DNA of 39,010 nt from the IMG/VR virus record IMGVR_UViG_3300021964_000180, positions 1 through 39,010 of that record, one strand, 5' to 3'. This document shows, piece after piece, positions 1 through 39,010 of this stretch (the stretch's first letter is position 1; the number at the start of each line of letters is the position of its first letter). This stretch comes from a virus. The notes under the pieces are model-generated. The model saw only the letters and a program-made list of their open reading frames with translations, was not told where the DNA came from and did no database searches. The position numbers were made by a program, and so were the translations under genes.

Positions 1-1982
1 CTGAATTGACAATTTTCTTCACTCGCTCAATCAAAAAGGAAATGGTCGCTCATTATATCATTTGTAGCATATTCTTCAGTAGCACTTGCTGCACCACTAG
101 TAGTTGTTGCAACCATAGCACCTGCATCTATTCGTTCATCAGGGTATAATGTAGTAGTTGTTAATAGATTATTAGCACTATATGCTTGCACGTCACTACC
201 AATAGCTACTCAAAGATTAGTCCTTGCACCACTTGCTGTACTAGCACCTGTACCACCATCTGCCACAGGAACATCTGTACCTCATGCTCTATATATGATA
301 TTCCCCTCTATATTTACATCTCCTGCACTTGCTCTTGCTAGTGTTGTGTCCGTTGCGTGTCATAGTTCTATACCTGTGAATTGTGGACTATCTCCTGTTC
401 CTAAGCTCAATACATCTCTAGCACTACTACCAGTTAATGCTTCTACATCTCCTGTGCCTGCTGTACTTCTACCCAGTATTCTATTAGTAGCTATCTGTGC
501 TATGTTTGTGAAAGGCAAGTCGCCTGTCACGTCTGTTGTTAGATCTATCTGTGCTAGTGTTATCTGTTGCCCAGAGAGTGATAGATAGTCAGGTGTTCCT
601 GCTAGGGTCACATCTGTACTATTATCTGTACCTGCTTGGTCTACGTCTAATGTTGTTCTTGCAGCAGCGGCTGTTATATCATCTACCAAACTAGCTCAAA
701 AGGTAGAGATTGTTGTGCTTGCTGGTAGTGTAAGGGTTTTTATATTTGCATCCACTTCACTATCCATTACAGCACCTGCACTTGTTACGTTTGTTGTATC
801 AGTTACATCAGCACCTGTTTCTATACCGTCTAGTTTTGTCTTATCTCAATTTGCAAATGCTCACTCTGCTAAGACACCTTGCACATCTGTTCCTATGGCT
901 ACTCATAGATTAGTTCTTGCTGTTCAAGCGTTGGCTAGGTCTGATAAGTTATTAGCTGCCAGCAAATCTCATCCTCAAGGGATTGCTTGCCATGAACAAG
1001 TACCATCTCAATCTTCACGAAGAAATTTAGAGCCTCATACTTCCCCTGTTGATAAGACAGCTGTTCCTTCAGGTGCACCTCCTGCATTATCGTCTACATA
1101 TTTCTTAGTAGCAACATGATAATCAGCAGAAGGGGTGAAGGCTGTAGTATTAGTCTTACCTGCTAGTTCTGTGTCAAAATCTGTTATGTCTGCGTGTGTA
1201 TGTGTATGTCCCGTAGCACTTATGCCAGCTTCAGCTAGCGTTTGGTTAATCCAAGCACTACCATTCCATTTAAGAACCTCGCCTGAAGCTATAGTAGTTA
1301 TTGTTACATCAGAAAGTTCGGATAAAGGTGAGCCTGTAATATCTGTTATATAGGATCATAAATCACTTATGTCCGATTCTGTTATGGGGTCTACTGTAAT
1401 CACTTGTCCTGCTATTGATATATATGTACCAGTTCAACCCAATGTAACATCTGTGGAATTATCTGTACCTGCTGCATCCACTCAAAGATTAGTTCTAGCT
1501 GTAGCTGCATTAGCAATGTCTGAGAGGTTATTTGTACTTACTAGGTCACCTACGCCCTTAGCATCTAGTTGGGTCTGGATCGCAGAAGTAACTCAATCTA
1601 CATAATTGAGTTCTGTTGTAGTAAGTGTAGCACCCTCTAATATACCAAGTTCTGATTCTGATACATTGACCGAACCTATCCCAATTTCTCATGTAAAAGT
1701 AGGGTCTGCTATTGGTGCTTTAGTGTCTATTTGTGTCTGTATAGCACTCGTGACTCAATTTAAGTATTGGAACTCTGTATTACTTACACTACCATCAGCA
1801 ATATTCGCAGCATCTATCGAACTAGGCATATCTCAAGCTACTATATCTCATCTAAACTTAGTAGATAAGTTAGCAATTGTTTCCTTCTTGGCATCTCAGC
1901 TTCATGTGAGTGATATTGCAATCACATCTGTATCCGCTACAGTAGTATGTGCGGTTAACTGATATATTTTCTTTCAAGCCAT
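1..1982 (-). CDS. Tail fibre protein, N-terminal 660 residues (runs off the left edge)
   Basis: Starts at ATG 1982 and is open to base 1. The N-terminus reads MAGKKIYQLTAHTTVADTD. Low-complexity fibre repeats follow, such as LNYVDGVTSAIQTQLDAK, two copies of a (L)SD(I/L)ANA.TARTNLGV motif, and HVATKKYVDDNAGG. These are typical of trimeric tail fibres with collagen-like or beta-structured shafts. TGA is used heavily as glycine. The final visible residues (ASEENCQF) match the point where related fibres continue into LPDNWDG, which is exactly how the fragment at 38645-39010 begins, so the two are probably one gene. Its role would be host-surface binding. The fibre family is clear; receptor and fold are not visible. 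Confidence 0.85.
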
Positions 1983-2001
1983 GAATGTATTTAATTATAA
2001 A

Positions 2002-2211
2002 TTAGGGTTGCGTTCTTCCTGTGAGCGTTGTTACTAGACAACTAGCACAGAGTATATCATCTGCATCATCTGACCAGAGTAAGTAGTCTGTACTATTATC
2101 TCCCCAAAGCAACTCAGATGTTTCTCTAGTTGTGTCTAAAGTTGTGCTAGGTTGTGTCCTACCACCCAATGTTGTACTAGGCTGCGTTCTCCCTGTTAGT
2201 GTTGTTGGCAT
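2002..2211 (-). CDS. Small repeat-containing virion-region protein, 69 aa
   Basis: Starts at ATG 2211, overlapping the stop of the upstream internal virion gene (TAATG coupling), and ends in TAA. The octapeptide TLTGRTQP occurs near the N-terminus, as TLGGRTQP in the middle and again as the last eight residues. The centre is acidic (SDDADDILC). It has no TGA codon. It lies between the internal virion protein and the tail fibre, so it is probably a small virion or tail-assembly protein. I do not recognise a family. Confidence 0.7.
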   Translation of the reverse strand: MPTTLTGRTQPSTTLGGRTQPSTTLDTTRETSELLWGDNSTDYLLWSDDADDILCASCLVTTLTGRTQP

Positions 2212-4115
2212 TATTCATTATCTTGTACTAAAGGTTCTATCTCTCATACTGTTGCTGCTATAGCCTTAGATGGCACTCAACTAGAATGTAGTAACTCAGA
2301 TATTTTTAGCATACCCTTAGGTGAACTAGCTTTACTAAGTACCAAACCAAACATTCCTCATAAGGCTAGGTCTCGTGCTGCTCATCTAAAGTCTAAATCA
2401 TTAGATATTTCAGAGTAAGCAGAGAATAATCATATACCTCCTCCTAATCCTGTAGCCAACATTCCCTGTAAGAATAATGATTTAAGTCTAACATCTTCTG
2501 CTATTTCTTTAATGAGGGCGTCTTTACTATATCCTTTATATAAATCTTTCACTCCCATATCTTTTGCAGAGTCCACAGCGTCATCCAGATAGGATTGTAG
2601 GAAATTCTTAAATTCTCTATTTATACTAGAAACAGATTTAGCTGGTAACTTAGTTTTGCTTAATGCAGCGATACTTTGGTCTCAATTTATTCTAGTTATA
2701 GTGTCTAATATTTCTTTACCATTTTGTGGTCAATCACCTATATACCAGTCAATAATGGTGTCAATTTTCTTGGTTATTTTCTTGTGTCATGCACTTCATT
2801 TCTGGAAGTTCATTAGCACTCAACCTCACAAATCACTAGTATCCTTGAATTTAACATCATCAATCATACCAATAATCTTTTCTTTGAGCATACTTTCATT
2901 AAACACACCACCCTCTAATGATTCCTTAACTAGCTTGTCTACATCATCTATATTTGTGTATTTTTTGAGGTTGGTTATAATACTCTTCTCATCAACCCCT
3001 CAAGCGAATGTTCACATTATTTTTTTATCTCCTATGAGGTCTTTTACAGCTAGATTAGGAGCTTTAGTAGATTTTCTACTCACATCAAAGATATAGTCCA
3101 CCATATTGGTTGGAGAGTCTACTCCATGTTTAACTGCGTTTTTGACCAACTTCTTAAATTCTGTTCAATCCACATAGTCAACATTCTTGACTATATCCTC
3201 CAACTGTTGTCGTGTAACATTCTTTCCAGCGTCTGCTGATTTTACTATATCGTCTAATTTACTATATTGGTATCAAGACTCTCTAATAAACTCTCAAGCA
3301 TCTTTTCCGAACAACCTATATGCCTTCTCTCTTAGACTCTTTTTTGTCATACCTATCGCTCCATCAAAAACCTTATCAGACACCTTACTCAATACTCATC
3401 ATACTCACGCAAATCAACCAGTGATTGCTCAATCAACAAGCATTTCTTTTACATCTATTTCTCATTCAGACGCAGAAGAATAGATTGCTCACTCATATAG
3501 TCCTGTCGATAATCATTGAATAATTCTAGCAGGGATTCAAGATGCTATTGTCTTCCCACCTAACTTAACAAGGGCTTTTCATTTAGTAGCTGCTGAAGCA
3601 GATGGTGCTAAAAAAGTTAATCCTATATCAGTAGCTATACCACCCAACTGAGTTCATAGCGCTTCGGGGTCTGCTCAGGTAGCTTCAAACACATCTCATT
3701 TGAGCTTGGTTCAGAATCAAGAAATTTTCTCATCTATTTGTGATAGGCTTTCTGGTGTTGACGATTCAAGACCAAACATTTTTCTATCAAGATAGTTGAA
3801 TATATTTCCTATTTTCTCTCCTCAGTTGACAACAGCCGCTGGTATATTAGCTATAGCTTGTGGAGCTTCAGCTATTACTCATTTAGCGAAATCAGATGTG
3901 AAGTCTCAAACTGACTGGAATATCCTCTGGAAATTCGATTCCTCTCTCTGTCTAGCAGCCATTTCATTTTTTTGATGATATTTCTTTTGAGAGATTTCGT
4001 ATCACTCCAATTGATTTCACCTAGATAATAGTGACTGGAAAACAGCACTAGGGTCTTGTCAATCCTCAAGGGCTTGTGCCTTAATTTTTGATTGTTCTTG
4101 CAATGAGATAAACAT
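2211..4115 (-). CDS. Large internal virion (ejection-type) protein, 634 aa
   Basis: Continuous only with TGA as glycine; I count about 37 in-frame TGA codons, more than half of its glycines. It has glycine- and alanine-rich hydrophobic stretches (residues about 180-260 and 560-600) separated by charged helical segments. That pattern fits proteins carried inside the capsid and ejected into the cell in podoviruses. It directly follows the M23-bearing virion protein and precedes the fibre. There is no recognisable enzyme motif. Assignment rests on size, composition and position and is an inference. Confidence 0.75.
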
Positions 4116-4136
4116 TAATTTATGTTATATGTAAAA

Positions 4137-6764
4137 TTATATTTTTCAAAATATATTTCTTTGATATGGGTCTTTTGTATAAGGATCGTTACTTGACATG
4201 GATGGCTGGTTAGCTGGTGTTTGATTCTGAGACTCTTCTTTTATTCTCTGTTCAATTGCTTCTATATATAAGGTAGGAGAGACTATGTCTGGTAGATTGT
4301 TCACATGAAAATCTATATCTGTGGTTGTATCAACTGGTCTTATACTAAATTCTCAATTTTGATAATCAAGGTTTCTGAGCGTGGTAGATATATCCTTATC
4401 CAATGCTCAAAAGTAGGTCTTATATCAATCAATTCCTATACCTTGTGATACAGATTCTGCAAATTTTGTATTAAGGAACTCATATGTGCTTGCATCGATA
4501 TTATCTATCATAGCAGTTATGTCCCCTTGTGATACACTAGCATCTTTTCATACTGTTGGTAGGGTTCTACTAAATGCAGCCCACTCTTCTTTACTTACTA
4601 CAGCCCCAGTTCTTGACCTCGCAAACTTATCTAAGAAATCATCAAGTCTACCGTCAAGGATATTTAATGCTTCGTCTGTTGTTTTCCCTGCATACTCATA
4701 TACTCATTCAGAGATTTTTACTATTTTCCCAACATCTCCTCAAGCTTGTGTGAAATCATCTAAAGCAAAGGCGAAGTCTATTAATTGGGATTTTAATTGT
4801 TCTCAAGTATCTACTTCTTTTATTATAGCAGGTGGTAGATTGTTTTTTCGTATTTCTTTTGTATGTCTAGCTGCTAAATCAGTTTTTCATTGGTCTATCA
4901 TACTTTGCACAAAAGCCATATTATCTCATTTTTGTGTTGTAGATGATGATAATATAACAGACTGAGCTATATCCATTAAGGAATCCTTTTGATTTTGAGG
5001 AGATACAGATCACCCACTATTTAAATATTGTTCTACCTTCTGTGGTGATATTCTTTGTCAATTAGTATCTCGTACTGTGATATCCGCATGGCTTCAATCT
5101 CAATTCTCTCATGGAATAACGAATCATGTATTACCTATTGTAGCAAACATTTGTCATTTAGTTATAGTGTCTCATGTTGTTACTCCAACATCATTAAGAT
5201 GAGCATATCTTGTTCTATTTCAACTAGTGTCTTCTACTGTAACCCAATTACCATATCAGGAAGGGTCGCTTCAATAATCTACTACTGTCCCATTAAATGA
5301 TGCCAATATAGGGTCTCATATTTTCCCATCAACATCTAATCAGTATGGGTTTGCATCTGTTCAATAGGCTGTAACCCTGCCTGTTCCGACATCACTAACA
5401 TTTCATGTTATGAAGGCACTACCAGCTCAGGCAAATATCTCTGTTCAATCTACATCAGTTATACCATAAGTTCAATCTCCATAGTCAACTAGAGAGCTTC
5501 ATGGATTTGCTTGTAATTTTGATACTATATCTAGTGCATTTCATGGGTCTGACTCCATCAATATCTTTGAATATAAGTCTAGGTTTGCATAATGCTGTGC
5601 CAATTCTGTATTACGTTGTGCTATTCAAGCCTGTGTTGTTTTAAATCATCTTTCCCATTCAGCTTGTGATTTAGTAAAATCAAACTGTTCTGCTTGAAAA
5701 TCAAACGCTCTATCTGCTTGTTTCTTAGAAAAATCAAATTGTTCCTGTTGAAGAGCAAAAGACTTTTGTTGTTGCATGAAGTTTATCATCTGAGTATCCA
5801 TACCTAGTTGTGTCTGTATCATTTGTTGCTCAAATGCTCTTTCTTCTCTTCCATCCTCTAATGCGAATTGGAATCTTCTCTCAGCGTGGCTCAACGCTGT
5901 ATTATAGTCTGTCTGAGCAAAGAATAAATCATCCTCTAGCATATCTATCTGCCTCTGTATATCCTTGTTTCTATTAGAGGTTAATGCTCTAATATATGAT
6001 TCGCTTGCTTGACCACCCTTCTCTTCTCTAATATCATCCTCAGTTTGTTTCATAATGTTTCTCAACTCTATTATCTCCTTCTGAAGAACATTATATTTAT
6101 CTAACTTATCTGTGAGTTCTGGAGTATCAAGATACTTATTATATATCTCCTCAGAGCTAATTTTATTATCTGCAATAGTCTGCATTCTTTTAATAGCGTC
6201 TTCATTATTCTTTTTCATCTGAGCGAGTAAGTCTCCAGACTCATCATAGGTACCCCTAGGGTCTCAATTAATACTAGCTAATGCCGCAGCATCATTCTGT
6301 GCATCCAACATATCTTGGAAAAGTTCAGGGTTATCTCTCTGTATAAGGTCTATTTCATCCTGACCTATATAACCTGAGTATACCCCCTTAATAACCTCCG
6401 CACCTGTTGTTGCCCCCTTAAGTCTATTTCTTGTGAAAATCTCATTCCTTATATCTCTATCTCACTCTAGGTTAGAATCCCTCACAGTGTTTTGACTTGG
6501 CTGAGTGGATGTTTGTACCACTGGGGGTGTCTCACGAGGCTCTGGTGTTTTTTTAGGTTCTGAAGTAGCGGGTTCTGCTGCGTTCCTTTCAGTTATCTCT
6601 TGCCTCACTGACGGTCTAGTGGTTGGAGTTGGCTCAGGTTGAGTTATAGACTCATTCTGTGCTCTTATTTTATCCTTGATTGTAGGATTAGCAGTACTTG
6701 TCTGCTGCGTATCTCAGATGATATCAGCGTTCTGTGCTCTAATCTTATCTTTTATGCTTGCCAT
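4137..6764 (-). CDS. Internal virion or tape-measure-like protein with M23 (LytM)-like domain, 875 aa
   Basis: Residues about 1-100 are proline- and charge-rich and carry a repeated KDKIRAQN motif at residues about 5 and 30. A long helical, probably coiled-coil region (about 180-390) contains QFDF repeats. A Peptidase M23-like beta domain lies at about 465-575 (YGLDVDGKIGDPI, YGNWVTVED, RYAHLNDVG, KGQMFATIGNTG, GSHADITV). The C-terminal 300 residues are helical. M23 domains in virion proteins typically cut peptidoglycan during DNA entry. Here the first metal histidine (HxGxD) is missing and the final HxH is HAD, so activity may be altered or lost. The M23 region is rich in TGA glycine codons. 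Confidence 0.85.
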
Positions 6765-6783
6765 TAGTGTATTGGTAATAAAA

Positions 6784-7506
6784 CTAATCTGTCACTACTG
6801 TACCTGTTATAAATGCTCTTCCCTTATGGGATACGTCATATTTCACTCTAAAGTTTTCTACTAGACTCACTGTCGCTCATGGTGCATATATCCAAAGCTC
6901 ACATGTATCTCCATTATCAAAGGATAAATCCTCACTCTTGGTTGAATAAGTTGAAGACACTGAACTCTGTTCTGTTCCAAATGCTACTCCATTCTTATAC
7001 ACTCTTCAATATGCTGTACTAATACCACTTCTCTTTAGGTCGAACTCTATAGTATATTCCCCTGTGTATTCTATGTCTATTTCTTTTACCTTAGTATATG
7101 ATGTTGCTGCCGTACTCTGTTCTGTATCTGCCGCTGCTAATGTATAGGTTGTACCTGCTATTGCATCTGCTCAATAATAGGTAAATAACTGTTCTAAACT
7201 AGCGTATTTCTCTGTGTCAGTTCCAGTCTCCAGTTCTGTGTCATTCCCTCTTTCTACTGTACCTCTCTTTGTCTCACTTGCTGGTATATCATCTCTAAAA
7301 TCATCCATCAACACTTTCCTTCTTAAACCATTACTTCCTTTCTCAAAGATGAGGTAGTCTGCTGTAGCATCAGCTGTCGCAATCTCTCAATTGTAATCAT
7401 CAGCTCTATATTGAGAACTATCCAAAGGCTGCTCATTAGACAATCATGGTTTTCAGGTCATTGACTCTGTAGATTCCAAGTACTGTTTTTCTAGTTCTTT
7501 ACTCAT
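6784..7506 (-). CDS. Virion-associated protein, 240 aa, unknown family
   Basis: Starts at ATG 7506, overlapping the end of the upstream gene by 8 bases. Acidic N-terminus, with residues about 130-240 rich in Thr, Ser, Tyr and Val (for example IEFDLKRSGISTAYGRVYKNG), which suggests a beta-sandwich or carbohydrate-binding module. Its place between the propeller-like tail protein and the internal virion proteins suggests a tail or baseplate component. I do not recognise a named family. Confidence 0.75.
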
Positions 7507-8950
7507 CTACGTTGTTGCAGTAAATAGTAAAATCTTTGAATGTATCATATACTTTTATCCTGAATTGTATATTCCTAAATACTGCTATATCCAAATCAGT
7601 AGAATAAAGCCTTATATAACCCTCTTCAAAAGTATAATTGTTAGTATCTAGTAACTCTGTCCATGAACCACCATCTATAGTACTTCTTTTCAAGAGAGTA
7701 GGGTCTTCAATATTAGTTCTATACTCTACTATTACTCTTCCACTGGCATACAACTCTATTGCCTCCAATGATTTGTACTGCTTTATATCATCTCACTCGA
7801 ATACGTCAGGTACAATCCATCAGTTAGTATACGAGGCTTGTGCCGAATCATATATCGTATCTACCTTCTCTGTTGCTGCATCATCTCTATAAGCGGCATA
7901 GACAACATTATTATGCTCATGTATACAGTATATACTTGCATAGTCACTAGCACCACTAGAAGCGTGGTAATCATAATTAAGAGCTTCAGGCATTCCACTG
8001 AATGCACTACCATAGGTGTATATACCTTCATGTGTCGTTGTTCCCCCTCAAGGGAAGAAGAATATCCCATCATAAAAGAGAGTGTTATGTTGTGCAGATC
8101 ATTTCCCTGTCAAAGAAACACCTATGTCAGCTGTTCTACCCTTTTTGATAAATTCTAAGGTGTATCCATTCATTCTATACAAATTAGTATACCCTGTATT
8201 AGAGTATCATGTGAAAATGAAATCCTGTCCAGCATATCATGCTGCCCCAAAGATACTTTGCCCTATATGTATTGACTCATCCCAGGAAATACCATCAATC
8301 CCTCTCCAGAATAATATGTTCCCATTACTGAGATATACTTTTATCCTTCAACCATATACTGTCATACCAACTATAGTGTCTGAACAAGTAAGACCTGTTG
8401 AAATAGTATTATTACTATCCAGCATTTGTACTAGGTTGTCGTTTGTAAAATAGAGATTACCATTAAATACGATTGTACTTACTCAATAGTTACCCCATGC
8501 CTTTCTAACAGAACTCCAGTCTGAAGGATTCCAAGCACTATCATAACTAGTTTCTCCTGTCCAGTCACTAGACCCATCAGCATCACTTACACTAATCTTA
8601 CCTATTCTTGGACTATTGCCATTATCATCGAACCGAACATAGTTGTCGTTATACTTAGCTATACCTACAATATCATCAGAAAAACCTGTGACTAACATAT
8701 TAGTACCATCAGTTTTGTAACCATAACCATCCTCACCAAAGAAATACTCATCTATTGCACAATACATCTCTTTACTGCTGGTAGTGAAGCCCTCGTTTGG
8801 CTCATCAGAAACACCTATAGAAGGCTGATACGTTCTAATATCTATATTGCGACTATCAGTAAAATGTCACTCCTGAATGAGATAAGGGTTCTCAGCGATT
8901 CCTCACTTAAAGTTGTTATAACTGAAACTGTAATCGTAGTTTCCTTTCAT
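7499..8950 (-). CDS. Tail protein, beta-propeller-like, 483 aa (possible P22 gp10-type stabilisation protein)
   Basis: The N-terminus has the pattern GGIAENPYLIQEGHFTDSRN, as in phage tail stabilisation proteins that read a list of genes on to the tail hub. Recurrent short beta segments follow (DNYVRFDDNGNS, GNLYFTNDN, GRIKVYLSNGNILFW, HNTLFYDGIFFFP), consistent with repeated propeller blades. The start abuts the stop of the connector gene directly. Several TGA glycines fall at turns. Comparable podovirus genes in this position encode tail-closure or stabilisation proteins; this is inferred from order and repeat style. Confidence 0.75.
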
Positions 8951-9715
8951 TTATTCTGAATAATAAAGTGATGAAGGTAATTCTCCCTGCACATAACTAT
9001 CGTACTTAGTATTAAGATGTTTTATCATCTTCTCTAGTTCATACTCATATAATTCTATAGCATCCTTAATATCATTAGAGTCTTTTACGTTCCTATGTCT
9101 CATCATAAACGGAATAGCCCCCATAGCAACGACATGATGCCAGTTGACTAATTCAGGATGGTTAGGGAATATGTCATCTGCTGTGCTCAATGCTGTAATA
9201 TCAGCAAGGGTTAGGTTAGCATATATTCTACCTCCACTTGTTACCGCCCCAGTTGGTGTAGGATATACAAATATACTTCCATCCCTATATTGCCAGAAAG
9301 ATTTTGATTGTGGTGTATTATCACCTAGGTATTCATCAGAGAAATTAGATTGTGAGTCTGTACCACCCCTTACTAGTGTGTGGTAGGAGTCATTACTATT
9401 AAACTTAATCTCTATCTTAGATATTTTATCTACCTCCTGGGTTGTACCTGTTATCGTTTGTAGTGTGTATTCTGCCTGATTTGCTACAGTATCAAATGTC
9501 AGAATATCCCAGAAATACTCCTGTGCTACCTTATCCTCTATCCTTACTCTTATTTGCTCTCTAGCAATATTTAAGTAAGTTAAAAGGATAGCATCAGTAA
9601 TATTGTTACTTGATACACCTGATTGATTCCTTGCGAATGTAATTATTGCTGCTCAGTCCATGTGGTCTATACCCCATATAAAAACATGATTCTCCATACT
9701 TTTATAAGGAGGCAT
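8951..9715 (-). CDS. Head-tail connector or tail adaptor protein, 254 aa
   Basis: Contains a helical segment (ITDAILLTYLNIAREQIRVR), a beta region with YTLQTITGTTQEVDKI and a C-terminal helical pair. The pattern resembles the adaptor proteins that sit below the portal in podoviruses (P22 gp4-like or T7 tail tubular A-like). The chosen start ATG 9715 follows an AAGG-type element; an internal ATG at 9697 is an alternative. It is downstream of the capsid gene and upstream of the propeller-like tail gene, as expected for a connector. Confidence 0.7.
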
Positions 9716-9736
9716 AAATGCCTACCTTAACTTCAA

Positions 9737-9925
9737 TTAAGAAGTAGTTGTCAATGCTGCTGGGTCACAGTTAGCTGCGTAGTCTGTATCTGTTACACCT
9801 GCGTCAGCGTCTAGCTGTGCAGTAAGTGTTACAAGTCCAGTTCTGATAGCTGTAATGTCAGCCAAAAGAGAATCTAGTACAGCGTCAAGACCAGCCTGGT
9901 CAATGTTATCTGAAATATCTGCCAT
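9737..9925 (-). CDS. Small capsid-adjacent protein, 62 aa
   Basis: Reads MADISDNIDQAGLDAVLDSL and continues as a predicted amphipathic helix ending in TDYAANCDPAALTTTS. There is no TGA codon. It follows the major capsid gene after a strong hairpin. Possibly a capsid decoration, fibre-base or assembly protein; the family is not recognised. Confidence 0.7.
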   Translation of the reverse strand: MADISDNIDQAGLDAVLDSLLADITAIRTGLVTLTAQLDADAGVTDTDYAANCDPAALTTTS

Positions 9926-9957
9926 AGTTATTTATGTATAATTATATAAAGCTATAA

Positions 9958-9981
9958 AGGAGAGACTCGAAAGCCTCCCCT
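9958..9981 (-). terminator. UUCG-capped hairpin after the major capsid gene
   Basis: On the minus-strand RNA a 10-bp stem (two G-U pairs) closes a UUCG tetraloop, followed by a weak U-rich stretch. It lies between the capsid stop (9995) and the next start (9925). It could be a partial terminator or an mRNA-stabilising hairpin that sets high capsid expression against lower downstream expression. Confidence 0.6.
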
Positions 9982-9994
9982 ACTATAGTATAGA

Positions 9995-10957
9995 TTATGC
10001 TGCGTTTGATCCGATAGAACTAGAACTTTCGATTCTGTAGAGTCCCTCTTGTCTTACGATAGAGAAACCAACTCTTGTTTTAACAGAAACGTTTGCTCTT
10101 TGTCTCAAGAAGTCGTCTCCTTTTCCTAATGGATCATAGAAAGATTGCATTCCTCCTGCTACTGCGTGGTGGAAAGCACTCTTACCGAAGACATATGTAG
10201 GATATACGTCTACAGTACCTGTGCTTCCTGCACCATCAGATGCGTTAGCGTAGAACTGTACGTTGCTAGATTCAACGAATCTACAACCGAACATAGCTCC
10301 TAGTTCTCCTTTGAATACTTTTTCTACATTGCTTGTGTAAGCATTAACTGGCAACCAGTCATTTGCTCCTACTGCTGCTTTCAAATCGTATGCTACATGA
10401 GGATGGATAACACAAACGTAGTATCCGTCAAATGTAGGTGCATCATTAGCTTTAAGGTTAGCAACTGCCTGTGCAATGTATTCGATTGTGATGATATCTC
10501 CATCGTCTACGTTTGTTCTTCCAGCTGATGCGTCTTCTGCAGATGAGTAGATTACGTTAGTACCAGCATCAATTGTATCCTGGTAAGCGATATCTACCTG
10601 TCTTGCTAGGTCGTTACCTAGTTCAACAGCTGCTTCTCTGATAGGTTCAATTGGGCTGTCGCTCAATACTAGGTCTGAAAGTTCAACTCTAGCTCCGTAT
10701 TGTGTAAGTGTGATTACTACAGGAGTAAGGGTGAATGCTGTTTCAGCAGGTGTAACACCTTCTGAAAGAGCAGCTACAGTTCAACTCATATCTTTTGGTT
10801 GGTAAACAGTTACAGATGTAACGCCTACGGGTTTCATGTGTTCTTTACCGAACTGCATGAAGAATCTTTTATCTTGGTAGTTTCTGTCTGCTACTTTCTG
10901 GATATATGAATCCAAATCACCAGTAGTCAACAGATTACCTTTTGTTGTTAAAGCCAT
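9995..10957 (-). CDS. Major capsid protein (N4-gp56-like, HK97-fold family), 320 aa
   Basis: Key pattern: the strand AFTLTPVVITLTQYGARVEL followed by SDLVLSDSPIEPIREAAVELG, then YVCVIHPHVAYDLK, VFGKSAFHHAVAGG and the C-terminal VKTRVGFSIVRQEGLYRIES. These are characteristic of N4 gp56-type major capsid proteins. Only one TGA glycine codon is present; the roughly two dozen other glycines use GGN. This contrasts with the neighbouring virion genes and fits selection on a highly expressed gene. It lies between the scaffold and connector genes. Confidence 0.92.
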
Positions 10958-10985
10958 TAAAGGTTAAATTTATATAAGTAAATGT

Positions 10986-11477
10986 CTATACAGACACTTC
11001 ACCATTTGCAATAGCTTCTGACAAACCTCTTTCTAACTCATCAATAGTTAGTTCTTTCTTCTCTCACTTAGGTGTAGATGGTATTCAGTGCATTCCATAA
11101 GGATTACCACTTCACACAACATCTGGTGTTTTACCTGATAGTCTAATAGCTTCTTCGTAAGTCATATCTGGATACTTTTTTTTGTAAGCCTGGACGGTTT
11201 CATCTGTGACTACTTCCTCTCAGTACTTAGCAATAGCGACATCCTGTTCACGTCTTACTTCATTAGCTGCCATTTGTGCTTTCAGTTCTTCAACCTCCTC
11301 GTGAAGCTCTCTCTTTTCGGTTTGTAGCTTCTTAACATAGTTTTGCTTTTTAGGTGGTGCCTCTGTTCATTCAGTCTCTGTTGTTACTTCCTGAACCTCA
11401 GACTCATGTTTATCAGTCGTGGTCTCTACGACTTCTTGGGTATTATCAGCTCCCACAGCTCCAGTTTCTTCAGTCAT
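10986..11477 (-). CDS. Scaffolding-like protein, 163 aa
   Basis: Acidic N-terminus (MTEETGAVGADNTQEVVETT), a central predicted coiled coil (VKKLQTEKRELHEEVEEL) and a C-terminal tail. This is the usual architecture of phage capsid scaffolds, and the gene lies immediately upstream of the major capsid gene. TGA encodes glycine at several positions, for example in SGNPYGMHGIPSTPKGEKK. It would guide procapsid assembly and then leave the capsid. Function is inferred from architecture and order. Confidence 0.8.
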
Positions 11478-11557
11478 AATGTTAATAAGTATTAAATAGC
11501 CTCTTCAGGCATTATCCCCACAGCGAGAATAATATTTCTAAGAGCGAAGACCCGCCC

Positions 11558-11845
11558 TTAGCCTATATTATCTTCAACCTTTTGTTGCAATTGAGTAACC
11601 TTATTCCAATTAATGAAGTTCTTAGCGTATACCTTTACAGATTCTAGGTTGTCGAGATTCATCCTCATTAGATCATAGTAAGTATACAGCTTTTCATTCT
11701 TCCATGAGTCCTTAATCGTGTTCTTAGGTCTCAGGATTTGTTCCTCATTACTTTTTATTAGTTTATCTAGCTCTTCTTCCCGTAGCTGTCGCCCTGGACT
11801 CATTAACATGTCCTTAAGAGCTGCGATTTTTTGTTTTTTGTTCAT
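11558..11845 (-). CDS. Helical protein between portal and scaffold, 95 aa
   Basis: Starts at ATG 11845, coupled to the portal stop (TAATG), and ends in TAG. Lysine- and glutamate-rich and largely helical (KKQKIAALKDMLMSPGR, ELDKLIKSNEEQIL). There is no TGA codon. Its place after the portal suggests a role in head assembly; the family is not recognised. Confidence 0.7.
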   Translation of the reverse strand: MNKKQKIAALKDMLMSPGRQLREEELDKLIKSNEEQILRPKNTIKDSWKNEKLYTYYDLMRMNLDNLESVKVYAKNFINWNKVTQLQQKVEDNIG

Positions 11846-13776
11846 TATCTAGCGGATTGTAAAGATGCTGTATTACTAGCATTAGTCTTTTGAATCAAAT
11901 TAGATGTCATCTGTGATTGGAAGTTATCTGTACTCTCAGGAGCCGCTACTTGTTGTGCTGCGTCCTGTTTAGCCTGTCCAGATAGCATATATGCACTCCT
12001 TCTAGCTTCTATAGCCTTATATTTAGCATCATTATCTGGTGCAGACATATATATAGCCTCATACACTCTGTGTGGTTCGCTTAGGTCAGTAATAGGACCT
12101 AGCTCCTCATTCCTTATAAGCAATTCAAGGTCCATTTTAGCTCTTGACTCATGTATCCCATCAGGAACGAAGTATTCTGCCTTATCTTCATTAACACCAG
12201 ACACTCTAAGCATCTCTCTCTTAATAAAGTTCCTCTCATACTCACTCTTAGCATCCTGTAACAATAGTCATGCTACTGGTAGGAACGCTGCCTGGTCTTT
12301 TCTTCTCTCTTCTTCTCTCTTAGCTACACTATCTATTACTATATCTAACTTACCTATAGTAGCGAAGTCATCCTTCTTAATGGTATATACTACCTTTCCA
12401 AGTCCTGTGTTAAGGTAGATGTTCTTCTCATCGTCTGGGCTAAAGAACTCCTCGTAGAATCTATCCCATAGTCTTACAAACTTCTTCTCTGCCCAGTCAT
12501 CTACTCTGAAGCCAAGACTCATTCTTACATTAGCATTCTCCTGTATTCTTTGGTGTTCACCCTGAGTCCTTACTGTATCAGGATGTATACCCATCATAGC
12601 GTTATCCATACCTGAAGCTCTCTCTGCCTGACTCCTAAGAATCTCTGGCATGTTGTAAGCGTCAGTTTTAACCTGTGACTTAGGTACCTCTACAATACCT
12701 GCTCACTGTGAAAGGTCAGCAGCCATATATCTTGGTCCCATACCAGGCATCTTCATCTCATTTATGTCATCTATCACATTCGGGTCATATAGGAACATAT
12801 CACCAAACGCTTCATTCATAGCTTTAACCTTATTAAGGTAGCTGAACAACTGTACCGCCCTCTGCTTATCAGCAAGGAGGTCAGGAAGACTTACCCCAAA
12901 TGGGTCGTTTCTAAGAGGAATCCAGTTCCTTACAACAATTGGGAAAGGAATCATAAATGGGTCATCCTTTTCTTCTTCCAGTACAGCTTTAATCTCTACT
13001 GCCTTAATTACATTTGTCCTATCATTAGAAAGAACAAATATATAAGGGGTACCATCTGTACCTCTTGTATAATGATAGTATACTGAGTACACATTATCAT
13101 TCTGACTATCATTTATAAGTCTTGGGTATTTCTCGTTTATGTTATTCTCTGCTTGTTTCTGACTATATCCTTCTTGTACTTCCTGTTCAATCAACTTATC
13201 CAGCTTCTCCTGTGATATGGTCTTCATGCCATCTATGTTGAAAAATCAGTTCTTAGGTCTAAGGTCCGCTCTTGTTACTATCATTTCAAACCCATGCCAT
13301 CTTATGCCTGTGTTTATATCTCCATCCATATCAGGATACCATGATTCAGGTTTAACAACCTTTACTATAGGTACCTTCCTCTTATTATCCCATCCAGTGA
13401 ATACTTCAATACCTACACCTGTCATAAACTTATCATCCTGTACTGCGAACTTCTCCTGTTCAAGTCCCATCTCCTCGAAGTCGAACTTCCATAGGTTAGC
13501 TTTATTCCTCGCAGCATCTGCTCAGTTAACATCTCTCATAAAGAAACTAACAGATGGTTTGTTCTGATGATACATTCCCATGAACATCTGATGTGCCGAG
13601 AAAATCATTCTCTCGTATATCTTATCCTCCTGGTCATTTATATTTACATATAGTTGTCTGTTTTCACTTATTTGTTGGTGCTTCTCTTGCACTTTCTGCT
13701 CAACAGAGTTATATTCCCTCTGTACCGTCTCCAGAATCCACTCTTCGGTGATTCCTTTTGGTAGCTTTATTTTCAT
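11845..13776 (-). CDS. Portal protein, 643 aa
   Basis: A standard-code reading gives several disjoint ORFs; with TGA as glycine they form one frame. Features include PKGITEEWILETVQREYNS, VRNWIPLRNDPFGVSLPDLL, SQAERASGMDNAMMGIHPD and a long C-terminal helical region containing MSLGFRVDDWAEKKFVRLW. These resemble P22-like and related podovirus portals, which form the dodecameric DNA channel and bind terminase. Start 13776 is preferred over ATG 13842 because an AT-rich leader precedes it. It lies directly downstream of the large terminase gene. Confidence 0.85.
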
Positions 13777-13869
13777 AGTAAAAATTTGACTAAATAAGTA
13801 AGTCTTCTCACAATACCCAATTGTATAACTAAAAAAATCCATTTGTCAAGGGGCATTTTTATTTGAGAC

Positions 13870-15321
13870 CTAGTAAAATCATGTAACCTGTTGTGTGAAG
13901 CTCTTTCCCATTGATTTCCTTTTTTTACTTTTAAGCATACTTACCGCTCAGGAGAGTGCATCTATAACGTCATCATGTTTACCAGAGGGGAATTTGAGTA
14001 GTTCAGACTCAAGTGTATTTATGTTTTTACCCCTTCTAGGGTGTATTACGCTATGGCTGCTATACCTACCACCTAGTGTACTAGTTATCCTTGCCTCTTT
14101 CTGTCCCATAGGTCTTATCTGCTCAAGTCTAAAGAAGCTATCTCTTGTTCTCATCTGCTTCTCTATCTCTAATGCCAGCATCTTCTGGAACGCTACTATC
14201 TCTACCCCTACCGAATTGGGTCTAAACTGTTCAACAACCCTAAAAAGCTCATCATACATCTGTCCAGGGAGTACCTTCCCCTGGAATACATCTAGCACAT
14301 ATATATTATTGCTCCTTTTATCAATACCCACTGTAACAATAGCTGTATAATCAGCACTCTGCTTCTGTGATATAGCTGGGTCAATGAACGTAGCTATCTG
14401 CATGGGTATCCTTATGTTATTCTTCTCATCATATATCTCATGCCTATCATAATACTCAAACATATCCTGGGTGAATATACCCTCTGTGGGTGTATAAGGC
14501 TCCTGCATATACAAGCTATTCCAATCATACTCCCCTACAGTCTTCCTTGTAATATCTCGGAAGTTCTCATCCCATCCTTTCAGGTCTCGTTTAATATATC
14601 CCGTCTCAGGAGTCTCAGCAGGTATTTTAATGACTTCCCGCTCCTCTCAGGTATCTTCTGCTTTCTCTAATAACCATCCAGCGAGGTCATCCTCATGCCA
14701 CCTGGTACACATCACTATAATACTTGCATCAGCATCCATCCTTCTAGTAAAAAACGTACTTGTATACCAGCTCTTTACCTTCCTTCTATACGCATCACTC
14801 TCTGCATCCTCTCTATTCTTCACGGGATCATCAATGATGCCTATATCAAACCCCTTACCTGTCAAGGGACCACCTACACCTACCGAATAGTATCCTCATC
14901 CTTTCCTAAGCTCCCAGTTAGGACCGCTATCCTTCTTAAGTTTAAAATCAGGAAAGACATTCCTGTACTCCTGCTCCTTAACAATATCTCTCGTAAGCCT
15001 ACCAAACTCTTCAGCAAGCAAGGCAGAATAGGAGCAGCATACTACCCTCTTATCAGGATTCCTGCCCAGGAACCATGCAGGAAACTGCTTACTAACAAGC
15101 TCACTCTTCCCCATCCTAGGAGGACAGAAAACCATCAACCTCTTAATCTCTCACCTCTCTACAGCCTCTAGCTTCTGTATAATAGTATCATGTATCTCTA
15201 GGTCTCCTAACTTAGCTCACCTATCATAAGACGGAAAGGTATAATCAATAAACCTGCCCAAGTTCCTATATGCCAGCTCACGCTTTGCAGACTCTATCGC
15301 TGCCTCTTTTGGTGTTATCAT
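13870..15321 (-). CDS. terL: Terminase large subunit, 483 aa
   Basis: The N-terminal ATPase domain has Walker A CPPRMGKSE (residues 66-74), Walker B GIIDDP (about 161-166) and a coupling motif near CTRWHEDDL. The C-terminal RNase H-fold nuclease has FIDPAISQKQSADYTAI (about 314) and the final metal motif GKHDDVIDALSG (about 449). It packages DNA through the portal and cuts concatemers. Start ATG 15321 lies just after the stop of the 112-aa gene. About six TGA codons fall where glycine is expected, for example LRKGGGYYSVG and the G after VIDALS. Confidence 0.95.
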
Positions 15322-15322
15322 A

Positions 15323-15661
15323 TTATTCCTCTTCTAAAACTTCTTCCACTGCATCAATAACCTCTTCCTCCAATACGTCAACCTCCTTCATCACTGCACA
15401 ATCAGTACATACCTCATCATCAGCACAATCACATCCTTCTGGTTCAATAACCTCAGGCTCTGGAGCTACATAAATCTCAATCTCACTCTCCTTAAGCTCA
15501 ACAATCCTAAACTGCTCAGGCACATTCATGTTAATAACTCACTTATAAACCACTCCCTTCCCTTTCTTCTCTCCTTCTACAATAGTGAACAATACCTGCT
15601 CCTCCTGACCATTATAGAAAGCACCTGTACTTCTTACAACATCTGCAAACTTAAACTTCAT
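15323..15661 (-). CDS. Acidic Cys-cluster protein upstream of terminase, 112 aa
   Basis: The ATG at 15661 gives MKFKFADVVRSTGAFYNG; one TGA glycine (YKGVINMN) joins it to the downstream part. The N-terminal half looks like a small beta barrel. The C-terminal half is very acidic and has a cysteine cluster CDCADDEVCTDC that could bind a metal. It ends 2 bases from the terminase start. Possibly a packaging or head-completion accessory protein; the family is not recognised. Confidence 0.75.
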
Positions 15662-15813
15662 AATCATATAATAACAATATAAATAGACTTTTTTACTTTC
15701 TAAAGGGATAAACCCAATTATTTTTTATTCTTCATAATCGCATACCTAACACATCTTACATTAATCCACTTTGTGATTATTTTTACCTAACCAGGATTAG
15801 ACAATAATGCCTC

Positions 15814-15841
15814 TTGACAAACACTTTTTTTTCTTTATATA
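15814..15841 (+). promoter_or_regulatory. Sigma70-type promoter, TTGACA-N16-TATATA, plus strand
   Basis: A perfect -35 hexamer at 15814-15819, 16-base spacer and TATATA at 15836-15841. No plus-strand gene follows before 17274. A hairpin plus U-run terminator ends at about 16035, so the product is probably a short RNA rather than an mRNA. Confidence 0.7.
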
Positions 15842-15847
15842 TACCTA

Positions 15848-16035
15848 GGGCTTAGTCATCAAATTTTTTTTTCTTTTTTCTGTTTTTCTTTTGTTTTTTT
15901 TAAGGTTAATGTCATCTATTATTAATATATTATATTATCATTATATAGATTAGGGAGAGCTGTGTCATTTTTTCTATTTTTCATTATCCTGAACAGGTAC
16001 TAATATTATAAGACGTCTTTATTGGCGTTTTTTTT
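15848..16035 (+). ncRNA. Candidate small RNA between the terminase genes (about 190 nt)
   Basis: Bounded by a consensus promoter (start predicted near 15848) and an intrinsic terminator ending near 16035. The interior has very U-rich tracts (15862-15900), an AT-rich hairpin based on ATCTAT...ATAGAT (about 15914-15949) and no ORF of note. It is antisense to the leader between small-terminase/tRNA and the large-terminase operon. It could be an antisense regulator of late genes or, more speculatively, a packaging RNA. Evidence is architecture only. Confidence 0.45.
16010..16035 (+). terminator. Intrinsic terminator of the candidate small RNA
   Basis: AAGACGTC pairs with GGCGTTTT (8 bp, two G-U) around a 6-base loop and is followed by an uninterrupted T tract to 16035. 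The orientation fits plus-strand transcription from the promoter at 15814. Confidence 0.6.
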
Positions 16036-16180
16036 ACTAAAAATAAATCGGTTTTTCCCCTTAAATCATGTAGATGTCTTAACATATCATTGTCCTCTAC
16101 CCAATCATCTATTGTCCCGTCACATCAGATCCATGTTAATCTCATAATTATTGGGTGGTGCTTTACCAAACTAAGCTACA

Positions 16181-16254
16181 TGCCCCCCTTCGGATTCGAA
16201 CCGAAACTGTACGCGTTCTAAGCGCGCTATCTCTGCCAATTGGATTACGGGGGC
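16181..16254 (-). tRNA. Atypical class I tRNA, anticodon UAG (reads CUA, Leu?)
   Basis: The acceptor stem pairs GCCCCC with GGGGGC, discriminator A73, and a G-G mismatch at the last pair. The T arm is canonical (TTCGG, loop TTCGAAT, CCGAA). The anticodon stem GCGCG/CGCGT closes loop CTTAGAA, giving anticodon UAG. The D arm has G18G19 and A14 but a weak stem of about 3 bp. The variable loop is only about 5 nt, unlike bacterial leucine tRNAs, which have a long arm. CTA codons are common in this genome, so it may supplement host decoding. Charging identity is uncertain. No 3' CCA is encoded. Confidence 0.8.
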
Positions 16255-16406
16255 ATGATATAAGTCCTTTTTATTTTGTAGAAAATTTTTGAGACCCTTT
16301 CTAACGCTAACAATTATTTTTCAACTCGGTACACCCCACCCCCTATCACGTTTCCAGCTTTTGTCAAGCCAATTATCACAAGCCAACAAATTGTCAACAA
16401 ACATTA

Positions 16407-16422
16407 CACAATGCACATTGTG
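16407..16422. promoter_or_regulatory. Operator-like palindrome CACAATG-CA-CATTGTG
   Basis: Perfect 7-bp half-sites with a 2-base spacer, 33 bases beyond the small terminase stop and upstream of the tRNA on the minus strand. This shape is typical of a dimeric repressor site. The surrounding 16255-16454 stretch holds no gene. Confidence 0.35.
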
Positions 16423-16454
16423 CAAACCTAATCCAACCATCTGGGCGTCGTAGG

Positions 16455-16910
16455 CTAGTCCTCGCTGGCATCTACTAGGGCTTGTAGTTCTTCTGTTGTT
16501 AGTGCCTTAGCCTTGCTTTCTTGCGCCGTATGCACGACCTCCTTCTTATCACTCCAGTTCTTGCTATAGTTGTTCTTGAGGGCGAATATTGTGCCTACTA
16601 CGTTTCCACTCTTACTATATAGTCTCTGTTCTTGTTTTGCCTCCATATACAACATCAATGTTTTTATCGAGTCGGCGAAAGGTTTTTTTGTTCTGTTTTC
16701 TGCAAACCAATCTCTAGTAGTTCCGACCTTTACGCAAAAGTGAGTCAATGTAGGCACATACTCATCTTGTTGTTCGCTTTCTGTCATATACTCATCTACT
16801 AAAGCCCTGAATTCTTGTGGTGTTCGTTTAGCGTTTCAATGTTGCTTGTAAACATATTCTCCTTTCTCTATTGTTTGCTTGTTGTTCTGTTTTGTTTTTT
16901 TGGTAGGCAT
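16455..16910 (-). CDS. Terminase small subunit-like protein, 151 aa
   Basis: ATG 16910 gives a basic N-terminal tail (MPTKKTKQNNKQT), then RTPQEFRALVDEYM, a helix-turn-helix region (TLTHFCVKVGTTRDWFAENR) and NVVGTIFALKNNYSKNWSDK, a pattern common in small terminases. The C-terminus is acidic. One TGA glycine (QHGNAK) links the N-terminal part, which a standard-code reading would lose. It recognises phage DNA and recruits the large subunit. It lies upstream of terL in the same operon. Confidence 0.82.
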
Positions 16911-16911
16911 C

Positions 16912-17058
16912 TTATATCTCTAGAAATAAATTAGCGTATAGACTCATAATTTCACGAAGCAACGCCTCGATCTCTCTTGTATCTTTTGGTGTACTTTCTA
17001 CTAGTTCTATTAGTTCGTTGATCTTCGTTGCTACGTTCTGTATTGCTTGCGTATCCAT
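16912..17058 (-). CDS. Small helical protein, first gene of the late operon, 48 aa
   Basis: ATG 17058 opens the minus-strand operon about 30 bases below a consensus promoter. MDTQAIQNVATKINELIELV and the rest form a predicted amphipathic or coiled helix. Its stop is 1 base from the small terminase start. Family not recognised. Confidence 0.7.
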   Translation of the reverse strand: MDTQAIQNVATKINELIELVESTPKDTREIEALLREIMSLYANLFLEI

Positions 17059-17088
17059 TGTATAAATTGTAGTCTATAAATACTAGCA

Positions 17089-17116
17089 TATATAACTATT
17101 ATTGCTTGTTTGTCAA
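17089..17116 (-). promoter_or_regulatory. Late operon promoter, TTGACA-N16-TATATA, minus strand
   Basis: Reading the minus strand, TTGACA (17116-17111), a 16-base spacer and TATATA (17094-17089) lie about 30 bases before ATG 17058. This is the best candidate to drive the terminase and virion operon. Confidence 0.75.
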
Positions 17117-17163
17117 GTACTATATTTTATAGCGTATGTAAAGGGCTTGTATATGCTTGTATT

Positions 17164-17180
17164 GATAACTATTAGTTATC
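17164..17180. promoter_or_regulatory. Operator-like perfect palindrome in the divergent control region
   Basis: GATAACTA-T-TAGTTATC, 8-bp half-sites around one base. It is midway between the minus-strand late promoter and the plus-strand early promoter, so a bound dimer could control both. Confidence 0.5.
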
Positions 17181-17185
17181 GTATT

Positions 17186-17213
17186 TTGTGCGTTATTATT
17201 TGCTTTTTATAAT
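17186..17213 (+). promoter_or_regulatory. Early promoter, TTGTGC-N16-TATAAT
   Basis: A perfect TATAAT at 17208-17213 with a partial -35 sixteen bases upstream, 60 bases before the first early gene. The 16-base spacer matches the other promoters in this genome. Confidence 0.55.
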
Positions 17214-17273
17214 TTCGTGGTTATACTTTAACTACTCGATAACACGAGCTTTTACATTCTTATACTACTACTC

Positions 17274-17510
17274 ATGACTAATACAAATGAGGGAAAACCT
17301 ATTGTTTGGGACTATGTCAATTTATGATCCAAAGATCTACAAACAAAAATTATTGAAAAAGATCTTACAGTAGATCAAGCAATAGATTTTGTGCGCAACC
17401 TAGCAAAAGAAAAAAAAGAGTGTTTTCAATTGTGATATAGGCAAGGGAATAGTCTACCTATACACTATGCAATTATAACCAAAAACGATCACGTATTTAT
17501 TAATAGATAG
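17274..17510 (+). CDS. First early gene, 78 aa, unknown
   Basis: ATG 17274 sits behind the leader TTTACATTCTTATACTACTA that recurs before the next two genes. The protein MTNTNEGKPIVWDYVNLGSK has two TGA glycines, ends in HVFINR and is charged and soluble. A first early gene often encodes a takeover or regulatory protein, but no family is recognisable. Confidence 0.65.
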
Positions 17511-17522
17511 TCACCTTGACCA

Positions 17523-17551
17523 TATACAGTCTATAGATTGTGTATGGTATA
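17523..17551 (+). terminator. Intergenic hairpin 1 of the early cassette
   Basis: CCATATAC pairs with GTGTATGG (8 bp with one G-U) just after the stop-proximal ATAGTCACCTT motif. It has no U-run, so it may be a processing or attenuation hairpin rather than a terminator. Confidence 0.4.
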
Positions 17552-17593
17552 GGTTGCTATATGCAACTCTTTTACATTCTTATACTACTACTC

Positions 17594-17785
17594 ATGTCAT
17601 ACCCTTACAAGTACGCAATCACTGACAAGCATGGAAACATTATTGAGGAGTACAAGACACTAAAGGAGGCAAGGCAGGAAAAAAAGGACTTTCAAAAACA
17701 AGACAAGTTGCAAGGTATCAGTCAAGTGTACAAGTTAGTAATGCTTGCTTATAATGATATGTATGATACTGTTTCTATAGTTTAA
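17594..17785 (+). CDS. Small basic early protein, 63 aa
   Basis: Start 17594 (MSYPYKYAITDKHGNI) is chosen over an upstream ATG at 17540 because it follows the recurrent AT-rich leader. The middle is lysine- and glutamate-rich and helical (EARQEKKDFQKQDKLQG). No TGA. Unknown function. Confidence 0.6.
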   Translation: MSYPYKYAITDKHGNIIEEYKTLKEARQEKKDFQKQDKLQGISQVYKLVMLAYNDMYDTVSIV

Positions 17786-17798
17786 ATAGTCACCTTTG

Positions 17799-17829
17799 CA
17801 ACCAGTAGCAATATGATTGTTATTGGTTG
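17799..17829 (+). terminator. Intergenic hairpin 2 of the early cassette (14-bp stem)
   Basis: A 14-bp uninterrupted stem with two G-U pairs and a 3-base loop, beginning 8 bases after the same ATAGTCACCTT motif that precedes hairpin 1. The G-U pairs suggest selection at the RNA level. No U-run follows. Confidence 0.5.
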
Positions 17830-17877
17830 GCTAGGTAGCTATACAATGCTATCTCTTTACATTATTATATCACTACT

Positions 17878-18201
17878 ATGAAAACTACAGCACAAATTGA
17901 AGCACTTATGCAACACCTAGACTGCACAGTAGAAGAGGCAGACGAACTTATCGAAGATAGAGACTACGAAGTTATGACAAACGAAGAGGCGGATGAAAGA
18001 CGAGAAGAAGAACTTGACCAATATCTTGAAGATTGTATCTACCCTGAACTAGATGACAACGTGAAAAATTATTTTGATGATGAGGCACGGAAAAGGGATG
18101 CGCGTTTTGACTGAAGGGGGCACTCTATAAGTATGTATGATGGTAATGAAGAAGAAGAGGAAGTCAACGGTACGACTTACTATATCTATAGACAAAACTA
18201 A
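17878..18201 (+). CDS. Acidic early protein, 107 aa
   Basis: MKTTAQIEALMQHLDCTVEE begins a very acidic protein (net strongly negative) with a C-terminal poly-Glu run and end TYYIYRQN. One TGA glycine (RFDGRGH) extends it beyond the standard-code stop. DNA-mimic inhibitors are often this acidic, but no family is recognised. Confidence 0.7.
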
Positions 18202-18316
18202 CAACCACGCCACTAGACCTCTGTATCCTATACATAATCGGAGTCTATGTGGTAGTAGACGAGTAAAACACACACTAGCGTATAGGCAATACTTTTACCC
18301 TTTACCTTTATACAAC

Positions 18317-18559
18317 ATGAAAAATTTAAACATTATAGATATTTTGTATATGATATTAGCTATATTGCGGGTGCTATTTGTTATGGTATCATTTACTAGA
18401 GGTGACTACTTTCCACTTATGTATCCTGATCGAACTGATACACCTGAATTTGCCTATAGCCTAGAACAAAGCGAAAAGGGCTTGACGTGTGCGATGTTTA
18501 CTGACTATCTTGATGACGTAAGGTGTGAGATATGGCATAGAAATGTATATAGTAGATAG
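18317..18559 (+). CDS. Small protein with N-terminal membrane segment, 80 aa
   Basis: Residues about 5-25 (IIDILYMILAILRVLFVMVS) form one membrane helix. The remaining 55 residues are polar and include two cysteines. Possibly a membrane-anchored early protein. Unknown family. Confidence 0.6.
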   Translation: MKNLNIIDILYMILAILRVLFVMVSFTRGDYFPLMYPDRTDTPEFAYSLEQSEKGLTCAMFTDYLDDVRCEIWHRNVYSR

Positions 18560-18581
18560 TTTTTTATTATTTCATTATATT

Positions 18582-18743
18582 ATGATGTATGATTATAGCA
18601 CGCTATGCCTACGAAAAAAGCAACTCATAAAAGACTGAGGGCGCATACATGATATAGTAGCTGTGCCATGAGGTATGCTAGTATATTATAGTATGTTTTG
18701 AGATTACGCAGGACAAGCTAGGACAAAGCTATTTAATGAGTAA
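18582..18743 (+). CDS. Small early protein, 53 aa
   Basis: Only open with code 25: four TGA glycines (KDGGR, VPGGM, FGDY). It follows the leader TTTTTATTATTTCATTATAT directly. Reads as a small soluble domain ending AGQARTKLFNE. Unknown. Confidence 0.55.
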
Positions 18744-18842
18744 CAATACACCAGTAAGACCACGCCATGACGCTTAGAGTAATTTTGCCTACGCATACAA
18801 GCCACTTAACGAACACTTTTATATTATTAAATTATTAGTATC

Positions 18843-19028
18843 ATGTTTAATCAGAACAACCTTATCACTTTAGAAGTACGATGTGCAAGAGATCACCGAG
18901 CTTGCAAGATTAGTAGTTGGCCACGATTTAGAAACAGAACAAAAACAATACTTTGTGATAGTATGCAGTGAGTGAAATTTAATGTATTTGTGCGATATAA
19001 ACTTATACCTTTATATTTTAATATTTAA
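18843..19028 (+). CDS. Small basic early protein, 61 aa
   Basis: MFNQNNLITLEVRCARDHRA continues as a basic protein with one TGA glycine (MQGVKF). It is preceded by an AT-rich leader and followed 5 bases later by the next start. Unknown. Confidence 0.5.
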
Positions 19029-19032
19029 TACC

Positions 19033-19224
19033 ATGGAAAATATATTTATCGCAATCAATAACCAACTAGTAGAATTTCAGTGAGAAAGTTTTGATGTATG
19101 GTGCAAGAATAATGACATTACTACACCAACAAGACAGGACTTTCACAAATATTGCATTGATACGTTGCAATCAATACGAGAATTGGAAGAGGAAGACGTA
19201 TTTGATGAGTTTATGATGAGTTAG
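19033..19224 (+). CDS. Small acidic early protein, 63 aa
   Basis: MENIFIAINNQLVEFQGESF with one TGA glycine. The C-terminal half is a Glu/Asp-rich helix (SIRELEEEDVFDEFMMS). Unknown. Confidence 0.6.
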
Positions 19225-19248
19225 TTTTTATTTATTTTATTTATACTT

Positions 19249-19413
19249 ATGAATTGCAACAACTGCTGTGAAGAAAAAGCAACGCATAACGCTCTGTGTG
19301 AGGTATGCCATGAGTGTGCTGTATTGAGTAAAGAAGCAATACTAGAAGAAAGACTTGACGATCGGAGAATGGATATGCAGGGAGAAGTAGTACTCGATGA
19401 TGATATGGAGTAG
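19249..19413 (+). CDS. Small zinc-finger-like protein, 54 aa
   Basis: Cysteine pairs CNNCC (residues 3-7) and CEVCHEC (17-23) could bind zinc; the rest is acidic (ILEERLDDRR, EVVLDDDMEE). Small phage proteins of this form are often transcription or host-takeover modulators; the exact role is unknown. Confidence 0.6.
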   Translation: MNCNNCCEEKATHNALCEVCHECAVLSKEAILEERLDDRRMDMQGEVVLDDDME

Positions 19414-19437
19414 TTTTATTTATTTTTCTATATATTA

Positions 19438-19593
19438 ATGACTAATAGTAAGATAGGTTACGCCTTAGTATGTATATTGTATATAGCACAAATGCATATG
19501 TATTATTTGAAAGACAATTTTGCCATGTGTATTGTCTCTATAATAATATTCTTTATTATATGATTTATTTGATTTCCTAACAATGATGACTAA
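19438..19593 (+). CDS. Small two-helix membrane protein, 51 aa
   Basis: Two hydrophobic stretches (IGYALVCILYIAQMHMYYL and AMCIVSIIIFFIIGFIGF), two TGA glycines in the second. It overlaps the next gene by 11 bases. Unknown membrane function. Confidence 0.55.
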
Positions 19594-19768
19594 AACAACC
19601 ATACAAGCCAATGGAGAAGAACTTGACTGACAACCTGTATACCAAGAAGTCAATGGCGATAGAAAGTTTCAGAAGATAGGTATACATTGGGCAGAAATAA
19701 AGATAGAAGATTGAGAGATATGGCATGACCCTATTCTTTTAGATATAATAGAAATACAGAATGACTAG
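19583..19768 (+). CDS. Small early protein, 61 aa
   Basis: Starts with two ATGs (19583 and 19586). Contains YQEVNGDRKFQKIGIHWAEI, with TGA glycines at LDGQP and EDGEI. Overlaps both neighbours, which supports translation. Unknown. Confidence 0.55.
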
Positions 19769-20060
19769 CTTGATATTGTCCTACTACCTTTGGAAGATGC
19801 GTAGTGACTGAGTGCTTGCTTGTAAAAAGGTGAAATTTAGTAAAGATAATGTATTGTCTATATATGAGGGTACACCTAGGCGCACAAGACTAGTATATAG
19901 ACTAGAAAACACCAATAGAGGAGTAGCACACAATAGAATAAATAGCTTTAAAAGGCGAGGTTGGTGTGACTCATCCATGGAGGCAATAGAAAGATGCCCC
20001 TTGTATAGAGATGAGAAAGAACTATACCCTATTGAACGGGCATTGTTACAAAACGCATAA
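19761..20060 (+). CDS. Basic early protein, 99 aa
   Basis: ATG 19761 overlaps the previous stop; an ATG at 19797 is possible. Basic and Arg-rich in the middle (EGTPRRTRLVYRLENTNRG) and ending in YPIERALLQNA. One TGA glycine (SDGVL). The charge suggests nucleic-acid binding; the family is unknown. Confidence 0.6.
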
Positions 20061-20082
20061 TTTTATTATTTATTATTATACT

Positions 20083-20289
20083 ATGGAATATAATATAAAA
20101 GTCATTATTAAAAATATAGATGTAGATGACAGGTACTATTCATTTGAATATGAAGTATTTTTGGACTGAAAATCTTATAAATCAGACTATTATGAAAGCG
20201 ACTACGAATGATGGAGAATGAAAGAACAGGAAGACTTTTTGAGATCAGGAAACGCAAGAGATATCGCCCTAGTTAATGCCTTTGAATAA
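20083..20289 (+). CDS. Small acidic/aromatic early protein, 68 aa
   Basis: MEYNIKVIIKNIDVDDRYYS followed by a Tyr/Asp-rich middle (SDYYESDYE) with two TGA glycines and a helical end. Preceded by the leader TTTTATTATTTATTATTATA. Unknown. Confidence 0.6.
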
Positions 20290-20315
20290 CCTTTTATATT
20301 TATTATTATTATACA

Positions 20316-21119
20316 ATGAAACATACACTTATTAACGAAATGAAAATAGACCGAAAAGTTTACGCATCCATCTGAACGATTGGACTCATTCTCATCCTCA
20401 GCTTTATAGGATCGAAGTGGACATATAGTCCACCTGAGACACCCAATGAGCCTGTATTGGATTTTGACAACGTAACTTGCTGACCTAAGCTATGACATAT
20501 GACCCTAGACTACATTGAATTACTGGAAAAGGAGTGTTTACAGGAGATAAAACAGAATAAGCAGAAACGGAATGAGAAGAATAGAGATTGTGAGTCACAA
20601 CTTGGTTTTTATAATGCAAAAAATAACCAAATTAGAGAACGACACCCAAACATAGAGAATGAGATAGTAGAGTATGGAGAAACAAATATTGAAACCACTC
20701 CTGATATTGACTATAACCCTACAAGCTATGGAGAGGATACAAAGGACTGGTTTTACTTATCGCACTATAATGTAGGAGATGTTAATCAGAATGATGAGAG
20801 TCCTTGTCATTGAGCAACTTGAGCAGATATATGTAGAGTATTAGAATGATGGGATAGAGTTATTGCTTTAGTAGAGCCATATAGAGAGAAGTATGGTATT
20901 GAGTATCGAGATAGAGTGGTTTTAGAATGAGATGAGGCATGTTCAGGAGAGTTTATAGTATTAGATGAGATGAATGAGAGATATAGAAACCCTGATGATA
21001 GTACGTGTGCTAAAAATAAATGGTCGCCCTATTGTATAAGAGGGGATATCGCCTATCCTTATGGAGTAAAAGGTGCTTGAGGTAATTGCTATATAAAGGA
21101 AGTGAAGAAAGCTGAGTAG
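20316..21119 (+). CDS. Membrane-anchored Cys-rich protein, 267 aa
   Basis: An N-terminal anchor (about residues 19-33, ASIGTIGLILILSFIG) precedes a long polar domain with about nine cysteines (for example VTCGPKLG, SPCHGATGADIC, DEACSG, GNCYIKE). It is probably displayed outside the cytoplasmic membrane, with possible disulfides. Nine TGA codons lie in frame. Early membrane-anchored ectodomains could act in superinfection exclusion or host attachment; that is inference. A shorter Cys-rich anchored protein is at 34446-34790. Confidence 0.75.
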
Positions 21120-21141
21120 GTTTATTATTTAATTATATACA

Positions 21142-21345
21142 ATGCTTATATTTTTAATATACCTACTATGAGTTGTATTGAATTTTAGACAAATGTGGAA
21201 TAATTGGATAGATGATTTTTGAGAGGTAGATCTTACCCATGCGTTTGTAATGATATGAATGTCCATTTTATGAAGCCGAGTATATTATATTTTGTTTTAC
21301 ATTGAAAATAATCGGAGCAGAATTGTGTTCAAGAAAAAGATGTAA
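21142..21345 (+). CDS. Small membrane protein, 67 aa
   Basis: Hydrophobic N-terminus (MLIFLIYLLGVVLNF), a second hydrophobic segment (FVMIGMSILGSRVYYILFYI) and a basic tail (NRSRIVFKKKM). Four TGA glycines. Two-helix topology with a cytoplasmic basic tail. Unknown. Confidence 0.6.
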
Positions 21346-21382
21346 ACAAAGTAGTAACCATTTTATTATTTATTATAACACC

Positions 21383-21451
21383 ATGTGAACACTTATATGA
21401 ATAGTAGTGTTTATAGTCCTGTTTAGGTTCTATATCCGACTGGAGAAGTAA
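21383..21451 (+). CDS. Tiny membrane peptide, 22 aa
   Basis: MGTLIGIVVFIVLFRFYIRL is a single hydrophobic helix with a basic end, with two TGA glycines and the usual AT-rich leader. Its size makes it uncertain, but spacing to both neighbours is typical. Confidence 0.4.
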
Positions 21452-21477
21452 TTTATTTATTATTTAAAACTAACACC

Positions 21478-21789
21478 ATGCACTTCGTAATAACAGATTG
21501 AGTAACAGGGAAACAATATAGTCTTGATGACTATGATGAGGCAAATTGTCAGTATGAAACCTGTATAAACAGGGCTAAGAAAAGAGGGTATATACTGACT
21601 AAGGGAGACAGGGAGTATATCACAGAGAATGGACTCCAGATAACTAGAAACTGGGGCTTTAGTACCACTAGAAAGGAACACACACAAGAGGAGAAGAATG
21701 ACCTAGTGGGTGATTTCTGATGTGTCCTGTGTTGAAATCCTGTGTATGAGGTGCATACATTCTGTGCCTTATGTAAGAAGAATATATAA
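21478..21789 (+). CDS. Protein with C-terminal zinc ribbon, 103 aa
   Basis: The N-terminal part has MHFVITDGVTGKQYSLDDYD. The C-terminus holds CVLCGNPVYEVHTFCALCKK, two CxxC knuckles. Four TGA glycines. Zinc ribbons in small phage proteins usually mediate nucleic-acid or polymerase contacts; the partner is unknown. Confidence 0.65.
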
Positions 21790-21824
21790 ATTCATAAATG
21801 TCAAGCACAAATAGAAATATTCTC

Positions 21825-21852
21825 TTGACTATTGTATATACATTAGTATATA
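21825..21852 (+). promoter_or_regulatory. Promoter of the structured RNA, TTGACT-N16-TATATA
   Basis: -35 at 21825-21830, 16-base spacer, -10 at 21847-21852. The predicted start (about 21859) falls at the first base of the long closing helix of the RNA, which strongly links the two. Confidence 0.75.
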
Positions 21853-21858
21853 GAGGGT

Positions 21859-22104
21859 AGAGTCTATAAGTGATGGTGTAGTAGTGGCGGAATAGGTAGA
21901 CGCATAGCTACGTTTTGGGAGCAAGATACAACCCGAAAAGTCACAAGTAGTGGGAGAGACGTCTCTGTAATACGAAGGTAGGGCACTGTTTGAACGCTTG
22001 CATACAAGGTGACTATACGAGTCTCGCACCATTATGGATTATATCCATAGACGAGCAAATCTCGGCAAATCCTTGTCTACTACATCATCATCTATAGGCT
22101 TTAC
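21859..22104 (+). ncRNA. Structured RNA with tRNA-like D-arm and 24-bp closing helix
   Basis: The ends (21861-21884 and 22077-22100) pair over 24 positions with one mismatch (A-C) and three G-U pairs, a sign of RNA-level constraint. Just inside lies a segment (21885-21904) that matches the D-arm of class II (leucine) tRNAs: TGGCGGAATAGGTAGACGCA. Other helices: ACAAGG 22004-22009 with CCTTGT 22071-22076, stacked on the closing helix, and hairpin TATGGAT/ATCCATA 22033-22049. It has its own promoter. An HNH gene starts 26 bases downstream. It could be an intron-bearing tRNA, a tRNA mimic or a structured leader; class unknown. Confidence 0.6.
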
Positions 22105-22129
22105 CAAAATTTATTTCCTAACCCAATAT

Positions 22130-22582
22130 ATGAAGAAAAGTTTTATGCTGTATCAGGACAGTTTAGATGTCCTAGATGCTATGACAGATGCTCAATGTTG
22201 AAAACTTTTGAGACTTATGAGGAGTCATCACAATGGAAAAGAATACTGCTCAGGGGATCAAATAGTAGACATTGCTTTCATTCCGTTCAAGAACCAGTTT
22301 GATAGGGATATTGAGAAATCTAGGTGTGGGAAGTATCACTGGAATCGGAAAGGCGGTATAACCAGTGAAAATAAAACCATAAGAAATAGCACTGAATATA
22401 AAACATGGAGGGAAGATGTATTTAAAAGAGATGAGTATTGTTGCCAGTATTGTTGAAGAGTAGGGTGAGAGTTGAACGCACACCACATAAAAGAATTTGC
22501 TAAATACCCCGACTTAAGACTTGATATCTCCAATTGACAAACGCTATGTAAGTCTTGCCATATTTTAGCCCATAAATCATAA
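22130..22582 (+). CDS. DUF6291-like / HNH endonuclease fusion, 150 aa
   Basis: Residues 1-80 resemble the DUF6291 phage replication-initiator N-domain (SFMLYQDSLDVLDAMTDAQ, GGITSENK). Residues 100-150 are an HNH nuclease: C104/C105, C108, AHHI (117-120), N135 and CKSCHILAH (140-148). Four TGA glycines, including CGRVGGE. The next gene carries the same N-domain without HNH. It probably nicks or cuts DNA, either as a homing nuclease that captured a host-gene domain or as a replication nickase. Confidence 0.85.
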
Positions 22583-22584
22583 AC

Positions 22585-23235
22585 ATGAAAAGAGAGAGTT
22601 TTGTTGTATATCGCAGCTACTATGAGGCCATTAAGAAGCTACCCCAGGAGTCACAGCTACTAGCACGAGAAAAGATACTTGCATACTGATTAGACAATAA
22701 GAATATAGAATGTGATGACACATTAGTAGATATGATATTCTGACTTATGAAGCCAAATATTGATGCCACTAACAAGAAGTACGATGTCTGTAGCAGACAA
22801 TGAGTGCATTGAATAAAATGAAAAGAGTTTTGAAAATTATGAGCAGAATATGGGAAGCTAGGAGGAAGGCCAAGAAAAAACCCCCCCCTTGATAAAAATA
22901 AACCCCCCCTTAATGATAATGTAAATGATAATGATAATGTAAATGATACTAAAAGAAAAGAATTAGAAAAGTTTATTTCTGTTCGGAATAGTACAAAAGT
23001 AAATAAACCATGATTTAAACAATTACCAAAGACTTCCAAGATCACAAAGTTATTATATGATGCTTTCGTGTTGAGAAGGAAAGAGTTTACTCTTGATGAG
23101 ATGATTGAGGGATTACAGAAGTATCTTCAGGACTGTTTGAACAGGAAAGAATGAAGTGATTATGCCTCCCACCGTTTTACCCTCTATAAGTTCCTAAAAC
23201 AAGCTAACTGATTACAGGAGTTTTTTAATACTTAA
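22585..23235 (+). CDS. DUF6291-type replication-initiator-like protein, 216 aa
   Basis: The N-domain ESFVVYRSYYEAIKKLPQ leads into GKLGAEYGKLGGRPRKNP, the glycine/lysine repeat that usually ends this domain; several of those glycines are TGA. A short Asn/Asp linker (NDNVNDNDNVND) joins a C-terminal helical domain (KTSKITKLLYDAFVLRRKEF). Proteins with this layout sit in phage replication modules next to the helicase, as here. Confidence 0.8.
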
Positions 23236-23246
23236 CCACTAACATT

Positions 23247-23384
23247 ATGAGTTGGACTGAACAGGAAAACAATGACTTACTAGAAACAGACTACGCCGAG
23301 AAAGAAGAGATTGATTACACTGAGCAGGAATACACAGAATACCTAAAGGAGTTCCTAGACCTTTTACCTCTTGAGGATAGATAA
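23247..23384 (+). CDS. Small acidic protein, 45 aa
   Basis: MSWTEQENNDLLETDYAEKE, helical and strongly acidic with no glycine. Tightly placed between the initiator-like and YopX-family genes. Unknown. Confidence 0.55.
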   Translation: MSWTEQENNDLLETDYAEKEEIDYTEQEYTEYLKEFLDLLPLEDR

Positions 23385-23386
23385 TA

Positions 23387-23833
23387 ATGAGAGAAATTAA
23401 ATTTAGAGTTTTACACGAGGGTAGAATGAGAGATTTATCAGACATACATTTCTGTGAGACTTCTGGGTGAACCAAGATAACATCTTATAAGATAGAGAGC
23501 AGTAGGTCAGACGAATCATTTACTACATTTTTTGTAGAAAAACCTAATGAGTTGGTAATAGTGCAATACACCTGACTAAAAGATAAGAACTGAAAAGAGA
23601 TTTATGAGGGGGATATAGTTGAGTTTGACTGAGAGAAGGAGTATTGAGAAGTATATTTCGATAAAGGGTCGTTCTGATATAAACTATATTGGAAAACAGA
23701 CAAGAGGTCAATAGACGGTCAGAAACATCCATACCTAGCTGAATGGTTATATACAGAAAAGATAGATGAGTTAGAAAATATACCCTTTAGAGTAGTATGA
23801 AATATATACGAGAACCCTGATTTACTTGACTAA
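23387..23833 (+). CDS. YopX-family protein, 148 aa
   Basis: The family signature is complete: MREIKFRVLHEG at the start, [20 protein letters not shown] in the middle and RVVGNIYENPDLL at the end. Several of these conserved glycines are TGA, which is direct evidence for the code. YopX proteins are common in phages and prophages; their function is not established. It begins 2 bases after the previous stop and ends just before the helicase. Confidence 0.93.
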
Positions 23834-23839
23834 CTAACT

Positions 23840-24814
23840 ATGCTCGACAAATTCATAACATTCGGAGACCTACTAGTAGAGGCACAAGAGGAAAGAGCTA
23901 GTATAAGTCTCGATAATATGTGCAAATACTGAATAGATATACTTGACGACTACCTGTGATGAATAGGAAACAGTGAGCTGGTCTTAGTGTGAGCCTATAC
24001 AGGAGTGGGGAAGTCAGATATAGCCTATAATATAGCATTAACTAACGCATCTAGGGGGAAGAAAGTGCTAATGTTTACACTAGAATGAGACATCTACGAG
24101 ATGGCGTATAGATACCTACAAAGAGGAATTAATAAAGATTGAGGCACTAATGTATCTACTACTGACTATAGATTCAATATAACAGATAACACAGACAGGG
24201 AGACTAAGATTATATCTAGTACTGACCAGGGAATACTTGACAATATACTAGTGTTTAAGAAGTCGAAGATACCCAATGTAGACGAACTGATAAAGTACAT
24301 CACAGAATTTAGAGACTCTGCGGATATGATAGTGATAGACCATCTACACTACCTAGACCTCTCGTCCTGAGGCAGTGAACAGCAAGAACTTGGTAGGGTG
24401 ATGAGAGCACTGAAAACTACAACTGACATCATAAGAAAACCTATAGTCCTAGTATCACATCTTAGAAACAATAAAGATAAAGACAAGGATCCTACTATAT
24501 TCGATTTCCATGGTAGTAGTAATATCGGGAAGGAAGGAACGACAGCTATACTACTGAAGAGGATAGATAAAAATAGGATAGAAAGCTGCTTGACTCACAA
24601 CCTATGTGATAACCCAAGATACGCAGGTACTAAGCTGATAGTGGATAAGTCAAGAATAGGACTACCACATGCGGAGTTTAACCTAGTATACGACCTATGG
24701 CAGAAACACTACGAGGATAAGTATTCAGAGATAACGATGAACGAACACTGATACAGTATACCGCATAGTTCTTTAATTAGTATGGGAACAACATGAGGAA
24801 CTTCAGGGACATAA
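23840..24814 (+). CDS. DnaB-like replicative helicase (RecA-fold core), 324 aa
   Basis: Walker A GAYTGVGKSD at residues 51-60 (first Gly is TGA), Walker B MIVIDHLHYL at 163-172 and VLVSHLRN at 203-210, with GSSNIGKEGTT after it, as in DnaB and KaiC-like helicase cores. It lacks the DnaB N-terminal domain, so it is a single-domain helicase. It would unwind the phage replication fork. A standard-code ORF loses the first half. The stop overlaps the next start by 22 bases. Confidence 0.9.
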
Positions 24815-24957
24815 TGGATGATGCAAGTATAACGTTTGAGGATAAGATAGAAGAGATGAAAATTAATAACAAAATCATAAAGGATCGGAACAATAAGTTA
24901 TACAGAGAGCTGTGTAATAGAATAAGATTAAAGAAGAAATGACGATTTGTCACATAA
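24793..24957 (+). CDS. Small basic helical protein overlapping the helicase end, 54 aa
   Basis: ATG 24793 lies in another frame inside the helicase end. MRNFRDIMDDASITFEDKIE continues to a basic tail (RIRLKKKGRFVT, Gly = TGA). Possibly a helicase partner or loader by position only. Confidence 0.55.
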
Positions 24958-24992
24958 ATAGGTTTCCTATTTTTATTACTTAATTATAACAC

Positions 24993-25322
24993 ATGCAACA
25001 TTTTGATACCTGAGCAGTAAGAGATACTAACGATTGAAAACCACGTTTTGACCTTATAAGCCCATATGCCCTTGAGAGGCTCTGACATCATATGGCTAAG
25101 TGAGCAGAACACTATGGTGAACGCAATCGAGAGAAAGGTATACCAGTAGAGAGGATGTATGAATCAGCGCTGAGACACCTCATGCAGTATAAGCTAGACC
25201 CTAGAGGGGAAGACCACCTATGTGCTGTATTATTTAATGTGATGGGTATCATACATTTCCAGGAGACCACGCCTATTTTATCCCCTAACCAACCCAATGC
25301 ACAAGGTGATAAAGAAATATAG
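24993..25322 (+). CDS. dATP/dGTP diphosphohydrolase-like (DUF5664) protein, 109 aa
   Basis: TGAVRDTNDGKPRFDLISPY, then ALERLGHHMAKGAEHYGERN, ALRHLMQYKLDPRGEDHLCA and NVMGIIHFQE: the helical MazG-like pattern of phage dATP/dGTP diphosphohydrolase N-domains. Asp and His residues for metal (DTNDG, EDH) are present. It would remove or balance purine deoxynucleotides; in some phages related enzymes support modified-base genomes, but no PurZ-like gene is visible here. Confidence 0.8.
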
Positions 25323-25545
25323 ATGATGGGATATACGGATTTGTGAGACGAACTACTGGTGCGGTAAATGGTACAAGGAAGAGGGTATGGAAAGATGAAT
25401 CACTACTAAGTTCCCAGCACTAATACAGAAGAATAATTGATATATAGGCAGCTCAAGACATGGCGTAAGGAATGCAATACAACTGATAGATGACCTTTTA
25501 GATTATGACATTAAACCACCATGACGACAAGTAATAACAGGATAG
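25297..25545 (+). CDS. Small basic aromatic protein, 82 aa
   Basis: MHKVIKKYRGWDIRICETNY with Trp/Tyr-rich beta pattern and RNAIQLIDDLLDYDI at the end. Four TGA glycines. Overlaps both neighbours. Many phages carry small unknown proteins of this form near nucleotide-metabolism genes. Confidence 0.6.
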
Positions 25546-25718
25546 TGCTCGATAAACTTTTGGAAGTATGGTCAGTGTACCCTGAGATGAGATTAGGACA
25601 GTTGTTGGATAATGCTACATATATGGAAGATGATCTGTTTTATATTTCTAACCAGAAATTACTAGATAGACTACAAGAGTTTGCTGAGAAAGTAATGGCC
25701 GAACCAGAGGAGGAGTAG
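25521..25718 (+). CDS. Small helical protein, 65 aa
   Basis: MTTSNNRIVLDKLLEVWSVY and LLDRLQEFAEKVMAEPEEE, a compact helical acidic protein. Starts inside the previous gene. Unknown. Confidence 0.6.
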   Translation: MTTSNNRIVLDKLLEVWSVYPEMRLGQLLDNATYMEDDLFYISNQKLLDRLQEFAEKVMAEPEEE

Positions 25719-25740
25719 TTTTATTTATTAATATATTATT

Positions 25741-26790
25741 ATGAGTGAAAAGCAAAAGTTTAAAGTGGGTGATATTGTAGAGTGTGTGGAGGAGTCTAGT
25801 TGCTGATACGCTTGAGTTGTGTGAAACTTATATACTATAAAATCACTGAATTGGCGTAAATATTCTGCAGATTTTATTGAGAGAGAGGATTGAAAAAGTA
25901 ATCATGGAAATAGTTTATTAAGATTCAAGCTCCATAAACCCAAAACCCCTGACCTCAAATACAAGGTATGAGATAAGGTTATATTTGAGGAGGAAGAGAC
26001 TACTGTAGTGTGATTTAACTTTGAGGATGGAAAGGATGATGAGGAACCATATATAGTTCTTTCCAGTAATGGATGGAGGACTATTAATAGTTATGATGAT
26101 ATACATAGGGACTACCAAGGAAAAGAATATCGGTATGTTCCTGAAAAATACCTCTCCCCAGTAAACACGACTACCACTCCATCCTCCCTCATCTCAGATA
26201 TTGATACTAAAGTAACTATAGATGGGTGAGTATTATGTTGAGATAGTAGTTTGACCATAAATGATATTGCAGAAACCGTAGAGAAGTTGAGAGAAGGACA
26301 TGATGACATGAAAGATGCCTATATGTATTGAAGGTTCTGAAGTTGAGACAAGACCATTAAAGTAAAACCAAGACCTATGTGAAATAATACACTGTATGGA
26401 ACTAACATACAAGACCTAAGAAATTCTTTTAACCCTTTTAACCAACAAACTACCATGACTAAAATTGACAAACACCTTAAAGCTAAGTACTTCACAAATG
26501 AGCTTATCGAAGAAACTGCTGACCTTATTGAGCAGGCAGAAACTTACAAAGATTCTCTTGAAAAATTATCTATGAATGTAGATTTCATTATCAGGAGAAT
26601 AAGAGATAGAGTACACGATATAAAAGAATCAATAGATGCAGATGATATCAGGAACCATGAGCAAGAACTACTAGAACTCAAATCAGCACTCAAGGAGCTA
26701 GGGAATAAAGATATTACTACCCTCCTAGCTATCTGAGCTAAATGGACACCTAAGAAAGAAACTACTATTAAATCTATTTTACCTAATTAA
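25741..26790 (+). CDS. Multi-domain early protein with SH3-like segments, 349 aa
   Basis: Two similar segments, FKVGDIVEC (residue 7) and YKVGDKVIFEEEE (about residue 74), suggest repeated SH3/KOW-like barrels. A Thr/Ser linker follows, then GRFGSGDKTIKV and, from Met239 (base 26455), a helical coiled domain (LIEETADLIEQAETYKDSLE). The frame is unbroken under code 25. A leader-like AACCCTTTTAACCAACA precedes the internal ATG, so the C-terminal domain may also be made alone. Function unknown. Confidence 0.7.
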
Positions 26791-26798
26791 TTATAACC

Positions 26799-26993
26799 AT
26801 GTGACACACAGTAAATAGATACAGATGACGAAAGATTGTCTCGGACCTATGAACCATCCGAGCTAAGAAAATGCTTAACGGCAAAGTTATAGCACACAAG
26901 TTAGCCATGTATACATGATACCAGGATTATATAGATGGCATAGAGGACGTTTTAGAACCTGATGATGAGGAATGAGATATTACACAGGAATAG
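26799..26993 (+). CDS. Small protein upstream of the resolvase, 64 aa
   Basis: MGHTVNRYRGRKIVSDLGTI: basic front, acidic end (EDVLEPDDEEGDITQE). The second codon is TGA glycine. It overlaps the RuvC-like gene by 22 bases. Unknown. Confidence 0.55.
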
Positions 26994-27523
26994 ATGTGTG
27001 ATGAAAGTGAGGGGTGGTTACTATAAATGATAACTGTGAGGTTGTCTCTATGTATACCATCCCCTCTTGTCCTGAAGGTGTTGACTGGGTGCAATTGAAG
27101 CTCATCTTAGAATGAATACCATGACTCTCTGCTATAGAAGACGTACATAGTATCTATTGAATGAGTGCCAAGAGCAACTTCAACTTCTGATTTATTAAGG
27201 GTTTTAAATACTCAGTGCTATGTGACCAGGATACAGTATTTGTGCAACCAAAAACATGGCAAAAGACCGCTTGGAATGGTTGAGATATTGTCTATAAGAG
27301 CGTTAAACCACGCAAGGTGAAAGATACTAAGGCTACATCACTCAACGCCGCTCAGAGAATATTCCCATGAGTAGATTGGCGTGTAGGGAGACAGAGAGTA
27401 CAACAGGATGGTTTATATGATTCTGCTCTAATCGCTTACCGATTAATGATGCAGCATAAGCCTGAGAGAAGTATCACAGAACTAACAAATGTCAAAAATA
27501 ATGAAACATCATTAAAGACATAA
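26972..27523 (+). CDS. RuvC-like Holliday-junction resolvase, 183 aa
   Basis: RNase H-fold signature MRYYTGIDVGGKGG with catalytic D8 (two of the following glycines are TGA), second acidic pair AIEDVHS (E56, D57) and final acidic motif QQDGLYDSALIAYR (D146, D150). It would cut branched DNA before packaging or during recombination. A standard-code call loses most of the protein. Start 26972 is the only ATG that includes the first active-site strand. Confidence 0.88.
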
Positions 27524-27540
27524 ATGTCAATCCGTAATAC

Positions 27541-27568
27541 TTGACTTTTACTTTTACTTTCTTATATT
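27541..27568 (+). promoter_or_regulatory. Promoter TTGACT-N16-TATATT
   Basis: -35 at 27541-27546 and -10 at 27563-27568, 7 bases before ATG 27575. Transcription would start at or very near the start codon, suggesting a leaderless or nearly leaderless mRNA. The preceding bases AAATGTCAA also occur upstream of the promoter at 21825. Confidence 0.55.
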
Positions 27569-27574
27569 GTCCCT

Positions 27575-27799
27575 ATGGATAGAAAAGAAAAGATTTACAG
27601 AGAGTATGGAAAGGTCATGGACCTTATACATGAGGAAGCAAAGAAAGAGTGATTACCCTTCTTCTGATTCTGTTACATAAGGGGATGAGATAAGATCGAT
27701 GACCCAAAGGCACAATTCAACGCTAAGATGAATCAGATTACCTACTACGATGAGGCATTACTGAAGTGAAATATTGATGCGTTATTGAGAGGGGAGTAA
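27575..27799 (+). CDS. Small early protein, 74 aa
   Basis: MDRKEKIYREYGKVMDLIHE, then LPFFGFCYIRGGDKIDDPKA and a helical end. Four TGA glycines. First gene after an internal promoter. Unknown. Confidence 0.6.
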
Positions 27800-27821
27800 T
27801 TTTATTATTTATTATATCACT

Positions 27822-28085
27822 ATGGATTATAATATAAGCCATGAACTTATGAGATGATTGGTAGAAGGATTAAATCAGGAAGGGCATTCATCCTCTTTTT
27901 GATATAGTTCAACATTCTTTAATAAAAGAAAAGATAAACTACGAGAGTGCCTAGGTAAAGCATGAACTAAAGAGTGGAAAGAGCTTATGTCACAGTTTCA
28001 TAAAAGAGAAGATGATATAAAACAAAAAGATATAACAGAAAATGAAAGGAGGGAGTATGAGAGATTAAAGAGTAAGTTTGAATAA
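27822..28085 (+). CDS. Small basic helical protein, 87 aa
   Basis: MDYNISHELMRGLVEGLNQE then FFNKRKDKLRECLGKAGTKE and a charged coiled helix to the end. Three TGA glycines. The basic charge suggests nucleic-acid contact; the family is unknown. The AT-rich leader precedes it. Confidence 0.6.
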
Positions 28086-28109
28086 CCTTTATTTATTATT
28101 ATATAACAA

Positions 28110-28703
28110 ATGGAATACATTAGCAAGAAAGAGTTTGCACAACTTAAAGGCAAAGACATTAAAGTAACTAAAGTCTACGGACCTTACAGAAAAGGTTGGA
28201 ACGAAGGGCTTGAAAGGTACGAAACATTCAAAACCTGATCTGAGGACGAAATGCACATCTGGAAGGATGGAGAAGAAGTAGCTATAGAAGGTAAGGTTGA
28301 CTTCAAAATACATAAAAAGAAATATGACATTGTTGTTGAACTAGAAAAAAAAGCAAGTGTTAAGATTAGTAAATGGAATAAAGAACTTGGAGAGAAAGAA
28401 GACCTCACTGTTAAAGATACTGAATTTACTGTAAAAGAAATCTCTGCTACCATGCTAGGAGATATGATGGCATGTGGTGTTGCTTTCGGTAACGTACCAG
28501 AGGATGAAGAAGGTAGAAGAGTGTTCGACTGGGAAGAGATGTTTATCTCAGCTCTTGAGGGGTCTGTTGTGAAATTCGCTACTGAAAAGAAAGACTGGTC
28601 AATAGGTGATAAGAGTGGTAAGTATGATGCGTTCACTTTCGTGTCCGTAAGTAATTCTGAACCAGACGCAGTGGTAGTAGAAGATGAAGATGATAGATTC
28701 TAG
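28110..28703 (+). CDS. Single-stranded DNA-binding-like protein with acidic tail, 197 aa
   Basis: A beta-rich core (VTKVYGPYRKGWNEGL, HIWKDGEEVAIEGKVDFKIH, WSIGDKSGKYDAFTFVS) ends in an acidic tail VVVEDEDDRF with terminal aromatic residue, the tail type by which SSB proteins recruit partners. Only one TGA glycine, consistent with high expression. It ends in a strong terminator and sits among nuclease and resolvase genes. Fold and tail suggest a phage SSB (gp2.5-like); this is inferred. Confidence 0.55.
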
Positions 28704-28713
28704 TGTTAGATAG

Positions 28714-28745
28714 GCTGGGGTTTACGCTCCAGCTTTTATTTTTAA
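28714..28745 (+). terminator. Intrinsic terminator after the SSB-like gene
   Basis: GCTGGGG pairs with CTCCAGC (7 bp with one G-U) around TTTACG, followed by TTTTATTTTTA. Confidence 0.85.
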
Positions 28746-28756
28746 CTTTGCACAAT

Positions 28757-29329
28757 ATGGAGAGATATACTTGACTAAGGGATAGGAAGAATAGAATATA
28801 TGGAATATGGTCTGACATGAAAGGTAGATGTGATCGTAAGAGCCATAAATATTATATGAACTATGGATGACGCTGAATAACCTATTGTGAGGAGTGGTCT
28901 AGTTTTGATAGCTTTCGGAATGATATGAAGGAATGATATAATGGCACCTTAACAATAGATCGTATAGATAATAATTGAAATTATTGTAAAGAGAATTGTA
29001 AATGGTCTACTAGAACAGAACAAAATAGAAATAGAAGAGACTCTATAATTTATCAGGGGAAACATATAGCAGATTGGTGTGATGAATTATGATTGTCTTA
29101 TGATTCAGTAAGACAGAGGATATGGAAATGACGAGACATAGAAGATGCTCTAAATATGCCAAATAATTATAGAATAAAGACAATTAAATGAAAGAATATA
29201 AAGGATTGGTGTAAATTAGCATGAGTCAAATATCCTACAGTTCTATATAGGGTTAATCAATGAATGGGCCTAGAGGATGCTATAAACAAGAAGAGTTGAT
29301 TAAAAGAGAGATTTATTTGTAATATATAA
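28757..29329 (+). CDS. HNH endonuclease with two C-terminal NUMOD-like repeats, 190 aa
   Basis: Typical free-standing phage HNH: YGIWSDMKGRC, MNYGGRGITYCEEW and LTIDRIDNNGNYCKENCKW, where the GG and NG glycines are TGA. Two related C-terminal segments (GKHIADWCDELGLSYDSVRQ and GKNIKDWCKLAGVKYPTVLY) resemble NUMOD helix-turn-helix DNA-binding repeats. Probably a homing endonuclease placed between a terminator and the nuclease gene. Confidence 0.9.
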
Positions 29330-29331
29330 TA

Positions 29332-29982
29332 ATGAAAGAATTCCGCATTTCTTGCAGTCAGCTCAAGAAGTTTAATGCTTCCAAGGCTGAACGAGCTGGT
29401 AAGTATATAATGTGAATAAAGGAGCAATTCCAGAATGATGCCTTCCCTCTATGACTCCTGTTCGAGAACTGGCTTATGACAGGAAAGGATGAGTATGATA
29501 AATTCCTTGATGGGCAAGAGATTGTTGATAAGGCGAAACTCCTACAGGACTACGACACACTGAAGCATAACTCTAAGGGGTTGAAGTTTGAGGTGTGAGA
29601 ACCTCAGTATGAGATAAAGGGTGAACTCTTCTGAGTGCCTATACTCTGATACGTTGATAACCTTACAGATGAATGGATAGATGACATAAAGACTACTAGA
29701 TACCTGAACAAGAAAGACTCTAAACAGATTAATAGTCGGAGTGGTATGACCTACTATGAGGAATACGAGACTCAGCTATGGATATACATGAAGCTCATGT
29801 GAAGGAAGAAAGGTAGGATACTAGAGATAGCTAAACATAAGTATAAAGATAAAAGACACGCCAACCAAATTATTGAGTTCCACTGGAGTAAGGCTTGGGA
29901 TAAAAAGATGACAGAGAAACGACAGCCTATAGTGGAAGAGATGTGAAAGATGCGGGATGAATATAGCCCACTCTTTAAATAG
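29332..29982 (+). CDS. PD-(D/E)XK nuclease (RecB/Cas4-like), 216 aa
   Basis: The N-terminal motif ISCSQLKKFNASKAERAGKY is the usual SxS.l..f lead-in of PD-(D/E)XK domains. Core: FGVPILGYVDNLTDEWIDDI followed by KTTRYLNK (D...DIK active site), then the helix ETQLWIYMKLMG. It would act as exonuclease in recombination or host-DNA degradation, next to an SSB-like protein as in phage recombination modules. Eight TGA glycines. Confidence 0.82.
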
Positions 29983-30006
29983 TTTTAAACAATAACAAAA
30001 ATAAAA

Positions 30007-30156
30007 ATGTTAGATAAAGCAATTACAGCACTAGAGAGGTATATGATGGACATATACATGCGTCTAAAGAATCAGACAAGTACATGCAGGGAAGATGATA
30101 TTATTAGATTTCATGTAGCCGATGCCTCTCTTAAGCTGTTAGAAGGATTAGATTAG
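30007..30156 (+). CDS. Small helical protein, 49 aa
   Basis: MLDKAITALERYMMDIYMRL, one to two helices, no glycine until GLD at the end. Preceded by A-rich leader. Unknown. Confidence 0.5.
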   Translation: MLDKAITALERYMMDIYMRLKNQTSTCREDDIIRFHVADASLKLLEGLD

Positions 30157-30176
30157 TATTTACTTTATAAAATACA

Positions 30177-31298
30177 ATGGCTAAAAGCACTGACCATAAA
30201 TTTCTTAACTTTGTAAAAGAAGAAAGAGATAAGGAATGATTTTCACTAAGAAGTACAGCAAGAAAGCGAATTAAAGAGAATCCTTGAGAGACATGCGACA
30301 AGGAGACGGTAAGTAACGCTATTAAAAAACTAGACAATCCCCTGGAGGCACTGCGTGCTAAGTATGGGCTTTCTGCTCAGGAAGTATCAGGAGGATGGAT
30401 TAGCGAAGAAGGGGTGTCTATACGTTTCAAGAAGGACGATAAGATCCTGTCATACCATGATATAAAGGATGAGCTTATAGAGGAGATGAAGAAGTACGCT
30501 CCTAAGTATCCTAAACTAAAGAGGAGTAAGATGAAGGATTCCCATCTTTTAGTTATAGACCTAGCTGATGTCCATATAGGTAAATTAGCTGATAGTTTTG
30601 AGACAGGAGAGGAATATAATAATCAGATAGCTGTCCAAAGAGTAAAAGAATGAGTACAGGGGATACTAGATAAAGCAGGAGGATTCCCCATAAATAGAAT
30701 CCTGGTAGTATGAGGGAATGATGTACTGCATTTCGATACTCCTAAGTGAACCACTACCTGATGAACAGTACTTGATACTGATGGTACCTGGTATAGTAAC
30801 TATAAGACCGCACAGAGACTATTGATAGAGGTGTTAGAACAACTTATCGCAGTAGCTGATGTAGACTTTTTATTCTGTCCAAGTAACCATGATTTTATGA
30901 GCGGTTTTATGTTGTGCGATAGCTTATCTGCTTGGTTCAATAATAACAAGAATATAACCTTTGATGTTGATATGAAACATAGGAAGTATTACGACTATGG
31001 TAGTAGCCTTATCTGTGTAACACATGGGGATGGAGCAAAACAAGCTGATATGCCGCTACTTATGGCTAGTGAAACACCTCTACGGTCACAGTGTGATAAA
31101 AGGTATATATATTCTCATCATCTACATCACAAGGTGTCTAAGGATTATATAGGGGTCACATTCGAGACTCTTAGGTCTCCTTCCTGAACAGATGGATGGC
31201 ATCATAGAAATTGATTCACCTTAACACCTAAAGCTCTTGAGTGATTTATACATCACCCTGAACATGGACAGATTGCAAGAATAACACATTTATTTTAA
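30177..31298 (+). CDS. Calcineurin-like metallophosphoesterase with N-terminal helical domain, 373 aa
   Basis: Metal motifs in order: DVHIGK (131-136), GGND (179-182, one Gly is TGA), NHDF (237-240), HGDG (283-286) and HHLHH (314-318), the SbcD/Mre11-type phosphoesterase pattern. The first 90 residues are a charged helical domain with a possible HTH. Phage enzymes of this type are DNA exo- or endonucleases or processing phosphatases. About twelve TGA glycines, including the catalytic GGND. Confidence 0.9.
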
Positions 31299-31313
31299 TA
31301 TACTATTACCATA

Positions 31314-31532
31314 ATGGCAACTAAAAAAACAACAGAGAAGAAAGTAGAAGAAACACCAAAAGTAACACTACAAGATGAGGCTCTTAAGGTAGAGAAGGAG
31401 TATCCGCTTATCTGGGGATATATAGCACAACTTGAACAGACTATTGGGAAAATGAGAGAGGAGAATACTAAGATAAACGCTACCTGTGACTATCTATTAG
31501 GGAAACTAAGGGTAGAGTTGAATAAGGAATAA
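31314..31532 (+). CDS. Lysine-rich coiled-coil protein, 72 aa
   Basis: Basic start MATKKTTEKKVEETPKVTLQ, then a coiled segment AQLEQTIGKMREENTKINAT. No TGA. Preceded by the AT-rich leader. Unknown. Confidence 0.65.
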   Translation: MATKKTTEKKVEETPKVTLQDEALKVEKEYPLIWGYIAQLEQTIGKMREENTKINATCDYLLGKLRVELNKE

Positions 31533-31559
31533 AGGTATTTTATTTGATATTATTAGAAG

Positions 31560-31718
31560 ATGATAAAATTACTTAAACGAATAAGATGCACATTATTTAT
31601 TCACAATTTTGATAAATGGGTGGATATAGAAGATGTGGTAACATCGTATTGACACAATCATCAATATAGGGTATGTAAAGACTGTGGCTTAAAAAGAAAA
31701 AGGCGATATAGCTCATAA
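31560..31718 (+). CDS. Small basic protein with Cys pair, 52 aa
   Basis: MIKLLKRIRCTLFIHNFDKW, ending RVCKDCGLKRKRRYSS. The single CxxCG knuckle plus upstream Cys/His could bind zinc. One TGA glycine (SYGHNH). Unknown. Confidence 0.55.
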
Positions 31719-31743
31719 TCTTTTATCCTCGAGAACACAGACC

Positions 31744-31773
31744 TTTTACCCCCTAACCAATGAGAGTAATGAA
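31744..31773 (+). repeat. 30-bp direct repeat, copy 1 (leader and start of the methyltransferase gene)
   Basis: Identical to 32677-32706. Starts TTTTACCCCCTAACCAATGA and ends ...GTAATGAA, covering the leader and the codons for MRVM. Confidence 0.9.
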
Positions 31774-32689
31774 TATTCTATCTCTATTCGACTGAATATC
31801 CTGCTGACAGGTAGCACTAAGAAGATTATGAATACCTATTGATGCTTACTATGCCAGTGAAATAGATAAGTTTGCTATAGCTGTTACACAGCACAGGCAT
31901 CCTAATACTATACAACTAGGAGATATTAGAGAACGGAAAACACGAGACATTGACTGGGGTGGTATAGACCTACTGTTCGCAGGCTTTAGTTGTCAGTCTC
32001 GAAGTATAGCAGGTAAGTGATTATGAGATAGAGACCCTAGATGACAGTTGATGTGGGATATGATAGATATAAGAGATCACTTACTAGAACATAACCCACA
32101 AGCAAAGTTCCTGTTTGAGAATGTGAAGATGAAAAAAGACTTTCAAGTATATGTGAACGAAGCTATTGCTTGCCACCCAGTATTGATAAACTCAGCTCTA
32201 GTATCTGCTCAGAACAGAAATAGGCTATATTGGACTAATATCAATGACTGATTTGTACCACAACCACAAGATCAGTGAGTAGTACTGAGAGATATATTAG
32301 AAGATGAGGTGGATGAGAAGTATTATTTATCAGAAGAATATCATAAAAGGTTTGAGAAAAGCAATCTAAAGATGGACTGAGCGATAAAGGTTGTTGGTAC
32401 TACAGTTTGAACTGGTAAGTGAACAAACTCAAGACACCGAGTACACACAGACGAATGAAAAATATGAACAATATCTGCAACTGACCATAAACAACCAAAG
32501 CAAATAATAAGATTATGACAAATAAGAAAACTAACACCAAGAGAATGTGAGAGATTACAAACACTTCCAGACGACTATACTCTCGTGCCACGACAGAAAA
32601 GAATGATGTCAGATACCCAAAGATACAAGCAATGTGGGAACTGATGGACAGTAGATGTTATATGCCATATATTAAGTTTTACCCCCTAA
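31760..32689 (+). CDS. DNA (cytosine-5-)-methyltransferase, 309 aa
   Basis: Motif I LSLFDGISCGQVALRRLG (both motif glycines TGA), SEIDKFA, catalytic motif IV AGFSCQSRS with C78, motif VI FLFENV (E120), motif VIII QNRNRLYWTN, target domain at about 190-255, motif IX LTPRECERLQTLPDDY and motif X QCGNGWTV. All functional motifs are present. Motif IV has SCQ where PCQ is usual. It would methylate cytosines in phage DNA, probably against host restriction; no cognate nuclease is visible. Confidence 0.95.
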
Positions 32690-32706
32690 CCAATGAGAGT
32701 AATGAA
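32677..32706 (+). repeat. 30-bp direct repeat, copy 2 (end of the methyltransferase gene, start of the next gene)
   Basis: Perfect copy of 31744-31773. It covers the last codons and stop of the methyltransferase and the leader and first codons (MRVM) of the 94-aa gene. Confidence 0.9.
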
Positions 32707-32977
32707 ACGAACACATAAGAACTGATGGAGTGCTAACATAAATAGTAAATGAACGGTATATTTTAATACACCAGATGGTAGAGCATCATTTTGAACTCCT
32801 CTTTGACTACTGGAAGAACAAGAACTAATAGACTTTGGCTTTGAGAAGGAGAAGGATAAGTATGAGGAGTGTGCAGATGAGATAAGAAATCAAGTAAGAA
32901 TAGATATGTGATTGTGAGGAAGTGGATGTGGTTATTGGATGGAGAATATCCTCAAAAAACATTTTCCACAATCATAG
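32693..32977 (+). CDS. Early protein after the methyltransferase, 94 aa
   Basis: Shares the MRVM start with the methyltransferase because of the direct repeat. Then THKNGWSANINSKGTVYFNT and a helical acidic segment, ending GSGCGYWMENILKKHFPQS. Six TGA glycines. The family is unknown. It may be the original gene behind this leader. Confidence 0.6.
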
Positions 32978-32997
32978 TTTTTATCCACATTACACCT

Positions 32998-33117
32998 ATG
33001 CCAAAAATAATAAAGAGAGGGAAACCATTTGGATTGAAAATATACCGACCACCTAAATACAAAAATAAACTAATCACAATCAAAATATTCTATTTAGTTT
33101 TCTATATAAAATGCTAA
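32998..33117 (+). CDS. Possible small basic peptide, 39 aa
   Basis: MPKIIKRGKPFGLKIYRPPK and a hydrophobic end; overlaps the GlyRS-like start by 7 bases (ATG inside its last codons), a coupling style common in this genome. Short, so uncertain. Confidence 0.35.
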   Translation: MPKIIKRGKPFGLKIYRPPKYKNKLITIKIFYLVFYIKC

Positions 33118-33797
33118 AAATTTACGAAAACAACTGACTACTCTTCCGAACACAAAAAGACATAGAGCTTAGAGAGTTTTTTGTAAAGAATATCAGCGAA
33201 CAGCTAAAACATTTCCTAAAAACAATAAATCACTCTTTTGATTTTCAGAGAGTGGAAGCTAGTCAGTTGACCCCAATTGATCTTTTGAATGAAAACTATA
33301 CAGAAGATGATTACTACAAAGTAGATGACTTAGCTCTTAGACCAGAGACTACAATGGGGAGTTTTGCCTATGCAGACCACATACTAAACCCACACAACAA
33401 ACCAAAAACAAGATTGCCTATTGTAGTACGACAAGCAGGTAAGTCTTTCAGGAGAGAACAAGATAAGGTTTTGAAGCACATGAGATTAAAAGAGTTCTAT
33501 CAGCTAGAGTTCCAAGTAATATACTCCAATACAACAGCAGATGATTATTATGGTAGAATAGTAGAATATATAGACCTACTTCTTAGCTCCCTTGTGTGAG
33601 ATACTAGATTAGAACCAAGTGATAGATTGCCCAGCTACTCAGAAATAACTACAGATGTAATAATGGAATGGAATGACATGGAGATATGTAGCATCTCCAA
33701 AAGAAAAGACTACCACGATGATATAGTGACAGAGGTTGCTATAGGTCTCGATAGACTTGTATACAATTATAATTGCATTCTTTGAGAAACGCTTTAA
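33111..33797 (+). CDS. Glycyl-tRNA synthetase-like class II catalytic core, 228 aa
   Basis: ALRPETTMGSF (residues 75-85) matches the GlyRS-specific LRPETAQG element. RLPIVVRQAGKSFRRE (101-116) plus MRLKEFYQLEFQ (124-135) is class II motif 2. CSISKRKDY (193-201) matches the GlyRS ARGDYDL-like strand and VAIGLDRL (209-216) is motif 3. The protein stops there: there is no C-terminal anticodon-binding domain, and the usual insertions are gone (known GlyRS subunits exceed 400 aa). Three of its glycines are TGA. It could charge tRNA-Gly, including one reading UGA, or a tRNA-like RNA, or be a repurposed core. Confidence 0.82.
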
Positions 33798-33824
33798 TTT
33801 TTAACCTTTTATTTATTGTATAGG

Positions 33825-34040
33825 ATGACTAACATAACAGTAACACGAGAAGATAAGAGAGAGTTGGCATTAGAGAGATTTCCATACAATTTTTGGTTAA
33901 CATGAGCAATGAAAAAAGTGTTTAGAAAAGTGCTAGACCAAGCCTACCAACTATGAATAGAAGAAGGGAAGAAACAGGCTGAAAAATTATCAGAAGAGAT
34001 TAAGGAAAAGGCTTGGAAGTATGATGGATGTTCTAAATAA
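33825..34040 (+). CDS. Small helical protein, 71 aa
   Basis: MTNITVTREDKRELALERFP, then a long charged helix (KKVFRKVLDQAYQLGIEEGK, KQAEKLSEEIKEKAWKYDGC). Two TGA glycines. Directly downstream of the GlyRS-like gene with the AACCTTTTATTTATTGTA leader. Unknown. Confidence 0.6.
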
Positions 34041-34064
34041 TATTTTTATCTAACGATACTGCAA

Positions 34065-34199
34065 ATGATAACAGTAACAACAGAGAAAGCTAATAACTGA
34101 AAAATGAGTTGGTTAGAGAAGTGGTATCATATAATCTCTAACGAAAATACATCTTCAGTAAAAGATATAGTTTTACCAAGCAGTTCTGTAAACGGTTAA
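34065..34199 (+). CDS. Small early protein, 44 aa
   Basis: MITVTTEKANNGKMSWLEKW, one TGA glycine. Unknown; short. Confidence 0.45.
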
Positions 34200-34253
34200 A
34201 AGAAAATGAATAGAATAAGCCCACGCAACCTTTTATTTATTTATTATAGAAAG

Positions 34254-34412
34254 ATGACTGAAGTGCTATCGTATTGGATATTTATACAGCTTATAGTTAT
34301 GTGAATCGCTCACTGAATAAAAAACTATAGTGGAAAAGAGCAAAGGGGAGAATTTATTGTGTCTATATTATTCCCATTAGGGAGTATAGTAGATTCACTA
34401 AAAGAAGACTAA
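34254..34412 (+). CDS. Small membrane protein, 52 aa
   Basis: Hydrophobic N-helix (SYWIFIQLIVMGIAHGI) and a second weaker one (FIVSILFPLGSIVDSL). Two TGA glycines. AT-rich leader. Unknown. Confidence 0.55.
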
Positions 34413-34445
34413 TCACGCAAACCTTTTACTTACTACTATATAGAT

Positions 34446-34790
34446 ATGACAAAGTGAGAAAGAAGACAATCTTATAAATATATACTTCTCGCATCCACCT
34501 TATTTTTGTTCTTTTGAGTGATGATATGAAATTTGATGGCAAATAATTGAGGATGTCTTCCTGAGAAGATACCTATTATACAAGAGTCAAGACAAGAAGC
34601 ATATGATAGATGTAGCAGAAAAAGAGATGATGTTTGCTGAGAAAATAACTCTTTTGGATACTCTGCTTGGTTCGATTACGGAAGCGATAAAACAATAAGA
34701 GAATGCGATATATCATGTGTATATGAAGTATTAGATGATGGCTCTTTGTGAGAATGCACCAAAGAAGCAAAAAAATATAATGCTTGCTAA
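34446..34790 (+). CDS. Membrane-anchored Cys-rich protein, 114 aa
   Basis: Basic N-terminus, one membrane helix (ILLASTLFLFFGVMIGNLM), then an outer domain with eight cysteines (NNGGCLPEK, YDRCSRKRDDVCGENN, RECDISCVY, GECTKEAKKYNAC). Layout matches the larger anchored protein at 20316. Six TGA glycines. Last gene of the early strand. May act at the host surface; inference only. Confidence 0.65.
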
Positions 34791-34833
34791 CCCCTTTTAT
34801 TTTATGTGTAATGATGCTAGAAACAAACCTACG

Positions 34834-34870
34834 TTACTATTAACTGTTTACTATTAACAGTAAATAGTAA
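34834..34870. repeat. Long inverted repeat between the convergent operons
   Basis: TTACTATT-A-ACTGTT, loop TACTATT, AACAGT-A-AATAGTAA: 14 pairs with a single A-A mismatch. The loop itself repeats part of the arm. It lies where the plus and minus operons meet. Confidence 0.75.
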
Positions 34871-34882
34871 AGGGTTGGTTAT

Positions 34883-34909
34883 TCGTAAGGTAGATTACGA
34901 GTTTTTTCT
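34883..34909 (+). terminator. Intrinsic terminator of the early strand
   Basis: TCGTAA / TTACGA stem, 6-base loop GGTAGA, followed by GTTTTTTCTT. Positioned to stop plus-strand transcription before the convergent minus-strand gene. Confidence 0.7.
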
Positions 34910-35256
34910 TATCTTTTCACATCTTTCTTATACCAATACTCATCATCATCTTCTGATAACACCTTCATTATATCCCTGGATAACTCATCGGTAAGAGCTG
35001 TATGGTTTAACTCCAGTAGTCTTATCAGTTGCTCCCTAGGATCTAGATTACCAAATACTCTATGTAGTGCCTCATGTAATACCTTATATAGTTTTACCTT
35101 ATTTTCTCTTACATTGCTCCCACCCCTACTCCTTGGTACTATATGATGTCAGTCTTCCTGGTAGTGTATATGTTTCTTTCACCTATCTATATTATTAAGA
35201 TATGGTACATATATATTATCTTTCTTGTTATTATATTTATGAGCAAGTGTTTTCAT
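34909..35256 (-). CDS. HNH endonuclease, 115 aa
   Basis: Core DGHHIVPRSRGGSNVRENKV followed by LYKVLHEALHRVF, a compact HNH domain (first glycine TGA). Starts inside the stop of the upstream gene (TAATG). The C-terminus is an acidic helical tail (SEDDDEYWYKKDVKR). It may be a packaging-associated or homing nuclease at the end of the late transcript. Confidence 0.85.
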
Positions 35257-35495
35257 TAATTGGGTCTTTCAACATATAAAATATTATTATCTAGGAACTT
35301 ACGAAGTGCTAGATATAAATCTTCCTGGACCATCTCTGTTAGTCTATACCATTGCTCATCTGTTTGTTTTATACCTACCATCTCTATAATCTGTCTAGCC
35401 GTCTCCATTCTCTTTTTCATATACATAGAGTTCCCTATAGAGATACACTCATCTCAATCCTCATTAATGAAAGTAAATATAACTGATTGTTTCAT
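35256..35495 (-). CDS. Small helical protein coupled to the HNH gene, 79 aa
   Basis: MKQSVIFTFINEDGDECISI then helices KKRMETARQIIEMVG and QWYRLTEMVQEDLYLALRKF. One TGA glycine. Its only clear partner is the downstream HNH gene, with which it shares a 1-base overlap in the TAATG. Confidence 0.65.
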
Positions 35496-35512
35496 GGCAT
35501 TATATTTAGGCA

Positions 35513-35536
35513 ATAAAAAAACCTCACAGGGAGGTT
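35513..35536 (-). terminator. Strong intrinsic terminator, minus strand
   Basis: On the minus strand AACCTC-CCTGT-GAGGTT followed by TTTTTATTG. It ends the lysis-region transcript before the HNH pair. Confidence 0.85.
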
Positions 35537-35550
35537 TCTCTTTATTTAAT

Positions 35551-35640
35551 TTATATCGATAGGAAGTCTACCACCGCCTGAGCGATGAACATCCATGTTA
35601 TCAAGTGTCATGTTATGATTATTTTCCAAAATAACGACAT
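35551..35640 (-). CDS. Possible tiny membrane peptide, 29 aa
   Basis: MSLFWKIIITGHLITWMFIA and a hydrophobic end; one TGA glycine. An overlapping frame (35546-35611) gives a 21-aa alternative starting MTLDNMDVHRSGGGR. Only one is likely real. Between this and 35771 I see no other supported gene. Confidence 0.3.
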
Positions 35641-35771
35641 ATGTTATAATAAATAAACACTTTTGTCTCTATTTTTGTTATAAAACGGCTTACTTACGTA
35701 GTCAAATGAACTCTAAGCTCCATAGAATATCCAGGGTGGTATATTGTTCCACTTAGAACATTCAACGGCTC

Positions 35772-35954
35772 TTACAATTCCTTATATCTTTGTAAAATAT
35801 CTATTAAGTCATCCAATACTTCTTGGATAGGTTCATACTCTCTCCAGCCACCTCATAGTCTATCTAGGAGATCAGATTGAATAATGTGCATCTTTTGGTT
35901 GTACTTCATTAAGTCTTGCGTAGTAGGTTTTTCTCTTTCAAAGAGTTCAGGCAT
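35772..35954 (-). CDS. Small helical protein after the endolysin, 60 aa
   Basis: Starts at ATG 35954 in the TAATG of the endolysin stop. MPELFEREKPTTQDLMKYNQ and two further helices; one TGA glycine (RLGGW). May be a lysis accessory by position. Unknown. Confidence 0.6.
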
Positions 35955-36826
35955 TACATATACTTAGTAGATAAAAATTCCTTATGCTCATCACATAGTT
36001 TCATATTCTCATGTAGGTCTCTATACATAGGATTCATTACACAACCATCATTCTCACAATGCCCACATCCTATAGCGTGTCCTACCTCATGGGTGACACC
36101 ATACAGGAACTTATAGTCATTCTTCCAATCGAACTCATCATTAAAAAATACTCTACCGAATCAACCTTTAGCTAGTCAGTTCTCTGGGAACTTCACAGGC
36201 AGGTCATCATTCGTTCAGGTGAATATCTGTAGGTGTGCAGCAGAGATATATTTAGTAGATTGGAATCACTTACCAATATAGGGAGACCAGAAGTTGATAC
36301 CATTACTTACCATAATAATAGCCCTGTATTTATCTAACTCCTCTGGTCGAGAATCTAAATGCCAGAATACTTTACCATCTCTATAGGGTATTACATAATC
36401 CTTAGTTTCCATAGTGTCTTTAGAGGATAAACGTGGTGCATTGTACCAACCTAGTACTGTATCATATGTGTATGTATTTAAGCGTATAGCATCATTTCCT
36501 AGACCATTTCAAGCCCCTTCTCATCCGTTTTGTTCTATTACTTCTATTCACCAATCAAATGCTTGGGTAACTATAGCAACATGACCATAAGGAGGGTAGG
36601 TGTCAAAGAATATCATATCTCAAGGTATTGGTCTACCTGTTCATCTATCGTATCAATTGAATGTACCATTGACGTTCTGCCAACCAAGTTTAGCACTTCA
36701 TCAGAAGCTACCTAGCTGAATACCATAGAGTTCTTTCCATGCAACCTTACACCAACCTACACACTGGTATCAATATCAGGGTTCTCATACTCTACTACCT
36801 ACATACTTATCAATAAGCTGTTGCAT
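35954..36826 (-). CDS. Endolysin: CHAP domain fused to archaemetzincin-like (M54) metalloprotease, 290 aa
   Basis: The N-terminal CHAP/NlpC-like domain has active Cys in YGYQCVGWCK (C22) and His in PPYGHVAIVTQ (H82), with later polar residue EQN. The C-terminal domain carries HEVGHAIGCGHCENDGCVM (246-264), an exact fit to the archaemetzincin signature HExxHxxGx3Cx4CxM, then Met-turn-like NPMY and a distal C278xxH281 in place of CxxC. It lies directly downstream of the holin with a TAATG overlap. About fifteen TGA glycines. It would cut wall peptide bonds, and the second domain perhaps a protein target. Confidence 0.88.
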
Positions 36827-37044
36827 TAGTCTTGTGGAGTAAATGTTTCTTTATCAGCAAATGTTTTGATTTCATTAGCTCTTTGTCAGAAGAAAAAAGC
36901 AACAACAATCATAATCACATCCTTGAAGGTATCAGTTACTTCTATTCAAGCTATACTCATATAGATGAGTGCAGCGATCATAATAAGTAAAACTATCCTT
37001 GTGCTTGAAGTAATCCAAGGCATTACTGTTGTAATAAATTTCAT
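36826..37044 (-). CDS. Holin-like two-helix membrane protein, 72 aa
   Basis: Two hydrophobic helices (RIVLLIMIAALIYMSIAGI and VIMIVVAFFFGQ) and a charged C-terminal tail. Size, topology and immediate position before the endolysin indicate a holin that opens the membrane at lysis. Two TGA glycines. Confidence 0.75.
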
Positions 37045-37066
37045 ATTATGAAATAAGGAATTAAAA

Positions 37067-37144
37067 CTACCAATCACGACTCTTACCTCGTATCACGAGT
37101 ATAAGCATCAAGATCATAATGTAAATTCATATATCATGTACCAT
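37067..37144 (-). CDS. Possible tiny membrane peptide, 25 aa
   Basis: MVHDIGIYIMILMLILVIRG, a single hydrophobic helix with a basic tail, one TGA glycine. An overlapping frame gives a 33-aa alternative (MMKMCRNFCLVTNHG...). Lysis regions often hold such peptides. Confidence 0.4.
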
Positions 37145-37199
37145 GATTAGTCACTAGACAAAAGTTTCTGCACATCTTCATCATTAGGGTATACTTCTA

Positions 37200-37475
37200 C
37201 TATCTCTTAATGTAGTTACTTATATCATTTATTCAATTTTCTATTGTTTCTAGTTTTGTTTCAATTCTTGTGATAGAGTTATCAGTATCATTACGCCGTT
37301 TTAATATAATCTTATCGTTGTCTTTAATCTCTCTAATGTCTTGTGTATTAACACTTACCTGTGAATGTATTCTTGCATATATCATTCAAGCAGAAAATGT
37401 AGCTATTGCACATGCTACTACTACAGATAAGTTAGTTAGAATTTTAGTTTGTTTAGTGATTTCGGTAGTAGTCAT
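37200..37475 (-). CDS. Membrane coiled-coil protein of the lysis region (spanin- or holin-partner-like), 91 aa
   Basis: N-terminal helix VVVACAIATFSAGMIYAR spans the membrane. The remainder is a coiled coil (VNTQDIREIKDNDKIILKRR, ITRIETKLETIENGINDI). A single anchor plus coiled coil upstream of the holin is the layout of inner-membrane spanin-like or holin-modulating proteins; which one is not decided by the sequence. Confidence 0.65.
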
Positions 37476-37484
37476 AGATAAAAC

Positions 37485-37904
37485 TTAAAGGTATAAATAC
37501 TGTGCAGGGTATACGTCTCAGGTTGTCTCGTCTATCGTCTCAGGTACAGTCTCAAACTTATCAGGCTCTACCTCAGTAAATCTTTTAGATAAAGATCTCT
37601 TTGCCTGTGCTTTAGTAATCTTAGTTATATTCATCATATCTTTCAGTTTCTTAATTGCTGTCATAAATTGAGTCTCATCTCTTAGTGTATCATCAAACTC
37701 TATCACAGCGAATCACTTAGTGTCATCATATACTTCTTGTATATCCATATTGTATTCTGTTTTGTAGTCTTTTATTTCATGTTCTGGAAACCTAGCTGTT
37801 AGAAACTCAGGCACTCAACTTTCTATGAAGTATCCTAGTGTATACCTAGAGTCATTCTTTCAGTTATCTAACCATTTTCGGTCTCGTGTCACGTATAGTT
37901 TCAT
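37485..37904 (-). CDS. Tail-region accessory protein, 139 aa
   Basis: MKLYVTRDRKWLDNGKNDSR, then SGVPEFLTARFPEHEIKDY and a helical, lysine-rich middle; ends VYPAQYLYL. Four TGA glycines. Follows the LamG fibre gene with a TAATG overlap. Possibly a fibre chaperone or attachment protein; the family is not recognised. Confidence 0.65.
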
Positions 37905-38641
37905 TAGTCTCGTGAAGAATAAAGTAAACCACTACCTGAGTTATATAGGTCTGCTATTTTAGTAGAACCAAGTGAGGCATCTCGCATAGCCATCTGGTCA
38001 AAATATCAATTCATAGGTAAGGTAGTCGCTGTATTGAATGCACTTACCCATAAGTTATTTGTCGCAGCAGTTGAAGTAGTCAATACTACACTACTACTTG
38101 TTTTTACATTAGAACCATCTACCCAAAAGTTTATATCTGTACCATCTCCTTCTACCACTATATGATGCCAGTTATTGTCTCCTATAGCACTATCATGTTG
38201 GACATTATAATTAGTACCTGGACCATGAGTTACATAAAGTCTTAATCTGTGAGGCGAGCCTTGTGATGTCCTATTATCATAAAACCAAGATACTCAATAA
38301 TTAGAACTAGACCCTGCATTATTGACAACTATACCATTAGCATCATCAGCGTTGTAATTATTTAATTTCATCCGAACAGATATAGCAAAGTCTCCTGTCT
38401 TATGTATGAAATCAAATTTATCATTAAGGTCTATATAACTATTTGAATCATTATATGATGACGAGTAAGTACCAAGTTTGACTGTACCTGTGCTGTAAGA
38501 TACATTGCTGGCTGTACCATCAAAAGAACCTGTCTCATCAGTAGCATCATTTTCAAACTCATAACAAGAGATATTGTTTGTAAGCAAACCATTAGTGGGT
38601 ACTCCTCCTCATCTAAAACTCTTTCTCCTATGTAATAACAT
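37904..38641 (-). CDS. LamG / concanavalin-A-like fibre protein, 245 aa
   Basis: Pattern typical of LamG modules in phage fibres: NGLLTNNISCYEFENDATDE, GTVKLGTYSSSYNDSNSYID, DFAISVRMKLNN, NWHHIVVEGDGTDINFWVDG and NGYFDQMAMRDASLGSTKIA. It probably binds sugars on the host surface as a receptor-binding or fibre-tip protein. Begins just after the stop of the tail fibre fragment. Confidence 0.85.
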
Positions 38642-38644
38642 ATC

Positions 38645-39010
38645 TTACCATTGGCTATAAGATAAATCTGCTCAGTATTGTACTGCTACTCATAACAACT
38701 TAGCATCTTCTGTCATATCATCATTTACGTCTCCTACTTTTCTAGCGACATTAAATACAACAACATCTCATGCAGCAGGTGTATTACCTATGGTTACTGC
38801 ACCACTTGCAGCACTTATGTGCATATCTCATACTGCTATTACTGTATCATCTACTTCTACTTCTGTACCCCAAGTTCCGTCTATAGCATCATCATTACTC
38901 AATGCCCTACCTTTGATACCCCAAGTGACTCAATCACTTGCAGTAGCACCTGTAGCTGCATCCCAATAGAATTTTACTTTTACAGTAGAACCATCCCAAT
39001 TGTCAGGAAG
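38645..39010 (-). CDS. Tail fibre protein, C-terminal 121 residues (runs off the right edge)
   Basis: Open from 39010 to TAA 38645. LPDNWDGSTVKVKFYWDAAT, WGIKGRALSNDDAIDGTWG, HISAASGAVTIGNTPAAGDV and VFNVARKVGDVNDD form the beta-sandwich end domain that usually closes fibres like the one at 1-1982. The junction residues fit each other (…ENCQF / LPDNWDG), so this is probably the end of that gene on a circular map. Confidence 0.8.

What the first reader, a model, noticed from the sequence alone, without database searches (positions are those of the whole stretch)
21825..22129. Promoter-driven structured RNA with class II tRNA-like D-arm next to an HNH gene
A consensus promoter places the 5' end exactly at a 24-bp terminal helix with one mismatch and three G-U pairs. 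Just inside is a 20-base match to a leucine tRNA D-arm, yet the element is about 240 nt and no normal anticodon or T arm is evident. ACAAGG/CCTTGT stacks on the closing helix as a T stem would, with a 61-nt insert. It may be an interrupted tRNA, a tRNA mimic or a new RNA class linked to the nuclease.
Basis: seen in the sequence. Interest (0 to 1): 0.72.

Follow-up and report, generated by a model that had tools for sequence, protein, structure and literature searches.

The report
Phage tRNA-shaped RNA with swappable core
Many bacterial viruses, including this one, carry a small RNA built on the frame of a leucine transfer RNA but with the anticodon part replaced by an exchangeable folded insert; no RNA-family library or paper we could search describes it, and its job is unknown.

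Summary
The window is a phage record whose genes are open only with TGA=Gly. The element (about 21861-22100) belongs to a large class of phage RNAs that Rfam, ARAGORN and the searchable papers do not describe. Scaffold-pattern scans of IMG/VR returned 12, then 120 and 120 contigs (both truncated). 183 dissimilar compact members share a covarying 7-bp acceptor-like stem, a near-invariant tRNA-Leu D arm (GCGGAATAGGTARACGC) and a 6-bp T arm with loop UGCAAAU. A variable, often pseudoknotted domain replaces the anticodon and variable arms. The window belongs to a subclass (18 distinct members) with an extra hairpin inside the T loop and a longer closing helix; six contigs found afterwards all showed the predicted stems and 3' motif. 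The central domain moves as a cassette: same flanks with different middles, and same middles with unrelated flanks. tRNA genes lie nearby more often than in controls, always on the same strand. The acceptor end is not conserved for charging. The HNH link is incidental, the promoter claim unsupported, and a group I intron core rejected. Most likely: a stand-alone phage RNA whose tRNA-like scaffold carries a swappable effector domain, perhaps for counter-defence (inferred).

The parts
21861..22100 (+). whole RNA element, phage tRNA-like RNA with T-loop insert
   Evidence: homologues and covariation; fold z -2.65
21861..21884 (+). 5' strand of the closing helix (inner 7 bp correspond to a tRNA acceptor stem)
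   Evidence: pairs with 22077-22100; covariation in relatives
21885..21904 (+). conserved UG (positions 8-9) and tRNA-Leu D arm, stem GCG/CGC
   Evidence: sequence; near-invariant in 183 members; exact hits
21905..22001 (+). variable central domain in place of anticodon and variable arms
   Evidence: not alignable between members; cassette exchange in the class
21913..21938 (+). hairpin TTTTGGG/CCCGAAAA in the central domain
   Evidence: pair probabilities 0.58-0.96; window-specific
21921..21925 (+). 5' strand GCAAG of the conserved-position helix Pv (pseudoknot)
21997..22001 (+). 3' strand CTTGC of Pv, abutting the conserved AT at 22002-22003
22004..22009 (+). T stem 5' strand ACAAGG
   Evidence: T stem 14/14 paired in the subclass
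22010..22070 (+). T loop opened by an inserted hairpin: motif GACTATACGAG (22011-22021) ... CTCG (22061-22064), then CAAAT (22066-22070)
   Evidence: motif conserved in the subclass
22071..22076 (+). T stem 3' strand CCTTGT
22077..22100 (+). 3' strand of the closing helix
22130..22582 (+). neighbouring DUF6291-HNH gene (code 25); neighbour only, not part of the RNA system
   Evidence: Pfam PF19808 and PF01844; no consistent HNH neighbour in relatives

Best explanation
It is a stand-alone phage RNA on a tRNA-shaped scaffold. Shown by sequence and covariation: an acceptor-like stem, a Leu-type D arm and a T arm are conserved, while the anticodon and variable arms are replaced by a hypervariable, often pseudoknotted domain that is exchanged between phages as a cassette; the window member also has an extra hairpin in its T loop. 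Inferred: the scaffold lets host tRNA machinery process, fold or protect the RNA (compact members probably by RNase P and RNase Z; the long closing helix of the window type probably closes off and protects the ends instead), and the cassette carries the specific activity. The RNA would act in trans to the benefit of the phage, most likely by binding a protein of a host defence or of a rival element. Order of certainty: RNA class about 0.95; scaffold plus exchangeable effector about 0.6; counter-defence about 0.3.
For: Acceptor-like stem: pairs 1-7 form in 165-180 of 183 members (shuffled 72-94 for pairs 2-7), at chance from pair 10; 6-bp T stem covaries. T-insert subclass: T stem 14/14, closing helix covarying to about 12 bp; held-out test passed by 6 new contigs, 4 distinct. 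Helix Pv anchored at the conserved AU: 12.1 vs 8.7 shuffled, only at that place. Cassette exchange: 10 of 36 pairs with both flanks alike have middles below 60% identity, 42 pairs share a middle but not flanks; L083/L087 in the window's subclass. Presence/absence: the related Lactobacillus phages A2, J-1 and others share the flank but show no D arm, while R29.1 has the RNA. tRNA genes nearby in 36/147 vs 10/137 controls, 76 of 76 on the same strand. Absent from 595 Bacteroidota and Pseudomonadota genomes by the compact pattern.
Against: No transcript, processing or phenotype data. RNase P/Z handling is inferred from stem lengths and tRNA neighbours only; the T stem is 6 bp, not 5, and U55 is G. 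No protein family is consistently next to it that would name a target. Part of the apparent conservation (fixed letters of the D arm and T loop) was imposed by the search patterns. Cassette exchange alone does not show a conflict function. Cassette statistics come mainly from the compact form; for the window subclass one pair was examined.
Confidence: 0.5

Rival explanations
1. A base-pairing regulatory RNA: the central domain is antisense to phage, host or rival-phage transcripts, and the tRNA-like frame only stabilises it.
For: Hypervariable, swappable middle; many phage and bacterial small RNAs act by pairing (established knowledge).
Against: No excess complementarity to the surrounding phage DNA: longest antisense match averages 9.23 vs 9.23 shuffled in 162 members; two middles searched in 50,697 phage records matched only copies of the RNA itself, on the same strand as the RNA. 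Host genomes were not tested.
Confidence: 0.15
2. A translation-related RNA, tmRNA-like or a charged leucine carrier: LeuRS does not read the anticodon, so a Leu-like body could be charged without one.
For: Leu-type D arm, acceptor-like stem, T arm, a pseudoknotted insert as in tmRNA, and neighbouring tRNA genes.
Against: Base after the 7-bp stem is free (A 84, T 64, C 19, G 16), no encoded CCA in most (10 of 183 have CCA in the next 7 nt), acceptor sequence unconstrained; the window type has no free acceptor end because the helix runs on.
Confidence: 0.08
3. A decoy for tRNA-cleaving or tRNA-binding host factors, acting through the tRNA-like elbow itself rather than through the middle.
For: Elbow parts are the most conserved; many defence systems attack tRNAs (established knowledge).
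Against: The anticodon arm, the usual target of such nucleases, is missing; a pure elbow decoy gives no reason for a hypervariable, exchanged middle.
Confidence: 0.15
4. A structural or packaging RNA or late-operon leader element.
For: Frequent place after late transcription regulators and before terminase or head genes in temperate Firmicutes phages.
Against: Many members lie elsewhere, among tRNAs or beside replication genes; downstream genes are mixed; many sister phages do without it.
Confidence: 0.08
5. A group I intron-like ribozyme core: P1 TTTTGGG/CCCGAAAA with a U-G pair, P3 GTCAC/GTGAC, P7 ACAAG/CTTGT.
For: In this one sequence the strands fit the order P3-P7-P3'-P7'.
Against: The P3 partner is missing in relatives read by eye; compact members have no T-loop insert at all; Rfam finds no intron at E up to 10.
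Confidence: 0.01

Closest known systems
tRNA-Leu (Rfam RF00005, class II tRNA)
   Same: D arm sequence, UG at positions 8-9, 7-bp acceptor-like stem, T arm, often beside tRNA genes
   Different: no anticodon arm, no free discriminator or CCA rule, 6-bp T stem, G at position 55, hypervariable middle; not called by ARAGORN or Rfam
tmRNA (SsrA)
   Same: tRNA-like ends joined to an internal pseudoknotted domain (tmRNA features from established knowledge)
   Different: keeps a D stem, no tag frame looked for or evident, no conserved acceptor identity, far shorter; no Rfam tmRNA match
Bacterial Y RNAs (YrlA)
   Same: non-coding RNA that mimics tRNA D and T arms at the end of a long helix (own knowledge)
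   Different: different sequence; no Rfam match; a Ro-protein link was not tested beyond the window genes examined
GOLLD and ROOL ornate phage RNAs
   Same: phage-borne structured RNAs often near tRNAs (own knowledge; cryo-EM paper PMC12286853 listed)
   Different: much larger; Rfam models do not match this element
Type III toxin-antitoxin RNAs (ToxI type)
   Same: short pseudoknots with varied specificity (own knowledge); only an analogy for what a swapped pseudoknot could do
   Different: no repeat array, no toxin gene seen as constant neighbour, mounted on a tRNA frame
rliG (RF02415) and mcrA RNA (RF03010)
   Same: found next to the compact RNA in a Listeria phage
   Different: rliG aligns to the sequence upstream only and mcrA lies downstream; neither is this RNA

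Membership tests
tRNA-Leu (RF00005) | recognised by tRNA models | tested here: not met
   ARAGORN and Rfam do not call it; of 224 compact members ARAGORN reports only two tRNA-Thr at positions after the element
tRNA-Leu (RF00005) | anticodon arm with 7-nt loop and U33 | tested here: not met
   central domain is variable and forms other helices
tRNA-Leu (RF00005) | D arm and 7-bp acceptor-like stem | tested here: met
tRNA-Leu (RF00005) | 5-bp T stem with loop UUCRANY | tested here: not met
   6-bp stem, loop UGCAAAU in compact members; opened by an insert in the window
tRNA-Leu (RF00005) | A73 and CCA end, charging with leucine | tested here: not met
   base after the stem not conserved, no CCA in most; charging itself not testable
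tmRNA | match to tmRNA models | tested here: not met
tmRNA | tag reading frame with resume codon | not tested
   no dedicated scan was made
Group I intron | P3-P7 core conserved in homologues and model match | tested here: not met
Bacterial Y RNA | Ro protein partner encoded with it | not tested
   no search for a Ro (TROVE) protein was made
Type III antitoxin RNA | inhibits a ToxN-like nuclease | not testable with these tools
   needs an experiment

The most novel reading that the evidence does not exclude
A very widespread, so far unnamed class of phage RNA that uses a tRNA-shaped scaffold to present an exchangeable, often pseudoknotted effector against host defences or rival phages, swapped between phages much as anti-CRISPR genes are.
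Probability: 0.35. Interest if true: 0.93.

Novelty: categorically new. Interest (0 to 1): 0.82.

Why it matters
An RNA present in hundreds of sampled phage contigs, including isolated phages of lactic acid bacteria and Listeria, appears to have gone unannotated because its conserved part is short and split and its middle is hypervariable. The tRNA-like ends with an exchangeable middle make a clear, testable prediction: one scaffold, many effector domains. If the middle proves to be a counter-defence element, it would be a new way for phages to carry RNA-based inhibitors. The two-block signature also gives annotators a simple way to find it.

Tried and rejected
Group I intron core: fits this sequence alone, not the relatives. 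Interrupted tRNA: compact relatives lack the insert yet have no anticodon arm. HNH linkage: no consistent HNH neighbour. Promoter: none at consensus. Homologues by the HNH protein gave no phage with the RNA; the terminase led to two. A general second pseudoknot helix (Pa) is not significant overall (11.85 vs 11.24 shuffled); an index error in the second half of that script was corrected. Free pseudoknot search in the middles gave only a weak excess. rliG covers upstream sequence only. The ARAGORN positive control was uninformative and is not used. An early translation was out of frame and was redone.

Full report
What is there. The window is a 39,010-bp virus record. Its genes are open only when TGA is read as glycine, which points to a phage of Absconditabacteria or Gracilibacteria (inference from the code). 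The element lies between a small gene of unknown family and a DUF6291-HNH gene. Its strand folds better than all 200 shuffles, and the closing helix is near certain in the ensemble. Rfam at E up to 10 shows nothing relevant, and ARAGORN calls only one true tRNA, elsewhere in the window.

How relatives were found. Exact long patterns and the HNH protein gave no phage with the RNA. The terminase led to related phages, and a DNA comparison with their whole records showed the D arm in two of them and, colinear with it, the T-arm motif in one; reading the second record showed the T-arm motif there too. This gave a two-block signature. A pattern with that signature found 12 viral contigs and two genome contigs, one of which is an ordinary tRNA-Leu beside a chance match. 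Hits to phages of lactic acid bacteria, Listeria and Brochothrix revealed a compact form without the T-loop insert. 224 distinct compact cores were collected, 183 after thinning of near copies.

Structure. In the 183 compact members the stem next to the conserved UG is paired in 165-180 members at each of positions 1-7, with many pair types, against 72-94 in shuffles for pairs 2-7. Pairs 8 and 9 are partly kept and pair 10 is at chance. This is the length of a tRNA acceptor stem. The T stem has six pairs, of which the outer four vary and covary, and it stacks directly on the acceptor; the loop is UGCAAAU. Some letters of the D arm and T loop were fixed by the search pattern, so only the free positions count as evidence: UG before the D arm in 181 of 183, A in the D loop and GC at the end of the D arm in nearly all, and AU before the T stem in most. 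A helix (Pv) whose 3' strand abuts that AU exceeds shuffles only when anchored there (12.1 vs 8.7). In the window it is GCAAG 21921-21925 with CTTGC 21997-22001; the 5' strand lies in the loop of a predicted hairpin, which makes a pseudoknot.

The window's subclass. In 14 members the T loop is opened by an insert GACTATACGAG...CTCG. T stems are paired in 14 of 14, and the closing helix covaries to about 12 pairs. A last scan with a different spacing found six more contigs, four of them distinct. All had the 3' motif, a perfect T stem and a closing helix, none of which was in the pattern. This is the held-out test of the model.

Behaviour in evolution. The central domain is exchanged. Of 36 pairs with both flanks alike, 10 have middles under 60% identical (random pairs of middles average 48%), and 42 pairs share a middle but not flanks. 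In the window's subclass L083 and L087 have 98% identical left 100 nt but unrelated middle and insert. Lactobacillus casei-group phages such as A2 and J-1 share the upstream flank with its late regulator but show no such D arm in the stretch fetched, while phage R29.1 has the RNA. The compact pattern is absent from 595 genomes of Bacteroidota and Pseudomonadota; Firmicutes genomes, where the compact form is common in phages, could not be sampled.

Context. Upstream neighbours are often late transcription regulators; downstream neighbours are mixed. tRNA genes lie within 600 nt in 36 of 147 cases against 10 of 137 control segments, and all 76 such tRNAs are on the same strand. In phages Lenus, 8014-B2 and Gut-P1 the RNA sits unannotated among tRNAs.

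Mechanism. Shown: a tRNA-shaped frame and an exchangeable structured middle. Inferred: processing or protection by tRNA machinery, and a trans-acting effector in the middle. Against charging: free discriminator position and no CCA in most. Against antisense action: no excess complementarity. Patchy presence and cassette exchange are typical of phage accessory genes in conflict with hosts or rivals; that is the reason for preferring counter-defence, and it is not a test of it.

Novelty. No Rfam family covers it. Eight full-text searches of open-access papers found no description (two candidate papers read). Subscription literature was not searchable, so an existing description there remains possible, and the label 'categorically new' is conditional on that.

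Noticed in passing
window 33111-33797 (+): A class II aminoacyl-tRNA synthetase catalytic fragment, closest in the PDB to glycyl-tRNA synthetase (E 7e-5), in a phage whose genes read TGA as glycine.
   Followed up: partly
window 16181-16254 (-): A tRNA of class I shape (short variable region) with anticodon UAG, called tRNA-Leu by ARAGORN.
   Followed up: no
L087, copies at 4208-4342 and 6957-7091 (-): The RNA locus is present twice, about 2.75 kb apart, identical over the 1.5 kb compared; a duplication or an assembly effect.
   Followed up: partly
L101:1775-1824: In a Listeria phage the Rfam mcrA RNA lies about 100-150 nt downstream of the compact tRNA-like RNA, and rliG just upstream.
   Followed up: no
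central domains of compact members, e.g. L083: The middles are enriched in GGTTCGA and TAATCC, which suggests a second T-loop-like hairpin in some members.
   Followed up: no
window 22130-22582 and 22585-23235 (+): Two DUF6291 genes in tandem, the first ending in an HNH domain, as if a nuclease had joined a duplicated gene.
   Followed up: no

Follow-up and report, generated by a model that had tools for sequence, protein, structure and literature searches.

Dimeric (α2) glycyl-tRNA synthetases (GlyRS) of class IIa, exemplified by the enzymes of Thermus (1ati) and Mycobacterium (8t5n), are the best profile and structural match to a small protein encoded on the 39,010-base virus contig analyzed here (hereafter the window, meaning that whole stretch of DNA). 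The two share motifs 1 to 3, the positions equivalent to E188, R311 and E359, and the ATP-site positions. However, dimeric GlyRS enzymes are roughly 440–690 aa long whereas the window protein has 228 aa, and its family lacks both the anticodon-binding domain and the large GlyRS insertions. In addition, Ser361 is replaced by Ala in the family, and the window protein scores far under the GlyRS family cut-offs.

By analogy, pyrrolysyl-tRNA synthetase (PylRS) of the Methanomethylophilus alvus type is a likewise compact class II core of ~275 aa, and tRNA recognition by PylRS does not involve the anticodon (PMC6222415). It differs in having another amino acid pocket and a weaker match to the family profile (1.4e-5 versus 6e-17 for GlyRS), and no pyrrolysine genes were seen. 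Some enzymes built on a class II core do not charge tRNA at all. The glycine:[carrier protein] ligase of Bradyrhizobium (Bll0957; 4h2s, 3mf1) is a small class II core too, and activates glycine without charging tRNA; stand-alone cores loading carrier protein are already known (PMC9437257). This ligase is absent from the sequence-profile matches of our family, and no carrier-protein gene adjoins family members.

Among phages, the Brevundimonas phage Bambus “aminoacyl-tRNA synthetase”, the XbC2 “RNA synthetase class II” and the Phosso “serine-tRNA synthetase” belong to the same family and are 34–46% identical to the window protein over >94% of its length. Unlike the window phage, these three phages use the standard code and have genomes of 348–470 kb. 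Another phage-encoded synthetase in recoded phages is the tryptophanyl enzyme (TrpRS) of code-4 phages, which, as described in PMC10746230, comes with a suppressor tRNA and a release factor, whereas the window record encodes no cognate tRNA.

A GlyRS-type class II core read in code 25

The gene occupies positions 33111..33797 (+ strand) and is open only when TGA is read through. It contains three in-frame TGA codons and, in code 25 (TGA = Gly), encodes 228 aa followed by a TAA stop. The TGA codons for G9 (33135..33137, +) and G163 (33597..33599, +) fall on columns that are Gly in 40 and 26 of 55 relatives, respectively, while that for G225 (33783..33785, +) lies in the unconserved C-terminal tail. 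Since two of the three occupy Gly-favouring columns, translation of this gene in code 25 is supported. Across the called genes of the window, TGA is the commonest Gly codon (305 of 782), and the window as a whole behaves like a code-25 phage genome; both the reading of TGA as glycine and the reality of the open reading frame (ORF), as proposed in the initial annotation, were thus confirmed. The share of TGA among Gly codons differs sharply by gene: the two largest genes (2211–6764) use TGA for about half of their glycines, the capsid-like gene (9995–10957) for 1 of 27. No end repeat was found in the window record, which may therefore be a fragment.

The class II signatures could be placed along the whole protein. 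The motif 1 region (residues 44–55; 33240..33275, +) was located from alignments, has a nearly invariant P55 and forms strands at residues 44–47 and 53–55 in the AlphaFold2 model; motif 1 is the dimer-interface motif of class II enzymes. LRPET (residues 76–80; 33336..33350, +) begins an LRPETTMG stretch at residues 76–83. It is followed by motif 2 (SFRRE...MRLKEFYQLEFQ, residues 112–135; 33444..33515, +), by the strand MEICSISKRKDY (residues 190–201; 33678..33713, +) and by motif 3 (EVAIGLDR, residues 208–215; 33732..33755, +). Residues 76–202 align to residues 185–315 of Thermus GlyRS (1ati), and E79 therefore corresponds to E188 and, in the same register, R198 to R311. The spacing of motif 3 places E208 at Thermus E359, R215 at R366 and A210 at S361. 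The family thus carries the GlyRS-type signatures LRPET and S.RTDF in addition to motifs 1–3.

Eleven residues (E79, R114, E116, R125, F129, E133, E191, R198, D200, E208 and R215) are invariant in all 56 aligned members. We take Thermus E188, R311, E359 and S361 to be glycine-pocket residues, and the ATP-site roles are likewise presumed. The equivalents of the first three are conserved in 56/56 members, but 55/56 have Ala in place of Ser361, and in this respect the pocket departs from that of GlyRS. With that exception, the residues predicted from the alignment to line the ATP and glycine pockets are kept, and the pocket is apparently intact.

Profile searches point to the same assignment, with matches that put the motifs well outside what chance would give. 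The window protein matches the class II core family PF00587 in Pfam (E = 1.2e-7), and its best NCBIfam match is GlyRS (5.5e-11), with HisRS (2.4e-5) and HisZ (0.005) far behind. Its GlyRS score of 42 bits is below the 312-bit equivalog cut-off, which is expected for a bare core yet leaves specificity open. When the family profile was compared with solved structures, GlyRS chains ranked first among 34 profile matches (6e-17), ahead of SerRS (6e-6), PylRS (1.4e-5) and HisRS (8e-4); at the level of sequence profiles, GlyRS is clearly favoured, and the “serine” label of the Phosso member is not supported. The GlyRS model matches all 56 aligned members and is the only model common to every one of them, and no named PHROG was matched when the aligned members were searched against PHROGs.

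The AlphaFold2 model of the window protein (pLDDT 95.1, pTM 0.91) gave the same result. The 11 best VIA-align matches are all GlyRS (Z 20.9–22.6 over 212–218 residues, rmsd 2.2–2.7), followed by HisRS (Z 20.9), the Bradyrhizobium ligase 4h2s (20.5) and ProRS (20.4), and, lower down, by the mouse POLG complex (9g74_C, Z 19.9) and HisZ (1z7m, Z 19.8). Because other class II enzymes come within ~2 Z units of GlyRS, structure alone does not fix specificity. The ORF stops 13 residues past motif 3, and the core takes up the whole protein with no anticodon-binding domain. The protein is a class II synthetase core nearest to dimeric GlyRS by both profile and structure. Here the initial annotation of a minimal GlyRS-type core held in size, architecture and motifs, with no other class II paralogue giving a better match and with the pocket residues retained.

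The gene lies 3′ of a cytosine-5 DNA methylase gene and a small ORF, and 5′ of several small unknown ORFs. Many + strand genes between 17878 and 34446 have no visible Shine-Dalgarno sequence and carry an A/T-rich TTTATT..TATA leader directly before the ATG; one and the same leader-plus-start sequence, ttttaccccctaaccaATGAGAGTAATG, stands before 31760 and again before 32693. Further downstream, a gene at 35954–36826 (−) encodes a probable lysin in which a CHAP domain is combined with a matrixin-like metalloprotease domain.

The family and its link to phage tRNA genes

Family members are 220–250 aa long, widespread and well conserved. The nearest relative of the window protein is a copy in an uncultured 636-kb phage (60% identity, E = 1e-80, tblastn), and the two pair in the family tree with support of 98/94 on a long branch. 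Among annotated phages, tblastn returned 19 long matches, every one in jumbo phages, including Sinorhizobium phage Phosso, Xanthomonas phage XbC2, and Caulobacter and Brevundimonas phages. Scanning IMG/VR using the window protein alone found nothing; a family alignment of eight sequences was needed and recovered 85 encoded relatives, of which 80 were kept. Bacterial genome contigs contributed 57 members, mostly from Rhizobium but also from Phenylobacterium, Shinella and others, and a Devosia plasmid encodes one as well. Around 50 Rhizobium and other Rhizobiales genomes have a member on bacterial contigs (loci L089–L145; for example L094, 6001–6750). One member (L034, 8001–8888) has a ~70-aa insertion between motif 1 and LRPET, and the fetched stretch of that record holds two tRNA-CUA genes.

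In databases these proteins are labelled “hypothetical”, “serine-tRNA synthetase”, “aminoacyl-tRNA synthetase” or “RNA synthetase class II”. A literature search, covering mostly open-access papers, found no study of the family, which is little described, its members sitting in databases under vague or doubtful names. The initial claim that no phage system of this kind had been described therefore stands only in part: some members were already annotated as synthetases, and for Trp there are known cases of a phage synthetase that serves recoding (PMC10746230).

In the phage relatives, the family gene lies close to tRNA genes. Of 66 distinct loci of >8 kb, 35 include at least one tRNA gene within the stretch retrieved. 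Among these 35, a tRNA gene is found within 1 kb of the family gene in 80% (30% for the other ORFs of the same loci) and within 500 bp in 57% (22% for other ORFs), a proximity equalled in none of 2000 random draws. When averaged over 19 clades, the values are 57.5% versus 25% (≤500 bp) and 83% versus 34% (≤1 kb), equalled in 0 of 3000 draws. Many kinds of tRNA occur near the gene, and tRNA-Gly is not enriched among them: it makes up 11 of the 77 tRNAs lying within 1 kb, compared with 21 of ~170 at greater distances.

Other neighbours include translation and RNA-repair genes. CysRS, a T4-type RNA ligase and PTH2 are neighbours at locus L003; an RNA ligase, an R2K ATP-grasp protein, CysRS and PTH2 are so in Phosso and its clade; at L022, CysRS overlaps the family gene by 4 bp; and a distant member (L062) is accompanied by PheRS, CysRS, YqeY, PTH2, RtcB and Thg1. 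At L094, on a Rhizobium chromosome, the family gene has a lipase-like gene (SGNH, judged by eye) on one side and gltD/gltB on the other, with no tRNA gene beside it.

In one jumbo-phage clade, the tRNA closest to the family gene is a solitary tRNA-CUA that has G73 and is located 53–1875 bp upstream at nine loci (L003, L028, L029, L031, L033, L037, L038, L039 and L040). The acceptor stems of these tRNAs are very varied, and the larger records of the clade have dozens of tRNA genes elsewhere. As these nine related loci keep the lone tRNA-CUA, we compared in-frame TAG in two phages of the clade over ~38,000 conserved codons. No convincing in-frame TAG remained after antisense frames were removed, and whole-genome TAG reassignment was rejected for these phages.

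The window itself has a single tRNA gene, a tRNA(UAG) at 16180–16255 (−), 17 kb from the mini-GlyRS gene. The tRNA-like RNAs that had been suggested as substrates in this window thus come down to this one distant gene, and no tRNA-Gly(UCA) gene was found across the window. A reading of tRNA(UAG) as a glycine tRNA was rejected, the CTA codons of the mini-GlyRS gene falling on conserved Leu columns. The window shares Leu-anticodon tRNAs with a short variable arm (75–77 nt) with several jumbo phages from the clade of its mini-GlyRS (L012, 15130–15206; L014, 10797–11329; L019, 16345–16421; L027, 13443–13864; L057, 12145–12219), where they sometimes adjoin a normal long-arm tRNA-Leu.

Proposed function and its alternatives

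The distribution of the family, chiefly in giant phages next to tRNA genes but also in Rhizobium chromosomes, makes it probable that its members help to charge tRNA and did not arise for the unusual code of the window phage. The reading that we favour, and consider reasonably probable, is that of a GlyRS-derived, anticodon-blind mini-synthetase that most likely activates glycine and charges tRNA for phage translation. Such a class II core of GlyRS descent, lacking an anticodon-binding domain and probably dimeric, would use ATP to activate a small amino acid, for which glycine is the likeliest candidate, and would move it to the 3′ end of phage and/or host tRNA, which it would recognize by the acceptor end without reading the anticodon. 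It may form part of a translation-support kit together with phage tRNAs, other synthetases, RNA ligases and peptidyl-tRNA hydrolase. The window phage uses TGA more often than any other Gly codon, and there such a protein could enlarge the supply of Gly-tRNA, host tRNA-Gly(UCA) among it. Set against this reading are the low GlyRS score, the Ala at the Ser361 position, the existence of class II cores that do not act on tRNA, the 17-kb distance to the nearest tRNA in the window, the L094 copy beside gltBD without a tRNA gene, and the lack of tRNA-Gly excess near phage copies.

The most serious competitor, to which we give perhaps a fifth of our belief, is a GlyRS-like ligase that loads glycine onto a non-tRNA acceptor such as a carrier protein, another protein or a small molecule. 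The carrier-protein-loading cores introduced above (PMC9437257) offer a precedent, 4h2s is among the best structural matches, and the Rhizobium chromosomal members are mostly without nearby tRNA genes. Furthermore, the R2K ATP-grasp ligase that is a conserved neighbour in the Sinorhizobium-phage clade belongs to a class for which the attachment of amino acids to proteins has been predicted (PMC7824862). However, the family is GlyRS-like by sequence, with carrier-protein ligase chains making up 0 of 34 profile matches, and a simple motif search of 2619 neighbouring ORFs found no recurrent carrier-like ORF (six regex matches, none convincing). The tRNA linkage over 19 clades also argues against a non-tRNA acceptor.

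An extension of the tRNA-charging reading, with a parallel in the pair of PylRS and tRNA-Pyl, is rather speculative: the family could be a natural anticodon-blind glycine-type synthetase serving phage tRNAs of any anticodon, including the lone tRNA-CUA as a partner, and in the window phage it would charge a UGA-reading tRNA.

It is improbable that the protein is a device for the host’s code, specifically raising the charging of tRNA-Gly(UCA) to allow the translation of phage genes rich in TGA. The high TGA usage of the window, reaching about half of the glycines in its two largest genes, would fit such a role, and phages with UGA reassigned to Trp are reported to be able to encode TrpRS together with RF1 and a suppressor tRNA (PMC10746230). 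Against this, only the window copy has in-frame TGA; many family genes end in TGA, which is the normal stop in most phage carriers, and other members are found on Rhizobium chromosomes. Even the nearest relative, in the 636-kb phage, is open in the standard code. None of 20 records with related terminases has the gene, although many of these are fragments. The window has no tRNA-Gly(UCA) gene, and window phage and host presumably share code 25, so that the host would already decode UGA as Gly. As relatives use TGA as a stop, UGA = Gly is not the family’s purpose; the link to this code that the initial annotation drew for its phage GlyRS was not upheld, although raised charging of tRNA-Gly(UCA) by the window protein is possible.

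Similarly improbable is an inactive or regulatory paralogue resembling HisZ or POLG2 and acting as a protein- or nucleic-acid-binding scaffold: the fold is common to HisZ and the POLG accessory subunit, but both rank lower structurally, the HisZ profile is much weaker than that of GlyRS, and ATP-site and motif residues are all invariant across very diverse members, unlike in a family with lost catalysis.

If the proposed mini-synthetase does charge tRNA, it would be among the smallest natural enzymes to do so, and would put to a natural test the question of whether a class II core can achieve specificity on its own. Work on the genetic code would then gain a candidate tool as well. This function would explain a gene of jumbo phages and Rhizobium that now goes under the names “hypothetical”, “serine-tRNA synthetase” or just “aminoacyl-tRNA synthetase”.

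Follow-up and report, generated by a model that had tools for sequence, protein, structure and literature searches.

A single gene in the virus record IMGVR_UViG_3300021964_000180 encodes a protein in which a CHAP domain is fused to a zinc-protease-like domain of the metzincin type. The gene lies at positions 35954–36826 on the minus strand of the window, by which we mean the whole 39,010-base record, and specifies 290 amino acids under genetic code table 25, with 15 in-frame TGA codons. Residues 17–100 (36527–36778, minus strand) match the CHAP family PF05257 with an E-value of 5.3e-11, and residues 139–290 (35957–36412, minus strand) score above the cut-offs of both PF00413 and PF07998, with a predicted fold like that of matrix metalloproteinases (MMPs). 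Since all three profiles exceed their curated cut-offs, the domains are not chance matches, and their presence in one frame confirms the initial annotation, which had described the two halves as joined in a single gene. We propose that the protein is an endolysin with two activities, in which the CHAP domain would act on peptidoglycan and the metzincin on envelope proteins, a reading to which we give an even chance of being correct.

On the minus strand, table 25 gives an uninterrupted frame of 290 codons followed by a stop. The plus strand of 35954–36826 is ruled out by stops throughout, and tables 11 and 15 are ruled out because neither gives a long frame. Across the window, open genes appear only under a code in which TGA specifies an amino acid, and the ORFs picked hold 333 in-frame TGAs. 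In an alignment of the TerL of the window (13870–15321, assigned by a family match) with 15 standard-code relatives, in-frame TGAs fall opposite Gly in 25 of 50 non-gap cells, and table 25 (TGA=Gly) therefore fits. In the lysin itself, TGA-coded G69 aligns to a conserved P0002 glycine whose codon is not TGA. The sequences thus support TGA as glycine in this window. The frame of the fusion gene is continuous and its two halves, with GC contents of 0.385 and 0.375, carry 11 and 4 TGA codons; the unbroken frame, the shared use of TGA and the closeness in GC argue against an assembly join. We take the virus to be a tailed phage, with family matches to a head-tail adaptor (11845–13842) and a major head protein (9995–10957) in addition to TerL, and its genetic code points to a host that reads UGA as glycine, of the Absconditabacteria/Gracilibacteria type.

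The PF05257 match of the CHAP half reaches 43.3 bits against a cut-off of 26, and C22 and H82, the conserved CHAP Cys and His, are in place as the catalytic pair of a CHAP endolysin and are invariant across three code-25 phage lysins. The surrounding minus-strand genes run in the order 37904–38641 (a weak match to a virion structural protein family), 37485–37904, 37200–37475 (a 91-aa protein that shows a single hydrophobic stretch near its N-terminus by hydropathy and has no Pfam family, possibly a lysis accessory), 36826–37137, the lysin, 35772–35954, 35256–35495 and 34909–35256 (a weak HNH match, below cut-off). The gene at 36826–37137 encodes a 103-aa membrane protein (hydropathy peak 2.41; phrog_13256), and its stop overlaps the lysin start in a TAATG; the stop of the lysin overlaps, again in a TAATG, the start of the 60-aa ORF at 35772–35954, which has no family match and could conceivably encode a regulator of the lysin. 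The initial annotation had placed the lysin next to a holin. A small membrane-protein gene does adjoin it and is coupled through TAATG, but as phrog_13256 has no known function, we refer to this protein as a holin candidate.

The C-terminal half carries the motif HExxHxxGxxHCx4CxM at residues 246–264 (36035–36091, minus strand), combining the zinc ligands and the Met-turn. The match to this archaemetzincin signature is exact, as had been noted from the first inspection: H246 E247 V G H250 A I G253 C G H256 C257 x4 C262 x M264, with the catalytic Glu and all three His retained. Thirteen residues after M264 (x13) follows a distal CxxH at C278-x-x-H281 (residues 278–281; 35984–35995, minus strand), and motif and distal site together hold four of the six cysteines of the protein. 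By analogy with archaemetzincins (PMC3427221), C257, C262, C278 and H281 probably bind a second, structural zinc. The published archaemetzincin consensus has x17 before a distal CxxC (PMC3427221), and the fusion protein has x13-CxxH in place of this four-cysteine arrangement.

How unusual this arrangement is can be judged from other viral proteins. A search of viral_contigs with HExxHxxGxxHCx4CxM rendered as DNA found 88 stretches besides the window, which gives 89 proteins with the window's own copy. Such viral archaemetzincin-motif proteins (L002–L089) are common and mostly 160–240 aa long. A distal CxxC is present in 81 of the 89 (window included in the total), at a spacing of 9–18 residues from the Met, with 12 the commonest value (48/81) and the published 17 rare (4/81). 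Only three proteins have a distal CxxH (the window's, L015 and L082), and in the other five, including two that end no more than five residues past the motif, no CxxC or CxxH occurs within 35 residues. The initial annotation described the distal site as CxxH and closer than usual; both points stand relative to the published consensus, yet x13 is an ordinary spacing among viral motif proteins. In tracing known archaemetzincins mainly to archaea and animals, it was too narrow, given the 88 viral-contig stretches and a distribution that is reported to include bacteria (PMC4681839). By a crude hydropathy rule, the N-termini of the 89 proteins are hydrophobic in 72 cases, lipobox-like in 8, neither in 5 and open at the 5' end in 4, the window being entered in this count by a short table-11 fragment. 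Most viral motif proteins therefore look exported or anchored, with a hydrophobic or lipobox-like N-terminus in 80 of 89. Our own three-sequence CHAP HMM, applied to table-11 frames up to 4 kb on each side, found CHAP in or beside none of the 88 other M54-motif loci and none of 119 matrixin-motif loci among the matches listed, though a CHAP neighbour could have escaped because this HMM is narrow and the matrixin loci are those among the matches listed.

The family to which the C-terminal domain belongs is harder to name. PF00413 (M10, matrixin; E 2.9e-07, 30.9 bits against a cut-off of 24) aligns over residues 153–277 and so spans the domain, and PF07998 (M54; E 6.7e-07, 29.9 bits against 24.4) aligns over residues 241–267, the 27-residue zinc motif only. 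The outcome depends on the length of the query: a 51-residue motif fragment scores better with M54 than with M10 (1.1e-07 vs. 1.1e-06), and the 152-residue domain better with M10 than with M54 (4.7e-08 vs. 2.4e-07). Going from the last 51 to all 152 residues, PF00413 rises from 29.0 to 33.5 bits and PF07998 changes from 32.4 to 31.4. The matrixin features HExxHxxGxxH and a Met-turn are present, with PF00413 above its cut-off, but PF00413 also cross-matches viral M54-motif proteins, two of three tested being above the cut-off. Residues 139–245 by themselves have no relevant family or chain match. NCBIfam archmetzin gives the fusion protein 27.5 bits against a cut-off of 145. Its best PDB sequence matches are matrilysin chains (8.9e-08), and 3lmc, annotated as 'Peptidase, zinc-dependent' and presumably an archaemetzincin, matches at 0.0012. 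In the matrilysin alignment, which is weak in this region, the positions that we take to be the His ligands of the S-loop structural zinc have no His in the fusion protein. An HMM of 41 viral M54-motif proteins scores the fusion protein at 41.4 bits over residues 242–288 only, with the 85 M54 members tested at 63.7 bits or more and the 90 viral matrixins tested, from among the matches listed, at 37.8 or less; an HMM of 71 viral matrixins, also among the matches listed, gives it 32.2.

The structure model of the C-terminal half was made from 77 rows (the window, 41 viral M54 proteins and 35 of the 71 viral matrixins) and has a mean pLDDT of 68.6, with the active-site helix, Met-turn and C-terminal helix at ~79–94 (blocks of ten) and model residues 1–11, 14–23, 53–66 and 71–84 below 50. 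The best Foldseek match is matrilysin 1mmp (E 4e-4), and comparison with MMP-9 by VIA gives a Z of 9.1 for 130 aligned residues (3.3 Å, 18% identity); because both families were fed in, this fold is a guide and not proof. No archaemetzincin chain is among the structure matches listed for the model, which is not informative alone, and a comparison with viral models returned nothing at E 0.001 or better. In a whole-protein model from a three-row alignment, the C-terminal half has a pLDDT below 40 and is unusable. The predicted fold is of the metzincin type, as the initial annotation supposed, although this model of moderate quality is closest to matrix metalloproteinases.

We reject a clean archaemetzincin, since the Cys4 site is Cys3His, and do not accept matrixin membership as proven, since residues 139–245 alone match no family. 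From the mixed profile, HMM and model results, we therefore file the domain in neither M54 nor M10. Sequence and model together hint, if weakly, at a matrixin-like body, to which an archaemetzincin-like zinc tail appears to be joined. The earlier name 'archaemetzincin' thus holds for the motif and fails for the distal site and for an M54 profile match of only 27 residues. The opposite outcome that it had allowed for, closest homologues being matrixins without the Cys pattern, is half borne out, matrixins being the top matches for the domain as a whole in both sequence and fold.

The initial annotation suggested looking for the same fusion in other CPR phages, and none turned up in viral_contigs, genome_contigs or the phage collection: whole-protein searches of these returned no relative, so the fusion is a singleton on one contig whose conservation cannot be shown. 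The C-terminal half gave only chance-level matches to phages and plasmids (best E 0.05). Searches with the neighbouring proteins P0002, P0003 and P0004 returned nothing beyond the phage of origin or a near copy, the head protein found one 4-kb contig, and TerL reached 47 loci with a best identity of 40%. Against 15 of the records holding these loci, the lysin matched two, G004 (3.2e-18, 41% over residues 3–131) and G007 (6.9e-7), in both cases through the CHAP half only. Both are TGA-recoded phages (TGA=Gly) and their CHAP lysins are without a metzincin domain. Because these lysins have no such C-terminal domain, the protease can be seen as a detachable module, either gained by a shared type of CHAP lysin or lost elsewhere; the comparison gives no direction. 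The nearest TerL relative, G001, is likewise TGA-recoded and has a plain Amidase_2 lysin with no protease domain.

In the lake phage G004 (L137, 1483–2544), a 208-aa protein begins three bases after the CHAP lysin and has Cys52, His156 and Asn171-SWG in what we take to be papain-like spacing, with no family or structure match. In G007 (L138, 1001–2046), the CHAP lysin comes directly after a 147-aa HEWCHH protein that is SprT-like at E 0.013, below cut-off. These neighbours offer no more than a lead towards a general pairing of CHAP lysins with proteases in TGA=Gly phages; of the three such relatives with a located lysin, the third, G001, has a plain amidase.

For the two-activity endolysin, the events at lysis might run as follows. 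The small membrane protein encoded upstream would act as a holin that opens the inner membrane and releases the fusion protein, which would need such help because it has no hydrophobic segment along its full length. On arrival at the wall, the CHAP domain would cleave peptidoglycan, and the metzincin, with a catalytic zinc on H246, H250 and H256 and E247 as base, would cleave cell-envelope proteins; the ultrasmall cell would then open and the progeny exit. A surface layer or contact structures of the host, the targets first suggested, are plausible substrates. Indirect support for a protein target in this host group comes from the SLH-domain proteins that code-25 Absconditicoccaceae are reported to encode, along with every step of the peptidoglycan pathway (PMC13059738), and from the giant surface proteins reported for Vampirococcus (PMC8080830).

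The protein could instead be a virion-borne entry enzyme, its CHAP and metzincin domains piercing the envelope at DNA injection and not at the end of infection. Domains of this kind are often present in phage virions, and the gene follows same-strand ORFs at 37485–39010, including the one at 37904–38641 that weakly resembles a virion structural protein. However, the block at 2211–6764 contains a better entry candidate, and TAATG coupling ties the fusion gene to that of a small membrane protein, so that we consider an entry role unlikely. The candidate in question is an 875-aa protein (4137–6764, minus strand), likely a virion wall-cutting enzyme, whose interior holds an M23 peptidase domain (residues 474–573, E 6.6e-18).

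A decidedly unlikely alternative is that the metzincin domain is no protease and, stabilised by zinc, serves to bind the cell wall or surface. Its place at the C-terminus is the usual one for the binding domains of Gram-positive endolysins. A non-proteolytic archaemetzincin-like family does exist, going by the name of NF033824 and by CarG (PMC3427221), but CarG has lost the Glu (PMC3427221), whereas the catalytic Glu and the three His are retained here. We think it very improbable that the metzincin cleaves the lysin or another phage protein, for self-processing or lysis timing, and not host proteins; the lack of an evident propeptide or export signal of its own means that some other control would be needed, and the 60-aa ORF is coupled downstream, but no direct evidence for such cleavage was found.

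Among known systems, archaemetzincins (M54, PF07998; AfAmzA, MkAmzA) share HExxHxxGxxHCx4CxM with the fusion protein and have additional Cys for a second zinc beyond the Met-turn (PMC3427221); besides its different distal site, the fusion protein departs from them in its CHAP domain, seen in no other viral M54-motif protein examined. Matrixins (M10A, PF00413; MMP-7, karilysin) provide its best whole-domain profile, sequence and fold matches, but the fusion protein has a Cys pair past the third zinc His, and no propeptide Cys switch was seen. A role for a metzincin in lysis has a precedent in Listeria, where Mtz-Tim, with a phage-derived metzincin encoded near holin-lysin genes, raises sensitivity to phage lysis (PMC8235301). 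Listeria Mtz, by contrast, is a separate secreted protein with a signal peptide and a TIMP-like partner, unfused to a lysin (PMC8235301); the fusion protein has no hydrophobic N-terminal segment, and its coupled 60-aa ORF matches no family. Mycobacteriophage LysA is likewise modular, with two catalytic domains and a complex envelope to breach, but its N-terminal peptidase domains (M23, L-Ala-D-Glu, RipA-like or C39-like) are taken as peptidoglycan-acting and are not metzincins (PMC3314691).

We found no publication on a covalent endolysin-metzincin fusion in the open-access literature, and a paper on code-25 phages (PMC10746230) makes no mention of lysin, endolysin, protease, peptidase, S-layer or holin. 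As far as the open-access literature searched goes, both halves are known, as is a separate phage metzincin that helps lysis; what is new is the CHAP-metzincin fusion and the joining of a matrixin-like body to a Cys3His tail. Should the C-terminal half prove active, lysis would be a two-substrate process in which one polypeptide attacks both the peptidoglycan wall and a protein coat. This would add a covalent form to the single published case that we found of a phage metzincin aiding lysis, along with a metzincin variant intermediate between two textbook families, and would offer a direct way to ask what keeps the envelope of uncultured CPR epibionts intact, together with a reagent with which to open their cells. 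A broader conjecture, which we regard as rather improbable, is that phages of ultrasmall, S-layer-bearing UGA=Gly epibionts evolved proteolytic endolysins, in which a protease fused to or encoded next to CHAP would have to breach the coat for the wall to give way; the protease here would be of an undescribed metzincin type, with a matrixin-like body and an archaemetzincin-like Cys3His tail.

Several smaller observations concern the records searched and the decoding of the window. The only genome_contigs match to the window TerL (L141) is in a MAG labelled Methylomirabilis. The record 'Acinetobacter phage MD-2021a' (L143) has two matrixin genes in a stretch with dnaK, grpE, purE and purK, and so looks like bacterial chromosome, at least there. 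The sole tRNA gene that ARAGORN detects in the window is a tRNA-Leu (16180–16255, minus strand); it detects no tRNA-Gly(TCA), whereas the published patesciphage RSA-ATP1 is reported to differ in this respect. Finally, the ORF at 33111–33797 (plus strand) encodes a 228-aa protein with a tRNA-synthetase class II core (PF00587, E 1.2e-07), the top PDB matches of which are glycine-tRNA ligases (E 6.7e-05), making it a small glycyl-tRNA-synthetase-like gene within a phage that reads TGA as glycine.
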